Of a DNA stretch of 64,000 bases, positions 1 through 64,000 are shown in pieces (position 1 is the stretch's first letter; each line of letters begins with the position of its first letter). The position numbers and the translations under genes are program-made. Source of the DNA: Actinomycetota bacterium (lineage in GTDB: Bacteria; Actinomycetota; Actinomycetes; Nanopelagicales; Nanopelagicaceae); the NCBI GenBank assembly GCA_016870795.1, contig VGAJ01000002.1, forward strand, positions 1 to 64,000. Direction: 5' to 3'. Under the pieces are notes generated by a model. The model was not told where the DNA came from and did no database searches. It saw nothing but the letters and a program-made list of their open reading frames with translations.

Positions 1-235
1 ATGGAGTACTCATCTTGTCGGTAACTACCTTGACGCTTCCGTAAGTCATTACCGTGTCGCCATCGAGGGAGCGATCATCGAAATAAAGCTGGTAGCGAAG
101 GCCTGAGCAACCACCTGGTTGTACTGCCACTCTAAGACTTAAATCATCTCTACCCTCTTGAGCTAGAAGGGAGGCAACTTTTACTGCAGCCTCGCTGGAT
201 AGTTTGATGCCTTCAGTCTTGGTTTCGGTACTCAT
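1..235 (-). CDS. erpA: Iron-sulfur cluster insertion protein ErpA/HesB family (3' end cut by window edge)
   Basis: A-type Fe-S carrier that receives a cluster from the scaffold and passes it to apo-enzymes in the cytoplasm. The visible first 78 codons begin MSTETKTEGIKL and include the family core AVQPGGCSGLRYQLYFDD with the first of the three cluster-binding cysteines; the C-terminal CxC pair lies outside the window. The ATG at 235 is preceded by a Shine-Dalgarno-like AGGAAGAG, so this gene, unlike many neighbours, appears leadered. It is divergent from nadA, whose product is itself a 4Fe-4S enzyme. Whether it is ErpA, IscA or another A-type member cannot be settled from half the protein. 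Confidence 0.85.
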   Translation of the reverse strand, partial: MSTETKTEGIKLSSEAAVKVASLLAQEGRDDLSLRVAVQPGGCSGLRYQLYFDDRSLDGDTVMTYGSVKVVTDKMSTP

Positions 236-302
236 ATATCTCTTCCTCGCTCGTAAACTTCCCTAAGCCATACTTTAGCGCACACGCAGCGAACTTTCGC
301 GA

Positions 303-308
303 GATAAT
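303..308 (+). promoter_or_regulatory. -10 element of leaderless nadA promoter
   Basis: GATAAT ends 6 nt before the nadA ATG, so transcription should start at or next to the start codon. The same geometry recurs at more than twenty genes in this window. Confidence 0.6.
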
Positions 309-314
309 GAAGCC

Positions 315-1460
315 ATGGCCTCAATCACTGATCTCCTTCTTCTAGGAAAAGGCTCAGATCTCTCTAGCGAGCGTGGCGTCTCCTGCACCGGTGAGCTTCC
401 AGCGCCAAGTGATCCCCATCTAGTTGAGCGGGCCAAGAAGGCTCGAGCAGCCTTAGGCAATAGTGCAATGATTTTGGGCCATCATTATCAGAGAGATGAA
501 GTAATAGATTTTGCAGATATCACCGGAGACTCTTTTAAATTAGCTCAAGCAGCTGCTGATAATCAATCGGCTGAGAACATAATCTTTTGCGGAGTTCACT
601 TCATGGCAGAGAGCGCAGATATTCTCACCTCAGCCAATCAACGCGTAATTCTTCCCGATCTCGCTGCTGGTTGTTCGATGGCCGATATGGCAGCAGCTAA
701 TCAAGTTAATCAAGCCTGGAAAGTCTTTGAGAAACTAACGATAGCAAGTAAAACAATTCCAGTTACCTATATGAATTCATCTGCCGCGATTAAATCATTT
801 ACTGGGGAAAATGGCGGAACTATCTGCACCTCATCAAATGCAGAGCGAGCTATGAAATGGGCTTTTGAAAGAGGAGAGAAAGTCTTCTTTCTTCCCGATC
901 AACATCTTGGTCGCAATACTGCAGTGTTAAAACTTGGGCTAAAACTTAGCGATTGTGTTGTTTGGAATCCTTGGAAAGTTAACGGCGGGCTAAGTGATGA
1001 TGAGCTCTCCTCTGCCAAAGTTATTTTATGGCGAGGCCACTGCTCGGTTCATGGTCGTTTCTCAGTTGAAAATATTGAGCAGGTTAGGCAAAGGATTGCT
1101 GGGGTTAAAGTCATAGTTCATCCTGAGTGCCAGTATGAAGTTGTTTCAAAGGCTGATGTCGTTGGTAGCACTGAGATGATCATTAAGACTGTTACTCAAT
1201 CTCCCGCTGGGAGCAGTTGGGCAGTTGGGACTGAACTCAATTTAGTTAAGCGCCTTGCAGCTAATAATCCAGATAAGACTGTGGTCTTTCTTGATAAGGA
1301 TGTCTGTTACTGCTCGACGATGAATCGCATCGATTTGCCCCATCTACTCTGGGCGATGGAATCTCTGGTTAAGGGGCGCGTGGTTAATCAGATTAAGGTC
1401 GAGCCTAAGACGGCTAACTTTGCTCGAATTGCGCTAGATCGAATGCTTGGCCTACCTTAA
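315..1460 (+). CDS. nadA: Quinolinate synthase NadA
   Basis: Condenses iminoaspartate with dihydroxyacetone phosphate to quinolinate in de novo NAD synthesis, using a 4Fe-4S cluster with one open coordination site. The 381-residue protein has the family signatures in order: GHHYQRDEV near residue 55, FCGVHFMAESADIL, GCSMADMA, NSSAAIK, GTICTSSNA, FLPDQHLGRNTA, VIVHPEC and DVCYCSTMNR near the C-terminus. The cysteines in FCGV, TICTSSNA and the C-terminal motifs are consistent with cluster ligation. nadB and nadC are not adjacent, so the pathway is split across the chromosome. The ATG at 315 sits 6 nt after GATAAT, implying a leaderless mRNA. The divergent neighbour is an Fe-S carrier. Confidence 0.95.
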   Translation: MASITDLLLLGKGSDLSSERGVSCTGELPAPSDPHLVERAKKARAALGNSAMILGHHYQRDEVIDFADITGDSFKLAQAAADNQSAENIIFCGVHFMAESADILTSANQRVILPDLAAGCSMADMAAANQVNQAWKVFEKLTIASKTIPVTYMNSSAAIKSFTGENGGTICTSSNAERAMKWAFERGEKVFFLPDQHLGRNTAVLKLGLKLSDCVVWNPWKVNGGLSDDELSSAKVILWRGHCSVHGRFSVENIEQVRQRIAGVKVIVHPECQYEVVSKADVVGSTEMIIKTVTQSPAGSSWAVGTELNLVKRLAANNPDKTVVFLDKDVCYCSTMNRIDLPHLLWAMESLVKGRVVNQIKVEPKTANFARIALDRMLGLP

Positions 1461-1466
1461 GCGACT

Positions 1467-1985
1467 ATGGCAGAGAAAAAAGGTCGCCCAACACCAAAGC
1501 GCAAAGAGGCAGAGCAATCAAGAGTTGTTAATCGCCTTGCTCCTGCTGCTAATAAGGAAGCAAAGAAATTACAGAAGGCGCAGGCTCGAATCTTGCGCGC
1601 TCAACAGCGTGATGCCTATATGCGCGGTGATGAAAATGCCCTACCTCCAAGGGATAAAGGACCAGTAAGACGCTTCATAAGAAATTATGTCGATTCAAGA
1701 CGCTCAGTTGGTGAATTCTTTCTTCCGATTATTGTTCTGGTTTTATTCATGACTCTTATCCCAGTTATGTATATCCAATTTGCTGCAATTGCTCTGATGT
1801 ATTCAGCTTTAATTTTCTCCGTAGTTGATGGATATTTTCTCTCAAGGCGAATCAAGCGTGAGGTAAGTACGCGCTTTCCTGGTGAGGCTCTTAAGGGCCT
1901 TGGAATGTATGGCTGGCTCCGCTCTACCCAGATTAGAAGACTACGAGCCCCACTTCCTCAAGTTAAGCGGGGCGAGAAAATTTAG
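1467..1985 (+). CDS. DUF3043 family membrane protein
   Basis: A 172-residue protein of the actinobacterial DUF3043 family; its function is not known. It has a highly charged Lys/Arg/Glu-rich N-terminal half (about residues 1-65) with the typical MAEKKGRPTPKRKEAE opening, then two closely spaced hydrophobic segments (about residues 83-125) and a basic cytoplasmic tail. It begins 6 bp after the nadA stop and is probably cotranscribed. It ends one base before the stop of the convergent aldo/keto reductase, leaving no space for a terminator. Confidence 0.8.
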   Translation: MAEKKGRPTPKRKEAEQSRVVNRLAPAANKEAKKLQKAQARILRAQQRDAYMRGDENALPPRDKGPVRRFIRNYVDSRRSVGEFFLPIIVLVLFMTLIPVMYIQFAAIALMYSALIFSVVDGYFLSRRIKREVSTRFPGEALKGLGMYGWLRSTQIRRLRAPLPQVKRGEKI

Positions 1986-2987
1986 TTAAGCCCTTGGATT
2001 TGGGCTAACAGTTTTTGCAGCATCTCTTTCGGGAAGATTTCCAAGAGCGCTATCTATTGCTTTCATTGTTTCACTACTTAACTTAACTCCTGAGGCCTTA
2101 ACATTTTCTTTAATCTGAGACGGCTTAGTAGCTCCAATGATTGCAGATGAAATATTAGGATTTTGCAGCACCCAGGCCACAGCTAACTGAGCTTGAGTAA
2201 GCCCTTCTTTCTCTGCAATTGGCTTTAACTTCTCAACTGCAGTTAAAACATCATCTTTCATCCAGCGCGAGATCATATTTGCGCCACCTTTTTTATCAGT
2301 AGCCCTTGATCCCTTAGGTGGTTTCTTGCCGGGCAAATACTTTCCAGTTAGCGCCCCTTGAGCAATTGGCGACCAGACTATGTGGCCAATACCTTCATTG
2401 CGACATAGCGGATCAACCTTGCTCTCGATAACTCTCCAGAGCATTGAGTACTGTGGTTGGCTGGAGATAAAGCGGGTATAGCCCTTTGCATCTTGAATTT
2501 TAAGAGCGCTACTAATTTGCGTTGCATCCCACTCTGAAAATCCAATGTAGTGGACTTTTCCTTGGCGAATTAGGTCATCAAATGCCGACAAGCTCTCCTC
2601 AAGTGGGGTCTCATAATCAAATCGGTGCATCTGATAGAGATCTAGATAATCGGTATTTAAACGCTTTAAAGAGGCATGCACCGATTCCATGATGTGTTTG
2701 CGTGATAGGCCTCTATCGTTTTTTCCACTTCCAGTTGGCCAATAAACCTTGGTGAAGAGCTCATAAGACTCTCTTCTAATTCCTTTTAGGGCTTTGCCCA
2801 TCACGCTCTCAGCGCGAGTGCCGGCATAGACATCAGCGGTGTCGAAAGAAGTAATACCTAAGTCATAAGCTGTTCTAACGCATTTAATTGCGGCATCTTG
2901 CTCGACTTGCGAGCCATGAGTAATCCAGTTGCCGTAAGTGATCTCTGAGATATACATACCCGAGCTGCCAAGTTTTCTATATTCCAT
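1986..2987 (-). CDS. Aldo/keto reductase (Kv-beta-like)
   Basis: NADPH-dependent oxidoreductase of the AKR superfamily, 333 residues. The catalytic tetrad is visible: Asp and Tyr in FDTADVYAG (about residues 48-56), Lys in FTKVYWP, His in YQMHRFDYE. The C-terminal part has the cofactor-binding IIGATKPSQIKENV segment. The sequence is closest in style to the voltage-gated potassium channel beta-subunit/YghZ group. Substrate is unknown. The ATG is 6 nt from TAGGCT on the minus strand, so it is probably leaderless and monocistronic. It is convergent with DUF3043 and divergent from the B12 operon. Confidence 0.88.
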   Translation of the reverse strand: MEYRKLGSSGMYISEITYGNWITHGSQVEQDAAIKCVRTAYDLGITSFDTADVYAGTRAESVMGKALKGIRRESYELFTKVYWPTGSGKNDRGLSRKHIMESVHASLKRLNTDYLDLYQMHRFDYETPLEESLSAFDDLIRQGKVHYIGFSEWDATQISSALKIQDAKGYTRFISSQPQYSMLWRVIESKVDPLCRNEGIGHIVWSPIAQGALTGKYLPGKKPPKGSRATDKKGGANMISRWMKDDVLTAVEKLKPIAEKEGLTQAQLAVAWVLQNPNISSAIIGATKPSQIKENVKASGVKLSSETMKAIDSALGNLPERDAAKTVSPNPRA

Positions 2988-2993
2988 AACTAG

Positions 2994-2999
2994 AGCCTA
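2994..2999 (-). promoter_or_regulatory. -10 element of leaderless aldo/keto reductase gene
   Basis: On the minus strand TAGGCT is followed by 6 nt and the ATG at 2987. Confidence 0.55.
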
Positions 3000-3057
3000 G
3001 CGCCTCCTTGCGCTTTAGCCACTTTCCTGATTAATTAGGCCATACAACTTAATAGCT

Positions 3058-3176
3058 TTTTGGAATGGGGAAGTCGGTGAAAATCCGACGCTGACCCGCA
3101 ACCGTGAGCCCGCTAGAAATTGAGCAGGTAAGTCGGATTACCACCCAAGAAGCATCTTTACCACCCGTCGTGGTTT
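3058..3176 (+). promoter_or_regulatory. Cobalamin (B12) riboswitch aptamer
   Basis: The conserved class core is directly readable: GTCGGTGAAAATCCGACG, then CTGACCCGCAACCGT, then GCAGGTAAGTCGGATTACC about 30 nt later. These correspond to the B12-box and junction elements of adenosylcobalamin-type aptamers. It lies in the 250-bp leader of the SCO2322-type/EcfT/EcfAA/S-component operon, so the operon is expected to import cobalamin or a corrinoid and to be switched off when B12 is plentiful. The 5' boundary is approximate because the P1 stem was not folded computationally. Confidence 0.9.
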
Positions 3177-3197
3177 ACGGGGCGGAAGTTTTTTTTT
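3161..3197 (+). terminator. Candidate expression-platform terminator of the B12 riboswitch
   Basis: CCCGT (3164-3168) can pair with ACGGG (3177-3181) around an 8-nt loop, and an uninterrupted run of nine T follows at 3189-3197. An alternative small hairpin, CCAC (3161-3164) with GTGG (3170-3173), uses some of the same bases, so two mutually exclusive folds exist, as expected of a transcription-terminating switch. The 7-nt gap between stem and T-run is longer than ideal. Confidence 0.55.
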
Positions 3198-3236
3198 CGC
3201 CGTCGTGAGCCCTTTTCTACTATCGAAAGGTTCACA

Positions 3237-3911
3237 ATGCTTAACAGATCTATAAATACAAATATTCTCAAAACCTATCCAAAGTTTATTGCGCTCTTCA
3301 TATTAATCCTTAGCCTTCTTGCTCCGACTCCTTCTCATGGAGCTAAGGGTTATCGCTATTGGGGATACTTCCAAGCGGCAGCTGGAGCAAGTACTTGGAG
3401 CGCTGCAATGACTGGCCCATCTGTTGAAGTTAAAGATGGCGATGTCGAAGGGTGGGCATTTGTCTTCAGCTCAAATGACATTCCAGCTGTTGAACCAATG
3501 ATGGATCCTGATTTTGCAACTCTCTGCGGTGAAACTCCAGAGACATCAGGAAAAATTAGAGTTGGTTTAGTTGTTGACTTTGGAGCTGGCAATATTGCGC
3601 CAGATGGCGAAGTGCCTAATGAGTTTTTCTCAGATTGCGTCGTAGTTGATAAAGGCTCAGTCGGCCTTGATGTATTAGAGGCAGCACTTGATGTAAGAGC
3701 TGGAGATTCTGGACTTATCTGCGGAATTGCTGGATATCCTGCAAGTGAGTGCGGCGCTGAAATTGATGAACCAGTAGCTGAGGAAGCAGTAGCGATTGAG
3801 GCAACTTCCGAGCCAGAATCAAGCTCTAGCCAGAGCGCTCCTATTCTCCTGGCAGTTCTAGGACTCTTTTTACTAAGTGCATTCTTTCTCAATCGCCGGC
3901 GCACGCGATAA
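3237..3911 (+). CDS. SCO2322-type surface protein of the B12 ECF operon
   Basis: A 224-residue exported protein resembling the SCO2322 family found beside actinobacterial ECF transporter genes. A signal peptide spans about residues 1-35 (hydrophobic core FIALFILILSLLA, likely cleavage after PSHG). The mature domain opens with the family-typical GYRYWGYF and DGDVEGWAF and has four cysteines (97, 124, 162, 172) that could form two disulfides outside the cell. An acidic/Ser-rich spacer (about 175-200) leads to one transmembrane segment (about 201-218) and a basic RRRTR tail, an anchor layout without a sortase LPxTG. Being the first gene after the B12 riboswitch, it is probably an extracellular corrinoid-capture or transporter-assisting protein; this role is inference. 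Confidence 0.75.
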   Translation: MLNRSINTNILKTYPKFIALFILILSLLAPTPSHGAKGYRYWGYFQAAAGASTWSAAMTGPSVEVKDGDVEGWAFVFSSNDIPAVEPMMDPDFATLCGETPETSGKIRVGLVVDFGAGNIAPDGEVPNEFFSDCVVVDKGSVGLDVLEAALDVRAGDSGLICGIAGYPASECGAEIDEPVAEEAVAIEATSEPESSSSQSAPILLAVLGLFLLSAFFLNRRRTR

Positions 3912-3928
3912 TTAAGAAAATTAATTAA

Positions 3929-4771
3929 ATGATTAAGACGCTCAGGGCCAGCAGAGAGAGTTTTCACCCACTCTTCTGGTGGCTCTGGGCGCTTTCTCTT
4001 CTTGTGATTCTTCTCGTTTCTGACTCCACTCTAATCTCAATTTCAATATCTATCGGAGCAGTTGCTCTAGTGCTCATGAAACGAAGTAATACCTATTGGT
4101 ATCAATCCTTTAGATGGTCGCTCCGGCTTGCAACTCTAGCCTTCGCGCTTCGAATGGCTATCGGAGTAATTATTGGAGTTCCAATGCCCGGGCAAGTGCT
4201 CTTCACTATCCCAAGCATCAAACTTCCAGATCTATTTGTTGGAATAAGACTCGGCGGCGATGTCACCTCACAGCGCCTCTCTACTGCCTTTGATGAAGCG
4301 ACTTTGCTTGTTGCGCTGATTCTTATCTTTGCTGCAGCGAGCGCGCTAAGTAATCCTCATGAACTGCTGCGAGTTCTACCACGAAAATATTATGGAATAG
4401 GACTTGCAACAGTAATTGCTAGCTCAGTTGCGCCGCAGAGCGCTAGAAGTATTGAAAGGGTTAGAGCGGCAAGACGACTAAGAGGTGAGAGCTCAACTGG
4501 CATCGTCTCATTAAGAAAAGTCGGTACCCCGGTTTTAGAAGAATCTTTAGAGCGGTCAATAGATCTTGCCGCCTCTCTGGAATCTAGAGGCTACGGATAT
4601 TTTCCAAATCCAAGTCGATATCGTCCACACAATTGGCGCCCTCGGGAGACGGTTGCCCTTGCAGCACCGATTTATGCTTTGATTTTTCTTTTTCTAGTTC
4701 CAGCTGCTTCAAGCGCACTATTAGCTGGGCTAGTTGTAATTGCAGTAATAACTCCAGGATTCATCTCGTGA
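3929..4771 (+). CDS. ecfT: ECF transporter transmembrane component EcfT
   Basis: Coupling membrane subunit (CbiQ/EcfT family, 280 residues) that links the ATPases to the substrate-binding S component in the cytoplasmic membrane. Several hydrophobic helices are visible (about 15-50, 65-85, 125-145, 155-170, 245-278), separated by a cytoplasmic region. The coupling-helix motifs appear as RVRAARRLRGE (about 176-186) and SLESRGYG (about 216-223), the latter matching the conserved ARG-type motif. It follows the SCO2322-type gene by 17 bp and overlaps the ATPase gene by 4 bp (GTGA), so it is translationally coupled. Confidence 0.88.
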   Translation: MIKTLRASRESFHPLFWWLWALSLLVILLVSDSTLISISISIGAVALVLMKRSNTYWYQSFRWSLRLATLAFALRMAIGVIIGVPMPGQVLFTIPSIKLPDLFVGIRLGGDVTSQRLSTAFDEATLLVALILIFAAASALSNPHELLRVLPRKYYGIGLATVIASSVAPQSARSIERVRAARRLRGESSTGIVSLRKVGTPVLEESLERSIDLAASLESRGYGYFPNPSRYRPHNWRPRETVALAAPIYALIFLFLVPAASSALLAGLVVIAVITPGFIS

Positions 4772-6375
4772 TTACCTTCTCTAGCGTCTCCTTGATCTAT
4801 CCCAACGCGCAGCGAACGATTGTGGAAGACATATCTTTTACAGTTAATGAGGGAGAGTTACTTCTTCTAATAGGCCACACTGGAGCAGGTAAGAGCTCGC
4901 TTCTCAAACTAATCAATGGCCTTATCCCGCATCACACTGGAGGAATTCTCACCGGCGAAATTAGTGTGGCTGGAAGAAGTACTAGAGCGTTAAAGCCTGG
5001 TGAGTTGGCAGATGTAGTAGGAATCGTTGGCCAAAATCCAGTTAATGGTTTTGTTTCAGACATCGTTGAAGATGAGATCGCTTTTGGCCTTGAGAGCCTT
5101 GGAATTGCCCCGGAGATCATGCGAAAGCGCGTTGAAGAAGTTTTAGATCTCCTTGCACTTGCTCCTTTGAGAAGAAGAAATATCTCAGAGCTAAGTGGCG
5201 GCGAGCAGCAGAGAGTGGCAATAGCTGCAGCCCTTGTTACAAATCCAAAGGTTCTCCTTCTTGATGAACCAACGAGCGCCCTTGATCCAATTGCAGCAGA
5301 GGAGGTCCTCTCCATTCTCCATCGCCTGGTTCACGATCTTGGACTTACGGTGATTTTGGCAGAACATAGACTAGAGAGAGTTATTGGATTTGTTGATCGA
5401 ATTATTCTGATCCACGGAGATGGCTCAGTTGACCTGGGACCTGCAAGGCAGATATTAACTAGCTCTCCAATTGCCCCTCCCCTAGTTGAGTTAGCAAAGA
5501 AATTGGAGCTTGGTGAAATACCGCTCTCAATTCGTGAATTTCGCAAAATTGCCCCAGAAATATCTGAAGCGCCAACCAAGGCCATTGAGAAACTTAACGG
5601 AGATGCAATATTAACTATTAACTCTGTCAGCGCTTCATATGATCAAGATCAGTCAAGTAAAGCTCTTGAGGATGTAAATATTCAAATAAATGGGGGCGAG
5701 ATTGTCGCGCTAATGGGAAGAAATGGCGCAGGAAAGACCACCTTACTTAAATGCGCGGTTGCTCAAGCTCCCCTTACTAAAGGTGAGGTTAGAGTAAATC
5801 AGAGAGATCCCAAGAGTTTTACAGATAAAGAGTTAATAAGATTCGTTGGATATATCCCGCAAGATGCAGGCGATCTTCTCTACGGCCAATCAATAAAGCA
5901 AGAATGTGATTTAGCTGATCTTGATAATGAAGTTGAGCCTGGAACTACCCTTGCTGTTTATCAGGAGTTGATGAAGATTCCAAGCCTTAATTCACATCCA
6001 AGAGATATTTCAGAGGGGCAGCGCCTTGGCCTTGCACTAAGCATCATCCTCTCTGCGCAGCCAGCTCTAGTCATACTCGATGAACCAACTAGAGGTCTTG
6101 ATTATGAAGCTAAGAAAGTGCTTATAAAGATACTAAAGCAGATTGCCTCAAGCCTTGATCGCGCAGTGTTGATATCAACTCATGATGTCGAACTAGTTGC
6201 TGAGGTGGCAGACCGGGTTATTTTTCTTGCAGATGGTGAGGTAATTGCAGATGGCAGCAGTAGAGAAGTGCTTAAAGCCTCCCCTGCCTTTGCACCGCAA
6301 GTTTCTAAAGCTCTTCCCAATAACAGCTGGCTCTCACTAAGCGATGTAGAAAGATGTCTAAGTGAGAAAAACTAG
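4768..6375 (+). CDS. ecfA: Duplicated ECF ATPase (EcfA1-EcfA2 fusion)
   Basis: Energy-coupling ATPase with two ABC domains in one 535-residue chain. Domain 1: Walker A GHTGAGKSS, signature LSGGEQQR, Walker B LLLDEPTSALDP. Domain 2: Walker A GRNGAGKTT, signature ISEGQRLG (a degenerate LSGGQ), Walker B LVILDEPTRGLD. The start chosen is GTG 4768, which overlaps the ecfT stop as GTGA and places the conserved ITFSSVSLIYP strand at the N-terminus. A longer frame from 4633 would only add sequence that is antiparallel to ecfT coding logic. The degenerate second signature suggests asymmetric nucleotide sites. It is part of the B12-riboswitch operon. Confidence 0.9.
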   Translation: MITFSSVSLIYPNAQRTIVEDISFTVNEGELLLLIGHTGAGKSSLLKLINGLIPHHTGGILTGEISVAGRSTRALKPGELADVVGIVGQNPVNGFVSDIVEDEIAFGLESLGIAPEIMRKRVEEVLDLLALAPLRRRNISELSGGEQQRVAIAAALVTNPKVLLLDEPTSALDPIAAEEVLSILHRLVHDLGLTVILAEHRLERVIGFVDRIILIHGDGSVDLGPARQILTSSPIAPPLVELAKKLELGEIPLSIREFRKIAPEISEAPTKAIEKLNGDAILTINSVSASYDQDQSSKALEDVNIQINGGEIVALMGRNGAGKTTLLKCAVAQAPLTKGEVRVNQRDPKSFTDKELIRFVGYIPQDAGDLLYGQSIKQECDLADLDNEVEPGTTLAVYQELMKIPSLNSHPRDISEGQRLGLALSIILSAQPALVILDEPTRGLDYEAKKVLIKILKQIASSLDRAVLISTHDVELVAEVADRVIFLADGEVIADGSSREVLKASPAFAPQVSKALPNNSWLSLSDVERCLSEKN

Positions 6376-7168
6376 AGCTAGGCCTTCAATACTTTCCTGG
6401 CTTCCAATATTTATTGGATCTACTCTCGGCCTTCTTTCATTTACCTGGCCGCTCTTTATTCCTGAGAGTGATTTCTTTCTATTAAGGCCAGACCCTGCTC
6501 GATTCTTAGCTTTATTTATCGCATTTCTAGCAGTTCTAGTGATTTCAGTGGAGATATCAAGAGGGGCTCTGGATAGCAAGATTGTTGCACTACTTGGAGT
6601 TCTCGCCGCCTTAATAGCAGCGCTGCGGCTAGTGGGAGCTGGAGCTGTGGGCGTTGAACCGATGTGGTTTCTCCTAATTATTTCAAGCTACATATTTGGA
6701 TCAAAGTTTGGGTTCTCACTTGGAGTTATCTCGATGGCAGTCTCTGCAGTTATTAGCGGAGGTATTGGACCTTGGCTCTCATTTCAAATGCTGGCTGCGG
6801 GGTGGATTGGGTTATTTGCTGGTTTATTTTCCAAGCAGATCAACAAACGATTTGAAATAATCACACTTGTAGCAATTGGAGTCATCAGCTCACTTCTCTT
6901 TGGTGCGCTCATGGATCTCCAGCTCTGGCCTTGGATTGCATCGACTAATACTCAGTTAGGTTTTATCGCCGGCGCACCGCTTATGGAGAATCTCTCACGC
7001 TTTCTAACGTTTCACTTAGCAACAGCTATGGCATGGGATATCCCAAGAGCTATCACTACCGCCCTTTTGATCGTTCTAAGCGCCAGGGCTCTACTGGCAT
7101 CACTTTCAAGAGCCGCAATGAGAATGGGTCTTACTTCACCTTCGATGGTTGAAAAGGTAAACGCTTAA
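6362..7168 (+). CDS. ECF transporter S component, probable cobalamin/corrinoid-specific (CbrT-like)
   Basis: Integral membrane substrate-binding subunit, 268 residues with a basic N-terminus and about seven hydrophobic helices from residue 14 to about 250. A central stretch VEPMWFLLIISSYIFGSKFG and GGIGPWLSFQMLAAGW resembles the substrate-pocket region of S components in this operon type. The GTG start at 6362 overlaps the ATPase gene by 14 bp. The B12 riboswitch upstream argues that the ligand is cobalamin; the ligand cannot be read from the protein alone. Its 3' end overlaps the convergent gcvT by 38 bp. Confidence 0.75.
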   Translation: MRKTRARPSILSWLPIFIGSTLGLLSFTWPLFIPESDFFLLRPDPARFLALFIAFLAVLVISVEISRGALDSKIVALLGVLAALIAALRLVGAGAVGVEPMWFLLIISSYIFGSKFGFSLGVISMAVSAVISGGIGPWLSFQMLAAGWIGLFAGLFSKQINKRFEIITLVAIGVISSLLFGALMDLQLWPWIASTNTQLGFIAGAPLMENLSRFLTFHLATAMAWDIPRAITTALLIVLSARALLASLSRAAMRMGLTSPSMVEKVNA

Positions 7169-8231
7169 TCACTCCTTGGCTTAAACGGCCTCGTATATCG
7201 ATAAATACCTGGCTTTCAAGTGGAATCTGACTATCAAATAGTCCTAGAGCGATGCCACTCTTTAACGAGGGTGAGAAGGTGCCACTTGTTACATAACCAA
7301 TTTTCTTGCCATCGATATCTTTGATTTCCATCCCAGCTCTAGGAATACCGCGATCGTTAAGCAAAATTGCTGCAAGCCTTCTATGTTTCTTTTCTGCGCG
7401 TTGCTTTTCAAGAACGCTCTTTCCCCAGAACTCTTTATCAAATGCCACAGCCCATGAAGCACTTGCCTCCACCGGAGTTATATCAGTTGAGAGTTCATGG
7501 CCATGAAGGGCATATCCCATCTCAGTTCTTAAAGTATCGCGAGCGCCAAGTCCTGCAGGAAGTCCGGAATACTTCTTTACTTTCTCTAGAAGTAAGTCCC
7601 AGATTTTTCTCGCATTTGCCCAAGAGGTGAGAATTTCATAGCCATGCTCTCCGGTATATCCGGTTCGACAGATGATTAGCGCTTCGGAGTCCAGCTGAAT
7701 TTCCATAAATGACATGTATTCAAGATTTACATCTACACCAAGATCTTTTAAGACATCAAGAGATTTAGGGCCTTGAAGAGCAAAGAGGGCATAACGTTCA
7801 TGTAAATTCTTAATCTCAAGAGTGCTTGGCGACTCTTTACTTACCTGATCTAAAACTTGCTGGCAGTTAGCAGCATTTGGAATGAGTAGAAAATGGGCGC
7901 TTGAGTAGCGATAAATGATTAGATCATCAATTACTCCACCGTTATCTCTCTGACAGAGAAGAGTGTATTGAGCTTGACCATCTGAGATTTTTCTCAAGTC
8001 ATTAGTAAAAATCGAATTTAAGTAATCCAGGGCCCCCTCACCTATTACTGAAGCTTTACCAAGATGGGAGACATCAAAGAGGCCCACAGTATTTCTCACC
8101 GCATTATGCTCATTTAAAACCCCACCACCATTTGCTGCGGGGTATTCGATCGGCATCTGCCATCCCCCAAAATCAGCGACTTTGGCCCCAGAATCAAGAT
8201 GGAACTGGTGTAATGGCGAATATTTGCTCAC
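7131..8231 (-). CDS. gcvT: Glycine cleavage system T protein (aminomethyltransferase)
   Basis: Transfers the methylene group from the lipoyl-bound aminomethyl intermediate on GcvH to tetrahydrofolate, releasing ammonia. The 366-residue protein has the N-terminal folate-binding domain with PLHQFHLDSGAKVADFGGW, DVSHLGK and FTNDLRK (the catalytic Asp), then GYTGEHGYEI and LGARDTLR, and a C-terminal barrel with YVTSGTFSPSLKSGIALG. gcvH and gcvP are not nearby. The GTG start at 8231 is 6 nt from TAGGTT on the minus strand and only 17 bp from the divergent pepA start; the two genes share one -10 sequence. Lipoate genes lipA/lipB lie about 9 kb away. Confidence 0.94.
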   Translation of the reverse strand: MSKYSPLHQFHLDSGAKVADFGGWQMPIEYPAANGGGVLNEHNAVRNTVGLFDVSHLGKASVIGEGALDYLNSIFTNDLRKISDGQAQYTLLCQRDNGGVIDDLIIYRYSSAHFLLIPNAANCQQVLDQVSKESPSTLEIKNLHERYALFALQGPKSLDVLKDLGVDVNLEYMSFMEIQLDSEALIICRTGYTGEHGYEILTSWANARKIWDLLLEKVKKYSGLPAGLGARDTLRTEMGYALHGHELSTDITPVEASASWAVAFDKEFWGKSVLEKQRAEKKHRRLAAILLNDRGIPRAGMEIKDIDGKKIGYVTSGTFSPSLKSGIALGLFDSQIPLESQVFIDIRGRLSQGVIKRLPFQPSKVK

Positions 8232-8236
8232 TCCAA

Positions 8237-8243
8237 TAACCTA
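8237..8243. promoter_or_regulatory. Shared, symmetric -10 element for gcvT and pepA
   Basis: The 7-mer TAACCTA reads TAACCT on the plus strand, 6 nt before the pepA ATG (8249), and TAGGTT on the minus strand, 6 nt before the gcvT GTG (8231). The 17-bp intergenic space is thus exactly 6 + 5 + 6. One RNA polymerase at most could use it at a time. Confidence 0.6.
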
Positions 8244-8248
8244 GCCCA

Positions 8249-9754
8249 ATGCCTACAACATTGCCCACTATCTCAGCCTCCGATAACTCAGTAATAGATG
8301 AAGTCCTAGTTCTGGGCTTTGCTCTAGATAAAAAAAGTAAGAAGTTTTCTATATTAAGCGGCGAGCTTCGAGTAGATCAGGGACCACTGCTTCAAGCCCT
8401 AACTGATCTTGGGGCAAGTGGGGCAAGTGATGAGGTAATAAAGCTTCCTGGAAGTGCAAGTAAGTTAATTCTTTTAACAGCGCTAACTCCTAAGGCCGAT
8501 GGCTCAATTGCCCATGAAGTATTGCGAAGAGCTGCCGGAGCTGCTGCAAGATCTCTTGCCGGAACTACCTCAGCAACTTTTGCTCTGCCACAAGCTTCAA
8601 AACAAGATTTTCGAGCAATAGCTGAAGGAGCCCTACTTGGCGCTTATACCTTTGATGAATTTAGAGGAAGTTCGAAGGCTGATAGAAAACCCGCGCTCAA
8701 GAAAATCACGATTTACTCGAAGAAGGCAAAAGATAAGAGTTACCTTCAAGGAATCAAACGCGCCGAGATAATTGCTAAATACACCCACCTAACAAGAGAT
8801 TTGATCAATACTCCGCCGAGTCATCTAACTCCAGATTCTTTTTCACTTCGATTTAAAAAGCTTGCTGCATCACTTGGCGTTAAAGTTGAAATACTTAATG
8901 AGAGTCAACTAATTAAAGGCGGTTATGGCGGAATAATTGGCGTAGGCCAAGGTTCTGCTAATCCTCCTCGTTTACTTCGCCTCTCCTATAGCGGCAAAGG
9001 CGCTAAGAAGCGTTATGCATTTATTGGAAAAGGAATCACATTTGATACTGGAGGTCTTGCCCTAAAGCCTGCTCAAGGTATGGAGGCGATGAAATCTGAT
9101 ATGAGTGGAGCAGCTGCAGTCTGCGCTGCGGTATTAGCAATTGCTGAACTAAAGCTTCCAATTCATATCGATGCTTGGGCGGCCCTGGCGGAGAATATGG
9201 TTAGCGATAAAGCAACCAGGCCAAGCGATATCATCACAATTTATGGTGGTAAAACCGTTGAAGTTTTAAATCCAGATGCAGAGGGTCGCCTAGTTCTTGC
9301 TGATGCCATGGTTCGCGCAGCAGAGGTTGGAAAGAAAGCTGGCGGTCTTGATGGGATGGTCGATGTTGCAACTCTTACCGGAGCTCAGGTCGTTGCACTT
9401 GGAACCAGGACAAGTGCGGTAATGACAAACAATGAGAGTTTTAGAGAGCAATTCTTAACTCTTGCAGAAATTACTGGAGAGGCATTCTGGCCAATGCCGC
9501 TACCAGAGGAGCTACGAGCATCTCTTGATTCGCCAGTTGCTGATATGGCAAATATCGGTGATCGAATGGGCGGGATGTTAGTTGCTGGGCTATTTCTAAA
9601 AGACTTTGTTGATTCAGAGCTGCCTTGGCTCCATCTAGATATCGCAGGCCCTGCCTATAACGAGGCAAAAGCACATGGATATACCCCAGTTGGCGGAACA
9701 GGTGTCGCACTTCGCACTTTAGTAGCCCTTGCTGAGTCATCGGCTGCCAAGTAA
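8249..9754 (+). CDS. pepA: Leucyl aminopeptidase PepA (M17)
   Basis: Cytosolic dimetal aminopeptidase that removes N-terminal residues from peptides; 501 residues, normal for the family. The N-terminal macro-like domain covers about residues 1-165; the catalytic domain contains the metal-binding GKGITFDTGGLALKP, KSDMSGAA and the M17 signature NPDAEGRLVLADAM. The C-terminus has MGGMLVAGLFL and WLHLDIAGPA. The ATG at 8249 has no Shine-Dalgarno but lies 6 nt after TAACCT, so the mRNA is probably leaderless. It precedes lpdA, a pairing common in Actinobacteria. Confidence 0.95.
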   Translation: MPTTLPTISASDNSVIDEVLVLGFALDKKSKKFSILSGELRVDQGPLLQALTDLGASGASDEVIKLPGSASKLILLTALTPKADGSIAHEVLRRAAGAAARSLAGTTSATFALPQASKQDFRAIAEGALLGAYTFDEFRGSSKADRKPALKKITIYSKKAKDKSYLQGIKRAEIIAKYTHLTRDLINTPPSHLTPDSFSLRFKKLAASLGVKVEILNESQLIKGGYGGIIGVGQGSANPPRLLRLSYSGKGAKKRYAFIGKGITFDTGGLALKPAQGMEAMKSDMSGAAAVCAAVLAIAELKLPIHIDAWAALAENMVSDKATRPSDIITIYGGKTVEVLNPDAEGRLVLADAMVRAAEVGKKAGGLDGMVDVATLTGAQVVALGTRTSAVMTNNESFREQFLTLAEITGEAFWPMPLPEELRASLDSPVADMANIGDRMGGMLVAGLFLKDFVDSELPWLHLDIAGPAYNEAKAHGYTPVGGTGVALRTLVALAESSAAK

Positions 9755-9801
9755 TGCTGGCAAGATAGGCTCATTGAAAAATAGTTATAGGAAGGTTTGA
9801 T

Positions 9802-11169
9802 GTGGCAGATTTCGATCTAGTAGTTCTCGGTGGTGGTAGCGGTGGCTATGCCTGCGCACTACGAGCAGCCCAATTAGGGTTAAAGGTTGCCTTAATAGAG
9901 AAAGAGAAACTCGGCGGAACCTGTCTACATAGAGGATGTATTCCAACTAAAGCTTTGCTTCATGCTGGCGAGATTGCAGATGGCGCGCGGCACTCTGCTG
10001 AATTCGGAGTGAAAGCTGAATTTCACTCCATGGATATGGTCGCAGTAAATGCCTATAAAGATGGTGTTATCTCAAAGCTTCATAAAGGTCTGCAGGGTTT
10101 AGTTAAGTCTAGAAATATCACCTACGTTGAAGGTGAAGGAAAATTAGTTTCAGCAACAACGGTCAAGGTTGGCTCTGAGAGCTACAGTGGAAAGAATGTT
10201 GTTCTAGCAACAGGTTCTTATGCAAAGAGTCTTCCTGGGCTTGATATCGATGGAAAGCAAGTGATCACTAGCGATCAAGCGATTCATATGGGATATGTTC
10301 CTAAATCTGTAATAGTTCTCGGCGGCGGAGTCATTGGCTGCGAATTTGCCTCAGTATGGAAATCATTTGGCGCAGAGGTGCGAATCATTGAGGCCCTGCC
10401 ACATCTAGTTGCCCTAGAGGATGAATCATCTAGTAAGGCCTTGGAGCGCGCCTTTAGAAAACGTGGAATCAATTTTGAACTGGGAGTTAAATTCAAAAGC
10501 GTGAGTAAGAGCGCATCCGGAGTTGAAGTTTTACTTGAAGATGGAAAGAGCTTTGCTGCTGATCTCTTGCTCGTTGCAGTCGGACGAGGCCCAACATCAT
10601 CTGGACTTGGATATGAAGATGTTGGAGTCAAGATGGATCGCGGATATGTACTGGTAGATAACAAATGTCGCACCAACATAAAGGGTGTTTGGGCTGTTGG
10701 AGATTTAATTCCTACTCTGCAACTAGCTCATGTAGGTTTTGCTGAAGGAATAATGGTCGCTGAAGAAATTGCGGGCCTTAATCCACGGCCGATTGATTAC
10801 GACGGCGTTCCAAGAGTTACTTATTCGGAGCCTGAAGTTGCATCTGTTGGACTAACAACTGCTGAGGCAAAAAAGCGGGGCATTGAAATAAAAGAACTTA
10901 ATTATGATTTAGCTGGCAATGGAAAGGCTCAGATTCTAAAAACTGCTGGAGCAATAAAATTAGTTGCTGATAGCTCCGGAACAGTTATTGGCATACATAT
11001 GGTTGGTTCAAGAGTTGGCGAACTCCTTGCAGAGGCACAATTGATATTTAATTGGCAGGCTGATGCTGATGATGTTGCTAAACATCTCCATGCCCATCCA
11101 ACCCTCTCTGAGGCGATGGGTGAGGCTCATATGGCCCTTGCTGGAAAGCCGCTTCACGCTCATGGCTAG
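9802..11169 (+). CDS. lpdA: Dihydrolipoyl dehydrogenase
   Basis: FAD enzyme (E3) that reoxidises dihydrolipoyl groups of 2-oxoacid dehydrogenases and the glycine cleavage system. The 455-residue protein shows the FAD dinucleotide motif LGGGSGGYACALRAAQLG, the redox disulfide GGTCLHRGCIPTK, the NAD motif VLGGGVIGCEFASVW, the AVGDL FAD loop and the C-terminal active-site HAHPTLSE. The GTG at 9802 is preceded by AGGAAGG, so it is leadered; a TAGGCT at about 9765 is a possible -10. Next gene is sucB, 84 bp downstream. Confidence 0.95.
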   Translation: MADFDLVVLGGGSGGYACALRAAQLGLKVALIEKEKLGGTCLHRGCIPTKALLHAGEIADGARHSAEFGVKAEFHSMDMVAVNAYKDGVISKLHKGLQGLVKSRNITYVEGEGKLVSATTVKVGSESYSGKNVVLATGSYAKSLPGLDIDGKQVITSDQAIHMGYVPKSVIVLGGGVIGCEFASVWKSFGAEVRIIEALPHLVALEDESSSKALERAFRKRGINFELGVKFKSVSKSASGVEVLLEDGKSFAADLLLVAVGRGPTSSGLGYEDVGVKMDRGYVLVDNKCRTNIKGVWAVGDLIPTLQLAHVGFAEGIMVAEEIAGLNPRPIDYDGVPRVTYSEPEVASVGLTTAEAKKRGIEIKELNYDLAGNGKAQILKTAGAIKLVADSSGTVIGIHMVGSRVGELLAEAQLIFNWQADADDVAKHLHAHPTLSEAMGEAHMALAGKPLHAHG

Positions 11170-11253
11170 AGAGTTTCGGTTAGGCTTTTTATCATCAGAT
11201 GGATTGCTCGTTAGAATGAGTATTAGATACCAACAAAGGGGCGTTTAGAGAAA

Positions 11254-12636
11254 ATGTCAATTTCAGTAAAGATGCCGGCTCTCGGTGAGAGCGTAACTGA
11301 GGGAACTGTTACTCGTTGGCTAAAAGCCGAAGGTGATCAAGTTGCACTCGATGAACCGTTACTCGAGGTCTCAACCGATAAAGTCGATACTGAAATTCCA
11401 TCACCTGCTGCCGGTAAATTAGAGAAGATTTTAATTCCAGTAGATAGCGTCGTTGCTGTCGGAACTGAACTTGCTCTAATCGGAGATGGCGCATCATCAC
11501 CAAGTGCTACAGTTGCAGCTGCTCCAGCGCCAACACCTGCTCCTGCACCAACACCAGCGCCTGCACCAGTTGTGCAAGCACCGATTGTTCAGGCCCCCGT
11601 TGTGCAAGCACCTGTTGCTCCAGTGGTTGCAGTTGAAAGACCAGTTCCTGCTCCGCCAAAGACTCCGCCGCCACTTCTTCCAAAACCTACAGCTGGATCT
11701 GTGCTTGATGATTCCTATGTAACTCCAATTGTTAGAAAGCTTGCCAGTGAAAATGGCGTTGATCTCTCTCGAGTAAGCGGCACTGGAGTTGGCGGAAGAA
11801 TTCGCAAAGAAGATGTTATGGCAGCTGTATCTCGCCCAACTCAAGCGGCTGCCTCAGCTGCAGCGCAAACTTTTTCTGCTCCAAGTGAAGTTCGCACCCA
11901 ATCTGTTGCGGTATCCCCGCTTCGTGGCACAACAGTTAGCATGTCAAGACTTAGAAAAGTTATTGCTGCAAGAATGCTTGAATCCCTATCCGTTAGCGCC
12001 CAGCTAACAACAGTTATTGAAGTTGATATCACCAAGATTGCTCGTCTGCGCGAAAAAGCTAAAGCAACCTTTGAAGGTCGCGAAGGTGTGAAATTAACTT
12101 ATCTGCCATTTTTTGCAGTGGCAGTCTGTGAAGCGCTTAAACAACATCCTGTTGTAAATGCTTCAGTAGAGGGCGATCAGATTACTTATCATGGAGCCGA
12201 ACACCTAGGTATTGCAGTGGATACTGAGCGCGGTCTATTAGTCCCAGTGATTCGTGATGCTGGAGATCTAAATATGGGCGGCATTGCAAGAAGAATTGTT
12301 GATGTCGCTTCAAGAACTAGAGATAACAAGATCTCGCCAGATGATTTAGGTGGCGGCACATTTACCATCACAAATACTGGATCCCGAGGAGCACTCTTTG
12401 ATACTCCGATAATTAACCAGCCTCAGGTAGCAATCTTGGGAGTTGGCGCTGTTGTTAAGCGCCCAATGGTTGTTAAGGGAGAAGATGGCGGAGAGACAAT
12501 CGCTATTCGTTCCATGGTCTATCTTGCACTTTCCTACGATCATCGAATTGTCGATGGCGCAGATGCTGCAAGATTCTTAACTACTCTTAAAGACCGTCTA
12601 GAAGAGGGTCGTTTCGAATCTGATCTAGGGCTCTAA
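11254..12636 (+). CDS. sucB: 2-oxoglutarate dehydrogenase E2 (dihydrolipoyl succinyltransferase)
   Basis: Core acyltransferase of a 2-oxoacid dehydrogenase complex, 460 residues. In order: one lipoyl domain (1-75; lipoylated Lys in [11 protein letters not shown]), a long Ala/Pro linker (about 85-145) made of near-repeats of APAP and VVQAP, a peripheral subunit-binding domain (about 150-190; [20 protein letters not shown]), and the catalytic domain with [17 protein letters not shown]. Assignment as the oxoglutarate rather than pyruvate enzyme follows actinobacterial synteny with lpdA and lipB/lipA. A single lipoyl domain is fewer than in many relatives. A GGGG tract 10 nt upstream may act as ribosome site. 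Confidence 0.9.
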
Positions 12637-13527
12637 ATGTCCCTGCCACAGCGCATCGCCATCACCGGTGCTTCGGGATTGATTGGTACGGCGCTTGTCG
12701 GCCATCTCAAGTCTGAAGGCCACACGGTTCAAAAACTTGTAAGACGAAAAGTCGTCTCCCCTGATGAAGTCTTCTGGGATCCCCGAAGTGGAGATATTGA
12801 TTTAGCAGCCCTTGATGGCGTCGATGCAATTATTCACCTTGCTGGCGCAAATGTTGGCGATAAGAGATGGACTAAGAAATATCGCGCAGAGATTCTAAAT
12901 TCTCGGCTCCTTGGCACCACAACAATTGCTAACGCTGTTTCAAATCTTAAGCCTGATGTTTTTATCTCTGCCAGTGCCATTGGTTGGTATGGCGAAACTG
13001 GCAATAGAGCAGTGAGTGAATCTGATCGACCTGGAGATGATTTTTTAGCAGCCGTTTGCAAGCAGTGGGAGGCAGCAGCCGACCTCGCCACAAACACTAG
13101 AGTTGTAAAAATTAGAACTGGACTAGTTCTAGATTCAACAGGTGGAGCGTTAGGAAAGATGCTTCCTCTATTTAAGTTTGGCGTTGGCGGAAAATTAGGT
13201 AGTGGAAAGCAATGGTGGTCGTGGATCACACTTCATGATCTTGTTGAGGCAATCTGCTTTCTATTGGAGAAGCCAGTAAGTGGGGCAGTAAATCTCACCG
13301 CTCCAAATCCAGCAACGAATCAAGAATTTACTTCAGCCCTTGCAAGAGCGCTGAAGCGCCCTGCGCTAATTCCAGTTCCAGGCTTTGCCCTCAAAATCGC
13401 CCTTGGAGGATTTTCAAGTGAAGTTCTAGGCTCAAAGAAGGTTTTGCCAACTGCGCTATTAGATGCTGGTTTTAATTTTGATTATCCTCACTTAGCTCCA
13501 GCGCTCAGTGCGTTACTTGCCGAGTAG
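12637..13527 (+). CDS. TIGR01777/SDR39U1-type NAD(P)-binding protein
   Basis: Atypical short-chain dehydrogenase/epimerase, 296 residues. N-terminal Rossmann motif ITGASGLIGTALVGHL (residues 9-24); HLAGANVGDKRWT and ASAIGWYGETG carry the modified active-site Tyr region; a C-terminal DUF1731 part includes NLTAPNPATNQEFT and VLGSKKVLPTALLDAGF. The reaction is not known. It starts immediately after the sucB stop, so it is in the lpdA-sucB operon, the position it occupies in many Actinobacteria. It is convergent with the oxidoreductase at 13531. Confidence 0.87.
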   Translation: MSLPQRIAITGASGLIGTALVGHLKSEGHTVQKLVRRKVVSPDEVFWDPRSGDIDLAALDGVDAIIHLAGANVGDKRWTKKYRAEILNSRLLGTTTIANAVSNLKPDVFISASAIGWYGETGNRAVSESDRPGDDFLAAVCKQWEAAADLATNTRVVKIRTGLVLDSTGGALGKMLPLFKFGVGGKLGSGKQWWSWITLHDLVEAICFLLEKPVSGAVNLTAPNPATNQEFTSALARALKRPALIPVPGFALKIALGGFSSEVLGSKKVLPTALLDAGFNFDYPHLAPALSALLAE

Positions 13528-13530
13528 TCC

Positions 13531-14544
13531 TCACCTAATACTTATCTGGCGCGCTTGATCAATAATTCTGGCAACGCTCAGTGATAGCTCTCTACTGACA
13601 GGAAGTTCACCGCCATATTCAATAGCAAGTCTCACCTCGTTATAGAAAGCTGGATAGAAACCAGGCTCTCCTTGATAAGAGTATGAATCGCTACCCTTAT
13701 AAATTTTTGCGCTACTTGTAATCTCATCGCCATCTATCCACTGGCCAGCTTGGGCTCTAAATCCCTTTCTTAAAATCTCCTCCTGCTTATCAAGATCAGT
13801 AATTACCAAACTGGCCTTATCGCCATTAAGCCGAATCTTTGGCCCAGGGTTTCCACTTATGGCGCTGGCGGAGAGATAGGAATCAACGCCGTTATCGTGC
13901 TTTAAAACCAGAAGTACATCATCATCACTTGTGCCGCGAACGCTTCTTACACTTGAAAATACCAACTCAGCTGGGCCAAACCAATCAAGAGCAGTTGATA
14001 CTAAATGGCTTTGAAGGTCTAGCAGTATCCCACCGCCTGCCTCACTAGAAGCGTTTTCTCGCAAAGAGAGCGGGTTTATCTCTGGTCTAAATCTTTCAAA
14101 CCTTGACTCCAGACGAAAAATATTACCAATTTCTCCCTGCTCGATTATCTTCTTTATGGTTAAGGAATCAGAGTCCCAAAGTCGATTGAAAAATACCGTT
14201 AAGAGCACACCGCTCTGCTCAGCTGCATCATAAAGACTAAGGGCCTCGTAGTAATCCCGTCCCATGGGTTTATCAACAACTGTATTGATTCCAGCTCTAA
14301 TTGAAGCAAGTGCGTGCTCGCTATGAAATTCATTTGGCGATGCCACAACAATTAAATCTAGATCTTCTGCGACTAACTCATCAATTGAATTAACTATTAC
14401 TGCATTTGGAAAGTCTTGATGGGCAGCAGCTTTTTTCTCAAGCGATCTCGCACATATTGCTGTTACATGAAATCCAGCAGCAAGAAGTGTTGGACCGTGG
14501 AAATAGCGACCAGCTAATCCATAGCCAATTATTCCTGCCTTCAT
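13531..14544 (-). CDS. Gfo/Idh/MocA family oxidoreductase
   Basis: NAD(P)-dependent dehydrogenase of sugars or related polyols, 337 residues. Rossmann motif GIIGYGLAGRYFHGPTL at the N-terminus, the family motif VDKPMGRDYYEAL (Lys of the E/DKP motif, about residue 92), and GGGILLDLQSHLV in the C-terminal alpha/beta domain. Substrate unknown. It follows the MMPL gene by 11 bp on the same strand and is probably cotranscribed, though no functional link is obvious. Confidence 0.85.
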   Translation of the reverse strand: MKAGIIGYGLAGRYFHGPTLLAAGFHVTAICARSLEKKAAAHQDFPNAVIVNSIDELVAEDLDLIVVASPNEFHSEHALASIRAGINTVVDKPMGRDYYEALSLYDAAEQSGVLLTVFFNRLWDSDSLTIKKIIEQGEIGNIFRLESRFERFRPEINPLSLRENASSEAGGGILLDLQSHLVSTALDWFGPAELVFSSVRSVRGTSDDDVLLVLKHDNGVDSYLSASAISGNPGPKIRLNGDKASLVITDLDKQEEILRKGFRAQAGQWIDGDEITSSAKIYKGSDSYSYQGEPGFYPAFYNEVRLAIEYGGELPVSRELSLSVARIIDQARQISIR

Positions 14545-14555
14545 TTAGCGAGAGT

Positions 14556-16745
14556 TTAGTTCTCTTGATGTTGCAGCTTTGATGGCCACCAGATCTTTGG
14601 TCCAATTACTCGCACCAAAGCTGGAACTAGAAGGGAGCGAACTATTATGGTGTCTAGAAGGACGCCAAAGGCGACAGCAAATCCAAGCTCTGCTAAGAAG
14701 ACTAGCGGCAAGATTCCAAGGACTCCAAAGGTTGCTGCAAGAACTATTCCGGCTGAGGTGATAACCCCGCCAGTAACAGTTAAGCCTTTGATGATTCCTG
14801 CCCTGGTTCCAATCTTTAACGACTCTTCTCTAACCCTAGTCATTAAGAAGATGTTGTAATCAATGCCTAGTGCAACTAGGAATATGAAGGCAAAAAGCGG
14901 GAAGGCTGCATCAGTTCCAGCAAATCCAAAGACATTATCAAAGACCAGGGCGCAGACTCCAAGAGTTGCAGCAAAGGAGAGAACTACAGTTCCTAATAAG
15001 AGCGCCGCTGCCAGAATACTTCTCAGCAAGAAGCCAAGGATCACAGCAATTAGAAGAAGCACAATAGGAATAATTACTCGATTATCTCTACGAGATGATT
15101 GATCGACGTCATAGCCGATTGCGCTCTGTCCACCTACCAAAATATTGGGATTAACTTGCTTAGCAGCTTGGCGAATTAAGGGAATGCTCTCTTTGCCTTC
15201 AGCAGAATCAGGAGCAACTTTTAAGGTGGCATAGAGCACTACTTTTCCATCAACTACTTTAAGTTCAGAAGTTGGCCGCTGTGTAACTGGATCTACATTT
15301 GTTAGCGGCACTACAGATGCAACGCTTGAAACCCGTCCAATTGCTGCTGCAGCAGAGGCGATATCTGCTTGATCCACAACAATTTCAACTGGAGTTCCCT
15401 CCCCACTTGGGAAATGCTCTCCTAGCTTTTCTAGTCCAATAACTGAATCAGTTCGAGTAGTAAAGGCTTCACTCTGTGAGAGTCCATCAGATTTCAAAGT
15501 GATAGAAAATCCAGCAAAGATAAGCAGCGCAAGTGCTGTGCTGATCCAAACAGCCTTTGGGCGACGATCAACCAAACTTCCAACTCTTGCCCAGAGCCCC
15601 GAGAGTTTCTCATCAACATCACCAACGCGTGGAATCTTTGGCCAGAAAATCCAGCGACCAAAGACAATTAATAAAGCTGGAAGTAGAGTCAAAACTGCAA
15701 GCATTGAAGATGCGATTCCAATTGATCCAACAGGGCCAAGGCCGCGATTACTTGAAAGGTCGCTTAGTAGCAGAACCATAAGTCCGGCAATAACAGTTGA
15801 TCCTGAAGCGATGATTGGCTCTACAACCCCGCGCAGTGCAATCTTCATCGCTTCAAATCTAGATTGATGTTGGTGGAGCTCTTCGCGATAACGTGCAATT
15901 AATAACAACGCATAGTCAGTGGCGGCTCCCAGAACCAAAACATCAAGAATTCCTTGGGTCTGGCCATTTAGATCAATAATGTCTTCTCTTGCCAGGTAAT
16001 AAACAATCATGGTGGCGATACCTAGCGCGCTTGCTGCGGTAAATAACGGCAATATCCAGAGCACTGGAGAGCGATAGACCACAATAAGGATAATCGCCAC
16101 AACTATCAGAGTTGTCTGCAATAGCCTGGTATCGATTGAACCAAAGGCTTCAAATAGATCTGCAAATAATCCGGCAGGACCCGTTACATGGGTGGTAATT
16201 CCTGCGGAAGTGAACTCTTTCTCCATATCTTCTCTAATGAATTCGATAATCTTTGGAAAGATTGGCTCGCCATCAATATTGGCATCAGCAACTGCGAAAT
16301 CCAGTTGTGCATTTATCAAGATTGCCTTGCCATCTGCCGATGGAATTGGAGTTAGCGGAACTCCCCTGGCAAAGTAGGTACTCAATGGCTTTCCAGTAGC
16401 AGGAAGGGTTTTACTTAGCAGCGTAGCTGAATACTGATTCACTCTCGCAAAGGCTTGAGCATTGGTAGCAGGGTTTAAATCTCCAAGTAATAAGAGCAGT
16501 GCTGGAAATAGTTGATCATCCTGCGATGAGAACTTAACCAATACCTCGCCAGCGATAGTTGATTCGGCGCTATCGGGCAAGAAGGCAGAATTGTCATTTT
16601 CTTGGACTGTAGAAATCTTGGAGAATGCTCCCCCAGCAAAGCCGCCAATTGATAGCCAGACTAAAATTGAGACCATCGCTATCCATAATGCCTTGCGACC
16701 CTTTACGCCAGATTTCTTCCTCTCGCTCAATACTTCCTGACTCAC
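14556..16745 (-). CDS. MMPL family transporter
   Basis: RND-superfamily membrane exporter of the actinobacterial MMPL type, 729 residues. It has the two-fold layout: TM1 (about 20-40), an extracytoplasmic loop domain (about 45-205), helices to about 375, TM7 near 400, a second loop domain (about 425-545) and a final helix set. Motifs include VLGAATDYALLLIARYREEL (about 270) and LGIDYNIFLMTRVREE (about 622), the paired family signatures with the proton-relay Asp-Tyr. MMPLs commonly move lipids or glycolipids; the cargo here is unknown. A GTG start at 16745 has AAGGAGAT upstream. Confidence 0.88.
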   Translation of the reverse strand: MSQEVLSERKKSGVKGRKALWIAMVSILVWLSIGGFAGGAFSKISTVQENDNSAFLPDSAESTIAGEVLVKFSSQDDQLFPALLLLLGDLNPATNAQAFARVNQYSATLLSKTLPATGKPLSTYFARGVPLTPIPSADGKAILINAQLDFAVADANIDGEPIFPKIIEFIREDMEKEFTSAGITTHVTGPAGLFADLFEAFGSIDTRLLQTTLIVVAIILIVVYRSPVLWILPLFTAASALGIATMIVYYLAREDIIDLNGQTQGILDVLVLGAATDYALLLIARYREELHQHQSRFEAMKIALRGVVEPIIASGSTVIAGLMVLLLSDLSSNRGLGPVGSIGIASSMLAVLTLLPALLIVFGRWIFWPKIPRVGDVDEKLSGLWARVGSLVDRRPKAVWISTALALLIFAGFSITLKSDGLSQSEAFTTRTDSVIGLEKLGEHFPSGEGTPVEIVVDQADIASAAAAIGRVSSVASVVPLTNVDPVTQRPTSELKVVDGKVVLYATLKVAPDSAEGKESIPLIRQAAKQVNPNILVGGQSAIGYDVDQSSRRDNRVIIPIVLLLIAVILGFLLRSILAAALLLGTVVLSFAATLGVCALVFDNVFGFAGTDAAFPLFAFIFLVALGIDYNIFLMTRVREESLKIGTRAGIIKGLTVTGGVITSAGIVLAATFGVLGILPLVFLAELGFAVAFGVLLDTIIVRSLLVPALVRVIGPKIWWPSKLQHQEN

Positions 16746-16870
16746 AGCATCTCCTTGTAATCTCGCACCTCGATAGTTTTGGGGTGATTTTGGCTACTGT
16801 CAACCCATATTCTTTAAGCCTTAGGAGCGTAATTCTACCGCTCATTGCGCCAAGAACTGCGCTATAAAGT

Positions 16871-16876
16871 TAGGCT
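16871..16876 (+). promoter_or_regulatory. -10 element of leaderless lipB promoter
   Basis: TAGGCT followed by 6 nt and ATG 16883; no Shine-Dalgarno is present. Confidence 0.6.
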
Positions 16877-16882
16877 CTACCT

Positions 16883-17551
16883 ATGATTTCACAAGCCCTG
16901 GCAAGCACGAGAGAAGAAGTCTCGACTATCAATTGCCAAAGCCTTGGATTAATTGATTACGAAGAGGCGCTAGCAATTCAGCGCCAACTTCACCAAGAGG
17001 TTGTAGAAGAGATGAGTGCTAGCTCACTTCTTTTGCTACAGCATCCACCGGTATTTACTGCCGGGCGAAGAACGCTAGATAGTGAGCGACCAATTGATGG
17101 CTCAAAGGTAATTGATGTTGATAGAGGTGGAAAAATCACATTCCATGGCCCAGGACAAATTGTGGGATATCCAATCGTTAAATTAAAAAAGCCAAATGAT
17201 GTTGTCGGATTTGTTAGACAGCTTGAGAAAGCTTTGATTCAAATCTGTCAGGACTTCAACATTGAAGGGCAAACATATTGCGAGCGATCTGGCGTTTGGG
17301 TTCGCGATGAAAAAGGCGATCGAAAGATTGCGGCCATTGGAATCAGAGTTGCAAAGGGCGTAACGATGCATGGCTTTGCGCTAAATGTTAACCCCGACCT
17401 TAGCTACTTTGACCGGATTATCCCCTGCGGAATTGCCGATGCGCAGGTTACTTCAATGGAGAGAGAATTGAATCGAAGTATTTCAGTTGAGCAAGTTCAA
17501 GAAGTCGTAGAGATGCGAATGAAACAATCACTTAGTCAGGTGAGTCAATAA
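16883..17551 (+). CDS. lipB: Lipoyl(octanoyl) transferase LipB
   Basis: Moves octanoyl groups from acyl carrier protein to the lipoyl domains of E2 and GcvH proteins. The 222-residue protein has [49 protein letters not shown] with the catalytic Lys, and [12 protein letters not shown] with the catalytic Cys. ATG 16883 lies 6 nt after TAGGCT, indicating leaderless expression. Its stop overlaps the lipA ATG by one base (TAATG), so the two are coupled. The likely local target is SucB, 4 kb upstream. Confidence 0.95.
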
Positions 17552-18486
17552 TGCTTGCCCCTGATGGACGTAAGTTATTAAGAATTGAGGCGCGCAATGC
17601 CGAAACCCCCATTGAGCGAAAGCCAGAGTGGATTAAGACAAAGGCAAAAATGGGACCGCAGTACAGCGCGCTTCGATCTCTTGTTGCTAAAGAAGGTTTA
17701 CATACTGTCTGCCAAGAGGCGGCTTGTCCTAACATCTATGAATGCTGGGAAGATAAAGAAGCCACATTTTTAATCGGCGGCAGCGCCTGCACAAGAAGGT
17801 GCGATTTCTGCAATATCGATACCGGAAAACCTGAAGCCTTGGATAGAGATGAACCGAGAAGAGTTGCCGAGTCGGTAGCAACGATGGGACTTAAATATGC
17901 CACCGTTACCGGTGTTGCAAGGGATGATCTAGAGGATGAAGGAGCCTGGCTCTATAGCGAAACTATCCGCCAGATTCATCAAGTAGTTCCTGGGTGCCTG
18001 GTTGAAATGCTGGCCCCTGACTTTTCAGCAAAGCCTGAGCTTTTAAGTGAAGTATTTGAAAGTAGGCCTGAGGTATTTGCTCATAACCTTGAAACTGTTC
18101 CAAGAATATTTAAAAGAATTAGACCTGCATTTGATTACGAGAGATCTTTAAGCGTTATTACTCAGGCAAGAGACTTTGGCCTGATTACCAAGTCAAATCT
18201 AATTCTTGGCATGGGAGAGGAGCGAAGTGAAATATCGCAGGCGCTCCTTGATTTAAGAAGCGCAGGCTGTGAGTTAATCACCATCACTCAATATTTAAGG
18301 CCATCTAATCTGCATCACCCTGTTGAAAGATGGGTTAAGCCGCAGGAGTTTGTTGAATTAGCAAAAGAGGCAGAGGAGTTAGGTTTTCTTGGAGTGATGA
18401 GTGGACCGCTTGTGAGATCAAGTTATCGAGCAGGAAGGTTATATAAGCAAGCCATCGCTGCCCGTCAAGGGATTTCAAATGGCTGA
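17551..18486 (+). CDS. lipA: Lipoyl synthase LipA
   Basis: Radical SAM enzyme that inserts two sulfurs into protein-bound octanoate. The 311-residue protein holds both cluster motifs: the auxiliary cluster Cys residues in [13 protein letters not shown] (CX4CX5C, about residues 54-66) and the radical-SAM CTRRCDFC (CX3CX2C, about residues 81-88), plus GMGEERSE and the C-terminal [11 protein letters not shown] with the conserved Arg-Ser-Ser cluster ligand. It overlaps lipB at its start and the acyltransferase gene by 8 bp at its end. Confidence 0.97.
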
Positions 18487-19210
18487 TCTGGTCTATCCCC
18501 CAGTTATAAAACTAGTTCGTGCGTTTTGGAAGTATCTAGATCTGCGATTCACTTTTTACGGACAGAGTCATATTCCAAATAAGGGTCCAGCAATTCTTGC
18601 TATGAATCATGTTGGCTATCTTGATTTTGCACTAGCTGGAACAGCCTTTCTTCCCACTTCCCGCTTAGTTAGATTTATGGCAAAGAAAGAAATCTTTGAT
18701 CATCCAATAGCCGGTCCGCTAATGCGCGGTATGAAACATATCAGCGTTGATCGAAGTAATGGCGCCCCTTCTTTTCTTGCAGCTCTTAAGGCTCTTGATA
18801 AAGGTGAGATCGTTGGTGTTTTTCCGGAAGCAACGATTTCTCAAAGCTTTGAGCTTAAAGATATGAAGAGCGGCGTTATTCGCCTAGCTATGGAATCTGG
18901 CGCTCCAATCCTTCCGATGGTGATTTGGGGCTCGCAGCGAGTGTGGAGCAAGAAGTTGCCGAAGAACTTGTCTCGAAGCAGTATCCCTATCTTTATTTCC
19001 ATTGGGCCACTTCGATATATCAAGAAAGGCACTGATATCGATAGAGAGCTCGCCGCTCTTAAAGAAGCGATGGCTAAATTACTAAATCAAGTTCAGAGTG
19101 ATTATCCTGACCCCCATAAGGGCGCTAGATGGGCGCCAGCAAGGCTCGGTGGAAGCGCTCCAAGCCCTGCAGAACTTGAAGATAAGAAAAGAAATAAAAA
19201 GGAGAGTTGA
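18479..19210 (+). CDS. 1-acylglycerol-3-phosphate acyltransferase family (PlsC-like)
   Basis: Membrane-associated acyltransferase of phospholipid synthesis, 243 residues. The catalytic HX4D is NHVGYLD (about residues 43-49), followed by FMAKKEIF, the phosphate-binding VFPEATIS and [12 protein letters not shown]-terminal basic/Ser-Pro tail (about 205-243) is of low complexity. It overlaps lipA by 8 bp, so it belongs to the lipB-lipA operon. A second PlsC-type gene lies at 33606-34367; which one is the essential PlsC is not clear. Confidence 0.87.
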
Positions 19211-19213
19211 GAG

Positions 19214-19897
19214 ATGTTTGGTAGAAAGAAGAAGGATCCCAACGCTCCTAAGAAAGTCAGATTTAAAACGATTCGCGATGCTTACTCCCTTGCTCGCAAG
19301 CATTACAAGTTTGTCTCTCTCCGCTGCCTCGCTGTCTTTGCGCCACTTTGGGGCGCAGGAATTGGAATTGGAGCCTTCTTTGACCGACCAGGTTATGCAG
19401 CTTTTCTAACCTTTCCACTCGCTTTTCTTGGCGCTTTCTTTTACTTTACGCGACTTGCCGGAAATGCTGCCTACGCATCAATTGAGGGACAGCCTGGCGC
19501 TGGAGCCAGTGTTTTAATGTCAATTCGTAAAGGCTGGACCATTACTCCAGCAGTAAATGTTAATAAGAACCAAGATATGGTTCATCGCGCAGTTGGTAAA
19601 GCTGGAGTAGTTCTAGTTGGCGAAGGTGGCCATGCACTTAGATCCCTGCTTACAGATGAGAAGCGAAAGATGGAGCGCTTTGCCCCAGGTGTTCCTATCC
19701 ATGAAATAGTAATTGGAAATGAAAAAGATCAAGTCTCGGTTCGAAAACTACAGAAGAGAATGAAAAAATTTCCTAAAAAGCTCTCAACAGTTCAGGTGCG
19801 AGAGCTGCGAGCAAGACTTAAATCAGTTGGCGGGCTTAATATTCCGCTTCCAAAAGGTCCCATGCCTAAGAACATGAGGATGCCTAAGCCTCGTTAA
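19214..19897 (+). CDS. DUF4191 family membrane protein
   Basis: Conserved actinobacterial protein of unknown function, 227 residues, usual position after lipA. It has a basic N-terminus (MFGRKKKDPNAPKKVR), two hydrophobic helices (about 38-55 and 60-80), then a long soluble domain with the recognisable GWTITPAVNVNKNQDMVHRA and GEGGHALRSLL segments and a Lys/Pro-rich tail. It follows the acyltransferase by 3 bp. Its stop and that of the convergent RDD gene overlap in TTAA. Confidence 0.82.
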   Translation: MFGRKKKDPNAPKKVRFKTIRDAYSLARKHYKFVSLRCLAVFAPLWGAGIGIGAFFDRPGYAAFLTFPLAFLGAFFYFTRLAGNAAYASIEGQPGAGASVLMSIRKGWTITPAVNVNKNQDMVHRAVGKAGVVLVGEGGHALRSLLTDEKRKMERFAPGVPIHEIVIGNEKDQVSVRKLQKRMKKFPKKLSTVQVRELRARLKSVGGLNIPLPKGPMPKNMRMPKPR

Positions 19898-20265
19898 GCT
19901 CGTTTCTTACTAACTCTCATTACAACAGACTTAGCAGCACGGTCATGTAGACCCCTGCCATCTTTATCAGTAACAACAGCTGGAATAACAAGTGCTATGA
20001 GGATTGTGCGAAGCAGAATTGGCCCCGGGCGTAGGAAGAGATTATCTGGCCAACTTAAAACTCTTAAGCCCATAACTCTCTGTCCTGCAGATGCCCCGCC
20101 AAGTGATGTAAGTAGGGAAACCTCTAAAACAAAAACTCCAAGGCGAAACAGCGATGGTCCAAGCGCGCTTGCTTGCAAGGGATAAACCAGAGCCGCAGTA
20201 AATGATGCAATAGCCCAATCAATGCATAGCGCCAGCACTCGCCGGCCAAGTCCTGCCCGTTCCAT
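19894..20265 (-). CDS. RDD family membrane protein
   Basis: Small membrane protein of 123 residues with the RDD signature at its start: the Arg in GLGRRVLALCIDW and the two Asp positions are consistent with the family, and GGASAGQRVMGLRVL is the typical second conserved segment. Two to three hydrophobic stretches are visible. Function unknown; RDD proteins are often proposed to be transporters. It commonly neighbours DUF4191 and glnA in Actinobacteria, as here. Confidence 0.8.
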   Translation of the reverse strand: MERAGLGRRVLALCIDWAIASFTAALVYPLQASALGPSLFRLGVFVLEVSLLTSLGGASAGQRVMGLRVLSWPDNLFLRPGPILLRTILIALVIPAVVTDKDGRGLHDRAAKSVVMRVSKKRA

Positions 20266-20307
20266 AGGCTCAACCTAACTAAAAAAGCTCCCTTAGGCCC
20301 GTTTTAT

Positions 20308-20345
20308 GAAACATAGCCGTAACCCACCGGTTATGGATATTTCAC
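20308..20345 (+). promoter_or_regulatory. Possible GlnR-type operator upstream of glnA
   Basis: Half-sites at 11-bp steps: GAAAC (20308-20312), N6, GTAAC (20319-20323), N6, GTTAT (20330-20334), N6, TTCAC (20341-20345). The first pair fits the GlnR half-site alphabet (GTnAC and GAAAC alternating at 11 bp). It sits directly upstream of a possible -10 (TAGCCT, 20351-20356). No GlnR gene is in the window, so binding is inference. Confidence 0.4.
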
Positions 20346-20421
20346 CGCCCTAGCCTAGGTTTGGGCCATTGCTAGAGAGCTCAACGTGGAGCTAAAGATG
20401 AAGAAAAACCTCAGGAGAGAA

Positions 20422-21852
20422 ATGTTTAAAAATTCTGCAGAAGTTTTGAATTACATAAAGAAAGAAAATGTTGCACTTGTTGATGTTCGCTTCACCGATC
20501 TGCCTGGTCTGCAGCATCACTTCAACGTTCCCGTTTCGCAATTTACTGAAGATGTCTTTAAAGATGGTCTGATGTTTGATGGTTCCTCAATTAGAGGTTT
20601 CCAATCTATTCATGAATCAGATATGAAACTTCTTCCAGCACCAGAGACAGCATTTATTGATCCATTTAGAACTGAAAAAACTTTAGTTCTTCATTTCTCA
20701 GTAGTAAATCCTAATGATAACTCGGCATATAGTAGAGACCCACGCCAGATTGTTAATAAGGCAGTGGAATATATGAGATCTACTGGAATTGCAGATACCG
20801 CATACTTTGCTCCTGAGGCTGAGTTCTATGTCTTTGATCGCGTTAAATTCCAAACACGTATGAATACCGGCTTCTATGAAGTTGATTCATATGAAGGAGC
20901 TTGGAATACTGGAATTGATGATGATCCAGATGGCACACCAAATCGTGGCTATCGCACCAGAATTAAAGGCGGGTATTTCCCAGTCTCTCCAACTGATCAA
21001 TTTGCTGATCTGCGCGATCAGATGGTTATGAATCTTGCCAAAGTTGGTCTTGATGTAGAGCGCGCACACCATGAAGTTGGAACTGCAGGTCAGATGGAGA
21101 TCAACTATCGCTTCAATGACATCCTTCATGCCGGCGATGATCTAATGAAGTTTAAATACATCATTAAGAACACTGCTTGGGCTGCTGGAAAGACTGTGAC
21201 CTTTATGCCAAAGCCACTCTTTGGCGATAATGGCTCTGGAATGCATGTTCACCAATCACTTTGGAAAGATGGCAAACCACTTATGTGGGGCGATGGTTAT
21301 GCAAATCTTTCTGATACTGCGCGCTGGTATATCGGAGGTCTTCTCAAGCATGCTCCTTCACTACTTGCGTTTACCAACCCAACCGTGAACTCTTATAAGC
21401 GTCTTGTTCCAGGATATGAAGCTCCAGTAAATCTTGTTTACTCAGCTCGTAACCGCTCAGCCTGTATCCGTATCCCAATTACAGGATCTAGCCCTAAGGC
21501 AAAGCGCATTGAGTTCCGATGCCCAGATCCATCTTCAAATCCATATCTTGCATTTGCTGCGATCTTGATGGCCGGCCTTGATGGAATCACAAATAAGATC
21601 GAACCACCAAAGCCAGTCGATAAAGATCTCTACGAATTAGAGGGAGCCGAAGCTAAGGCAATTGCCCAAGTACCTGGCTCGCTAGATGCTGTTATCGATA
21701 ATCTTGAAGGAGATAACGACTTCTTAACTCGCGGCGGAGTCTTTACTAAAGACTTGATCGATACCTGGATTGATTGGAAGCGTAAGTCAGAAATTGATTA
21801 CGTACGCTTGCGTCCTCATCCAGCAGAGTTTGAACTCTATTACGATATCTAA
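20422..21852 (+). CDS. glnA: Glutamine synthetase type I
   Basis: ATP-dependent amidation of glutamate to glutamine; dodecameric cytosolic enzyme. The ATG at 20422 gives 476 residues starting [12 protein letters not shown], matching the family N-terminus, with AGGAGA 3-8 nt upstream; in-frame upstream GTG 20386 and ATG 20398 would add an uncharacteristic basic leader. Motifs: [34 protein letters not shown], and NRSACIRIP. The adenylylation-site region [19 protein letters not shown] (tyrosine about residue 408) is kept, consistent with control by GlnE. An intrinsic terminator follows. Confidence 0.97.
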
Positions 21853-21868
21853 ACTCAAGAGTTAGAAG

Positions 21869-21900
21869 AGAGGGTCTGCTTAGGCAGGCCCTCTTTTTTT
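21869..21900 (+). terminator. Rho-independent terminator of glnA
   Basis: An 11-bp stem (21869-21879 with 21884-21894, one G-T wobble) closes a TTAG tetraloop and is followed by a run of T to 21900. It is 17 nt after the glnA stop and its T-tract overlaps the stop codon of the convergent M48 gene. Confidence 0.92.
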
Positions 21901-23116
21901 ATTCTAAGTTCTTCAATCTTTGCAGAAGTGTTGGATGAGTGTAATTGAATGCCACATAAGCAGGATGGGGCGAGAGATTTGCAAGGCTATCGGTGGAGAT
22001 TTTGCTTAAAGCACTTCGCATAGGTTCAGTTTTATAGGTTTGTTTAGCAAAGGTATCGGCCTCATATTCGTTATGACGAGACCAGGTGTTATTTATTAAA
22101 CCTAGGAAAATACTAAGTGGCGTAAAGAGAATGAAGAATGCTAGCGCTGAGAGATGAAAGCTACTCTCACTTGCCCCTAGTGCGGTTGAGAGCTCCGAAT
22201 AGCCAAGAAGAAATCCCAAGAGAGCAAAAGTTGCAAAGGTTTGGATATTGCTAAAGATAAACATTGAGAGAGTATGTTTCTTTTTGTAGTGGCCTATTTC
22301 ATGGGCTAAAACAGCAATGATTTCTGTAGTGGTAAGTTTCTCAATTAAGGTATCAAATAAGACAATGGTCTTGCTTGAACCAAGTCCACTAAAAAAAGCA
22401 TTTGCCTTCGATGATCTCTTCGAGCCATCCATTACAAATAGGCGACCTAAGTTATAGCCTTGTGAAGCGCAATACTTTTCAATTCCTTGCTTTAGTGGTC
22501 CATCTTTAATTGGCTCTAATTTATTAAAAAGCGGTAGGATTAATGTTGTTCCAAACATAAACATTAGAAGCGAGAAGACGGCTAAAAGGGCCCAAGCAAG
22601 AATCCAGAAATTTCCACCAAGCTGTTGGTAGAACCAGAGAACTGCTGTTAGCAAGCTGCCCCCTATAAGGGTTGCAAGAGCTGCTCCTTTAATAGTGTCT
22701 GTGAAAAATACCTTTGGAGTAGTTTTATTAAACCCATATTTCTCTTCAATTTTAAAGGTTCCATAAAGAGTAAATGGAAGGTTTAGCAGATACGAGATAA
22801 CACTGAGTGAGGCGATAAAGAGCAGGGATACCAAAATCTGATTATCAAAGATGCTCCTTGCCCAATTATCAAGTGATGCAAACCAGCCATAGCTAAGGGC
22901 AAAGATGAGAATCAGAGTTGAGATAGTTGATGAAATAAATCCAAAATGGGTCTTCTCTGCGCTGTAACTAATTGATCTCTCCCGCTCTTTAGCATCATAG
23001 AGATGGGCAATCTTGGGATCTAAGGCATTTCTTGCAGTGGATAGGTTTAAGTTATCCAGGATTGATTCGATTACGTAAGCGGCAAGGACTATTACTACTA
23101 AGGCAGTTAAAAGCAT
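21899..23116 (-). CDS. M48 family metallopeptidase (Ste24-like)
   Basis: Integral membrane zinc protease, 405 residues. The metal motif HEXXH is HEIGHYKKKH (about residue 272), with a third ligand Glu downstream in NEYEADTFAKQ. Multiple helices precede and follow the catalytic domain; the N-terminal region with NLSTARNALDPKI and the GTFKIEEKYGFNKTT segment is typical of CAAX-protease/Ste24 homologues. Bacterial members are thought to act in membrane protein quality control. It is leaderless by layout: TACCCT, 6 nt, ATG, in a 29-bp divergent space shared with the next gene. Confidence 0.9.
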   Translation of the reverse strand: MLLTALVVIVLAAYVIESILDNLNLSTARNALDPKIAHLYDAKERERSISYSAEKTHFGFISSTISTLILIFALSYGWFASLDNWARSIFDNQILVSLLFIASLSVISYLLNLPFTLYGTFKIEEKYGFNKTTPKVFFTDTIKGAALATLIGGSLLTAVLWFYQQLGGNFWILAWALLAVFSLLMFMFGTTLILPLFNKLEPIKDGPLKQGIEKYCASQGYNLGRLFVMDGSKRSSKANAFFSGLGSSKTIVLFDTLIEKLTTTEIIAVLAHEIGHYKKKHTLSMFIFSNIQTFATFALLGFLLGYSELSTALGASESSFHLSALAFFILFTPLSIFLGLINNTWSRHNEYEADTFAKQTYKTEPMRSALSKISTDSLANLSPHPAYVAFNYTHPTLLQRLKNLE

Positions 23117-23122
23117 TTTCTT

Positions 23123-23139
23123 AGGGTAGCCGATAGGCT
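23123..23139. promoter_or_regulatory. Back-to-back leaderless promoters for M48 protease and glutamine amidotransferase
   Basis: Minus strand: TACCCT (23123-23128), 6 nt, ATG 23116. Plus strand: TAGGCT (23134-23139), 6 nt, ATG 23146. The two hexamers are 5 bp apart, so polymerases on the two promoters must exclude one another. Confidence 0.55.
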
Positions 23140-23145
23140 CGCCTT

Positions 23146-23880
23146 ATGTGTCGACTCATGGCCTATAGTTCAAAAACCCCAGTCAATCTCCCCGAATTTA
23201 TGGGCCAGGGCTTTAGCGACTTTCTTAAACTCTCAGAGGTTCATAACGATTCCTGGGGTCTAGCTCTTGCTAATCCAGATAGCGCAACGGTAATTAAAGA
23301 AGTGGCAAGCGCCGCATCTAGCGCTAGGTTTAGTGAAGTCATTAGCAATCAAAGCGCGCCAGGGGCTCTACTTCACTTTAGATGGGCCTCCCCTGGCCTT
23401 GGAGTCACTCACGAAAATGCACATCCATTTAGCTTTGAAGATATCGCCTTTATCCATAATGGCGCCCTTAGCCCTTATGAAGCTGTTAAATCACTGGTTG
23501 CTCCAGAATTTGAATCACTTAGAGAGGGTGATACCGATAGCGAGCTCTTCTTTCTCTATCTTCTAACTGAGATTAAAGCCATTGGATTTGTAGATGGAGT
23601 GGTTAAGGGGATAAAGAATCTAAAGCAGAACTTTGATTATAGCTCAATTAATTCCATGATTATCAACTCTGACTACCTAATTGTGGTTAGTGAACATGAT
23701 CCTTTAAATAAACCAAGTTGGACCGATGATCTCTACTACCAACTGCGCTTTCGCATCGATGAAAACGGTGTTGCAGTTGCCTCCTCAGGCTGGGATCAAA
23801 GCGGCTGGATATTGATGGATAATCACTCAATTCTTATTGTTAATCGCCATGATTTAACTCATCAGATTAAGGCAATATAG
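23146..23880 (+). CDS. Class II glutamine amidotransferase (EgtC/YafJ-like)
   Basis: N-terminal nucleophile amidohydrolase, 244 residues. MCRLMAYSS places the catalytic Cys at position 2, to be exposed by Met removal; NDSWGLALA, LLHFRWASPGLGVTHENAHPF, IHNGALSPYE and DTDSELFF are the glutamine-pocket motifs. Related proteins hydrolyse gamma-glutamyl compounds, as EgtC does in ergothioneine synthesis, but egtA/B/D are not nearby, so the substrate is open. The leaderless-type promoter fits the requirement for an exact N-terminus. Confidence 0.85.
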   Translation: MCRLMAYSSKTPVNLPEFMGQGFSDFLKLSEVHNDSWGLALANPDSATVIKEVASAASSARFSEVISNQSAPGALLHFRWASPGLGVTHENAHPFSFEDIAFIHNGALSPYEAVKSLVAPEFESLREGDTDSELFFLYLLTEIKAIGFVDGVVKGIKNLKQNFDYSSINSMIINSDYLIVVSEHDPLNKPSWTDDLYYQLRFRIDENGVAVASSGWDQSGWILMDNHSILIVNRHDLTHQIKAI

Positions 23881-23881
23881 A

Positions 23882-24826
23882 TTAGCTAGCTGGTTCTTTC
23901 TTTATCCGCTCAACTGATACCACCAAGATAACTCCAATCAAAATAATCAATCCTCCGATTGCATATGCGCTAGTGATTAATTCATCAAGAAATATTGCGC
24001 CAAGTGCCACTGCAATTATCGGATTAACATAGGCATAAGTTGCAGTAAGTGACACAGGGGCATTAGCAACTAGCCAGAGATATGCGGTATATGCCGCGAT
24101 TGATCCAAAAAAGACTAGATAGAAAAACCATAGCCAAGACCAGTTGGTTGCATCAAGAAAGTCAGATATCGATTCTCCCTTAATAAATCCTGCCAGTGTC
24201 AGAGAGGCTCCCCCAGCCAACATTTCATAGGCAGTAAAGACAAGAGTATTTTTAGGAAGTCGAAACCTTGGAGCTAGAAATGTTCCAAGAGCCCAACCAA
24301 TATTTCCCAGAAGTACCAAGAGCATAAAGAGAAAGAGCTTGAAATTTTCAATATCGCTAACTGGAGTAATGCTTCCAGGCTTAAGTAGAAGAGCTACCCC
24401 AGCAAAACCGATCACTAAACCTAGCCAGGACATTTTTACCAATCGCTCACCAGAGATGGTGCGAAAGATTGCTATCCAGAGCGGAAGCGCTGCAATTATT
24501 AGCGCAACAATGCCTGAGGGGACATAAGCCTGGGCTATGGAGACTGTCCCGATACCAAATCCAAGAAGTAAGAAACCCATTAGAAGCGAGCTTTTTAGCT
24601 CTGCTCTAGGAATTCTAAGCTCACTACTCCCCTGGCGAAGCGAAATGATTAGAGCAAGAAGTAATCCTGCAATTAAAAAGCGAATCCCCATTGCCAGAAG
24701 TGGCGGCATACTCTCGATTACATAGGCAATTGCAAAGTAGGTCGATCCCCAGATGAGATAAACGGTCCAGAGCGAAAGCCAGGTCAGCTGTGACTTTGAT
24801 ATTCCTTGAGACCTCTGAGCGCTCAT
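23882..24826 (-). CDS. EamA/DMT family transporter
   Basis: Drug/metabolite transporter superfamily permease, 314 residues with about ten helices in two EamA repeats (about 18-150 and 165-300). Typical phrases: TVYLIWGSTYFAIAYVIESM at the start of repeat 1, SAALPLWIAIF-like region (ALPLWIAIFRTI), and ATYAYVNPIIAVALGAIFLDE near the end of repeat 2. These are exporters of amino acids, nucleobases or metabolites; the cargo is unknown. It lies one base after the convergent amidotransferase stop and is divergent from cbiM. Confidence 0.87.
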   Translation of the reverse strand: MSAQRSQGISKSQLTWLSLWTVYLIWGSTYFAIAYVIESMPPLLAMGIRFLIAGLLLALIISLRQGSSELRIPRAELKSSLLMGFLLLGFGIGTVSIAQAYVPSGIVALIIAALPLWIAIFRTISGERLVKMSWLGLVIGFAGVALLLKPGSITPVSDIENFKLFLFMLLVLLGNIGWALGTFLAPRFRLPKNTLVFTAYEMLAGGASLTLAGFIKGESISDFLDATNWSWLWFFYLVFFGSIAAYTAYLWLVANAPVSLTATYAYVNPIIAVALGAIFLDELITSAYAIGGLIILIGVILVVSVERIKKEPAS

Positions 24827-24883
24827 GGCGCCACCTTAAGGCCTGAAAATAGAGCTTGAGACCTTTTGGCCTTTGCTATGCAA

Positions 24884-24900
24884 ATGCAAATGATTTGCGT
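24884..24900 (+). promoter_or_regulatory. Nur/Fur-family-like operator upstream of cbiMNQO
   Basis: ATGCAA-N5-TTGCGT at 24884-24900 resembles the Streptomyces nickel regulator Nur box (TTGCAA-N5-TTGCAA), and it contains a perfect 13-bp palindrome GCAAATGATTTGC (24886-24898). It abuts the -10 hexamer TAACAT (24901-24906), so a bound repressor would block the promoter. A second partial copy (ATGCAAATG, 24878-24886) overlaps upstream. Confidence 0.5.
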
Positions 24901-24906
24901 TAACAT
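24901..24906 (+). promoter_or_regulatory. -10 element of leaderless cbiM promoter
   Basis: TAACAT, 6 nt, ATG 24913, directly beside the Nur-like palindrome. Confidence 0.55.
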
Positions 24907-24912
24907 ACGCCT

Positions 24913-25584
24913 ATGCATATCCCTGATGGCTTCATCGATATCCCTACCTCTGCGGCCTTTGGAACCCTTGCTCTTGCTGGCACCGCAATTGCCTTAAAGA
25001 AGGCAAAAACGGAGGTTGATGATCGCACCGCCCCTATGGCTGGGCTGACCGCAGTATTTATCTTTGCAGTTCAGATGCTCAACTTCCCTGTTGCTGCCGG
25101 GACTAGCGGCCATCTCCTTGGTGGTGCGCTGGCAATGGTTTTGGTCGGCCCTTATGCCGCATCTCTTGCAATCACTGTGGTCCTTGGCGTTCAAGCTCTC
25201 CTCTTTGCCGATGGCGGGTTAACTGCTCTCGGGTTAAATGTATTTAATTTAAGTGTTATCGCAGTGCTTGTCAGTTTTCTTGCCTTTAAATTGATGGTAA
25301 AGCTCTTGCCTAAGACAAAATCTGCAATTGCATTAGCTGCAGGAATTGCTGCCTTTGTTTCAGTTCCAATCTCTGCTTCAGCCTTTACTCTGCAATATGC
25401 CATTGGCGGAAATGGAACTGCGCCAGTTGAGACGGTTTTCATAGCGATGTTCTCCACGCATCTCTTGATTGGTATTGGCGAAGCTGTAATTACCGCGCTC
25501 ACAGTCTCAGCAATACTTGCATCAAGATCTGATCTTGTTTATGGCTGGAGCAGAAAAGAAGTTGCGTTGGAGATACGATCCTGA
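24913..25584 (+). CDS. cbiM: Nickel/cobalt ECF transporter substrate-capture protein CbiM
   Basis: S-component-like membrane subunit, 223 residues, for Ni2+ or Co2+. It begins MHIPDGFID, where the N-terminal amine and His2 are metal ligands in this family, so correct Met1 placement is essential; the leaderless promoter (TAACAT, 6 nt, ATG) fixes this start. About six helices follow, with GTSGHLLGGALAMVLVGPY and FADGGLTALGLNVFNL as conserved loops. It heads cbiMNQO with the next gene overlapping by one base. Choice between nickel and cobalt is not decided by sequence; the Nur-like operator favours nickel. Confidence 0.93.
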   Translation: MHIPDGFIDIPTSAAFGTLALAGTAIALKKAKTEVDDRTAPMAGLTAVFIFAVQMLNFPVAAGTSGHLLGGALAMVLVGPYAASLAITVVLGVQALLFADGGLTALGLNVFNLSVIAVLVSFLAFKLMVKLLPKTKSAIALAAGIAAFVSVPISASAFTLQYAIGGNGTAPVETVFIAMFSTHLLIGIGEAVITALTVSAILASRSDLVYGWSRKEVALEIRS

Positions 25585-25889
25585 TGAATCAGAGTAAGAA
25601 TAATTTAAAGAAATTCTATGCAATCTTCTTTCTCGCTGCTCTATCTCTCGCAGGGGGACTCTCCTACTACGCATCTTCAAGCCCAGATGGACTAGAAAAA
25701 GTTGCTGAGGATGAAGGATTTTTAGAGAGTGCGAAGGATTCAGCTCTTTCAAACTCACCACTTGCTGATTATGGGCTTGCAGGCCTTGATAATGAGCGCC
25801 TGAGCGTTGGGATCGCCGGAGTAGTTGGAGTCGTTGTTACAGCCATCATCGCACTTGCGCTATTTACTCTGGTTAAGAAGAGAAACTAA
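25584..25889 (+). CDS. cbiN: Ni/Co ECF transporter accessory subunit CbiN
   Basis: Short membrane subunit of 101 residues with two helices: TM1 about residues 10-28, an extracytoplasmic loop containing SSPDGLEKVAEDEGF, and TM2 about 74-96 followed by KKRN. CbiN assists metal loading into CbiM. It overlaps the cbiM stop by one base (TGATG). Downstream, cbiQ lacks an obvious start codon (see that entry). Confidence 0.9.
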   Translation: MNQSKNNLKKFYAIFFLAALSLAGGLSYYASSSPDGLEKVAEDEGFLESAKDSALSNSPLADYGLAGLDNERLSVGIAGVVGVVVTAIIALALFTLVKKRN

Positions 25890-25891
25890 AT

Positions 25892-26674
25892 ATTTCACCT
25901 AAGACTCATGACCATGGTCATGATGTAGGAGAGCGCCTCTATCTACATCGCCATACCTTCATCCATGACCTGCCGCCTCAAATTAAGATCGTGGCTGCTC
26001 TTCTTTTTATATTGGTAGCCGTTGCTACCCCGATAACTAATATCGCCGCTTATATCGCCTACTTTTCACTCATCTGGCTCGCGCTAATAACTGCCAAGAT
26101 TCCACCATTGACGGTGATTAAGCGCAGCCTGATTGAGATTCCCTTTGTCGCATTTGCTCTCTTGATGCCTTTCTTTGGCCAAGGAGAGAGAGTTGATTTT
26201 CTAGGTTTATCTCTCTATCAAGAGGGGATAAATGCTGGCGCAGGAATTATTGCTAAAGCAACTCTTGGAGTGTTAAGCGCAATCCTGCTCTCAGCAACCA
26301 CCACCGCACGAGAGATTTTGCGAGGGCTTGAAATACTCCGCCTTCCAAGCACGCTGGTGCAGATAGCAACATTTATGTTGCGCTATCTCAATGTAGTAAC
26401 CGATGAGATGGAGCGTATGAGCGTTGCAAGAGCCTCAAGAGGTTTTGATGCTAAGGGAATTAGACATTGGAGAGTTTTAGCTAACTCTGCCGGAGCTCTC
26501 TTTATAAGATCATATGAACGCGGCGAGAGAGTTCATCTAGCAATGCTCTCTCGTGGATATGGTGGAGAGCTACCAAAAGAAGAAAGAGAAGAAGTATTAC
26601 CGCAGCAGATCGCACTTGGCTTAGCTCTTCCACTTCTAGCTCTTACATCCCTACTAATTTCGATCTTGATCTAG
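25892..26674 (+). CDS. cbiQ: Ni/Co ECF transporter transmembrane subunit CbiQ (start codon uncertain)
   Basis: Coupling membrane subunit. Conserved CbiQ sequence begins upstream of the first usual start codon: in frame before GTG 25991 one reads HDLPPQIKI, the family's opening motif. Between the in-frame stop at 25874-25876 and 25991 there is no ATG, GTG or TTG. The best candidate is ATT at 25892, 2 bp after the cbiN stop, giving 260 residues with a His-rich leader (six His in about 22 residues); CTG 25970 is the other option. Coupling motifs are visible as RASRGFD and SRGYGG. A real non-canonical start or a sequence error are both possible. Confidence 0.8.
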   Translation: MSPKTHDHGHDVGERLYLHRHTFIHDLPPQIKIVAALLFILVAVATPITNIAAYIAYFSLIWLALITAKIPPLTVIKRSLIEIPFVAFALLMPFFGQGERVDFLGLSLYQEGINAGAGIIAKATLGVLSAILLSATTTAREILRGLEILRLPSTLVQIATFMLRYLNVVTDEMERMSVARASRGFDAKGIRHWRVLANSAGALFIRSYERGERVHLAMLSRGYGGELPKEEREEVLPQQIALGLALPLLALTSLLISILI

Positions 26675-26689
26675 TGGAAATGGAAACAA

Positions 26690-27430
26690 ATGTCTGAAAA
26701 GAGTTTAGAGGTCTCTGGCCTTGCCTATGCCTATCCTGATGGAAATCAAGCGCTCTATGGAGTCAACCTCTCTATAAATCAGGGAGAGAGAGTTGCGCTG
26801 CTTGGTCCAAATGGGGCAGGAAAAACGACTTTAGTTCTTCATCTAAATGGCATCATCCCAACGATGCAAGGACAGGTACGAGTAGCTGGTAAGTTAGTTG
26901 ATTCAAAAAATGCAGAGAGTATTAAATCTGTTCGCCATAAAGTTGGAGTCGTTTTTCAAGATCCTGATGATCAATTATTTATGCCAACCGTTGGTCAGGA
27001 TGTCGCCTTTGGTCCCTACAACTCAGGGCTACGCGGAATAGAGCTAGAAAAGGCAGTTACGGAGGCTCTGGAATTAGTGGGAATGAGTGAATTTATTGAT
27101 AGGCCTCCCCATCATCTCTCCTTTGGCCAGAGAAGAAGGGTTGCTGTAGCCACAGTTCTAGCGATGAAACCAGAGATTTTGGTGATGGATGAGCCATCAT
27201 CAAATCTAGATCCTGCTGCGCGGCGAGAGCTAGCAGAGATAATCACATCACTTGATGTCACTTTGCTTATGGTCACCCATGATCTGCCATTTGCATATGA
27301 ACTCTGCCAGCGCGCGGTAATACTTTCGGCTGGCGTTGTTGCAGCAGATGATGAGATTTCAAAAGTGCTGTCAAATAAGCAACTTTTAACAGCCAATCGC
27401 TTGGAGCTTCCTAAAGGTTTTAACCTCTAG
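26690..27430 (+). CDS. cbiO: Ni/Co ECF transporter ATPase CbiO
   Basis: ATP-binding subunit, 246 residues. Walker A GPNGAGKTT, Q-loop VFQDPDDQLF (with the ECF-type DPDDQ), signature LSFGQRRR, Walker B ILVMDEPSSNLDP, H-loop VTHD. It follows cbiQ by 15 bp and completes cbiMNQO. The frame's stop shares CTAG with the stop of the convergent SDR gene. Confidence 0.93.
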   Translation: MSEKSLEVSGLAYAYPDGNQALYGVNLSINQGERVALLGPNGAGKTTLVLHLNGIIPTMQGQVRVAGKLVDSKNAESIKSVRHKVGVVFQDPDDQLFMPTVGQDVAFGPYNSGLRGIELEKAVTEALELVGMSEFIDRPPHHLSFGQRRRVAVATVLAMKPEILVMDEPSSNLDPAARRELAEIITSLDVTLLMVTHDLPFAYELCQRAVILSAGVVAADDEISKVLSNKQLLTANRLELPKGFNL

Positions 27431-28257
27431 TCAAGGAAGAAGTCAAGGAGAAAATCAGTAGTTCCTGGAACAACAGAGTACTTCTCTAAATCAGTAATCC
27501 CCTCTGATGCTAGAACTTCATCATCAACAAAAAAGTTACCACTACAAGAAGCAGATTCACGATTTAAAATAATATAAGCAGCATCGGCCAGAATCTCAGG
27601 GGTGCGACAGGCGGCAGTATCAACTCCAGGGATCATTGCAAGTGCTGCAGTATCAATTGCAGTCCTTGGCCAGAGGGCGTTAACAGCTATCTTATCTCGC
27701 TTAAACTCCTCGGCCATTCCAAGAACACACATACTCATTCCATATTTAGCCATTGTGTAGGCCACATGGTTTCTAAACCACTTTGCCTTCATTGAAAGCG
27801 GAGGCGAGAGAGTCAAGATGTGAGGATTTCGGCCAGCTTTAGCACTTTCTTGCAGGTGCGGTAGAACTGCTTGGGAGGTTAGAAAGGTTCCCCGAACATT
27901 TACATCAAACATTAAATCAAATCTCTTAGCAGGCGTTTGCAGCGTGGGGGTGAGATTAATAGCGCTCGCGTTGTTAATTAAGATATCAATGCCGCCAAAC
28001 TCTTTCGCAGCTTGATCAACAGCTGCGCTTATCTGATTTTCATCCCTTAAGTCGCATTGAATAGCGAGGGCCTTTCCCCCAGCGGCTGTGATTTCACTTG
28101 CTGCGGTGTGGATGGTTCCTGGAAGCTTTGGATTTGGTTCATTAGTTTTAGCAGCAATTGCAATCATTGCTCCGTCTTTTGCAGCCCTGATAGCGATGGC
28201 TAGTCCAATACCTCGAGATCCGCCAGTAATAAAAATCTTCTTTCCTGCAAGACTCAT
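27427..28257 (-). CDS. Short-chain dehydrogenase, HSDL2-like
   Basis: NAD(P)-dependent SDR, 276 residues. Cofactor motif ITGGSRGIGLAIA (about 9-21), NNAS, catalytic YTMAK (Tyr/Lys), and the distinctive KTNEPNPKLPGTIHTAA and RNPHILTLSPPL segments of hydroxysteroid dehydrogenase-like protein 2. These are linked to fatty-acid metabolism. It begins immediately after the enoyl-CoA hydratase stop, so the two are cotranscribed, which supports a lipid-catabolic role. Substrate unknown. Confidence 0.87.
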   Translation of the reverse strand: MSLAGKKIFITGGSRGIGLAIAIRAAKDGAMIAIAAKTNEPNPKLPGTIHTAASEITAAGGKALAIQCDLRDENQISAAVDQAAKEFGGIDILINNASAINLTPTLQTPAKRFDLMFDVNVRGTFLTSQAVLPHLQESAKAGRNPHILTLSPPLSMKAKWFRNHVAYTMAKYGMSMCVLGMAEEFKRDKIAVNALWPRTAIDTAALAMIPGVDTAACRTPEILADAAYIILNRESASCSGNFFVDDEVLASEGITDLEKYSVVPGTTDFLLDFFLD

Positions 28258-29001
28258 CTACTTACCCTTCTTTGCTGCTAGTTTCATAAAGGCCTCTTGA
28301 GCCTCATCGGATTCAAGGGCGCGCAGGAAGAGCTCCCCTTCTGCCTGCATTACCACTTTAACCTTCTCATGGAGATCACTCTTTAATAGTGCTTTTGTCT
28401 GCAAGATTGCATTTGGCGGCTGGCTTGCAAGCTTTAGCGCAATTTTCTTAGTCTCATCTTTTGGATTTTCAGCTATGCCTGCAATTAGACCCATCTCAAC
28501 TGCCTGCTTCGCGTTAAAAGGTTCTCCAGTGAGAAGAATCTGCGCAGCTTTTTGATATCCCACAAGTCTTGGAAATAGCAGAGTTGCCCCAGCTTCAGGA
28601 ACAAGGCCTAGGTTCACAAATGGCATTGAAAAGATAGTTTTCTCAGATGCAATAGTGATATCGCAGTGAAGCAACATCGTTGTTCCTATCCCAATTGCAT
28701 TTCCTGAAACTGCTGCAAGGAGTGGCTTTGTGAAATTGTGAATTTCTTGCAGGAAATTCCAAACAGGTGAGCCAGGCTCATGAGGCGGATTGTTAAGAAA
28801 ATCAAAGATGTCATTTCCAGCGGTGAAATGTGGCCCTTCATGCGTGATAACTACTGCTCTAATCCCAAAGTCGCCGTTGGCCTCTTTGAGCGCATCGGCG
28901 AGAAGTTGATACATATCTCGGGTGATGGCATTCTGTTTTGCCACCCGATTCAGAGTTAAGGTCAGGACCTGCTCATCTAGGGACGTAAGGACCTCACTCA
29001 T
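28258..29001 (-). CDS. Enoyl-CoA hydratase/isomerase family protein
   Basis: Crotonase-fold enzyme, 247 residues. The oxyanion-hole motifs are EGPHFTAGNDIFDF (about 54-67) and SGNAIGIGTTMLLHCD (about 100-115); GLVPEAGATLLFPRLVG carries the usual catalytic Glu position. The C-terminal helix LFLRALESDEAQEAFMKL is typical. Precise reaction is not assignable within the crotonase family. It has its own leaderless promoter (TAGGAT, 6 nt, ATG) whose hexamer overlaps the ino1 stop codon. Confidence 0.87.
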   Translation of the reverse strand: MSEVLTSLDEQVLTLTLNRVAKQNAITRDMYQLLADALKEANGDFGIRAVVITHEGPHFTAGNDIFDFLNNPPHEPGSPVWNFLQEIHNFTKPLLAAVSGNAIGIGTTMLLHCDITIASEKTIFSMPFVNLGLVPEAGATLLFPRLVGYQKAAQILLTGEPFNAKQAVEMGLIAGIAENPKDETKKIALKLASQPPNAILQTKALLKSDLHEKVKVVMQAEGELFLRALESDEAQEAFMKLAAKKGK

Positions 29002-29007
29002 CCCTGA

Positions 29008-29013
29008 ATCCTA
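29008..29013 (-). promoter_or_regulatory. -10 element of leaderless enoyl-CoA hydratase gene
   Basis: TAGGAT on the minus strand, 6 nt before ATG 29001. Its first three bases are the TAG stop codon of the upstream ino1 gene. Confidence 0.5.
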
Positions 29014-30099
29014 ACTCTTTAGTTCGCCGGCAATAAAAGCTTTCGTTCTCTTTAGAGCCTCTTCATCTGAGTACTGCTCAGGGGGAGATTTCATAAAGTA
29101 ACTAGATGGCGAAAGAAGTGGCCCGCCAATTCCTCTATCCATCGCAACCTTTGCGCAGCGAAGGGCATCGATAATTACCCCAGCAGAGTTTGGTGAATCC
29201 CAAACCTCAAGTTTGTATTCAATAGTTAGTGGAACATCGCCAAATGCTCGACCTTCAAGTCGAACAAAGGCCCACTTGCGATCATCGAGCCACTGCACAT
29301 AATCAGATGGCCCAATATGAACATTGCCCTCTCCTATATCGTAATCAAGCTGCGATGTAACTGACTGGGTTTTGGAGATCTTCTTTGACTCTAGGCGATC
29401 TCGCTCAAGCATATTTTTAAAGTCCATATTTCCACCAACATTTAATTGATAGGTTCTATCGACTTTGACTCCGCGGTCCTGGAATAGCTTGGTCAGGACT
29501 CGATGGGTAATAGTTGCGCCAACTTGAGATTTAATATCATCACCAACGATTGGAAGGCCAGCCTGTGTGAATTTATCGGCCCACTCAGGGGTTGAAGCGA
29601 TAAAGACTGGAAGTGCGTTAACAAAACCGCAGCCAGCATCAATTGCGCATTGGGCATAAAACTTTGTAGCAACCTCTGAGCCAACAGGCAGATAACAGAC
29701 TAGAACATCGACCTTGGCATCCTTAAGTGCTTTGACTACATCAACAGCTGGCGAATCAGACTCTGTAATTGTCTCCCTGTAATAGCGACCAAGGCCATCA
29801 TGAGTTACACCTCTTAAAACTTTAACTCCAGATTGAGGCACTTCAGAATATTTGATGGTGTTGTTTTCACTAGCCCAGATTGCATCTGAAAGATCAAGAC
29901 CAACTTTTTTCTTATCAACGTCAAATGCAGCAACAAACTTCACATCACCTACGTGATATCCCCCGACGACTACATTCATCAGACCGGGAATCTCTTGATC
30001 CCTTGCCGCATCTCGGTAGTAATGCACCCCTTGCACTAGAGAATTGGCGCAATTACCAATTCCAACTATTGCTACGCGGATCTCTTTATCTGGGCTCAC
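29011..30099 (-). CDS. ino1: Inositol-3-phosphate synthase
   Basis: Converts glucose 6-phosphate to 1D-myo-inositol 3-phosphate, precursor of phosphatidylinositol and mycothiol. The 362-residue protein has the NAD motif [59 protein letters not shown] and the C-terminal [11 protein letters not shown] of the short actinobacterial/archaeal type. It overlaps its PadR regulator by one base (TAGTG), the same pair found in mycobacteria. With the PimB'-type transferase at 40.9-42.1 kb, it suggests phosphatidylinositol mannosides. Confidence 0.95.
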
Positions 30100-30638
30100 T
30101 AGTTTTTCCTTTCAGATCTGATCATTTGATCAAGCCAAGTGATTTCTCGCTCAGCAGTTTCAAGAGAGTGGCGGCGCCACTCCAGAAGATATTTATCAAG
30201 ACCAACGGCTGACTTATCTAGATCAGCTTTTAAGATCTCAGCCTTCTCCTTGAGGCGGCGCTGGCGCCCCTCAAGAATTCTTAATCGATTGCGAGTTGAA
30301 GTTGGACCAAAGAAAGCGACGCTCACTTCAAAGTTATCGTCATCTAGGCCGAGCTCTCCTGCCCCTTGCGTTAATTCATCGAATTTTGATATGCCCCTTT
30401 GGGTTATGGAGTAGACGATTCGAACTCTCTTTGACTTTCCACCCTTGGGAACTTCCAATTGGATGATCAGACCTGCATCAAGCATTCGCTTCAATTGCGG
30501 ATAGAGGACTGAGAATGAGAGAGCTCTAAAGGGGCCAAAGATGGCTGTTAGCCTCTTTCGAAGCTCATAGCCATGCAGGGAGCTCTCCTTTAATAGGCCA
30601 AGGAGGGCAAACTCGAGCGATTCAGCTCTAGATCTCAT
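30099..30638 (-). CDS. PadR family transcriptional regulator, probable repressor of ino1
   Basis: Winged-helix regulator, 179 residues. N-terminal PadR domain: [24 protein letters not shown] (about 7-30), [19 protein letters not shown] as recognition helix, and [16 protein letters not shown] wing. The C-terminal half (about 105-175) is predicted coiled-coil/helical, rich in Arg, Leu and Glu, for dimerisation. It is first in the operon with ino1, and a strong double palindrome lies just upstream, so autoregulation together with ino1 is likely. Confidence 0.9.
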
Positions 30639-30655
30639 CTACCCCACCCCCTATT

Positions 30656-30676
30656 TATATCGATTCGATATATCGA
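30656..30676. promoter_or_regulatory. Probable PadR operator (overlapping palindromes)
   Basis: Perfect TATATCG-ATT-CGATATA (30656-30672) overlaps perfect TCGATATATCGA (30665-30676). It is 18 bp upstream of the padR start codon and contains a TATAAAT-like -10 on the minus strand. The site would cover the padR-ino1 promoter; it is about 190 bp from the divergent uraA start. Confidence 0.65.
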
Positions 30677-30875
30677 GTAGATAGTAAACCCTGCCTGGCG
30701 CCGCCGCGCAACTCTGACCCGCAAAGATCCCCAGGGTGTCGTTATAAAACTCCCAGATTTGCGCGCGTCAGACTTATTAGTAGCAAATATCAGGCATGCC
30801 CTTTTTTTCTAGAGTTCGCCCGCACTCGAAATATTGCCTACAGAACCAATTGGCGCACTACAAATGAGGACCGAC

Positions 30876-32141
30876 ATGAGCCTTCTCTCATGGAAGCTAC
30901 ACGGAACTGGAAAGAGCATTGCCCCTGGCGAGGTTGTCTCGACAGATGAACGTTTAAGTTGGCCGCGCACCATTGGCGTTGGTTTCCAACATATTGCAGC
31001 AATGTTCGGAGCTACTTTCCTAGTTCCAATTCTTACGGGCCTACCCCCTACCACCACTCTTTTCTTCTCTGGCGTGGGAACGATTCTCTTCCTCATCATT
31101 ACTCAAAATAAAGTTCCAAGCTATCTTGGATCATCCTTTGCATTCCTTGCTCCAATTGCCGCATCTGTTAAAAGTGACAGCATGGCAGTTGCCCTCGGCG
31201 GCGTGGTTGCAACCGGAGTCCTATTGGCCCTCGTCGGTCTAATTGCTCGCGCAGTTGGAACTGGCTGGATTAATTGGATGTTGCCTCCTGTCGTTACTGG
31301 AACCATCGTTATGGTCATCGGCCTAAACCTTGCTCCAGCTGCTAAAAATGGTTTAGCAAGTGGACCAGTTCTAGGAACTTTGACCCTGCTTGCAATCGCA
31401 TCATTTGCAGCCTTCTCACGCGGCTTCATTGGGCGCATTTCGATTTTCCTCGGAGTTGTTGTGGGATATCTAGTGGCATTTGTCATGGGAGATGTCAACA
31501 CTAATGGAATCTCGTCAGCTAAATGGATTGCTGCCCCAACTTTTACTACTCCTGAATTCAAAGTCAGCGCCATCATTCTCTTCATCCCAGTAGTTCTGGT
31601 GCTGATTGCTGAAAACGTTGGACATGTTAAAGCGGTATCAAATATGACTGGCAAAGATCTTGATGATCAGATGGGTAATGCCCTATTTGCTGATGGCGTT
31701 GCTACCAGCCTTGCGGGCGCTGGCGGCGGCTCAGGAACCACCACTTATGCTGAAAATATCGGTGTAATGGCTGCTACTCGAGTTTATTCAACCGCGGCAT
31801 ATTGGATTGCAGCTTTTGGCGCAATCATCTTGTCGGTATCACCAAAGTTTGGCGCAGTTCTTAGCGCTATTCCTGGTGGAGTTCTAGGAGGAGCGCAAGT
31901 TGCTCTCTTTGGAATGATCGGAATTCTAGGAGCAAAAATCTGGATTGAATCAAAGGTGAATTTCACTGATTCCACCAATTTGCTCGTGGTTGCTACCGCA
32001 ATCATCATAGGAATTGCTGATGTCTCCTGGACCAGTGGTGATTTCACATTTAATGGAATCATCAACGCAACCTTGGTTGCAATCGTTGGTTATCGCGTAT
32101 TTCACAATATCTCCAAATCGCGTGGAACCAGCGTTTCATAA
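30876..32141 (+). CDS. uraA: Uracil/xanthine permease (NCS2 family, UraA-like)
   Basis: Proton-coupled nucleobase importer, 421 residues with about 12-14 helices. Opening LSWPRTIGVGFQHIAAMFGATFLVP and the substrate-site motifs IAENVGHVKAVS (about 243-254) and GTTTYAENIGVMAATRVYS mark the uracil branch of NCS2. ATG 30876 is chosen because AGGA ends 5 nt before it; in-frame ATG 30864 and TTG 30834 are less convincing. The 237-bp region upstream holds the PadR operator and, closer in, nothing I recognise as a known riboswitch. A strong terminator follows. Confidence 0.92.
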   Translation: MSLLSWKLHGTGKSIAPGEVVSTDERLSWPRTIGVGFQHIAAMFGATFLVPILTGLPPTTTLFFSGVGTILFLIITQNKVPSYLGSSFAFLAPIAASVKSDSMAVALGGVVATGVLLALVGLIARAVGTGWINWMLPPVVTGTIVMVIGLNLAPAAKNGLASGPVLGTLTLLAIASFAAFSRGFIGRISIFLGVVVGYLVAFVMGDVNTNGISSAKWIAAPTFTTPEFKVSAIILFIPVVLVLIAENVGHVKAVSNMTGKDLDDQMGNALFADGVATSLAGAGGGSGTTTYAENIGVMAATRVYSTAAYWIAAFGAIILSVSPKFGAVLSAIPGGVLGGAQVALFGMIGILGAKIWIESKVNFTDSTNLLVVATAIIIGIADVSWTSGDFTFNGIINATLVAIVGYRVFHNISKSRGTSVS

Positions 32142-32176
32142 ATCAGCAGTAAATTAGCTATCTAGAGTAGTTAATT

Positions 32177-32212
32177 GAGGCGCCTGGCTTAGCCGCTAGG
32201 CGCCTCTTTATT
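32177..32212 (+). terminator. Rho-independent terminator of uraA
   Basis: GAGGCGCCT (32177-32185) pairs perfectly with AGGCGCCTC (32198-32206), with a small inner GGCT/AGCC stem, followed by TTTATTTAT. It lies 36 bp after the uraA stop. Confidence 0.9.
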
Positions 32213-32239
32213 TATCCCTTTTTCTAGGCAAAAGTGTTG

Positions 32240-32245
32240 GATAAT
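32240..32245 (+). promoter_or_regulatory. -10 element of leaderless LysE-type gene
   Basis: GATAAT, 6 nt, ATG 32252; same arrangement and sequence as at nadA. Confidence 0.55.
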
Positions 32246-32251
32246 TCTCCG

Positions 32252-32893
32252 ATGATTCTCGACTTCCCAGCTAGATATCCTGAATTTCTAATTGCTGCGA
32301 TGATCATTATTTTGGCCCCAGGGCCAAGTGTGCTCTTCATTATTGCTAGGGCAATTGCTTGGGGCAGAGCAACTGCGATTGCATCAGTTGCAGGAAATGT
32401 CACAGGCGCATTTACCCTCTCACTTGCGGTGGCATTTGGCTTGGGGCCGATTCTGCAGGCAAGTGAGTTAGCTTTTATTGGAGTGCAACTTCTTGGCGGG
32501 CTCTATCTGATCTATCTAGGCCTTGATGCAATAAAACACTCAAGAATTCATGCCGATGATATGGTCAATCAAGGCGATATCAAGCCTTCAAATATTAGGT
32601 CGATAAAAGATGGCTTCTGGGTTGGAGCGTTAAATCCCAAGGGGCTGGTTTTCTTTGCCGCTATCTTGCCGCAATTTGTTGATAAGGGATCAGATAGCGT
32701 GACTGAACAGCTGGTAATTATGGGGGCGACTTTTGCAATTCTGGCTTTCTTCTCTGATGGCACCTGGGGCTTAATTGCTGGAACAGTTAGGCAGTGGCTA
32801 GCCACCTCCCCGCAGCGCTTAGTTCTCATGCGCCGTATTGGCGGGCTGGTAATGATCACCCTTGGAATATTTACCTTGACTTCAGCGATCTAA
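32252..32893 (+). CDS. LysE/RhtB family amino acid exporter
   Basis: Small exporter of amino acids or homoserine lactone-like compounds, 213 residues and about six helices. The N-terminal APGPSVLFIIARAIAWGRATAI is the family signature; LLGGLYLIYLGLDAIK and FWVGALNPKGLVFFAAILPQFV follow. Start at ATG 32252 rather than in-frame GTG 32234 because GATAAT stands 6 nt before it. Specificity unknown. Confidence 0.88.
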   Translation: MILDFPARYPEFLIAAMIIILAPGPSVLFIIARAIAWGRATAIASVAGNVTGAFTLSLAVAFGLGPILQASELAFIGVQLLGGLYLIYLGLDAIKHSRIHADDMVNQGDIKPSNIRSIKDGFWVGALNPKGLVFFAAILPQFVDKGSDSVTEQLVIMGATFAILAFFSDGTWGLIAGTVRQWLATSPQRLVLMRRIGGLVMITLGIFTLTSAI

Positions 32894-32918
32894 TCGATGA
32901 AATGTCAGTGCCCCAAGG

Positions 32919-32924
32919 CAGAAT
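32919..32924 (+). promoter_or_regulatory. -10 element of leaderless Cas4-like gene
   Basis: CAGAAT, 6 nt, ATG 32931. The first base departs from TAnnnT but the spacing matches. Confidence 0.4.
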
Positions 32925-32930
32925 CACGCC

Positions 32931-33605
32931 ATGAGCAAAGCTAGAGAGTTTATAAGCCCGAGTGATTTAACTTTTTCTTGGAATGGATGCCATCGCTGCC
33001 TATGGCTTAATTACAACCATGGCGTTAAGGCTCCATCATTTTTCCCATTAGTTGGCGAGCTCTCTGCGATGCAGGAGAAACACTTTAATGGCGCTAAGTC
33101 AAAAGATTTACACCCAGAAATTAAGCCAGGCAAAGTCTTAGATCGCGGTGGTTGGGTTAAATCAATGCCAATTACCTATAACTCAAATCCATCTCCCTAT
33201 GCCATAAGAGGAAAATACGACTTACTGATGGAATTTGAAGATGGCACCTATGGCGTAATAGATTGCAAATTCCAAGGAAAAAATAACGATAAGAGTGACT
33301 TTTACTCTCCTCAACTTGAAGCCTATGCCTTTGCGCTAGAAAATCCACTCCAAGGAGAGCCAAAGCAGATTTCAGTTCTCGGTCTTCTTGTCTGGTCGCC
33401 TGAAAATCCTGAAGGCAACCCTGAAAGTGGCTTTAGCCTTAACTTGAGTAGCGCTTGGTATCCAATTACGAGAAATCCAGTTGGACTAGCAGAGCGGCTA
33501 CAGGACTTTATTCAGGTAATTAGCGGCGAAGTTCCAAGCGCTGATGCAACTTGTGATACTTGCAAATTCATTACTACGCGCCGAGAGATCTTTGGCCAAG
33601 AGTAA
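32931..33605 (+). CDS. PD-(D/E)XK nuclease, Cas4/RecB-like with candidate Fe-S cysteines
   Basis: A 224-residue soluble protein with RecB-type nuclease motifs: Asp97 in GKYDLLMEF, then Asp111 and Lys113 in VIDCKFQ (motif D-Xn-DxK), and the RecB QxxxY motif as Gln128-Tyr132 in SPQLEAYAF. Four cysteines are arranged as pairs at the two ends: C20xxC23 (NGCHRC) and C208xxC211 (TCDTC), the layout by which Cas4, AddB and Dna2 staple a 4Fe-4S cluster across the fold. No cas genes, CRISPR array or recombination genes are near. Function is not known; a DNA-repair or single-strand processing role is plausible. Confidence 0.75.
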   Translation: MSKAREFISPSDLTFSWNGCHRCLWLNYNHGVKAPSFFPLVGELSAMQEKHFNGAKSKDLHPEIKPGKVLDRGGWVKSMPITYNSNPSPYAIRGKYDLLMEFEDGTYGVIDCKFQGKNNDKSDFYSPQLEAYAFALENPLQGEPKQISVLGLLVWSPENPEGNPESGFSLNLSSAWYPITRNPVGLAERLQDFIQVISGEVPSADATCDTCKFITTRREIFGQE

Positions 33606-34367
33606 TTACTCCTGGCTCTTTTTCCTCTCGCGTCGTCTCTGCTCATCTAGAGCTTCTTTAGCTTGCGAGGCATAGATATCGACATATTCTTGTCCTGAGA
33701 GCTCTTGCAATTTCTTCATCAGGGAATCGGTTGCCTTTCTTAACTCCTCCGGATCATTTGATTTATCCGGGGTTGGAAAATACATCGGCTCACCAAAGAC
33801 CATCTTTACTCGCATAATCTTTGGAATTACTTTTCCCGTTGGTTGAATCTCTGCAGTATGAAACATTGCAACTGGCACAATAGGAGCGCCACTTTCCATA
33901 GCAAGTCTTGCTATTCCAGTTCTTCCTCTATACAGCCGGCCATCTGGAGATCTGGTTCCTTCGGGATAGATACCAAGGCAGCCGCCCTCTGCAAGAACAG
34001 AGAGTCCGGTAAGTAGCGCTGCCTCGCTTCTAGATCCTCCGGCTCGATCAACTGAGACTTGGCCAAGTGCGATAAAGGTTAGCTTCTTAGCCAATCCCTT
34101 AAGCCCTGGAGATGTGAAGTATTCACTCTTGGCTAGAAAGGTTACCTTTCTTGGAATTACTAACGGCATAAATATTGAATCACTAAAGGAGAGATGGTTT
34201 GAAGCAATAATTACTGGGCCGGTTGCAGGTACAAATCGAAGTCCGGAAACCTTTGGCCTAAAGAGCAAGGTAAGCACTGGTAGCAGGAAAGATTTAAGAA
34301 GGCCGTAGGCGATCTTGTCGCCAGCAACCATTGCTTCAACTTTATTCTTTTTTCGCCTTAGCGTCAT
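33606..34367 (-). CDS. Lysophospholipid acyltransferase (PlsC-like)
   Basis: Membrane-associated acyltransferase, 253 residues. Catalytic SNHLSFSDS (HX4D, about residue 56), VTFLAKSEYF, IYPEGTRSPDGRLYRGRTG, and PIVPVAMFHT. The family member next to this ROK/SRPBCC/fadD15 block in mycobacteria is Rv2182c, so the position is conserved. A charged C-terminal tail (EALDEQRRRERKKSQE) ends the protein. It ends one base after the convergent nuclease gene stop. Confidence 0.88.
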   Translation of the reverse strand: MTLRRKKNKVEAMVAGDKIAYGLLKSFLLPVLTLLFRPKVSGLRFVPATGPVIIASNHLSFSDSIFMPLVIPRKVTFLAKSEYFTSPGLKGLAKKLTFIALGQVSVDRAGGSRSEAALLTGLSVLAEGGCLGIYPEGTRSPDGRLYRGRTGIARLAMESGAPIVPVAMFHTAEIQPTGKVIPKIMRVKMVFGEPMYFPTPDKSNDPEELRKATDSLMKKLQELSGQEYVDIYASQAKEALDEQRRRERKKSQE

Positions 34368-34414
34368 GGCCCTAATTTAGAGCCTTTTGCCCCTCTTATG
34401 ACACTATGCGTGTC

Positions 34415-35518
34415 GTGAGCGTAATTCCTAACCCGCAAGCTTTTTATCTGCCCAGCGGACCCGTTGCAGTTTTGATGATCCATGGATTTAACGGCTCTCC
34501 TGCATCGATAAAGCCTTGGGCGCAGGGCCTTGCAGATCTTGGATTTAGCGTTGCAGCACCATGTCTTCCAGGCCATGGCACTACTTGGGAGGATATGAAT
34601 AACACCACTTGGCAACAATGGTATGAAGAAGTTGATAGAGAATTTACAAAGTTAAAGCAAAAACATGAGCGGGTATTTGTTGCTGGATTCTCTATGGGTG
34701 GTGCGCTCTCACTTCGTCTTGCAAGTATTAGAGGATCTGAGATTGAAGGTTTGATATTAATTAACCCTGCAATAAAAGATACCAGGCTTAGAGTAAAGCT
34801 TGTTCCACTCTTAAAGTATTTAGTTGGATCAATTAAAGGAAGTAGAAGTGATGTCGCAGCCCCTAATCCCCCGCGCCATAGCTATCTAAGGACTCCCCTA
34901 AAAGCATTTGATTCCCTGCAAAGGCTCTGGGCGTTAGTTAGGCAAGATCTATATTTAGTCGCTTTACCGCTTATGGTTGGTTATTCAATAAATGATCACG
35001 TAGTTGACCCTTCCAACTCTGAGCTCATTATTGATAATGTCTCATCGGTCGATATCAGGGAAGTAGTCTTTGAGAGATCGTTTCATAATGTGGCACTTGA
35101 TTATGACCTTGATATTTTGATTGAAGAGAGCAGAGTCTTCATAAACGATGTATTAAGCGGCGAAGTTGATAGAAGTGATAGCGGCAGCCTTGATGCTCAA
35201 TTTGAATCCATTGTTTCAGGGCTCTCACTTGATGAATCAGCTCCTACAACTTTTATTGATGAATTAGAGCAGATTGATGCTATCGAAAAATACCCCGGAG
35301 ATAACAAAGAGCTGCCGCAGCTAAGTAGCATTCAACGTGCAGCTCTCCTTGGAGTAATTGGTGGACCGATCTACATAATTGCAGTACAAATCCTTGGTTT
35401 AGACCTGCTTGGCCTTGGCCCTTGGCCTGGAGGATTTGCCCTAGCTGCTGGAATTTTTGCTTTCTTCTACCAAATCAAGCCAGATGCAGATGAAGATGGA
35501 GATGGATCTGCGATATGA
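34415..35518 (+). CDS. Alpha/beta hydrolase with C-terminal membrane hairpin
   Basis: Carboxylesterase-type hydrolase of about 367 residues. Oxyanion HGFNGSP (about 24-30), nucleophile elbow GFSMGG (Ser about 92), acid near NDHVVDPSN and His in RSFHNVALDYD. After an acidic linker (about 250-285) come two hydrophobic segments (about 297-320 and 326-343) and an acidic end DADEDGDG, a part usually absent from these esterases and suggesting membrane anchoring. GTG 34415 (MSVIPNPQAF) matches homologous N-termini; ATG 34406 is an in-frame alternative. It overlaps the next gene by 4 bp. Confidence 0.8.
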   Translation: MSVIPNPQAFYLPSGPVAVLMIHGFNGSPASIKPWAQGLADLGFSVAAPCLPGHGTTWEDMNNTTWQQWYEEVDREFTKLKQKHERVFVAGFSMGGALSLRLASIRGSEIEGLILINPAIKDTRLRVKLVPLLKYLVGSIKGSRSDVAAPNPPRHSYLRTPLKAFDSLQRLWALVRQDLYLVALPLMVGYSINDHVVDPSNSELIIDNVSSVDIREVVFERSFHNVALDYDLDILIEESRVFINDVLSGEVDRSDSGSLDAQFESIVSGLSLDESAPTTFIDELEQIDAIEKYPGDNKELPQLSSIQRAALLGVIGGPIYIIAVQILGLDLLGLGPWPGGFALAAGIFAFFYQIKPDADEDGDGSAI

Positions 35519-36492
35519 GTGAAAATTTTCGTTGGGGAATCTTAGGAACTGGAGGCATTGCAAGGGCATTTGCTAAAGATCTGACCTTTGCTAGTGGCCA
35601 TGAAGTAAGCGCTGTTGGATCTCGCTCTCTGGATAAGGCTTTAGATTTCAGTAAGGCACATGGTGGGGTTGCCTATGGCAGCTATGAAGAGCTGGTGGCA
35701 AGTGATGTGGATGCTATTTATGTTGCAACGCCTCATCCCATGCATGAACCAAATACGCTGCTTGCACTAAACGCGGGTAAAGCTGTTCTCTGTGAGAAAC
35801 CCTTTGCCGTTAATGCAGCCCAATCAGCCAGGATGATTTCACTGGCAAAGCAAAAAAACCTGCTCTTAGTTGAGGCGATGTGGTCTCGCTTCTTGCCACA
35901 CTACCGACTTATCAGGCAATTACTTGTAGCTGGCGAGCTTGGTGAAATCATCTCTATTTCTGCCGATCATGGCCAATTCCTTCCGCTACCAAAACATTAT
36001 CGTCTCCATGCTCCAGAGCTTGCAGGTGGCGCGCTTCTAGATCTTGGGGTCTATCCCATCTCACTTGCACATTTCATTCTAGGAAAACCTAATGAAATTC
36101 AAGTTACTGCTGAACTTACAGATACTGGAGTTGATGGCCATTGTTCAATATTTTTTGATTATCCAAGCAGCGCTGTAGCAAATTTATCTTGTACCATGTT
36201 AGTAAAGACTCCATGTGTGGCAGAGATAATTGGTAGCAAGGCACGGATAGAAATTGATAGCACTTTCTATAACCCAGCAAGTATGCGCTTGATAAAAACT
36301 AATGGCGAGGTAATTGATTATCCGAAAAATTATGAAGGCCATGGACTTCGAGAGCAGGCAATTGAATTTGCCAAGCTTTATAGAACTGGAGCAAAAGAAT
36401 CAGATCTAATTACTCATCAAGATAGCCAAGAGATTATGGAAATCATGGATCAGATAAGAAGTGAAATTGGAGTTAAATACCCCTTTGAGTAA
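35515..36492 (+). CDS. Gfo/Idh/MocA family oxidoreductase
   Basis: NAD(P)-dependent dehydrogenase, 325 residues. Rossmann motif GILGTGGIARAFAKDL, the family CEKPFAVNAAQSARM (about 92-106), and the C-terminal GGALLDLGVYPISLAHF resembling dihydrodiol/xylose dehydrogenases. Substrate unknown. The ATGA overlap with the hydrolase indicates translational coupling. Confidence 0.87.
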   Translation: MSENFRWGILGTGGIARAFAKDLTFASGHEVSAVGSRSLDKALDFSKAHGGVAYGSYEELVASDVDAIYVATPHPMHEPNTLLALNAGKAVLCEKPFAVNAAQSARMISLAKQKNLLLVEAMWSRFLPHYRLIRQLLVAGELGEIISISADHGQFLPLPKHYRLHAPELAGGALLDLGVYPISLAHFILGKPNEIQVTAELTDTGVDGHCSIFFDYPSSAVANLSCTMLVKTPCVAEIIGSKARIEIDSTFYNPASMRLIKTNGEVIDYPKNYEGHGLREQAIEFAKLYRTGAKESDLITHQDSQEIMEIMDQIRSEIGVKYPFE

Positions 36493-36494
36493 CT

Positions 36495-37439
36495 CTAGTT
36501 CCTAGCTAGATCTGCAACTCCAACCAGGCCTGCATCATTTCCTAATACCGCAGAGACAATAACTGGAGCTGGACGCTTGCCAGTAAAAGGAATCAGTTCA
36601 TTCATTGCTTGCCTCGTTGGATTTAAGAGAATATCTGCGGCATCAATTACTCCGCCACCGATAATAAATGCCTCTGGATCAAGGGATGCAACAAGGGATG
36701 CGCATAGTGCGCCAAGCCACTGGCCGGTGGTGTTAAAGGCAGCAATTGCAACGCTATCGCCATCTCTTGCAGCATCGCTTAAGTGTTTCCCAGTTAGCCC
36801 ATCAATAGTTGAATCGCCTCTTGCTAATAGGTTTCTAGCCATATCTGGTGAGGCAGCGATAGCTTCGCGGGCATGACGCAGAAGTGCATTTCCTGAGGCA
36901 TATTGCTCAAAGCATCCCCTAACGCCGCAGCCGCAGAGGTGTCCATTGGGAACTGCTCTGGTGTGACCAAACTCTGCGCCAATTCCATAGGCCCCGCGAT
37001 AGAGCTGATCATTAACAATTAATCCGCCACCTAAGCCAGTTCCTACAGTTAACATAATCACGGTTTGAAAATCTCTACCCGCTCCAAATTTTTTCTCGCC
37101 CCATGCTGCGCTATTTGCATCATTTTCTAAAACAACTCTTCTGCCAATTTGTTTCTCCAGCTGCTCAGTAAGGTTGACGCCATTCCACCCAGCAATATTT
37201 GGAGTGGCAAGCATTGTTTTGCGATCTGATGAAATAAATCCGGCTGCGCTAACGCCAACTGCTGAAATATCAAACTCTGAAATTAACTCGAGTGCTAGCT
37301 CTGCAATTGTGTCAGTTAGGGCCTGACCACCTTGAGGTGGAGTCTGCTTACGAGCACTTTTTACTATTTTGCCAGATGAGTCAACGACTCCGCCAAGAAC
37401 TTTGGTACCACCAACATCGATACCAAGTGCCAGAGACAT
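36495..37439 (-). CDS. glk: ROK family glucokinase
   Basis: ATP-dependent sugar kinase, 314 residues. ATP site LGIDVGGTKVLGGVVD, catalytic Asp in LENDANSAAWGE, TVGTGLGGGLIVN, and the ROK zinc motif GHLCGCGVRGCFEQYASG (CxCGxxGCxE). C-terminal FIIGGGVIDAADILL. It starts one base after the SRPBCC stop, so they are cotranscribed. Position beside SRPBCC and fadD15 is a frequent actinobacterial arrangement. Glucose as substrate is inferred from the family. Confidence 0.9.
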   Translation of the reverse strand: MSLALGIDVGGTKVLGGVVDSSGKIVKSARKQTPPQGGQALTDTIAELALELISEFDISAVGVSAAGFISSDRKTMLATPNIAGWNGVNLTEQLEKQIGRRVVLENDANSAAWGEKKFGAGRDFQTVIMLTVGTGLGGGLIVNDQLYRGAYGIGAEFGHTRAVPNGHLCGCGVRGCFEQYASGNALLRHAREAIAASPDMARNLLARGDSTIDGLTGKHLSDAARDGDSVAIAAFNTTGQWLGALCASLVASLDPEAFIIGGGVIDAADILLNPTRQAMNELIPFTGKRPAPVIVSAVLGNDAGLVGVADLARN

Positions 37440-37877
37440 TTAACCTTCGAGTTTCTGCTTTAACTCAGATAAAGATTGCTCAATAGTTGTTTTCTCTACT
37501 TTACGTCTCATCAGATCAGGAACTGGCATACTTAATGCGGTAGTAAGTGAGTAGGTGACAGTGACTGAGTCATCACCATTATCTTTAATCTCATACTTGC
37601 CATCCATCTGAGTCATCAGATCTGCCTCTTCAAGCGAGAAAGAAATTTCATTGGGAGCCTTGCTCCAGTCATAAACCAGAGTTGGACGATCTTTTAGAAC
37701 TCCTGCTTCAACTTTAAGCGTCAGTTTTGTAGGGCGGGATGAAGAATCGCGCTCCAAGACCTCGACAGTTTTAATTGCACTTGACCAGCTGGGATAGCCC
37801 TCAAGATTGAAGAGAATTTCGCGTACCTGCTCGATTGGAGCCTGGATTTGGGTTGAGTGAGATGAGTTATCGGCCAT
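37440..37877 (-). CDS. SRPBCC family protein (polyketide cyclase/START-like)
   Basis: A 145-residue lipid-binding-fold protein: IQAPIEQVREILFNLEGYPSW at the N-terminus is the typical SRPBCC beta-helix start, SLEEADLMTQMDGKYEI follows, and a long amphipathic C-terminal helix (about 115-143) closes the cavity. It matches the mycobacterial Rv2185c position next to fadD15, so lipid binding or delivery is plausible. Leaderless promoter: TAGCCT, 6 nt, ATG. Confidence 0.85.
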   Translation of the reverse strand: MADNSSHSTQIQAPIEQVREILFNLEGYPSWSSAIKTVEVLERDSSSRPTKLTLKVEAGVLKDRPTLVYDWSKAPNEISFSLEEADLMTQMDGKYEIKDNGDDSVTVTYSLTTALSMPVPDLMRRKVEKTTIEQSLSELKQKLEG

Positions 37878-37883
37878 GGGCAG

Positions 37884-37889
37884 AGGCTA
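37884..37889 (-). promoter_or_regulatory. -10 element of leaderless SRPBCC gene
   Basis: TAGCCT on the minus strand, 6 nt before ATG 37877. Confidence 0.55.
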
Positions 37890-37917
37890 CCTCTTCCCGT
37901 TACCTACCAGTAACCGC

Positions 37918-37923
37918 TAATTT
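37918..37923 (+). promoter_or_regulatory. -10 element of fadD15-like gene
   Basis: TAATTT, 7 nt, ATG 37931. Confidence 0.45.
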
Positions 37924-37930
37924 TGCCCCC

Positions 37931-39718
37931 ATGAGCGAATACTTCATTCCGGCCCTAGAGCCAAAAGCAACCCAAGGAAACCTAACTAACTTAGTAGCTG
38001 AGAGAGCCTGGTTTGAACCAGAGCGAATCTTGGTCTCACGTCCACTCGGTGATGGTTGGCAGCCGGTAAGCGCTCGTGAATTTGAAGCAGAGATTCGCGC
38101 CACAGCTAAAGGTCTTATTGCATCCGGAATCGGATTAGGCGATCGCGTAGCAATTATGGCTCGCACTCGTTATGAATGGACTGTACTTGATTTTGCTATC
38201 TGGTTTGCTGGCGCAGTAACAGTTCCAATCTATGAAACTTCATCACCTGAACAAGTTGATTGGATCCTCTCGGACTCAGCATCAGTTGCCATTATTGTTG
38301 AAACCCCACAACTTCGTGAAACTGTAACCCCCGTTCTCAATAGCAATGTCAAGAATTGTTGGGTGATAACAGAGAATGTCCTAGCGCAACTTGCATATCT
38401 TGGCCGTGATGTCTCTGATCAAGAAATAGATAATCGCAGAAATGCGCTAACTCCAGATTCTCTTGCAACCCTTATCTATACCTCTGGAACAACTGGAAAG
38501 CCAAAGGGCGTCTCACTTACCCATGGAAACTTTTTATCAGAGTGTGGAAATGTAGTTATGGGCGCTGCTGACTTATTTATGAAAGCTGGCGGCTCAACTC
38601 TGCTATTTCTTCCCGTTGCTCACGTCTTTGGTCGCATGGTGCAAATTGGCGCTATTCGCGCAGGTCTTCATCTTGCCCACTGCCCAGATCCGGTTGGCAG
38701 ACTTCCAATCGACCTTGCATCATTTAAACCGACCTTCGTTCTTGCTGTGCCAAGAATTTTTGAAAAGGTTTACAACGGAGCTGAGGCAAAAGCTGACGCA
38801 GCAGGAAAGGGTGCAATCTTTCGCAAGGCTGCAGCTATCGCTGTGGAATACAGCAAATCACTCGATAATGGCGGCCCGTCTCTAACTCTTAAGTTAAAAC
38901 ATGGCCTCTTTGATAAATTGGTTTATTCCAAGATTAGACATGGTCTTGGCGGAAGAGTTGAGGCTGCAATCTCAGGAGGTGCTCCACTCGGTGAGCGTTT
39001 AGGCCACTTCTATCGCGGCGCTGGAGTTAGAGTCCTTGAAGGTTATGGTTTAACCGAAACCACCGCTGGCGCAACCCTTAATTTATCTACTGCTCATAAA
39101 GTTGGTTCAGTTGGAAAACCCATCCCAGGAACCACAATCAAGATTGCCGAAGATGGCGAAGTCTTACTTAAGGGCCCAATTGTTATGCGCGGCTATTGGC
39201 AAAATGATGCGGCTAACAAAGAAGTTTTCACCGAAGATGGATATTTCCGCTCCGGTGATTTAGGAAAACTAGATGAAGAGGGCTTCCTCTATATCGTAGG
39301 TAGAAAGAAAGAGCTGATTGTTACATCAGGTGGAAAGAATGTTGCCCCTGCAGTTCTTGAAGATCGCTTACGCGCCCATCCCCTAGTTAGCCAATGCATA
39401 GTAGTTGGCGATAACCAGCCATATATCGCTGCACTAGTAACTATCGACCCTGATGCACTCAAGGGTTGGATTACTGCAAATAAAAAGGATGGTGCAACTC
39501 TCGCGGAGCTCACCAATGATCCTGATCTAATTGCAGTCATTCAAACTGCAGTTGATGAAGCTAACAAGGCAGTAAGCCGTGCTGAGTCAATTCGTAAGTT
39601 CACAATCTTGCCGGTTGATTTCACCATCGCCGGAGGTCATTTGACTGCCAAGTTGTCAGTTAAGCGTCACGTAGTCCATAAAGAGTTCGCGGCCGAGATC
39701 GCCGAACTCTTTGGCTAA
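37931..39718 (+). CDS. fadD15: Long-chain fatty-acid-CoA ligase (FadD15-like)
   Basis: AMP-forming acyl-CoA synthetase, 595 residues. P-loop YTSGTTGKPKGVSLTHGN (about 184), VLEGYGLTETTAGATLN, the ADP/AMP motif GYFRSGDLGKLDEEGFLYIVG and the hinge RKKELIVTSGGKNVAP (a VTSGGKNVAP insertion characteristic of the FadD15 group), with C-terminal catalytic Lys region TAKLSVKRH. The start at ATG 37931 (MSEYFIPALEP) follows TAATTT by 7 nt; an upstream in-frame TTG 37835 would run through the divergent promoter. It activates fatty acids for degradation or lipid assembly. Confidence 0.93.
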   Translation: MSEYFIPALEPKATQGNLTNLVAERAWFEPERILVSRPLGDGWQPVSAREFEAEIRATAKGLIASGIGLGDRVAIMARTRYEWTVLDFAIWFAGAVTVPIYETSSPEQVDWILSDSASVAIIVETPQLRETVTPVLNSNVKNCWVITENVLAQLAYLGRDVSDQEIDNRRNALTPDSLATLIYTSGTTGKPKGVSLTHGNFLSECGNVVMGAADLFMKAGGSTLLFLPVAHVFGRMVQIGAIRAGLHLAHCPDPVGRLPIDLASFKPTFVLAVPRIFEKVYNGAEAKADAAGKGAIFRKAAAIAVEYSKSLDNGGPSLTLKLKHGLFDKLVYSKIRHGLGGRVEAAISGGAPLGERLGHFYRGAGVRVLEGYGLTETTAGATLNLSTAHKVGSVGKPIPGTTIKIAEDGEVLLKGPIVMRGYWQNDAANKEVFTEDGYFRSGDLGKLDEEGFLYIVGRKKELIVTSGGKNVAPAVLEDRLRAHPLVSQCIVVGDNQPYIAALVTIDPDALKGWITANKKDGATLAELTNDPDLIAVIQTAVDEANKAVSRAESIRKFTILPVDFTIAGGHLTAKLSVKRHVVHKEFAAEIAELFG

Positions 39719-40316
39719 ATCTAAACCAGAGACCCAAGAGAGCACTCTTCGCCTAGATTTGGCTCGCCGTCTCCATGAGACTTTGGCCCAAGAGCTAGCT
39801 GTAATTGGCTATCAGCTCGATGAAATGATTGGTGATGCAAATTTAGATAAGAAGCATCGAATTGCGCTACGTAAGATTCGATTTTCGATAAGTCAAACGA
39901 CTAAGTCTTTTCGCGATCAGATCTACCAATTAAGGCTCACCTCAAGGGAGCAACTATCTAAGCAAGTAGTGGAGATATTAGGTGAGATCAAGCTAGCGGC
40001 CGACTTTAACTATCCAGAATTTGATCCAAAGGTTGAAGAGGCCTTAAGTCAGATAATTTTGGAGCTAGCAAGAAATACATCTCGCCACTCTAAAGCAACT
40101 TGCTTCTATCTCAACTTTAAAGAGAATGAAGAGAGCATCGAGTTTGAAATCGGCGATGATGGAATTGGCGGAGTAAAACCTAAAGATTTTCGATTTGGTT
40201 TAGCAAGTATTGATGAGCTACTGATCCAAATCTCATCTTCCTACTCCAGCTCCTCAAAGAGCGATGGTAGTAACTTTAAATTCCAGATTAGAAAATCTGG
40301 GAGCAATAATGCTTAA
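39711..40316 (+). CDS. Short cytosolic histidine kinase (HisKA_3 type)
   Basis: NarL-type sensor kinase core without any sensor or membrane segment, 201 residues. H-box RRLHETLAQELAVIGYQLDEM (phospho-His about residue 22), coiled helices to about 90, then a small HATPase with N-box ELARNTSRHSKAT, G1 GDDGIGG and G2 GLASIDEL. A Ser-rich loop (SSSYSSSSKSDGS) precedes the last strand. The TTG start overlaps the fadD15 stop, and its end overlaps the regulator gene by 8 bp. The signal must come through a partner or the cytoplasm; the input is unknown. Confidence 0.82.
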   Translation: MAKSKPETQESTLRLDLARRLHETLAQELAVIGYQLDEMIGDANLDKKHRIALRKIRFSISQTTKSFRDQIYQLRLTSREQLSKQVVEILGEIKLAADFNYPEFDPKVEEALSQIILELARNTSRHSKATCFYLNFKENEESIEFEIGDDGIGGVKPKDFRFGLASIDELLIQISSSYSSSSKSDGSNFKFQIRKSGSNNA

Positions 40317-40923
40317 GGTATTGGTAGTCGATGATCACACTATGGTTAGAGAAGGCCTGCGCCGTTTAATTGCCGGCGACGAAGAAATCTGTGTGATTGG
40401 CGAAGCAGGATCTAAGAGAGAAGCATTTGCGCAGATATCGCATCTAAATCCAGATGTGATTGTTGTTGATTTAAATCTGCCTGATGGCAATGGCCTTGAA
40501 GTGGTGGCTTGGGCCAGATCTCTCTCCCAGCGTATTGGAATAGTGGTTTTAACTATGTCTAATATGCCAGAGCATGTTCTAGCATCAATGCAATCAGGGG
40601 CGAGCTCTCATGTTGATAAAGCATCGCCAAGCAGTGAGCTACTAAGTGCTATAAAGGCAAGTTCAGTTAAGCCTCTAAGTTTTACCGCAAGAAAATTGAC
40701 TCAAGCAATCGATGCTAAAAATCGAGAAGTAGGACTTACCCCAAGAGAGCTAGAGATCCTTGAAAAGCTTCCAACCGGTGATACTGTCCTTGAAATAGCA
40801 GCTCAATTATTTGTAACCGAATCGACAGTAAAGACTCACCTGGCATCAATCTATAAGAAGTTTGGCGCAAAAAATCGCGTTCAATGTATAAACACAGCCA
40901 GGAAAACTGGCCTACTTCCCTGA
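40309..40923 (+). CDS. NarL/LuxR-type response regulator
   Basis: Two-domain regulator of 204 residues. Receiver: KVLVVDDHTMVREGLRRL, phospho-Asp in VIVVDLNLPDGNGLE (about residue 53), VVLTMSN switch Thr and HVDKASPS with the conserved Lys. Output: LuxR HTH with LTPRELEILEKL and TESTVKTHLASIYKKFGAKNR. ATG 40309 is chosen because it begins the receiver strand exactly and overlaps the kinase gene by 8 bp; a longer in-frame start at 40264 would add unrelated residues. Targets unknown. Its 3' end overlaps the convergent mannosyltransferase gene by 12 bp. Confidence 0.9.
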   Translation: MLKVLVVDDHTMVREGLRRLIAGDEEICVIGEAGSKREAFAQISHLNPDVIVVDLNLPDGNGLEVVAWARSLSQRIGIVVLTMSNMPEHVLASMQSGASSHVDKASPSSELLSAIKASSVKPLSFTARKLTQAIDAKNREVGLTPRELEILEKLPTGDTVLEIAAQLFVTESTVKTHLASIYKKFGAKNRVQCINTARKTGLLP

Positions 40924-42063
40924 TATTTCCAATAGTTCATTAAAAGCGCTCGACCAAATATCCCAACTCCAATTGTTCTCAACCCAGAGTCTTCCGGCTT
41001 CGCCCATCTCTTTTGCTACCTTCGGATTATCGATTAAAGAAAGCACTCGATTAGCGATCTGATTGATATCCATGCCATCTACAACATATCCAGTTTTGCC
41101 ATCAATTAGAGCATCTGGAGCTCCGCCAGAGCTTCCAGCAATAACTGGAAGAGCGCAGGCACTTGCCTCTAGATAAGCAATTCCAAGGCCTTCAACTTCA
41201 AGACCCATGAGGCGAGATCTTGATGGCATGACAAATAGATCGGCCGCGTTTAGATACTTTGGAAGATCTGCATAGGCAATACTTCCAAGAAAGATCACTG
41301 AATCTTCTATGCCATACTTTGCAACTAGCGAGTCAAGCTTTGCTTTTCGAGGACCTTGGCCAATAAATAGCAATTTAGCATCAGGCCGCTTAGCCAGAAT
41401 CTTAGGCATCGCGGTGATTAACTTATCTTGACCTTTTCTATGAACTAATCTTCCCACCGATAAAATTAATGGCTCCGAGCCAATCTTTAATTCAGCTCTG
41501 ACTGCATTAACCTTTGATGGATCTCGCTCTGGCTTAAAGTGATTTATATCGATTCCAGGAGCAATTTTTACTAACTTAGCCTTATCTTTAAAGTGCTTCG
41601 CAATAACTGTTCCAGTGTAATCGCCTAGAAAGGTTAGAACGTCAACGCTTCTAGAAATCTCCTTCATTGCAAAGTTAAAGGGAAAAACCTTTGACCACCA
41701 GACCTCATGTCCATGGCTTAGAGCAACAATTTTCTTGACATTACCTGCTCTTAAAAACCTGGCAGAGATTGCAAGTGGAGCTGCAGCTCCAAACCAAATC
41801 TTCTCTACTTTGCTCTGCTTTATAACTCTTCTAACTGCTCTTATTACCCCAGGGGTAGGCAGCAATATCTTGGATGAGTCGCGAATTACCTCAACGCCAA
41901 AGTTTTCAAGCCACTTCTTATCAAAGCTCTCACTACCAACTTGCTTAGAGGTGTAGACAATAACCTCGCCTTTTGGCATTCTTTCAAGAAGGCCAATAAT
42001 GAAAGTTTCTATTCCTCCTGCGCGCGGGCCAAAATCATTGGTCAGAAGCAATATTGAAGGCAT
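40912..42063 (-). CDS. pimB: GT4 glycosyltransferase, PimB'-type mannosyltransferase
   Basis: GT-B fold glycosyltransferase of 383 residues. N-terminal LLTNDFGPRAGGIETFIIGLLERMP, donor-side SVGRLVHRKGQDKLI, SRSRLMGLEVEGLGIAYLEASACALPVIAG with the EX7E-like acid pair, and GKTGYVVDGMD. Family position between fadD15 and an NlpC/P60 gene equals mycobacterial pimB' (Rv2188c), which adds the second mannose to phosphatidylinositol monomannoside from GDP-mannose on the cytoplasmic face. Leaderless promoter: TAGAAT, 6 nt, ATG. Assignment rests on synteny plus family. Confidence 0.8.
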   Translation of the reverse strand: MPSILLLTNDFGPRAGGIETFIIGLLERMPKGEVIVYTSKQVGSESFDKKWLENFGVEVIRDSSKILLPTPGVIRAVRRVIKQSKVEKIWFGAAAPLAISARFLRAGNVKKIVALSHGHEVWWSKVFPFNFAMKEISRSVDVLTFLGDYTGTVIAKHFKDKAKLVKIAPGIDINHFKPERDPSKVNAVRAELKIGSEPLILSVGRLVHRKGQDKLITAMPKILAKRPDAKLLFIGQGPRKAKLDSLVAKYGIEDSVIFLGSIAYADLPKYLNAADLFVMPSRSRLMGLEVEGLGIAYLEASACALPVIAGSSGGAPDALIDGKTGYVVDGMDINQIANRVLSLIDNPKVAKEMGEAGRLWVENNWSWDIWSSAFNELLEISGK

Positions 42064-42069
42064 TATTAA

Positions 42070-42075
42070 ATTCTA
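42070..42075 (-). promoter_or_regulatory. -10 element of leaderless pimB
   Basis: TAGAAT on the minus strand, 6 nt before ATG 42063, in the 22-bp gap behind the NlpC/P60 gene. Confidence 0.55.
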
Positions 42076-42085
42076 CTGATCAACT

Positions 42086-43102
42086 CTAGAGTCGACGCGC
42101 TCCTACATACTTTTTCCGACCAAAGTAGTTTCCAAACTCTGCAATCTGCACTTTAGCTCCAGGTCTTGGCGCGTGGACCATCTTGTCCTTGCCTATGTAG
42201 ATCCCAACGTGAGATATGGGAGTGCCGAAGAAGACTAGGTCGCCTGCTTGGAGATTATTTCTTGAAATCGATCTTCCATAACCAAATTGCGCCCGGGATG
42301 AGTGTGGCAATTTAACCCCAGATTGTTGAAAGGCGCGCATAGTCAGCCCTGAGCAATCCCAACGAATTGGCCCCGCTGCTCCCCATACATAATTATCACC
42401 AATTTGTTTAACGGCATACCGTAGGGCAGTTCCAGCTCTTCCCGATACTGCATTGGCAAGCTTTGCCTGCTCCTCTGAGTATCTTTGTCGCTCCGCTGCA
42501 TCCATCGCCTGAAGCTTGAGAATTTTCTCTCGATCTGCTTTCTCCAGTTTTGATAATAACTTTTCAGCTTGCGCAAGTTTGGCTTCAACTTGAGCTGCTT
42601 GAGCTCGATAGCGTGCCTCTGCTGCTTGAACCAATCTAACTTTGTCGCTGACTGTTAGTGATGTGGCATCAAGGCGCTGTTTAGCGGTGGCATACTTTCG
42701 AAGCTCTAGCGATTGCTTTCTAGTTACATCCTCTAGCGAACCAGCAGCTGAGAGATAAAGGGTTGGGTCTGAGGAGAAGAGCAGCTCTAAACCTTCACCA
42801 AGCCCCGTTGATTTATATCGGGCAACTGCGATTGCGGAAAGTGATTTCTCAATCGATTCAACGCTAGCTTTCTGAAGATCTGCCTCTTGGCGCACCGACT
42901 CTAATTGGGATTTAAGTCTGGCTAATTGAATCTTGGCAGCTTGGGCATTCTCTCCGGCTTCAGCGGCATCTTCTTGAAGGCGTTCAACCTCTGCCCGGAC
43001 TGCAACTAAGTCAACGCTTGGGGCAGCGCTAGATGTTGGAAGAAGGGTGATAGCTAAAACTAGACCCAAGAAAGGCGTTAGCCACCGAAGAGCCAATTTC
43101 AT
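42086..43102 (-). CDS. Secreted NlpC/P60 peptidoglycan endopeptidase (RipA/Rv2190c-like)
   Basis: Cell wall hydrolase of 338 residues. Signal peptide about residues 1-27 (WLTPFLGLVLAITLLPTSSAAP), long coiled-coil (about 30-215; many Ala, Glu, Lys, Gln), then NlpC/P60 domain with the nucleophile in WDCSGLTMRAFQQSG, HSSRAQF, GDLVFFGTPISHVGIYIG (catalytic His) and HAPRPGAKV. It cleaves peptide crosslinks between D-Glu and the diamino acid. ATG 43102 is chosen because TAGCCT ends 6 nt upstream; GTG 43105 is adjacent in frame. Position equals mycobacterial Rv2190c. Confidence 0.9.
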   Translation of the reverse strand: MKLALRWLTPFLGLVLAITLLPTSSAAPSVDLVAVRAEVERLQEDAAEAGENAQAAKIQLARLKSQLESVRQEADLQKASVESIEKSLSAIAVARYKSTGLGEGLELLFSSDPTLYLSAAGSLEDVTRKQSLELRKYATAKQRLDATSLTVSDKVRLVQAAEARYRAQAAQVEAKLAQAEKLLSKLEKADREKILKLQAMDAAERQRYSEEQAKLANAVSGRAGTALRYAVKQIGDNYVWGAAGPIRWDCSGLTMRAFQQSGVKLPHSSRAQFGYGRSISRNNLQAGDLVFFGTPISHVGIYIGKDKMVHAPRPGAKVQIAEFGNYFGRKKYVGARRL

Positions 43103-43108
43103 CACGTT

Positions 43109-43114
43109 AGGCTA
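43109..43114 (-). promoter_or_regulatory. -10 element of leaderless NlpC/P60 gene
   Basis: TAGCCT on the minus strand, 6 nt before ATG 43102. Confidence 0.55.
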
Positions 43115-43134
43115 ACTGCGAAAGTAAGGCCAGC

Positions 43135-43368
43135 TCAACCTGAAAGGGCTTGATTTGCCTGTGAATTATCACTTTCTGTCTTAATTTGAGCGTAGCGAAG
43201 TGGAGGGATCATTCCCCGCGAGGAGAGAAGATCAATTACCCGCGCCTCCTCAAGACCAAGCTCTGAGGGCTCATGGCTCTGATTACTAGGGGCAGAAATT
43301 AGGACGGAAACTACGCAATCTTTACATGCGATATCTCGCATGATGCAACTATCGCAATCAATAATCAT
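43135..43368 (-). CDS. Small conserved actinobacterial protein with paired cysteines
   Basis: A 77-residue protein opening MIIDCDSCIMRDIACKDC, with four cysteines in two pairs (C5xxC8, C15xxC18) that look like a metal or redox site. The rest, LGLEEARVIDLLSSRGMIPPLR, is a recognisable conserved tail in actinobacterial proteins of this size found near NlpC/P60 genes; no function is known to me. ATG 43368 is preferred over GTG 43404 because the cysteine motif begins there and TATCGT stands 7 nt upstream. Confidence 0.7.
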   Translation of the reverse strand: MIIDCDSCIMRDIACKDCVVSVLISAPSNQSHEPSELGLEEARVIDLLSSRGMIPPLRYAQIKTESDNSQANQALSG

Positions 43369-43375
43369 GAAGGCA

Positions 43376-43381
43376 ACGATA
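43376..43381 (-). promoter_or_regulatory. -10 element of the small cysteine protein gene
   Basis: TATCGT on the minus strand, 7 nt before ATG 43368. Confidence 0.4.
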
Positions 43382-43412
43382 GAGAGCGGCACTGACATCA
43401 TCACTTGGGCGG

Positions 43413-43418
43413 TAGCGT
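43413..43418 (+). promoter_or_regulatory. -10 element of the RibD-like gene
   Basis: TAGCGT, 7 nt, ATG 43426. Confidence 0.4.
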
Positions 43419-43425
43419 GCTACTT

Positions 43426-43947
43426 ATGAAGCAAGGCCCAGAGGTCAAAACGATGGCCAATATTCTCCTGGCAAGGAATCTGGCCACCAGCCTTGGGGGT
43501 AGCTCAAGGGAGTTAAGTCCCAAAAGTGATCGAATTAGATTCCACCAGATTCGCACGCTAGCCAAGGCGATATTAATTGGCGGCCAGAGTTATAGAAATG
43601 AGCCCTACTCTAAATTGAGCCTTCCGCTCTATATCTCATCTCGCACGCTTAAGGAAGGAGCCGTTGGTAATAAATTCATCTTTAATCAAGATCCAGCCTG
43701 GCTAATTAATCGCGCTTTATTAGAGCAGGGCTACCCAGTATTGATAGAGGGCGGGGTTAATTTCATCTCGAGTTTAATTGCCGAGAGCCTTATTGATCTT
43801 CTCTACATCACCCGAGTTAATCAAGATGGTGATGGCCACTTCTTTGATGAGAGCGATTTACTAAAGAACTATGAAAGGCAATCTATCGAGATAATTGATG
43901 GAGTTAGCTTTGAGAGCTGGAGCGTTAAGTTAAAAAGCAGCGATTAA
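43426..43947 (+). CDS. RibD C-terminal/dihydrofolate reductase-like protein
   Basis: A 173-residue reductase-fold protein. NILLARNLATSLGG is the N-terminal strand-loop of the RibD-C/DHFR fold, AKAILIGGQSYRNEPY the central motif, and PVLIEGGVNFISSLIAESLIDLLYIT the NADPH-site strand of the family. It lacks a deaminase domain, so it is not full RibD. It may reduce a pterin or pyrimidine-type substrate; unknown. Its end overlaps the convergent EamA gene by 18 bp. Confidence 0.75.
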   Translation: MKQGPEVKTMANILLARNLATSLGGSSRELSPKSDRIRFHQIRTLAKAILIGGQSYRNEPYSKLSLPLYISSRTLKEGAVGNKFIFNQDPAWLINRALLEQGYPVLIEGGVNFISSLIAESLIDLLYITRVNQDGDGHFFDESDLLKNYERQSIEIIDGVSFESWSVKLKSSD

Positions 43948-44769
43948 AACTACTCCGCTTAGCGCAAAAGCAATTCCTAAGTATTGGACTTTGGCTAATC
44001 TCTCATGAAGAAATTTATATGCTAAAAGAATGGTCACTATCGGAAATAACGAACCTAGAACCATAGCGATAGAAACTAGGCCTTTAGTAGTTGCTACCCC
44101 AAGGAGAAAGTTAGCTAGAAAATCTGCAACACCAATAAATATCAATAGTGGAAATTCTCTCCTGGGTATTCCGCCAAGGCTGCGATATCTAATCGCTAGC
44201 AAGATGCAGATCGATACTGAAGCTACTCGCATCGAGGTCATGGTGTGAAGAGAATCAGTCTCAGAGCCAATTGCAATAAATGTTAAGGCAGTTCCAAAAC
44301 CAATTGCAGCTACCACTGCTAACAAGAGAGGCTTTACTGGAAGACCATTTCTTATCTCAGGCCCGCTTGCCATAAATGCTCCAGCGATAGCAATTGTTAT
44401 CCCTATCAACTCAAGAGAGGTAGGTCGCTCACCTCTTGCCAGCGCAAAAAACAATGGAATTAGAACTGAGAGCGAACTAATCGGTGAAACAACTCCCATA
44501 CGTCCCGTAGCAAGACCGGTATAAAAAGCGATGAGGCCGATAAACCCAGCGATGCCAGCAATAACTCCTGGGATGAAATAGCCACTCATTGAAAGATTTG
44601 GTCTAATGAAGTCTGCAAAGAAGAGAATTGTTACCAGGCCAAAGATAAGTCCAAATATCTGCGAGATCGCTGTGACGGCGATTGCTTTAAAGCGCTTAGA
44701 GAGGTTTCCAGCTAAGTAATCCGCAGTTCCCCAGAGCAGGCTGGAAGCTAGCGCAAGTAACGAGCCCAT
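43930..44769 (-). CDS. EamA/DMT family transporter
   Basis: Ten-helix DMT permease, 279 residues, in two EamA repeats (about 1-135 and 145-278). Conserved openings LASSLLWGTADYLAGNLSKRF and, in repeat 2, SLFPIVTILLAYKFLHERLAKVQYLGIAFALSGV. Substrate unknown. It is unrelated in close sequence to the EamA protein at 23.9-24.8 kb and belongs to a different subgroup. Confidence 0.87.
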   Translation of the reverse strand: MGSLLALASSLLWGTADYLAGNLSKRFKAIAVTAISQIFGLIFGLVTILFFADFIRPNLSMSGYFIPGVIAGIAGFIGLIAFYTGLATGRMGVVSPISSLSVLIPLFFALARGERPTSLELIGITIAIAGAFMASGPEIRNGLPVKPLLLAVVAAIGFGTALTFIAIGSETDSLHTMTSMRVASVSICILLAIRYRSLGGIPRREFPLLIFIGVADFLANFLLGVATTKGLVSIAMVLGSLFPIVTILLAYKFLHERLAKVQYLGIAFALSGVVLIAAF

Positions 44770-44829
44770 TAATCAAGGTTATCGCCTCATAGGCCCTCGC
44801 GCCTCCCGCTGACTCATTTAACTCTTGCC

Positions 44830-44835
44830 TACCCT
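44830..44835 (+). promoter_or_regulatory. -10 element of DUF3000 gene
   Basis: TACCCT, 7 nt, ATG 44843. Confidence 0.4.
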
Positions 44836-44842
44836 TATCCTT

Positions 44843-45409
44843 ATGAAAGCGGCGAATCGAAACTTCGATACTTTTATCGAAGATATAAAAGCCATTAAGA
44901 CGCGCCCTGAAATCTCTATCTCTGAAATACCAGCGCCGCAAAAACTTGCCCCTTATGCCTTTGCCATCACCGCCGATTTAGCACTTGATATTGATAGCGA
45001 AGATGACATCGCAACTGGCAGATTTGTTCTCCTTCATGATCCAGATGGACAAGAATCTTGGGATGGAACTTTTCGCTGCGTAACCTTTGTTCGCTCAGCC
45101 CTTGATATTGAGATTCAATCAGATCCCATGTTGCCTGATGTTGGCTGGTCTTGGTTTATTGATGCGCTAAAAAACAGCGGTGCAAGTTATAGCCAGCCCA
45201 GCGGAACAGTTACTAGAGTGGCGAGCGCATCATTTGGAGAACTCTCATCAGATGACGAATCATCTGAGATAGAGATTCGAGCTTCATGGACTGCAGATAA
45301 TCCTGAAGAGTTAATGAACCATGTCCATGCTTGGCTAGAGCTAATGGCAAGCGCTGCAGGTCTTGCCCCTCTTCCTGAGGGTGTGGCCTCACTTCCGCAA
45401 AAGCGTTAA
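44843..45409 (+). CDS. DUF3000 family protein
   Basis: Conserved actinobacterial soluble protein, 188 residues, function unknown. Recognisable phrases: ISEIPAPQKLAPYAFAITADL, ATGRFVLLHDPDGQESWDGTFRCV (two overlapping conserved strands) and WTADNPEELMNHVHAWLELMASAAGL. It precedes RNase D by 6 bp, the usual actinobacterial pairing, and is likely cotranscribed. ATG 44843 preferred over TTG 44825 by the -10 spacing. Confidence 0.85.
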   Translation: MKAANRNFDTFIEDIKAIKTRPEISISEIPAPQKLAPYAFAITADLALDIDSEDDIATGRFVLLHDPDGQESWDGTFRCVTFVRSALDIEIQSDPMLPDVGWSWFIDALKNSGASYSQPSGTVTRVASASFGELSSDDESSEIEIRASWTADNPEELMNHVHAWLELMASAAGLAPLPEGVASLPQKR

Positions 45410-45415
45410 TTAACT

Positions 45416-46723
45416 GTGAGTGAGCAAGAGACAAATCTTCGCGCCCTAAAGGTTCCAGAACAAGGAACTCCAGAACTAACTACAACGAAGGATCACTTAG
45501 CTGCAGCAATAGAGCAACTCAAATCTGGTCACGGCCCCATTGCTATTGATGCCGAGCGCGCCTCTGGATTTCGCTATAGCTCAAGGGCCTATCTAATACA
45601 GATATATCGAAGAGGCGGGGGCTTACATCTAATTGATCCAATCCAATTTCACCAAAGCCCTCTAATTGGCCAATTAAATGAAGTTATTAGAGGCGAGGAA
45701 ACAATCATCCATGCCAGTACTCAAGATCTGCCTTGTCTACGTGATTGGGGAATAGATCCGAAAGAGCTATTTGATACTGAATTAGGAGCAAGAATTGCAG
45801 GTTGTCCAAGAGTTGGCCTCGGTCATTTAGTTGAAAGTTTATTGCAGATCTCACTTGCTAAAGAGCACTCAGCTGTTGATTGGTCAATCCGCCCACTAGA
45901 GCAAGAGTGGCTTGATTATGCAGCACTTGATGTGGCCCTACTTATTGATCTTAGAGATAAAGTGGCAGAACTTCTTGAAGCACAAGGAAAATTAAAATGG
46001 GCGATGCAAGACTTTGCGGCAATATTAAAGAGTCCTCCCCCGCAAAAGCGAAAAGAGCCGTGGAGAAGAACTTCTGGAATGCATGAGATTAAATCGCGAT
46101 ATCAACTAGCAATCATTAGGCAGCTCTGGCAGGTGCGCGATGAGATTGCAGCCTCAATTGATCTGGCTCCAGGACGGCTCTTATCAGATGCGGTAATAAT
46201 AGCTTTGGCTAAATCCAATGTGAAAAGTAAAGATGAATTGATGAAACTTAGCGAAGCTAAGGCGCGAATAAGAAGTGAAATTCAGAAGAGTTACATTGAA
46301 ACTTGGTTAGAGACACTTCTTGCAGCCCAGTCATTGACTCAAGAGCAATGGCCAGAACTTCGAAGCAGAAGTGATTCTCTTCCGCCAGTAAAGATTTGGA
46401 AGGCAAAGTTTCCTATCGCCTATGCTCACATAAGCCATGCCAAAGCTAAGTTAAATGAAATTGCTCTAGAACTTAATCTCCCCCTAGAAAACCTCATAGG
46501 ACCTGAGTTGGTAAGAAAAATCTGCTTTGATCAAGCAAGTGAACAAATCCATAAAATGAGTGAGGCTCTGCTGACAAGAGTTGAAACGCTGTTAAGGCTT
46601 AATGGCGCAAGAGAGTGGCAGATAGAAAAGTGCGCCAAAGCCATTGCAGAGAGCCTTACCGAAAGTGAGCCGTTAGCCACACCTGCAGCTGAAGCTGAAT
46701 CAGAGAGTGAAGCCTTGGGGTGA
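45416..46723 (+). CDS. rnd: Ribonuclease D (HRDC-containing)
   Basis: 3'-5' exoribonuclease for RNA maturation, 435 residues. DEDDy exonuclease domain: Asp/Glu in IAIDAERASGF (about 42-52), Asp in IIHASTQDLPCLRDWG, and the final Tyr-x3-Asp in WLDYAALDVALLIDL. An HRDC domain follows at about 235-300 (LWQVRDEIAASIDLAPGRLL), and the last 100 residues are helical. GTG start 45416 lies 6 bp after DUF3000. It is convergent with nothing; the iron transporter operon begins 54 bp downstream. Confidence 0.9.
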   Translation: MSEQETNLRALKVPEQGTPELTTTKDHLAAAIEQLKSGHGPIAIDAERASGFRYSSRAYLIQIYRRGGGLHLIDPIQFHQSPLIGQLNEVIRGEETIIHASTQDLPCLRDWGIDPKELFDTELGARIAGCPRVGLGHLVESLLQISLAKEHSAVDWSIRPLEQEWLDYAALDVALLIDLRDKVAELLEAQGKLKWAMQDFAAILKSPPPQKRKEPWRRTSGMHEIKSRYQLAIIRQLWQVRDEIAASIDLAPGRLLSDAVIIALAKSNVKSKDELMKLSEAKARIRSEIQKSYIETWLETLLAAQSLTQEQWPELRSRSDSLPPVKIWKAKFPIAYAHISHAKAKLNEIALELNLPLENLIGPELVRKICFDQASEQIHKMSEALLTRVETLLRLNGAREWQIEKCAKAIAESLTESEPLATPAAEAESESEALG

Positions 46724-46728
46724 ATTAC

Positions 46729-46744
46729 GCAACATAAATGTTGC
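46729..46744. promoter_or_regulatory. Palindromic operator upstream of the iron ABC transporter
   Basis: Perfect 7-2-7 inverted repeat GCAACAT-AA-ATGTTGC. It overlaps a possible -35 (TTGCTT, 46741-46746) placed 18 bp before the -10 hexamer TAACCT (46765-46770). A metal- or iron-responsive repressor is the natural candidate; the motif is not the classical IdeR/DtxR box. Confidence 0.55.
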
Positions 46745-46764
46745 TTAAATACCCCATAGCGAGA

Positions 46765-46770
46765 TAACCT
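46765..46770 (+). promoter_or_regulatory. -10 element of iron-transport operon
   Basis: TAACCT, 7 nt, ATG 46778. Confidence 0.5.
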
Positions 46771-46777
46771 CATCTCC

Positions 46778-47782
46778 ATGGCTCTTAAAAAACTCCGAAT
46801 CATCACCCTTGCCCTGAGCCTGAGTGCGAGCCTCCTAGTCGGCTGCGCATCTCAAAAGAGCGAGAGCTTGGTGATCTATTCCGGTCGAAGCGAGAGCTTC
46901 ATCTCCCCTTTTCTCAATAAATTCACCGCCCTCACTGGAACCAATTTAGATGTTCGCTACGGTGATTCAGCTGCTCTTGCTGCTCAACTTCTTGAAGAAG
47001 GTTCAAATTCGCCTGCAGATCTATTTATCTCTCAAGATGCGGGAGCGCTAGGTGCAATTAGTGCGGCTGGTTTATTTGCAACACTTGAAAAGCAAGTTTT
47101 AGATCGCGTTGAAGATAAGTATCAATCCAGTAGATCGGACTGGGTTGGAGTTACTGGAAGAGCTCGAGTCTTTGCCTACTCACCAGAGCGAGTAGAAAAC
47201 CTTCCAAGCAGTATTGATCAATTAACTCAACCAATTTATCGCGCCAAGGTTGGAATTGCTCCGACAAATTCATCCTTCCAAGCATTTATCACCGCACTAA
47301 TCCAATCAAGAGGCGAGGCAGCGGTAGTAAATTGGCTAGAGCGACTCAAAGCTAACGATGTAAAACTCTATGAAAAGAACTCTCAAATAGTGGCAGCAAT
47401 TGATGCTGGTGAGATTGATCTTGGTTTAGTAAATCACTATTACCTTTGGGAAGTCTCAAAGGCCTTGGGGCGCGATATTGCAGTTAATAATGGATTCTTT
47501 GCTCCAGGTGATACTGGAAATATGATAAATGTTGCTGGAGCTGGCATTCTAAAAACCTCTACCGATTCTCAATCAGCACTTGAACTCTTGAAATATCTGC
47601 TCAGCGATGAAGCCCAGAGACAGTTTATTGAACAAACCTATGAATATTCTTTAGTACTTAAAGATGCTAGCCCGGTAGGGCTTCCACCGCTTAGTCAGAT
47701 TCCATCTCCTCGTGTTGATCTCTCACTTCTAGCTAACTTATCTAAGACCCAAGCCTTGCTAATCAAAGTGGGGTTGATCTAA
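46778..47782 (+). CDS. Ferric-iron ABC transporter substrate-binding lipoprotein
   Basis: Periplasmic-type binding protein of the FbpA/FutA family, 334 residues, anchored by a lipobox (LLVGC, Cys about 23). LVIYSGRSESFISPFL is the family opening; NSSFQAF contacts the anion, and the tyrosine pair in GLVNHYYLWE (about 226-227) is the iron-chelating dyad. Iron uptake is inferred from family and the YY pair; thiamine or phosphonate relatives lack it. First gene of a three-gene operon. Confidence 0.88.
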   Translation: MALKKLRIITLALSLSASLLVGCASQKSESLVIYSGRSESFISPFLNKFTALTGTNLDVRYGDSAALAAQLLEEGSNSPADLFISQDAGALGAISAAGLFATLEKQVLDRVEDKYQSSRSDWVGVTGRARVFAYSPERVENLPSSIDQLTQPIYRAKVGIAPTNSSFQAFITALIQSRGEAAVVNWLERLKANDVKLYEKNSQIVAAIDAGEIDLGLVNHYYLWEVSKALGRDIAVNNGFFAPGDTGNMINVAGAGILKTSTDSQSALELLKYLLSDEAQRQFIEQTYEYSLVLKDASPVGLPPLSQIPSPRVDLSLLANLSKTQALLIKVGLI

Positions 47783-49359
47783 TTTCAATTAAATTAAGGG
47801 AAACTGACCTAGGCCAAGAGGCTTGGGCAAATAGGCAATCTCGACCAAGTATCACCCTGCTTGCAGCATCCCTAATCGCGTTTCTTGCTGCCAGCCTGCC
47901 TCTCTTCTATCTATTCAGACGAGCAATAGATGCTGAAATATCAGAAGTTTCCCTGATTTTATTTAGAAGTAAAACTATAGAAATCTTGGCAACTACCTTA
48001 GGTTTAACAATTGCAGTTACAGCGCTATCAACTCTAATTGGACTTGCTCTGGCTTGGACGCTTTTTAATGTTGATCTTTCACTTAAATCCACGCTACAAG
48101 CACTTGTTATCTTGCCGGTTGCAATTCCTAGCTATGTATTTACCTATAGCTGGATCTCTCTAATTCCTGGATTTAAAGGGCTATGGGCTGCGCTCTTTGT
48201 TCTAGTTCTTGCAACTACTCCCTACATAACTCTGACAACTCTGGCTGCTCTGCGCCGTAGCGATTGGTCTACCTATGAAGTTGCTCAAACACTAGGATTA
48301 AGTGGTTTCCAGATATTTGTAAGAATTACTTGGCCACAGATTAAAAATTCCGTTGCCGCTGGCTCTCTTCTTTCAGCGCTCTATGTCTTAAGTGACTTTG
48401 GAGCAATTTCACTTCTAGGAGTTGATACTCTAACTAGAGCAATTGAGAATATTTATCGAGGATCTTTTGATCGCTCCAGTGCATCTATCTTGGCATTGAT
48501 CTTGGTGGCAATCTCTGCGCTAGTTATTAGACTTGAAGAACGGAGTCGGCATAAGCTTCGAATCATAAAATCCTCGAGTCGAATCATCAAACGAGCTAAA
48601 GCTAGCGATAAGTTCAAGGTTAAGGTAATAGCACTTCTTGGTATCGGTTTATATCTGGCACTTGGCCTTGTGATTCCACTGTTTCAACTACTCTCTATTT
48701 TCCTTGCAAACTCAACCAGCATTAATTACTCACTTCTATTTCAAGCATCGCTCTCAACCCTAATTGCTGCCTGCCTTGGCGCGCTGATTGCCCTAGCCCT
48801 GGCTCTTCCTGTTGGAGTTCTCTCTGCTCAAGGATCCAGGCTCGGCAGAGTTAGCGATAAGGCAATTTTGATTGTTCACGCTCTACCAGGAATTGTTATG
48901 GGACTTGCTCTAGTTTCCTTTGGCTCATCTATTGGCTGGCTCTATCAGAGCTTGCTACTTCTTTCATTTGCCTATGCCCTGCTCTTTATGGCTAAAGCGG
49001 TGGGTTCGGTGCGAAGTAGCTTTGATCGAGTTCCGAAGAATTTAATTGAGATATCAGCAACCTTGGGCCAACGAAAGTCAGCAACATTTAGAAGAGTAGT
49101 TGTTCCCCTCGCCACTCCAGGGCTATTGAGTGGAACTTTATTGGTATTACTAGCTGCCATGAAAGAACTTCCTGCCACCTTAATGCTTAAGCCAATCGGT
49201 TTTGAAACACTTGCCACACAGATGTGGAGCTATAGCTCGATATTTCGATTTAACGAAGCTGCTCCCTACGCTTTACTCTTAGTCCTTATTGCAGCAATTC
49301 CAACTTTCTTAATCAACCGACCAGATAAAAGCGATGGAATCGGAGATGATCAAATATGA
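47782..49359 (+). CDS. Ferric-iron ABC transporter permease (start codon uncertain)
   Basis: Double-length membrane permease with two permease halves (about 70-250 and 310-515 of 525), each with the ABC coupling loop; visible are YEVAQTLGLSGFQIFVRITWP and EISATLGQRKSATFRRVVVPLATPG. The first usual start in frame, TTG 47986, would delete a clear first helix (LLAASLIAFLAASLPLFYLF, about 25-45) and preceding cytoplasmic sequence. The only candidates near the right place are ATT 47782, overlapping the previous stop as TAATT, and ATT 47788; CTG 47857 would start in the helix. I annotate from ATT 47782. Confidence 0.8.
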   Translation: MSIKLRETDLGQEAWANRQSRPSITLLAASLIAFLAASLPLFYLFRRAIDAEISEVSLILFRSKTIEILATTLGLTIAVTALSTLIGLALAWTLFNVDLSLKSTLQALVILPVAIPSYVFTYSWISLIPGFKGLWAALFVLVLATTPYITLTTLAALRRSDWSTYEVAQTLGLSGFQIFVRITWPQIKNSVAAGSLLSALYVLSDFGAISLLGVDTLTRAIENIYRGSFDRSSASILALILVAISALVIRLEERSRHKLRIIKSSSRIIKRAKASDKFKVKVIALLGIGLYLALGLVIPLFQLLSIFLANSTSINYSLLFQASLSTLIAACLGALIALALALPVGVLSAQGSRLGRVSDKAILIVHALPGIVMGLALVSFGSSIGWLYQSLLLLSFAYALLFMAKAVGSVRSSFDRVPKNLIEISATLGQRKSATFRRVVVPLATPGLLSGTLLVLLAAMKELPATLMLKPIGFETLATQMWSYSSIFRFNEAAPYALLLVLIAAIPTFLINRPDKSDGIGDDQI

Positions 49360-50420
49360 CCTCGCTAGAGATTAGAGACCTAACAGTTGAGTTGGGTAAT
49401 CGAGTAATCCTTAAAAACCTTGATTTAACAATCTCTTCTGGATCTTTTGCAGCGATATTGGGTCCTTCAGGTTGTGGCAAAACTACTCTGCTACGAAGTA
49501 TTGCGGGTCTTATCACGCCAAAAGGTGGAGCAATTAGATTTGGTAAGCAATTAGTTAGCGTTTCATCGCTAGTGCTTCCGCCCCATAAGCGAAATATTGG
49601 TTATGTCCCGCAAGAAGGAGGTCTCTTTCCTCATCTTTCGGTGGAAGAAAATGTTTCTTTCTCTCTAGGGAAGAAAACTTCCAAAAAAGAAAGAGAGGAG
49701 TTAGTAGAAGAGCTACTTGATTTAGTTGGAATGACAAATTATCAGAAGAGACTTCCACAGGAATTAAGTGGTGGGCAGCAAACTCGCGTTGCCCTGGCTC
49801 GCGCACTGGCTATGAGGCCAGCCATGATTTTGCTTGATGAGCCCTTCGCCGCACTTGATCAAACTTTAAGAGCGGAAATTAGCCAAGAGGTAGTTGCGCT
49901 TTTGAAATCTAGTAAAACTACCTCAATCATGGTCACCCACGATCGCGAAGATGCCTTGGTCTCTGCAGATATCATCGCTTTGATGCGAGATGGTCAGGTA
50001 GTTCAATCAGGAAACCCAGCTGAGGTTTATCTAAAACCAATCTCTGCGGCAGCAGCTGAGAGCACTGGAGACATTCTCACTCTTCCTGCAAACAAGGTTG
50101 AAGGTGATCAATACCGCACCCCCCTCAATAGCCCCGTTGAGCAGATCGGGCAGAGAGCTGGATATGAATCTGGCCAGATCCTGGTTCGCCCCGAGGAGAT
50201 AGCGCTAAGCCTGGAGCCTGGCGAGAGAAGAGTTTCGGCCAAGATAAGCAAAATCAATTACTACGGACATGACGCATTGGTCGAGCTGAACGTTGCTGGT
50301 CTTTCTCAAGTTGTACGGGCCAGGGTCACAGATACCAAGGGCCTTGAAGTTGGCTCAACTATTTTTGTGAGCCATAAAGGGCCAATCAGATGGGTGCCAG
50401 ATAAGGCTACTGACCAGTAA
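49356..50420 (+). CDS. Ferric-iron ABC transporter ATP-binding protein
   Basis: ATPase subunit of 354 residues. Walker A GPSGCGKTT, signature LSGGQQTRVALARAL, Walker B MILLDEPFAALDQ, H-loop VTHDRED. The C-terminal TOBE part (about 245-350) includes GQILVRPEEIALSLEP and HKGPIRWVP. The ATGA overlap with the permease gene supports one operon for SBP, permease and ATPase. Confidence 0.93.
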   Translation: MTSLEIRDLTVELGNRVILKNLDLTISSGSFAAILGPSGCGKTTLLRSIAGLITPKGGAIRFGKQLVSVSSLVLPPHKRNIGYVPQEGGLFPHLSVEENVSFSLGKKTSKKEREELVEELLDLVGMTNYQKRLPQELSGGQQTRVALARALAMRPAMILLDEPFAALDQTLRAEISQEVVALLKSSKTTSIMVTHDREDALVSADIIALMRDGQVVQSGNPAEVYLKPISAAAAESTGDILTLPANKVEGDQYRTPLNSPVEQIGQRAGYESGQILVRPEEIALSLEPGERRVSAKISKINYYGHDALVELNVAGLSQVVRARVTDTKGLEVGSTIFVSHKGPIRWVPDKATDQ

Positions 50421-50423
50421 CCT
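50418..50423 (+). promoter_or_regulatory. -10 element of leaderless fadA promoter
   Basis: TAACCT, 6 nt, ATG 50430; the hexamer overlaps the stop codon TAA of the ATPase gene. Confidence 0.55.
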
Positions 50424-50429
50424 AGCGGT

Positions 50430-51632
50430 ATGAATACTGCCACCACCTCAACCAATGTAGTTCTCCTTGATGCTGTTCGCTCCCCTTTTGGAAAAGCTGG
50501 AAGTTTATATGCCGGCACCCGCGCCGATGACATTATCGTTCGAACTATTCGCGGGCTTCTGGAGCGAAATCCATCAGTTAAGCCATCTGAAATTGATGAT
50601 GTAGCAATTGCTGCTGCTACTCAATATGGCGATCAAGGCATGAATATTGGTAGAAGCGCATCACTTCTGGCCGGAATTCCAAATACTGTTCCGGGATATT
50701 CAATCGATCGCTGGTGCGCAGGTGCACTAACTTCAGTGACAACTCTCGCTGGATCTATTGCAATGGGCGCATATGATCTTGCAATCGCTGGCGGTGTTGA
50801 ACATATGGGCAATCACCCAATGGGCGATGGCATGGATCCAAACCCTAGATATTTAGCAGAGAAGTTAGTTGATACCGATGCGCTCTCGATGGGAAATACT
50901 GCAGAGCGTCTGCACGATAAATTCCCACACTTAACTAAAGAGCGCGCAGATAAATACGCACTTCGCTCTCAAGAAAAAACTGCTGCTGCATATAAGAGCG
51001 GAAAGATTCAACCTAATTTGATTCCAGTTGCAGTTAGAAACGCTGAGCAAGGTTGGGGAGTTGCAACAGTTGATGAACCACCAAGACCTGGAACAACTCT
51101 TGAAGCACTCGCTGCGCTAAAGACTCCATTTCGTCCTCAGGGCAGAGTTACTGCGGGAAATGCAGCAGGACTAAACGATGGTGCAACAGCAGCGCTTCTT
51201 GCTAGCGAGAGCAAAGCTAAAGAGCTAGGACTATCACCAAAGGCCAGGATGATTACCTTTGCATTTGCTGGAGTTGAACCAGAGATCATGGGATATGGGC
51301 CTGTGCCATCAACGCTTAAGGCTCTTGATAAGGCAGGCTTAAAGATTGAAGATATTGGTTTATTTGAAATCAATGAAGCCTTCTCGATCCAAGTGCTCTC
51401 ATTCCTTGACTACTTTGGAATTGGCGATGATGATCCAAGAGTGAATCTCTATGGTGGAGCAATTGCTGTTGGCCATCCACTTGCATCCTCTGGAATCCGT
51501 TTGATTCTCAATCTTGCTGAGGGTTTTAAAGAACACCCAGAAGTTAGATATGGCATTACCACTATGTGTATTGGACTTGGAATGGGTGGAACCATCATCT
51601 GGGAGAATCCAAATTTCAACAAGGGAGCATAA
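50430..51632 (+). CDS. fadA: Acetyl-CoA acyltransferase (thiolase, FadA-type)
   Basis: 3-ketoacyl-CoA thiolase of beta-oxidation, 400 residues. Nucleophile Cys in DRWCAGALTS (about residue 92), GGVEHMGNHPMG, FEINEAFSIQ, GGAIAVGHPLASSGIR (catalytic His) and MCIGLGMGGTIIWE (second Cys). It is followed by fadB after 5 bp, forming the fadA-fadB trifunctional pair. Leaderless by layout. Confidence 0.94.
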   Translation: MNTATTSTNVVLLDAVRSPFGKAGSLYAGTRADDIIVRTIRGLLERNPSVKPSEIDDVAIAAATQYGDQGMNIGRSASLLAGIPNTVPGYSIDRWCAGALTSVTTLAGSIAMGAYDLAIAGGVEHMGNHPMGDGMDPNPRYLAEKLVDTDALSMGNTAERLHDKFPHLTKERADKYALRSQEKTAAAYKSGKIQPNLIPVAVRNAEQGWGVATVDEPPRPGTTLEALAALKTPFRPQGRVTAGNAAGLNDGATAALLASESKAKELGLSPKARMITFAFAGVEPEIMGYGPVPSTLKALDKAGLKIEDIGLFEINEAFSIQVLSFLDYFGIGDDDPRVNLYGGAIAVGHPLASSGIRLILNLAEGFKEHPEVRYGITTMCIGLGMGGTIIWENPNFNKGA

Positions 51633-51637
51633 GTAAT

Positions 51638-53737
51638 ATGGCAGAGATAACAACTCCCCCAGATGAAGTAGTAACAAACGCTCTCTTGCGCCAAGTTGAT
51701 CTATCGGCTTTCGGCGCAACCGGCTCCCTTGCCTTAATAACTTTAGATAACGGCCATGATCACACCCGGCCAAATACCTTTGGAATTCAATCTCTAACCT
51801 CACTCAATGATGCAATTAGCGCAGCTGAAAGTAGCGACGCGGTAGCGATAGCAATTATTGGAAAACCTTTTATCTTCGCAGCTGGTGCAGATCTATCTGG
51901 AATCTCATATGTTGCCAAGCGAGAGCAATCACTCGCGTTTGGAAAATTAGGACATGACATCTTTAAAAGACTTGGCAGAAGCAAGAAGGTCACCTTTGCC
52001 TTTATCAATGGACTTGCTCTAGGTGGCGGCCTTGAAGTAGGCCTGCATTGCAATTATCGAACTATGGCCACAACTGCCCTTACCGCTTTGCCCGAGTGTT
52101 TCCTTGGCTTAGTGCCTGGTTGGGGCGGAGCAACACTGCTTCCTAAACTAATTGGGCCAGAGAGAGCTGTGCAAGTAATCATTTTAAATGCTTTAAATAA
52201 CAATACGATGATGAAGGCTAAAGATGCCCAGGGCCTTGGAGTTGTTGATGCAGTGTTTGAGCCTGCTGATTTTCTCGAAAAATCAATTGCCTTTGCTGCC
52301 AGAATTGTTTCCGGAAAAGAGAAGATAGAGCGTAAAGATTATTCAGCAGATCCCAATTGGGATAAAGCTTTAGAAACGGGCAAAGCTGCAATTGCCAAAA
52401 AATATGGCGGAGCAGATATTGAAGCCCCAAAGCGCGCCTTAGAGCTCATCTCTGCTGCACGAAGTAACACCTTGGATCAAGGTTTTGATGCTGAGGATGA
52501 AATCTTGGCAAATCTAGTTATGGGCAATCCTTTAAGAGCCTCGCTCTATGCATTTAATCTGATTCAAAAGAAGCGCAAAAAAGTAGAGGGAGCCCCAAAG
52601 GCAGCTCTTGCTAGGAAGGTGACTAAAGCTGGAGTTGTTGGAGCAGGCTTAATGGCCTCACAGTTAGCGCTTCTAATAATTAGAAATCTAAAAGTTCCAG
52701 TAGTTATGACCGATCTTGACCAAGAGCGAGTTGATAAAGGCGTTGCTTGGGTTAGAAATGAAATTACTAAGTTAGTTGAAAAAAAGCGCTTGAGCCCAGA
52801 GGCTGCGACGAGATTGTCTTCTCTAATCTCAGGATCTGTGAGCCAATCTGCTTTTGCTGGCTGTGACTTCATAATTGAAGCAGTATTTGAAGAGCTCTCA
52901 ATAAAGCAGAAGTTGTTTAAGGATCTGGAGGCAATAATCTCTGCTGAGTGCGTTCTAGCTACCAATACTTCATCCCTTTCGGTTGAAAAAATGGGTGAAG
53001 GTCTTAAAAACCCAGAGCGCGTTGTTGGATTCCACTTCTTTAATCCAGTAGCTGTTATGCCACTTTTGGAGGTAGCAAGAACTTCGAAAACTGATGATGC
53101 CACTACCGCTACTGCAATTAACGTCGGTAAAGAGCTAAAGAAAACCATGATTATCTGTAAAGATGCGCCAGGTTTTGTGGTTAATCGCCTACTAACAAGA
53201 TTTATGGGCGAAGTTACAGATGCTGTTGATGAAGGAACACCGACAGATGTAGCCGATAACGCTCTGCGTCCTCTCGGTTTTCCTATGTCGCCATTTGAAC
53301 TCTTTGGTTTAGTTGGCCCAGGAGTTGCCCTTCATGTCTCAAAGACTTTAAATGCCAACCTAGGTCCGCGCTATCGCATCTCGCCAACTGTTTCTCGAAT
53401 GGTGGAGAAGGGCGTTAAAACTTTCTATGTCAAAGATGAGAAAGGCTCACTTAGCGCTAATCCCGAAGCCCTCGCTCTGATTGAAAAGGGAGATAAGCCA
53501 TCAACTGCAGAGCAAGTTCGCACCAGAGCTTTATCAGCCCTTGCACAAGAGGCAAGAATGATGCTGGATGAAGGCGTTATTGCCACTGCATCAGAGATTG
53601 ATCTCTGTATGTTGCTCGGGGCGGGATGGCCAATGCATTTAGGCGGAATATTGCCTTATCTTGATAGAGAAGGAATTAGTGAAGCGGTTTGCGGTCAGCG
53701 TTTTCATCCGCCGCAAGTTGCATCCCTTCCTGCTTAA
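51638..53737 (+). CDS. fadB: 3-hydroxyacyl-CoA dehydrogenase/enoyl-CoA hydratase FadB-type
   Basis: Multifunctional beta-oxidation protein of 699 residues. N-terminal crotonase domain (about 1-200): KPFIFAAGADLSGI and NGLALGGGLEVGLHCNYR form the oxyanion hole, ECFLGLVPGWGGATLLP carries the catalytic Glu. Linker to about 320, then the dehydrogenase: AGVVGAGLMASQLALL (NAD site), ATNTSSLSVEKM, VVGFHFFNPVAVMPL with catalytic His, and two C-terminal dehydrogenase domains. ATG 51638 has AAGGGAG upstream. Its last 62 bp overlap the convergent dxs gene. Confidence 0.93.
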   Translation: MAEITTPPDEVVTNALLRQVDLSAFGATGSLALITLDNGHDHTRPNTFGIQSLTSLNDAISAAESSDAVAIAIIGKPFIFAAGADLSGISYVAKREQSLAFGKLGHDIFKRLGRSKKVTFAFINGLALGGGLEVGLHCNYRTMATTALTALPECFLGLVPGWGGATLLPKLIGPERAVQVIILNALNNNTMMKAKDAQGLGVVDAVFEPADFLEKSIAFAARIVSGKEKIERKDYSADPNWDKALETGKAAIAKKYGGADIEAPKRALELISAARSNTLDQGFDAEDEILANLVMGNPLRASLYAFNLIQKKRKKVEGAPKAALARKVTKAGVVGAGLMASQLALLIIRNLKVPVVMTDLDQERVDKGVAWVRNEITKLVEKKRLSPEAATRLSSLISGSVSQSAFAGCDFIIEAVFEELSIKQKLFKDLEAIISAECVLATNTSSLSVEKMGEGLKNPERVVGFHFFNPVAVMPLLEVARTSKTDDATTATAINVGKELKKTMIICKDAPGFVVNRLLTRFMGEVTDAVDEGTPTDVADNALRPLGFPMSPFELFGLVGPGVALHVSKTLNANLGPRYRISPTVSRMVEKGVKTFYVKDEKGSLSANPEALALIEKGDKPSTAEQVRTRALSALAQEARMMLDEGVIATASEIDLCMLLGAGWPMHLGGILPYLDREGISEAVCGQRFHPPQVASLPA

Positions 53738-55610
53738 CATTTAACGAAGCCCAGCCAACTAATTGACGGCTGATGCTCTGTGAAGTGATTCCAATATCTT
53801 GCAGAATTTCGGCGCGCTTTGAATGTTGAATAAATTCCAAAGGCACTCCAATTGAATGAATGGGCAGATCTAAACCATTTTCACGAAATTGCTCAGATAA
53901 GGTGCTAGCAATTCCACCGTGTTTAATTCCATCTTCTAGCACCACTACTCGTTTAAATCTTGGAGCCATGGCAAGAAGTGAGTCTGCAGGAAGAGGCTTA
54001 ACCCAGAGTGGATCGATGACAGTTACTCCAACACCTTCGCGAAATGCTTGAGCTGCCGCATCAATTGCAAGGGGCGCCATAGCGCCAATGCTCACAAGGA
54101 GAATATCTGAGCTCTCACCGCGGTAGAGAACATCTAGCCCGCCACGTCTTTCAAATGCTGGCAAATCTTTTCCAATTGCTCCCTTTGGAAAGCGAATAAT
54201 TGAAGGGGCATCAGAGATTGCAACAGCTTCTGCAAGTGATTCTTTTAATCTCGCGCCATCACGGGGCGCTGCGACAAATGCATTTGGAATTATTCCAGTA
54301 AGTGCTAGATCCCAAATTCCGTGATGCGACGGCCCATCATCGCCAGTTATTCCTGCCCTATCCAAAACAAAAGTCACTCCAGCTTTATGTAATCCCACAT
54401 CTAATAGCAATTGATCAAAAGCGCGGTTTAAAAATGTTGAATAGACCGCAATTACTGGATGAAGGCCGGTGTAGGCCATACCAGCAGCTGAGGTGACAGC
54501 GTGCTGTTCAGCGATTCCCACATCAAATGTTCGCTCTGGAAATTCAGCTTGGAATCTATCAAGCCCCGTTGGACCAAGCATGGCAGCAGTAATTGCTACA
54601 ACATCTTTTCGCTCTCGCCCTATCTCAACTAGCGCTTCAGAAAATACTTTTGTCCAGGTGGCGCCGTTATTTGATAGCGGCTCCCCTGTTTCGGGATCAA
54701 CCACCCCAACTGCATGAAACTTCTCTGCCTCATCATTGAGCGCTGGAGCATGTCCCCGTCCCTTTTCAGTAATGGCATGGACTAATACCGGCCCTGAGAA
54801 TTTCTTTGCCTGAATAAGAGCACGCTCAAGTGCAGGAATATCATGACCATCAACTGGTCCCAAATACTTAAGTCCTAAATCTTCGAACATTCCTTGCGGA
54901 GCAACAATATCCTTAATACCTTTTTTCATTCCGTGGAGAGTTTCATAGATTGGATTGCCCACAATTGGAGTCTTTTCTAATACTTGCTTTCCCCAATCAA
55001 GGAATTTTTCATATCCCTTTGTAGCCCGAAGCGTTGAAAGATAGGTGGCTACTCCGCCAATTGTTGGTGAGTAGGAGCGTTCATTATCGTTAACCACAAT
55101 CACAAGTTTTAGATCATCTGAAGCGGCAATATTGTTCAAAGCCTCCCAAGACATTCCACCTGTTAGAGCTCCATCTCCGACTACTGCTACAACAGTTCTG
55201 TCGCTCTGATTCTGCAGGGCAAAGCCGCGAGCTATCCCATCAGCCCAAGAGAGAGCAGTTGAAGCATGTGAGTTCTCTATAACATCATGTTCGCTCTCTG
55301 ACCTACTTGGATACCCTGCAAGCCCTCCGCGCTGACGAAGCTTTTCAAACCCTGCAGCTCTACCAGTTAATATCTTATGGACATAACTTTGATGGCCTGT
55401 GTCATAAACCATGACATCTTTTGGAGATTCAAATACGCGATGAAGCGCGATACTTAACTCCACAATTCCAAGATTTGGTCCTAGATGTCCGCCCGACTTT
55501 GAAACTTTCTCAATTAGAAAGGCTCTGATCTCTACCGCTAACTCCGTCAGCTCCTCTTGGCTAAAGCGCGCCAGGTCGCCAGGAGATTTAATCCGGCTAA
55601 GTTGATTCAT
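53676..55610 (-). CDS. dxs: 1-deoxy-D-xylulose-5-phosphate synthase
   Basis: First enzyme of the MEP isoprenoid pathway; thiamine-diphosphate dependent. 644 residues. Motifs: GGHLGPNLGIVELSIALH, TGHQSYVHKILTGR, thiamine site GDGALTGGMSWEALNN, GPVDGHD, then pyrimidine-binding FDVGIAEQHAVTSAAGMA and DRAGITGDDGPSHHGIWD. The last ~20 residues (beyond the conserved fold) lie antisense to fadB. Leaderless promoter: TAGAAT, 6 nt, ATG. Confidence 0.96.
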   Translation of the reverse strand: MNQLSRIKSPGDLARFSQEELTELAVEIRAFLIEKVSKSGGHLGPNLGIVELSIALHRVFESPKDVMVYDTGHQSYVHKILTGRAAGFEKLRQRGGLAGYPSRSESEHDVIENSHASTALSWADGIARGFALQNQSDRTVVAVVGDGALTGGMSWEALNNIAASDDLKLVIVVNDNERSYSPTIGGVATYLSTLRATKGYEKFLDWGKQVLEKTPIVGNPIYETLHGMKKGIKDIVAPQGMFEDLGLKYLGPVDGHDIPALERALIQAKKFSGPVLVHAITEKGRGHAPALNDEAEKFHAVGVVDPETGEPLSNNGATWTKVFSEALVEIGRERKDVVAITAAMLGPTGLDRFQAEFPERTFDVGIAEQHAVTSAAGMAYTGLHPVIAVYSTFLNRAFDQLLLDVGLHKAGVTFVLDRAGITGDDGPSHHGIWDLALTGIIPNAFVAAPRDGARLKESLAEAVAISDAPSIIRFPKGAIGKDLPAFERRGGLDVLYRGESSDILLVSIGAMAPLAIDAAAQAFREGVGVTVIDPLWVKPLPADSLLAMAPRFKRVVVLEDGIKHGGIASTLSEQFRENGLDLPIHSIGVPLEFIQHSKRAEILQDIGITSQSISRQLVGWASLNVKQEGMQLAADENADRKPLH

Positions 55611-55616
55611 GTCTGG

Positions 55617-55622
55617 ATTCTA
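55617..55622 (-). promoter_or_regulatory. -10 element of leaderless dxs promoter
   Basis: TAGAAT on the minus strand, 6 nt before ATG 55610; lies in the 20-bp gap after aconitase. Confidence 0.6.
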
Positions 55623-55630
55623 TCGGTGAA

Positions 55631-58288
55631 CTAAGAAAGAAGAGAGCGCAAGACGTACTGCATGATTCCACCGTGGCGATAGTAATCAGCCTCTCCTGGG
55701 GTATCGATACGTACCTTTGCCTCAAAGCTCTTATCTCCAGCCGTCACCTTAACAATGCTTGGAATGCGACCTTCGTTTAACGCAGTAACACCAGATATTG
55801 AAAATACTTCTTCGCCGCTAAGCCCTAATGAATTGGCATCTTGACCATCGAGAAATTGCAGAGGAAGAACTCCCATTCCAATCAAATTAGATCTATGAAT
55901 TCTTTCAAATGATTCAGCAATGACTGCCTTTACCCCAAGAAGCGCGGTTCCTTTTGCAGCCCAATCTCTAGAAGATCCGGAGCCATATTCTTTTCCTGCC
56001 AGAATCACTAAAGCAATGTTGGCATCTTGGTATGCCATTGATGCATCATAGATAGTGCTCTGCTTACCACCATCAATAAAGTTTCTAGTAAAGCCACCTT
56101 CAACTCCGTCAAGCAAAAGATTCTTCAAGCGAATGTTTGCAAAAGTTCCTCTAATCATGACTTCATGATTGCCACGGCGCGAACCATAGGAATTAAAGTC
56201 AGATTTTTCTACCCCATTTTCTGCTAGATATTTTCCAGCTGGAGAATCAACCTTAATCGAGCCTGCTGGTGATATGTGATCAGTAGTTACTGAATCACCA
56301 AGCTTTGCCAAAACTCTGGCACCTGAAATATCAGTAACTGGAAGTGGATTTCTAGGCATAGACTCAAAGTAAGGAGGCTTTCTTACATAAGTAGATTTTG
56401 GATCCCATTCAAAAGTCTTTCCTTCAGGGGTTGCAAGTGAGGTCCAGTTATGATCTCCAGCAAATACACTTGAATAGTCTTTCTTAAACATATCTGAGGT
56501 AACTACTGAATCAATAACGCCTTGGATCTCTTGCATACTTGGCCAGATGTCTTTCAGGAACACATCATTTCCAGAGCTATCTTGGCCTAGTGGATCTTTA
56601 TCAAAGTCATGATCCATAGTCCCAGCAATTGAATAGGCTACAACTAACGGAGGCGATGCTAAGTAGTTCATTTTCACATCAGGGCTAATTCGACCTTCAA
56701 AGTTTCTATTTCCAGAAAGCACCGCTGCAACAGAGAGATCATTGTCATTCACTGCTTTGCTAACCTCTAGAGGCAATGGACCAGAGTTTCCAATACAGGT
56801 AACGCAGCCATAGCCAACTAGGTTAAATCCGAGTTTTTCTAGATATGGCGTTAGCCCTGATTTTTCGTAGTAGTTAGTGACTACCTTTGAACCTGGAGCA
56901 AGTGTGGTCTTAACCCAAGGCTTACTCTTCAAACCTTTTTCTACAGCTTTCTTTGCTAGAAGTCCTGCCCCAATCATCACAGAAGGATTTGAAGTATTAG
57001 TGCAAGAAGTGATTGAAGCTATTACCACTGAGCCATTGGTAATAGATCCTTTTCTTGAATTTACTTCAAGTGCTATTGGATTAGTAGCAGTATTGCTAGA
57101 AAGATAAGAAGGGAGAACTTTGGCAAAGGAACTCTTGGCATCACTTAGGGTGACTCGATCTTGTGGTCTCTTGGGTCCTGCTATTGATGGCACGACACTT
57201 GAAAGATCTAGCTCTAATCGCTCTGAGTATCTTGGCTCTGCAGATGGGTCATGCCATAGGCCTTGAGCCTTGGCATATTTCTCTACTAGCTCTAATTGTT
57301 CTCCGCTTCTTCCGGTTAACTCTAGATACTTTATGGTTTCCTGATCTATTGGGAAAATTGCCACAGTTGAGCCGTATTCAGGTGACATATTTCCAATAGT
57401 GGCGCGATTAGCCATCGGAAGCGCACTCACTCCAGGGCCATAAAATTCAACAAACTTGCCAACTACGCCATGCTTTCTAAGCATCTCAGTAATTGTTAAA
57501 ACTAAATCAGTTGCAGTTGTTCCAACTGCTAGCGCTCCACTTAACTTAAACCCAAGAACCTTGGGAATGAGCATAGAAACTGGCTGACCAAGAAGGGCTG
57601 CCTCTGCTTCAATGCCGCCCACTCCCCAACCAAGAACTCCAAGGCCATTGACCATAGTGGTATGTGAATCAGTTCCAACCACAGTATCTGGATATGCCCG
57701 CTGCACACCATTTACTGCTCTGACCATTACTACTCTTGCGAGGTATTCAATGTTTACCTGATGAACAATGCCCGTGCCAGGTGGGACTACTTTAAATTCA
57801 TCAAAGGCGCTCTGGCCCCAACGAAGGAAGCGATATCGCTCTTGATTTCTCTCATATTCAATATCAACATTTTCTTTGAAAGCACTTGCCGTTCCATATT
57901 TATCTGCAATAACTGAGTGGTCGATAACTAGTTCAGCAGGGGCCAAGGGGTTAACACGCGATGGATCTCCGCCAAGTTCTGCAATTGCCTCTCTCATAGT
58001 AGCAAGATCGACAACACAGGGAACTCCGGTGAAATCTTGCATAATCACACGCGCTGGTGTGAATTGAATTTCAGTATCAGGAATTGATTCAGGATTCCAA
58101 GATGCTAGAGCTTCAATCTGCTTGGCTGTGATATTTGCGCCATCTTCAGTGCGAAGGAGATTTTCTAGTAATACCTTTAAGGAAAAGGGAAGAGAATTTG
58201 CTTGAGCAAGTTTGGTGATATCAAATATTTCATAACTCTTGCCTGATACTTCAAGCGAGCTCTTTGCGCCGAAGGAGTTCTTGCTCAT
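55631..58288 (-). CDS. acnA: Aconitate hydratase
   Basis: TCA-cycle 4Fe-4S enzyme isomerising citrate to isocitrate; 885 residues, AcnA type. [40 protein letters not shown], cluster cysteines in [17 protein letters not shown] and [14 protein letters not shown], then the swivelling domain with [25 protein letters not shown] and [16 protein letters not shown]. Monocistronic or with dxs; the promoter is leaderless (TAAGAT, 6 nt, ATG). Like NadA and LipA, it needs Fe-S assembly, of which erpA is in the window. Confidence 0.97.
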
Positions 58289-58294
58289 GAGCCC

Positions 58295-58300
58295 ATCTTA
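58295..58300 (-). promoter_or_regulatory. -10 element of leaderless acnA promoter
   Basis: TAAGAT on the minus strand, 6 nt before ATG 58288. Confidence 0.6.
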
Positions 58301-58346
58301 ACTGTTGTTGCATAAAGTGCTCAAAGACGAATTACTAGAGAATTAC

Positions 58347-59501
58347 TCAAGAAATAATGAAACGCGCCACAAGCTCCATATGCGCAGTCATTGGAAAGAG
58401 GTCAAAGGCCCTGATTTGATCCAACTTGTATCCCTGCGCTGAAAGATAGGCGCTATCTCGGGCAAGTGAGGCTGGATCACAGGCAACATAGACAATCGTT
58501 CTGGGAGCAAGTGAGGTAATAGTTGAAATGACTCTCTCCCCAGCTCCAGCGCGAGGAGGATCAAGGAGAACTACATTTGCTGCACGATATTTCTTCAAGC
58601 TTGCTTCAACTTTTGCTTCAACAATTTCAACTCTTGGTTCTAGGGCAAAGTTTCGTCTGGCATCAATAATCGCATTCTCATCGGATTCAATTAAAGTGAC
58701 TCTTCCTGCAACTCCGAGATCAGCTAAAAGGGCTGCGCTAAATAGCCCAGCTCCGCCGTAGAGATCAAAGATGTGATCTGCAGGCTTTGCTTGAACATAG
58801 TCCTTAACTACTTGGCTTAAAACAGTCGGCGCCATGCGGTGGCTCTGCCAGAAGGTGATTGGGTTTAGCGAGAAGTCAATGCCATCTACCTGCTCCTGGA
58901 TAAGTTCTAAGTTCTCTCGACCCTCTATCACCACCGCGCTCTTGCCCTTACTAGAGATTGCAACATCTACCCGCTTTGATTTGGGCAACTTCATCTGATT
59001 GACCTTCGCTATATCTATATCTTCATGAGCGATTAGGCATTTATCAATTTCAACGATTTGATTTGAGCGCGAGGCATAGAGACCAACCTTGCCATTTTCA
59101 GATACGGTGAATTCCATTCTGCTGCGCCAATGTAAATTCGGTTTAACTTCTTCAACCTCTACATCGATCTCCATTTTAGCAAGACGGCTAAATTGCTCTT
59201 TGATAATTTCGCTCTTTAACTCCCGCTGATAACTAAGATCGATGTGTTGAAAGTCGCATCCTCCGCAGCCATCAAATCGAGCATATGAACAAGGCGGACT
59301 TACCCGATGTTTAGAAGCTTTAATTACTGAGATGCAGTTTCCTCTAGCAAAGCTCTTTGTCACATCGCTAATCTCAACAATCACGCGCTCTCCAGGGATT
59401 GCATGTCTTACAAAAATAACTCTTCCTTCGTAGCGCGCTATGCAGTGGCCGCCGTGCGCAATAGCTGTGATATCGACTTCTAATTGATCACCGCTTTGCA
59501 C
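58347..59501 (-). CDS. Class I SAM-dependent RNA methyltransferase (TrmA/RumA family with TRAM domain)
   Basis: Predicted 5-methyluridine methyltransferase of tRNA or rRNA, 384 residues. TRAM OB-fold (about 1-60; IAHGGHCIARYEGRVIFVRHAIPGE, quoted here only in part: GGHCIARYEGRVIFVRHA), Fe-S cysteines in CSYARFDGCGGCDFQH, SAM motif DLYGGAGLFSAALL, catalytic DPPRAGAGE and VYVACDPASLARD with the nucleophilic Cys. Start GTG 59501. This position next to acn and TrkA genes equals mycobacterial Rv2689c. The exact target uridine is not determinable. Confidence 0.9.
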   Translation of the reverse strand: MQSGDQLEVDITAIAHGGHCIARYEGRVIFVRHAIPGERVIVEISDVTKSFARGNCISVIKASKHRVSPPCSYARFDGCGGCDFQHIDLSYQRELKSEIIKEQFSRLAKMEIDVEVEEVKPNLHWRSRMEFTVSENGKVGLYASRSNQIVEIDKCLIAHEDIDIAKVNQMKLPKSKRVDVAISSKGKSAVVIEGRENLELIQEQVDGIDFSLNPITFWQSHRMAPTVLSQVVKDYVQAKPADHIFDLYGGAGLFSAALLADLGVAGRVTLIESDENAIIDARRNFALEPRVEIVEAKVEASLKKYRAANVVLLDPPRAGAGERVISTITSLAPRTIVYVACDPASLARDSAYLSAQGYKLDQIRAFDLFPMTAHMELVARFIIS

Positions 59502-59602
59502 TCGCGCACCTTTCTAAAAAAGTTCATTGAAGCACTTATTTCTCGTGCTATCCCTCGCGTGGATTAGAGGGAATCTAGCCTAAAGGTGTAAATTCTCCTT
59601 TT

Positions 59603-60265
59603 GTGCATGTCGTAATCATGGGTTGCGGCCGAGTCGGTTCTACCCTGGCAAAAGATTTTCAGGCTCTAGGCCATAGCGTTGCCGTAATCGATCAAGATCG
59701 TGAAGCATTTCGCCGTCTTGGGGCAGATTTCAATGGGCTAACTGTGGCTGGAATGGGCTTTGATCGCGACACTCTTTTAGAAGCAGGAATTCAAAGGGCT
59801 GATGCATTTGCTGCAGTTTCAAATGGCGATAATTCAAATATCTTGGCAGCAAGAGTTGCAAGGGAAACCTATGGAGTAGCAAGCGTTGTGGCTCGAATTT
59901 ATGACCCAGGTAGAGCTGAGATTTATCAAAGGCTTGGTATTCCTACTGTTGCCACAGTTCTTTGGACTACAGATCAAATTATGAGAAGGCTTCTGCCTCA
60001 AGGATCTCGCTCTGAGTGGCAAGATGCATCAGGAAGAGTGCAATTAGCTGAGATTGCTCTGCATCGAGATTGGTATGGAAGGCCTGTTTCATTAATAGAA
60101 CAACATACCGATGCTCGCGTTGCATTTGTTACAAGGCTTGGCGAAGGCTTAATCCCCAATGAACACACAGTCTTGCAAGAAGGCGATGTAATCCATGTAA
60201 TGGTAGAAGATAAGAATTTAGCAGCAACAGAGGCATCCCTTGCCCTTCCACCGAGTGGTGAGTGA
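59603..60265 (+). CDS. trkA: TrkA family potassium uptake regulator (CeoB-like)
   Basis: Cytosolic RCK protein that gates a K+ channel/transporter in response to NAD(H)/nucleotides. 220 residues: RCK_N with VVIMGCGRVGSTLAKDF (GxGxxG), VIDQDREAF and GDNSNILAARVARE; TrkA_C from about 140. GTG start at 59603 with TAAATT about 8 nt upstream; ATG 59607 is out of frame. The following gene is a second TrkA, the ceoB-ceoC pair of mycobacteria. The membrane pore subunit is not in the window. Confidence 0.9.
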   Translation: MHVVIMGCGRVGSTLAKDFQALGHSVAVIDQDREAFRRLGADFNGLTVAGMGFDRDTLLEAGIQRADAFAAVSNGDNSNILAARVARETYGVASVVARIYDPGRAEIYQRLGIPTVATVLWTTDQIMRRLLPQGSRSEWQDASGRVQLAEIALHRDWYGRPVSLIEQHTDARVAFVTRLGEGLIPNEHTVLQEGDVIHVMVEDKNLAATEASLALPPSGE

Positions 60266-60267
60266 AG

Positions 60268-60927
60268 ATGAGAATTGCTATCGCAGGAGCTGGTAATGCA
60301 GGACGAGCCATTGCAAGAGAGCTAATTGAAAATGGCCATCAGGTCTTACTTATCGATAAGAATCCAAAGTCTCTTAAGATGGAGAGCGTTCCATCTGCTG
60401 AATGGCTCCTGGCTGATGCCTGCGAAATCAGTTCACTTGATAAAGCCAAGCTTGATACCTGCCAAGTAATGGTTGCAGCCACCGGTGATGACAAGGTAAA
60501 TCTTGTCTCATCACTTCTTGCAAAGACTGAATATGGAGTCCCAAGAGTGGTAGCACGAGTAAATCATCCAAAGAACGAGTGGCTTTTTGATTCCTCCTGG
60601 GGCGTTGATGTTGCTGTTTCTACGCCAAGAATTATTGCGGCCCTAGTTGAGGAAGCTGTATCAGTTGGAGATATCGTCAGACTCTTCTCGCTTAAAGCTG
60701 GAGAGGCTAATTTAGTTGAGTTAACTCTGCCTGATATCTCAACTTGCATTGGAAAATCTGTTGAAGAGATCTCACTTCCTCAAGATGCATCCCTTGCAGC
60801 GATTATCAGAGATGGCCATGTCATAACGCCAGCAGATCATGATGTTTTTGCAGCTGGTGATGAACTAATTTTTGTAACTACTGCAGAAGCCGAAGTCTCA
60901 CTAAAGGCTTGCTTTATAAAGGATTAG
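60268..60927 (+). CDS. trkA: TrkA family potassium uptake regulator (CeoC-like)
   Basis: Second RCK protein of the pair, 219 residues: AIAGAGNAGRAIARELIENG (dinucleotide site), LLIDKNPKSL, ATGDDKVNLVSSLLAK, TrkA_C domain from about 135 with VELTLPDIST. ATG 60268 follows the first trkA stop by 2 bp; GTG 60262 in frame overlaps it. The two likely form a heteromeric regulatory ring. Its stop shares TTAG with the stop of convergent DUF3159. Confidence 0.9.
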   Translation: MRIAIAGAGNAGRAIARELIENGHQVLLIDKNPKSLKMESVPSAEWLLADACEISSLDKAKLDTCQVMVAATGDDKVNLVSSLLAKTEYGVPRVVARVNHPKNEWLFDSSWGVDVAVSTPRIIAALVEEAVSVGDIVRLFSLKAGEANLVELTLPDISTCIGKSVEEISLPQDASLAAIIRDGHVITPADHDVFAAGDELIFVTTAEAEVSLKACFIKD

Positions 60928-61556
60928 CTCGCTTTATCAATTCTTAAATCATCTCTTAGCTTTGGACCACTCTTAATTACTAGCCAGGTTGCCCAGGCGG
61001 TAGCAATAAAAAGCGGATAGCCCATAACTAACCTGGCTGATCCAAGTAAATTAACATTGCCACTGACATATAGCGGGTATTGCACAACAAGGCGGATTGC
61101 AAACATGCCAACCCAGAGCCAGGTTGCCTTTATATAGACCTTTGTTCGGGCAGGATCTTTACGCCATCTAAAGTTCTCTTCCAGAAGTGGACCAATAATG
61201 AGTCCAATAACTGGCCAGCGCAGAAGTATTGAAACTAAATAAGCAGATCCATAGATTGCATTGGTCCAAAGTCCTGGCAGATAGAAGTCTTCTGCTTTTC
61301 CAGTTCGCATGGAGAGCCAAGCACATATTCCAACTCCAATCACCCCTGAAACTGCATGCTGAATGGTTTCGCGCTTTACCAATCTAACCAGCGTTAGAAG
61401 AAGCGATAGAGCAAGGGCTGCGTAGGCTGAATCTCTAACATCCTTTGTAATATTAAATGCGATAAGAAATAGCAGAGCAGGAAGTCCAGAATCTATTAGC
61501 CCTTTTACTCCCCCCATAGCAGAGAGGATTTTTGCTTTATCTTCGCTCTCACTCAT
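60924..61556 (-). CDS. DUF3159 family membrane protein
   Basis: Conserved actinobacterial membrane protein, 210 residues, about six helices. Opening GGVKGLIDSGLPALLFLIAF, middle WPVIGLIIGPLLEENFRWRKDPARTKVYIKATWLWVGMFAIRL (conserved; only GPLLEENFRWRKDP is diagnostic). Function unknown; neighbours trkA genes in many Actinobacteria (Rv2693c-like position). It overlaps dut by 4 bp. Confidence 0.85.
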   Translation of the reverse strand: MSESEDKAKILSAMGGVKGLIDSGLPALLFLIAFNITKDVRDSAYAALALSLLLTLVRLVKRETIQHAVSGVIGVGICAWLSMRTGKAEDFYLPGLWTNAIYGSAYLVSILLRWPVIGLIIGPLLEENFRWRKDPARTKVYIKATWLWVGMFAIRLVVQYPLYVSGNVNLLGSARLVMGYPLFIATAWATWLVIKSGPKLRDDLRIDKAS

Positions 61557-61987
61557 GAGCGCCCACTTGAACCAAAGCCAGTGCCACCTCGAGCAGAATC
61601 AGGAAGTTCTTCGACTGCAACAAATTCGGCGCGTTCAACTCTTTGAAAAACTAATTGCGCGATGCGATCGCCACGCTTTATCTCAAAACTCTCGCTCTGA
61701 TCGTGATTTATGACTATTACGCAAATCTCTCCACGATAACCAGCATCTATTGTTCCTGGAGCGTTGACAAGCCCAACGCCATATTTAATGGCAAGGCCAG
61801 AGCGGGGATGAACAAAGGCGGCGTATCCATCACTTAGCGCAATGGCGATACCAGTTGGCACAAGAGCTCTCATGCCAGGTTCAATAGTGATATCTATAGC
61901 TGAATAAATATCAGCTCCAGCATCACCAGGCTTTGCATAGGAGGGCATTGGAAGGCCTTTATCTAATTGAGTTATTAGTACTTTCAT
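61553..61987 (-). CDS. dut: dUTP diphosphatase
   Basis: Trimeric dUTPase that hydrolyses dUTP to dUMP and pyrophosphate, keeping uracil out of DNA and supplying dTMP synthesis. 144 residues with all five motifs: PGDAGADIYSA, PRSGLAIKYG, NAPGTIDAGYRGE (nucleoside site), RGDRIAQLVFQ, and the C-terminal RGGTGFGSSGR arm. It overlaps the thioesterase and DUF3159 genes by 4 bp each, so the three form one operon. Confidence 0.96.
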   Translation of the reverse strand: MKVLITQLDKGLPMPSYAKPGDAGADIYSAIDITIEPGMRALVPTGIAIALSDGYAAFVHPRSGLAIKYGVGLVNAPGTIDAGYRGEICVIVINHDQSESFEIKRGDRIAQLVFQRVERAEFVAVEELPDSARGGTGFGSSGRS

Positions 61988-62562
61988 GGATTGATCTCAA
62001 ACTCAGTATCGATAGATAAATCTCTTCGATCTCTAAATACCTGCTTAAATTCCGCTGATGCATGTTTAATAAAATGCTCCATGGGAACAATTATAAATAT
62101 CGCTGCTGCCTCAACTGCTAAAACCCCACTATCTGAACCAATTCTGCCCTCAGCTCTGGTGTAGATCTTTCTACCATCCTGGCCAGTAATCTCGGCATTT
62201 ATAAATAATGTGCTTCCAACTGGAACTGGGGCGAGAAATGATGTTTCAAGTTTTCCAGTTACTGCCGGCTCTCTAACTAACCACATTAATTTTCCTAAAG
62301 CTTCATCAAAGGCACATGAAAGTAGGCCGCCATGGGCAAGACCTGGAGCTCCTTGATGTAAATCGGTAACTGTAAATTGCGCAGTAATGCTCATACTCTC
62401 TTGCGCATAGGCAACAAGATGTAAACCTGCAGGATGGTTAGGACCACATCCATAGCAATCAGGATTATGAGAGCCGAGTAATTTGCCACTTGCCGGAGCA
62501 TCAGGATGTCGAGGCGGGACTTTAACTCCTGGGGGAACTTGAATATTTAGCTCGCGCGACAT
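61984..62562 (-). CDS. PaaI/hotdog-fold thioesterase
   Basis: Hotdog thioesterase family protein of 192 residues. Conserved core HNPDCYGCGPNHPAGLHL (about 36-53), LAHGGLLSCAFDEALGKLMW with the catalytic acid, and LETSFLAPVPVGSTLFI. A further 25 residues follow the fold at the C-terminus (IKHASAEFKQVFRDRRDL). ATG 62562 (MSRELNIQVPP) lies 7 nt after TAATCT; an upstream in-frame ATG 62598 is less likely. Acyl-CoA substrate unknown. Confidence 0.83.
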   Translation of the reverse strand: MSRELNIQVPPGVKVPPRHPDAPASGKLLGSHNPDCYGCGPNHPAGLHLVAYAQESMSITAQFTVTDLHQGAPGLAHGGLLSCAFDEALGKLMWLVREPAVTGKLETSFLAPVPVGSTLFINAEITGQDGRKIYTRAEGRIGSDSGVLAVEAAAIFIIVPMEHFIKHASAEFKQVFRDRRDLSIDTEFEINP

Positions 62563-62569
62563 GGGGTGA

Positions 62570-62575
62570 AGATTA
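62570..62575 (-). promoter_or_regulatory. -10 element of thioesterase-dut-DUF3159 operon
   Basis: TAATCT on the minus strand, 7 nt before ATG 62562. Confidence 0.45.
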
Positions 62576-62612
62576 CCCTGTCGATAGGCAAGCGCCATCT
62601 AATGCAAGGAAG

Positions 62613-62618
62613 TACTCT
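62613..62618 (+). promoter_or_regulatory. -10 element of leaderless DUF3093 gene
   Basis: TACTCT, 6 nt, ATG 62625. Confidence 0.5.
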
Positions 62619-62624
62619 CACCTC

Positions 62625-63050
62625 ATGCGTGAGATAATGAGATGGCCAATCTGGCTGACTCTATTAATTATCTGCCTTGATCTATCAATATTGCTCGCGA
62701 TCTGGGCCTCACTTGGTAATCAAGCCACACTAGTTACTGCAATTATTCTTACCGCATCAACTATCTATTTTTACTATGTAACATCACTAACCCTTGAGCT
62801 CACTACAGAGCGACTGAAGGTGGGTAGGGCCAACATTGAGGTTAAATACTTAGGAAAGATAGAAGTTTTAAGCAAAGAAGATATGTTGTTTCACCGTGGA
62901 GCTGGGATTAATCCTCAGGCTTTTCTTGCGCTGCGCTTTTGGATTAAAACAGGTCTAAAAATTGAGATTGCAGACCCGCGCGATCCCACACCTTTTTGGT
63001 TGATAAGTTCTAAAAATCCAGAGAGATTCTTAGAGAGATTAACTCCTTAA
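62625..63050 (+). CDS. DUF3093 family membrane protein
   Basis: Conserved actinobacterial protein, 141 residues: two hydrophobic helices (about 7-28 and 33-55) followed by a soluble domain with TTERLKVGRANIEVKYLGKI and a C-terminal DPRDPTPFWLISSKNPERFL, the diagnostic DUF3093 end. Function unknown; next to dut and DUF4193 in Actinobacteria generally. Stop shares TTAA with convergent DUF4193. Confidence 0.87.
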   Translation: MREIMRWPIWLTLLIICLDLSILLAIWASLGNQATLVTAIILTASTIYFYYVTSLTLELTTERLKVGRANIEVKYLGKIEVLSKEDMLFHRGAGINPQAFLALRFWIKTGLKIEIADPRDPTPFWLISSKNPERFLERLTP

Positions 63051-63340
63051 GCGCAATCCTTACAGACTGCCTTAGCTCCCTCTCCGCGCGCTAGTTGAGT
63101 AATGTGATGAACTAAAAAACAACGTGAACAGGTAAATTCATTATCTTGCTTTGGAACTACCCGAACTGATAACTCTTCACCAGATAAATCTGCTCCAGGC
63201 AGTTCAACATTTTCTGCCTCTTCTTCATCGAGATCAACCTGACCTGATTGAGCTTCAGCCCTTCTAGCTTTTAACTCTTCTAGGGATTCCTCATGTAACT
63301 CTTCATCGGTTTTTCGAGGCGTGTCGTAATCAGTTGCCAT
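63047..63340 (-). CDS. DUF4193 family zinc-ribbon protein
   Basis: Small acidic protein of 97 residues. The first 60 residues are Glu/Asp-rich (ELHEESLEELKARRAEAQSG); the C-terminal part has two CxxC pairs, CSRCFLVHH and VCKDC, forming a probable zinc ribbon. Function unknown; strongly conserved in Actinobacteria and usually close to dut. The upstream 137 bp before trmD's end contain nothing recognised. Confidence 0.88.
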   Translation of the reverse strand: MATDYDTPRKTDEELHEESLEELKARRAEAQSGQVDLDEEEAENVELPGADLSGEELSVRVVPKQDNEFTCSRCFLVHHITQLARGEGAKAVCKDCA

Positions 63341-63477
63341 TGATCTCTCACCGCCAATCTCTTCCTACATAGAGCCAGACCATTTAGTCAATTGGCTACG
63401 GGCGGATAATGCCCAACTACTTGCTCGCTGTCCTATCCAACACTCGGCGTGTCGCGATTATTCCCCGTCTGTTAAGC

Positions 63478-64000
63478 CTATTGGCCTAATTCTGAGCGGC
63501 GTTTGGCTTCTTCTTGTCGCCACTTTTGAATTTCGCCATGATTTCCAGAGAGCAAAACCTCAGGAACGTTTAGATCTCGCCAAGTAGCAGGTTTAGTAAA
63601 TGTTGGATATTCGAGTGCGCCAATTTCATTATGTGATTCCTCATCAAGTGATGCAGGATTGCCAATAACTCCAGGAATTAATCGAGTTACTGCTTCAATT
63701 ATTACTAGCGCCGCTACCTCACCGCCATTTACTACATAATCACCGATAGATATTTCATGAACCCTTACCGATTTTCTATCTCGATAGTAATCGCCCACTC
63801 TTGCATCAATTCCTTCATAGCGACCACAGGCAAAGACCAGATGTTTAGCCCCACTTAACTGCTCAGCCTTTTTTTGATTGAACTTAGAACCTGCTGGGGT
63901 GAGGATAATCAGATCAATCTCGCCATCTTTTTCCAATATTGAATCAATAGCTTGGCCCCATGGCTCTGCCATCATCACCATTCCGGCTCCACCGCCATAA
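63478..64000 (-). CDS. trmD: tRNA (guanine-N1)-methyltransferase TrmD (5' end beyond window)
   Basis: SPOUT methyltransferase that makes m1G37 in tRNAs to prevent frameshifting. The visible 174 codons start within YGGGAGMVMMAEPWGQA, the SAM-site region, and reading is open to the window edge, so the apparent ATG at 63981 is internal. FACGRYEGIDARV and EISIGDYVVNGGEVAALV form the trefoil knot, EYPTFTKPATWRDLNVPEVLLSGNH the C-terminal domain (key PEVLLSGNH). The missing part is about 75 residues by comparison with the family. Confidence 0.95.
   Translation of the reverse strand, partial: YGGGAGMVMMAEPWGQAIDSILEKDGEIDLIILTPAGSKFNQKKAEQLSGAKHLVFACGRYEGIDARVGDYYRDRKSVRVHEISIGDYVVNGGEVAALVIIEAVTRLIPGVIGNPASLDEESHNEIGALEYPTFTKPATWRDLNVPEVLLSGNHGEIQKWRQEEAKRRSELGQ

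Follow-up and report, generated by a model that had tools for sequence, protein, structure and literature searches.

In the commonest class of bidirectional promoter, two transcription start sites (TSSs) separated by 18 bp depend on one symmetrical -10 element that both directions use, in which the T at -7 and the A at -11 of one promoter are reciprocal with those of the other (Middlemiss et al. 2023, PMC10268837; Warman et al. 2026, PMC12825309). The class is also described by Warman et al. 2021 in Nat Microbiol, from Grainger's group, as cited in PMC12825309. RNA start-site sequencing located the published examples, most of them enterobacterial, and their divergent RNA is often a non-coding antisense transcript. 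Leaderless genes have been reported separately from Mycobacterium tuberculosis (PMC3898074) and Propionibacterium acnes (PMC3848588), with TANNNT some 7 nt ahead of the start codon, little or no -35 element and tolerance of GTG; according to PMC3898074, 22–26% of M. tuberculosis genes are leaderless, with this motif and no -35. The gcvT/pepA junction described here resembles the first group in its shared -10, its 18-bp distance between predicted starts and its expected use of one orientation at a time, and the second in the sequence before each start codon.

The junction lies in a window of 64,000 nucleotides, the whole stretch of DNA that was analysed, from a Nanopelagicaceae genome (acI freshwater actinobacteria; 1.05 Mb, 79% complete, about 45% G+C). 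Both products are full-length members of their families, scoring above the cut-offs of NCBIfam models PRK00389.1/TIGR00528 (GcvT) and PRK00913.1-2 (PepA). At its other end, gcvT overlaps tail to tail, by 38 bp (7131-7168), a plus-strand ORF of 268 aa at 6362-7168. Positions 8229-8251 read CAC TCCAATAACCTAGCCCA ATG, and the division of the gap proposed in the initial annotation, 6 (8232-8237) + 5 shared (8238-8242) + 6 (8243-8248), adds up to the observed 17 bp (Table 1).

Table 1. Features of the gcvT/pepA junction in window coordinates; promoter elements and transcription starts are predictions
Feature	Position	Strand	Remarks
gcvT, glycine cleavage aminomethyltransferase	7131..8231	-	GTG start 8231; predicted leaderless
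pepA, leucyl aminopeptidase	8249..9754	+	ATG start 8249; predicted leaderless
spacer TCCAATAACCTAGCCCA, 17 bp, intergenic	8232..8248		14/17 positions invariant, 23 genomes
pepA -10 element TAACCT	8237..8242	+	6 nt from ATG; genome-wide 6-nt peak
gcvT -10 element TAGGTT	8238..8243	-	6 nt from GTG
core AACCT common to both -10s	8238..8242		A-11/T-7 of each promoter reciprocally paired; geometry as in PMC10268837
predicted pepA transcription start	8249 (8248 also possible)	+	inferred from -10 spacing
predicted gcvT transcription start	8231 (8232 also possible)	-	inferred from -10 spacing
putative pepA -35 TGGCGA	8214..8219	+	inside gcvT; 17 bp from TAACCT; fixed distance conserved
gcvT codons 4-7	8211..8222	-	synonymous sites frozen in genus

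The proposal that both genes are leaderless agrees with start-codon statistics for 464 kb sampled from the window's genome. Among the 434 genes called there, TANNNT stands 6 nt upstream of the start in 61 and 7 nt upstream in 30, and at other distances typically before about 5 genes, an approximately 12-fold enrichment at 6 nt. Sampling 1.2 Mb of G256, another family member, with a complete genome, gave the same peak, with 164 of 1142 genes at 6 nt and 69 of 1142 at 7 nt. Shine-Dalgarno (SD)-like 4-mers mark a largely distinct set of genes. Both gcvT and pepA carry TANNNT at 6 nt, TAACCT itself occurs at the equivalent place before six sampled genes, and neither start is preceded by an SD-like 4-mer at the usual place: GGAG and GAGG are absent 5-13 nt upstream in both CAATAACCTAGCCCAATG and CATTGGGCTAGGTTATTGGAGTG. 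One GGAG directly adjoins the GTG, too near to serve as an SD. Across the family, TANNNT lies 6-7 nt before the gcvT start in all 93-94 distinct loci examined (50 of 93 have TAGGTT at 6 nt, and the rest another TANNNT sequence at 6-7 nt); the predicted leaderless promoter of gcvT is therefore old.

The predicted starts, placed from the -10 spacing alone, are 18 bp apart, and the reciprocal -7T/-11A overlap of the published class is present at 8238 (A/T) and 8242 (T/A). A T at -18, stimulatory but not required, is found for gcvT (A8249 on the plus strand); pepA has C8231 instead, because the gcvT start codon is GTG. The initial annotation spoke of one 7-bp sequence, which is accurate for the union TAACCTA (8237-8243), and of a fully shared -10, which slightly overstates the overlap, the hexamers having 5 bp in common. 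A generic signature of this geometry, CAYN5TAN3TAN5RTG, matches the 1.05-Mb genome once, at this junction.

Because A-11 and T-7 of one element pair with T-7 and A-11 on the opposite strand, a second -10 comes nearly free at a 17-bp gap: once the first -10 and the gap are given, T8237 is the sole independent match. The weight of the case for a shared promoter is thus carried by conservation rather than by the -10 match itself. Only the gcvT promoter might be real, with TAACCT a by-product of -10 symmetry and pepA transcribed with a leader from a promoter within gcvT, antisense to it; TAACCT follows almost by itself from TAGGTT and one T, and pepA does have its own promoter or a leader in most other genera. 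We consider this quite improbable, since the pepA ATG has no SD-like sequence upstream and sits exactly 18 bp from the gcvT start in 23 genomes, and since constraint on T8237 and the -35-like block is restricted to genera that have the element.

Conservation of TAACCTA and of the 17-bp gap, the check named in the initial annotation, was found in 23 of the 24 genomes of the genus (g1). One genome (G003) was unscored, so 23 enter the junction alignment; most of them are bins from metagenomes, and 8-9 are closely related. Twenty of the 23 junction positions are invariant with both frames intact, variation within the spacer is confined to 8245, 8246 and 8247, and conservation ends sharply at both start codons. 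By comparison, mean third-position pairwise identity in the genus at invariant GcvT amino acids with four or six codons is 0.39. The pepA ATG is in the same place in 23/23 genomes, with downstream shifts in N-terminal length all multiples of 3. Position 8237, needed only for the pepA -10, is T in 31/31 relatives keeping the element, versus 3/41 other family members with the 6-nt spacing. The spacer segment TCCAAT (8232-8237) is invariant in the genus, has one substitution in genus g13 and is elsewhere free (0.30-0.42). In one g13 genome (L037), a substitution within the common core has changed the two elements at once (TAATCT / TAGATT); a one-base change that alters both promoters is present in relative G279. 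Compact gaps are usual in streamlined genomes, and the short gap might merely reflect this, with distant promoters driving both genes. That account is extremely improbable: divergent genes require a start between or inside them, and neutral compaction would not freeze 14/17 spacer bases.

Constraint also extends into gcvT. Third-position identities of codons 4-7, which span -38 to -27 relative to the predicted pepA start, are 1.0, 1.0, 1.0 and 0.83 in the genus, versus 0.26-0.34 in other genera, and the distance from this block to the spacer is unchanged even in a clade with a 5-residue insertion in the GcvT N-terminus. A strong -35 was sought genome-wide and only a weak one was found, with G, C and A at -21, -20 and -18 from the -10. 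TGGCGA fits this weak leaderless-promoter -35 and matches TTGACA poorly. The corresponding candidate for gcvT inside pepA (GGGCAA, 8266-8261) was rejected as unconserved among relatives. The earlier idea that the -35 of each promoter lies inside the other gene is therefore retained for pepA, on the frozen synonymous sites, and dropped for gcvT.

The constraint on T8237, on TCCAAT and on gcvT codons 4-7 is what would be expected of a second promoter, for pepA, overlying that of gcvT. The frozen TCCAAT and codons 4-7 could alternatively be a regulator binding site or a gcvT mRNA element. In particular, the conserved block (8211-8222 and 8232-8244) might be mainly a regulator's operator for one or both genes, set over two overlapping promoters. 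Conservation of TCCAAT and of the AATGGCG block goes beyond the apparent needs of a TANNNT promoter and beyond those of the crp/nth promoter described below. A genome-wide search for regulon-like recurrence of TAGGTTATTGGA, by contrast, found no enrichment (8 matches at one mismatch, against 11 for the control), and neither an inverted nor a direct repeat is kept in the clade. We regard a mainly operator role as unlikely, and it is in any case compatible with a bidirectional promoter rather than exclusive of it.

Our preferred reading, which we hold to be very likely, is that one bidirectional promoter of the housekeeping-sigma type occupies the 17-bp gap and yields two leaderless mRNAs, with the pepA direction aided by a -35 region within gcvT. 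RNA polymerase holoenzyme would bind in either orientation because the -11A/-7T of one promoter pair with the -7T/-11A of the other, the core A-N3-T being its own reverse complement, and at TAACCTA either orientation would melt the same base pairs. Transcription would start about 7 nt downstream of the -10, on the first base of GTG (gcvT) or ATG (pepA). The pepA direction would be helped by the region around TGGCGA in the first gcvT codons, and the gcvT direction would rely on its -10. We infer that a polymerase, each time it binds, serves one of the two genes, as we infer the transcript ends and the sigma factor used. Mutually exclusive expression at each instant, as first suggested, is sterically right in that two polymerases could not bind at once, but it need not matter in practice: the five E. 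coli bidirectional promoters that have been tested had so little basal activity that polymerases did not compete, and competition arose only once the promoters were activated (PMC12825309). Competition between gcvT and pepA would depend on promoter strength, and a regulatory link between glycine cleavage and leucyl aminopeptidase is therefore possible. We are doubtful of a stronger version, in which the merged symmetrical -10 is a repeatable end state in leaderless, streamlined actinobacteria and the either-or polymerase choice (at gcvT/pepA and crp/nth) was selected as an anticorrelated switch. If true, a single 7-mer would set how strongly two proteins are expressed relative to each other, as well as their start codons and 5' ends.

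A tree of pepA suggests how such a promoter could have formed. Genomes with the 17-bp form fall into a single clade with support 96, and the sister group, with support 90, is made up of genera g13 and g15, which keep TGGCGA-N17-TAACCTA and TCCAAT; in the one exception (L163) the core disappeared along with the adjacent gcvT. In g13 and g15 the pepA start lies tens of bases further downstream, with an SD-like GAGAGG in g15, and we take pepA there to be transcribed from the symmetrical promoter. The bases at the predicted pepA start are CAATAG in g13 and CAATG in g1, so that CAAT is kept in g13 although pepA is further downstream. Because the promoter is kept in the sister genera while pepA there has a leader, g1 probably lost the leader by deletion. 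The simplest order begins with a bidirectional promoter whose pepA transcript had a leader, followed by a deletion that put the ATG on the transcription start. The corresponding phylogenetic path would have the core promoter gained in the ancestor of the three genera and the pepA leader later lost in one. Several database records (L141, L146, L148, L156, L174 and L197, and L122 and L123) are titled Bifidobacterium breve, Streptomyces griseus or Clavibacter; their pepA falls inside Nanopelagicaceae on the tree or matches the genus at 99%, and the names look wrong.

The design recurs at other gene pairs. Among complete genomes from other genera, the generic signature was found between the genes for endonuclease III (nth) and a regulator of the Crp family. 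The 47 distinct crp/nth junctions sampled from genus g11 (loci L223-L272; example L211, 1501-1523) without exception place a shared TAAA[CG]TA, 6-7 nt from each start, in a gap of 17-19 bp. Only this motif and the start codons are kept; the remaining spacer bases vary freely. In g1, g2, g8 and g12 the two genes are mostly 54-98 bp apart, with separate predicted leaderless promoters. Judged from these junctions, crp/nth in g11 is an independent origin of the gcvT/pepA design. One further genome (G125) has a 17-bp divergent gap with a shared TACTATA core (L207, 1501-1523) between rmlA (glucose-1-phosphate thymidylyltransferase) and rmlB (dTDP-glucose 4,6-dehydratase).

Two other candidates were set aside. 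A penicillin-binding protein promoter, TTAGGCTAA, fits the generic pattern, but the opposite ORF has at most 58 codons, and it was not counted as a pair; the promoter is conserved in six genomes of the genus (L097 1501-1523, L221, L222), and the opposite, GTG-started ORF may be a small protein or chance. In a pair of a methyltransferase gene and a 181-aa ORF, both frames are open only in G020, and one is closed in G016 and G004.

Gap lengths place these junctions in a wider series. In G256, 39 of the 137 divergent pairs appear to be leaderless on both sides; among these the smallest gaps are 22-24 bp, at which the -10s share only the outer TA, and the others run from 25 bp upwards. In the window's genome the gaps of such pairs are 17, 23 and then at least 26 bp. 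Pairs with 22-24 bp gaps and -10s that have just the outer TA in common lie at 29193-29217 of another contig of this genome (C5, L088) and at 490361, 653782, 76954, 12169 and 707914 in G256. The series suggests that full -10 sharing is the recurrent end of a continuum, and its gaps of 17-19 and 22-24 bp match two start-site classes reported from E. coli, those of 18 and 23 bp (PMC12825309). For gene finding in acI genomes, this gives a rule: doubly leaderless divergent pairs with overlapping -10s would have gaps of 17-19 or 22-24 bp, and others at least 25 bp.

The junction joins two separately studied subjects, symmetrical bidirectional promoters and leaderless translation, at their geometric minimum, with predicted transcripts that are wholly coding. 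It would lend itself well to experiment as a natural test case, since a single substitution must affect both promoters while leaving both mRNAs untouched. That the design became fixed lineage-wide more than once, at gcvT/pepA in one genus and at crp/nth in a second, is an argument that a bidirectional promoter can last as a stable solution, rather than being only an early, noisy stage of promoter evolution.

The initial annotation noted that bidirectional promoters with symmetric -10 elements have been described and called the present arrangement an extreme compaction. It does not fall outside known kinds: the 18-bp symmetrical -10 is the commonest class (PMC10268837, PMC12825309), and the doubly leaderless form recurs in the family. 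Unlike the published symmetrical promoters, gcvT/pepA serves two proteins, both predicted transcripts are without a leader, and the junction, known here from sequence, is frozen genus-wide. Leaderless genes go unmentioned in the available text of PMC10268837 and PMC12825309. The M. tuberculosis and P. acnes reports (PMC3898074, PMC3848588) concern single leaderless genes; the available passages of PMC3898074 do describe closely juxtaposed divergent promoters and the divergent Rv1129c/prpD with leaderless starts, in terms that do not include a shared -10. M. tuberculosis lysG/lysE (PMC5648196) is likewise divergent, with mapped, overlapping -10/-35 elements and one leaderless lysE transcript, but it has a 108-bp gap, is regulator-controlled, and its overlapping promoters are not both leaderless. 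A literature search combining 'leaderless' and 'bidirectional promoters', by title, abstract and term counts over part of the journals, returned no doubly leaderless bidirectional bacterial promoter. The promoter type is thus known, and its doubly compacted, conserved and recurring form seems to be new to description. On its features, gcvT/pepA is best classed as a predicted symmetrical -10 bidirectional promoter combined with the actinobacterial TANNNT leaderless structure.
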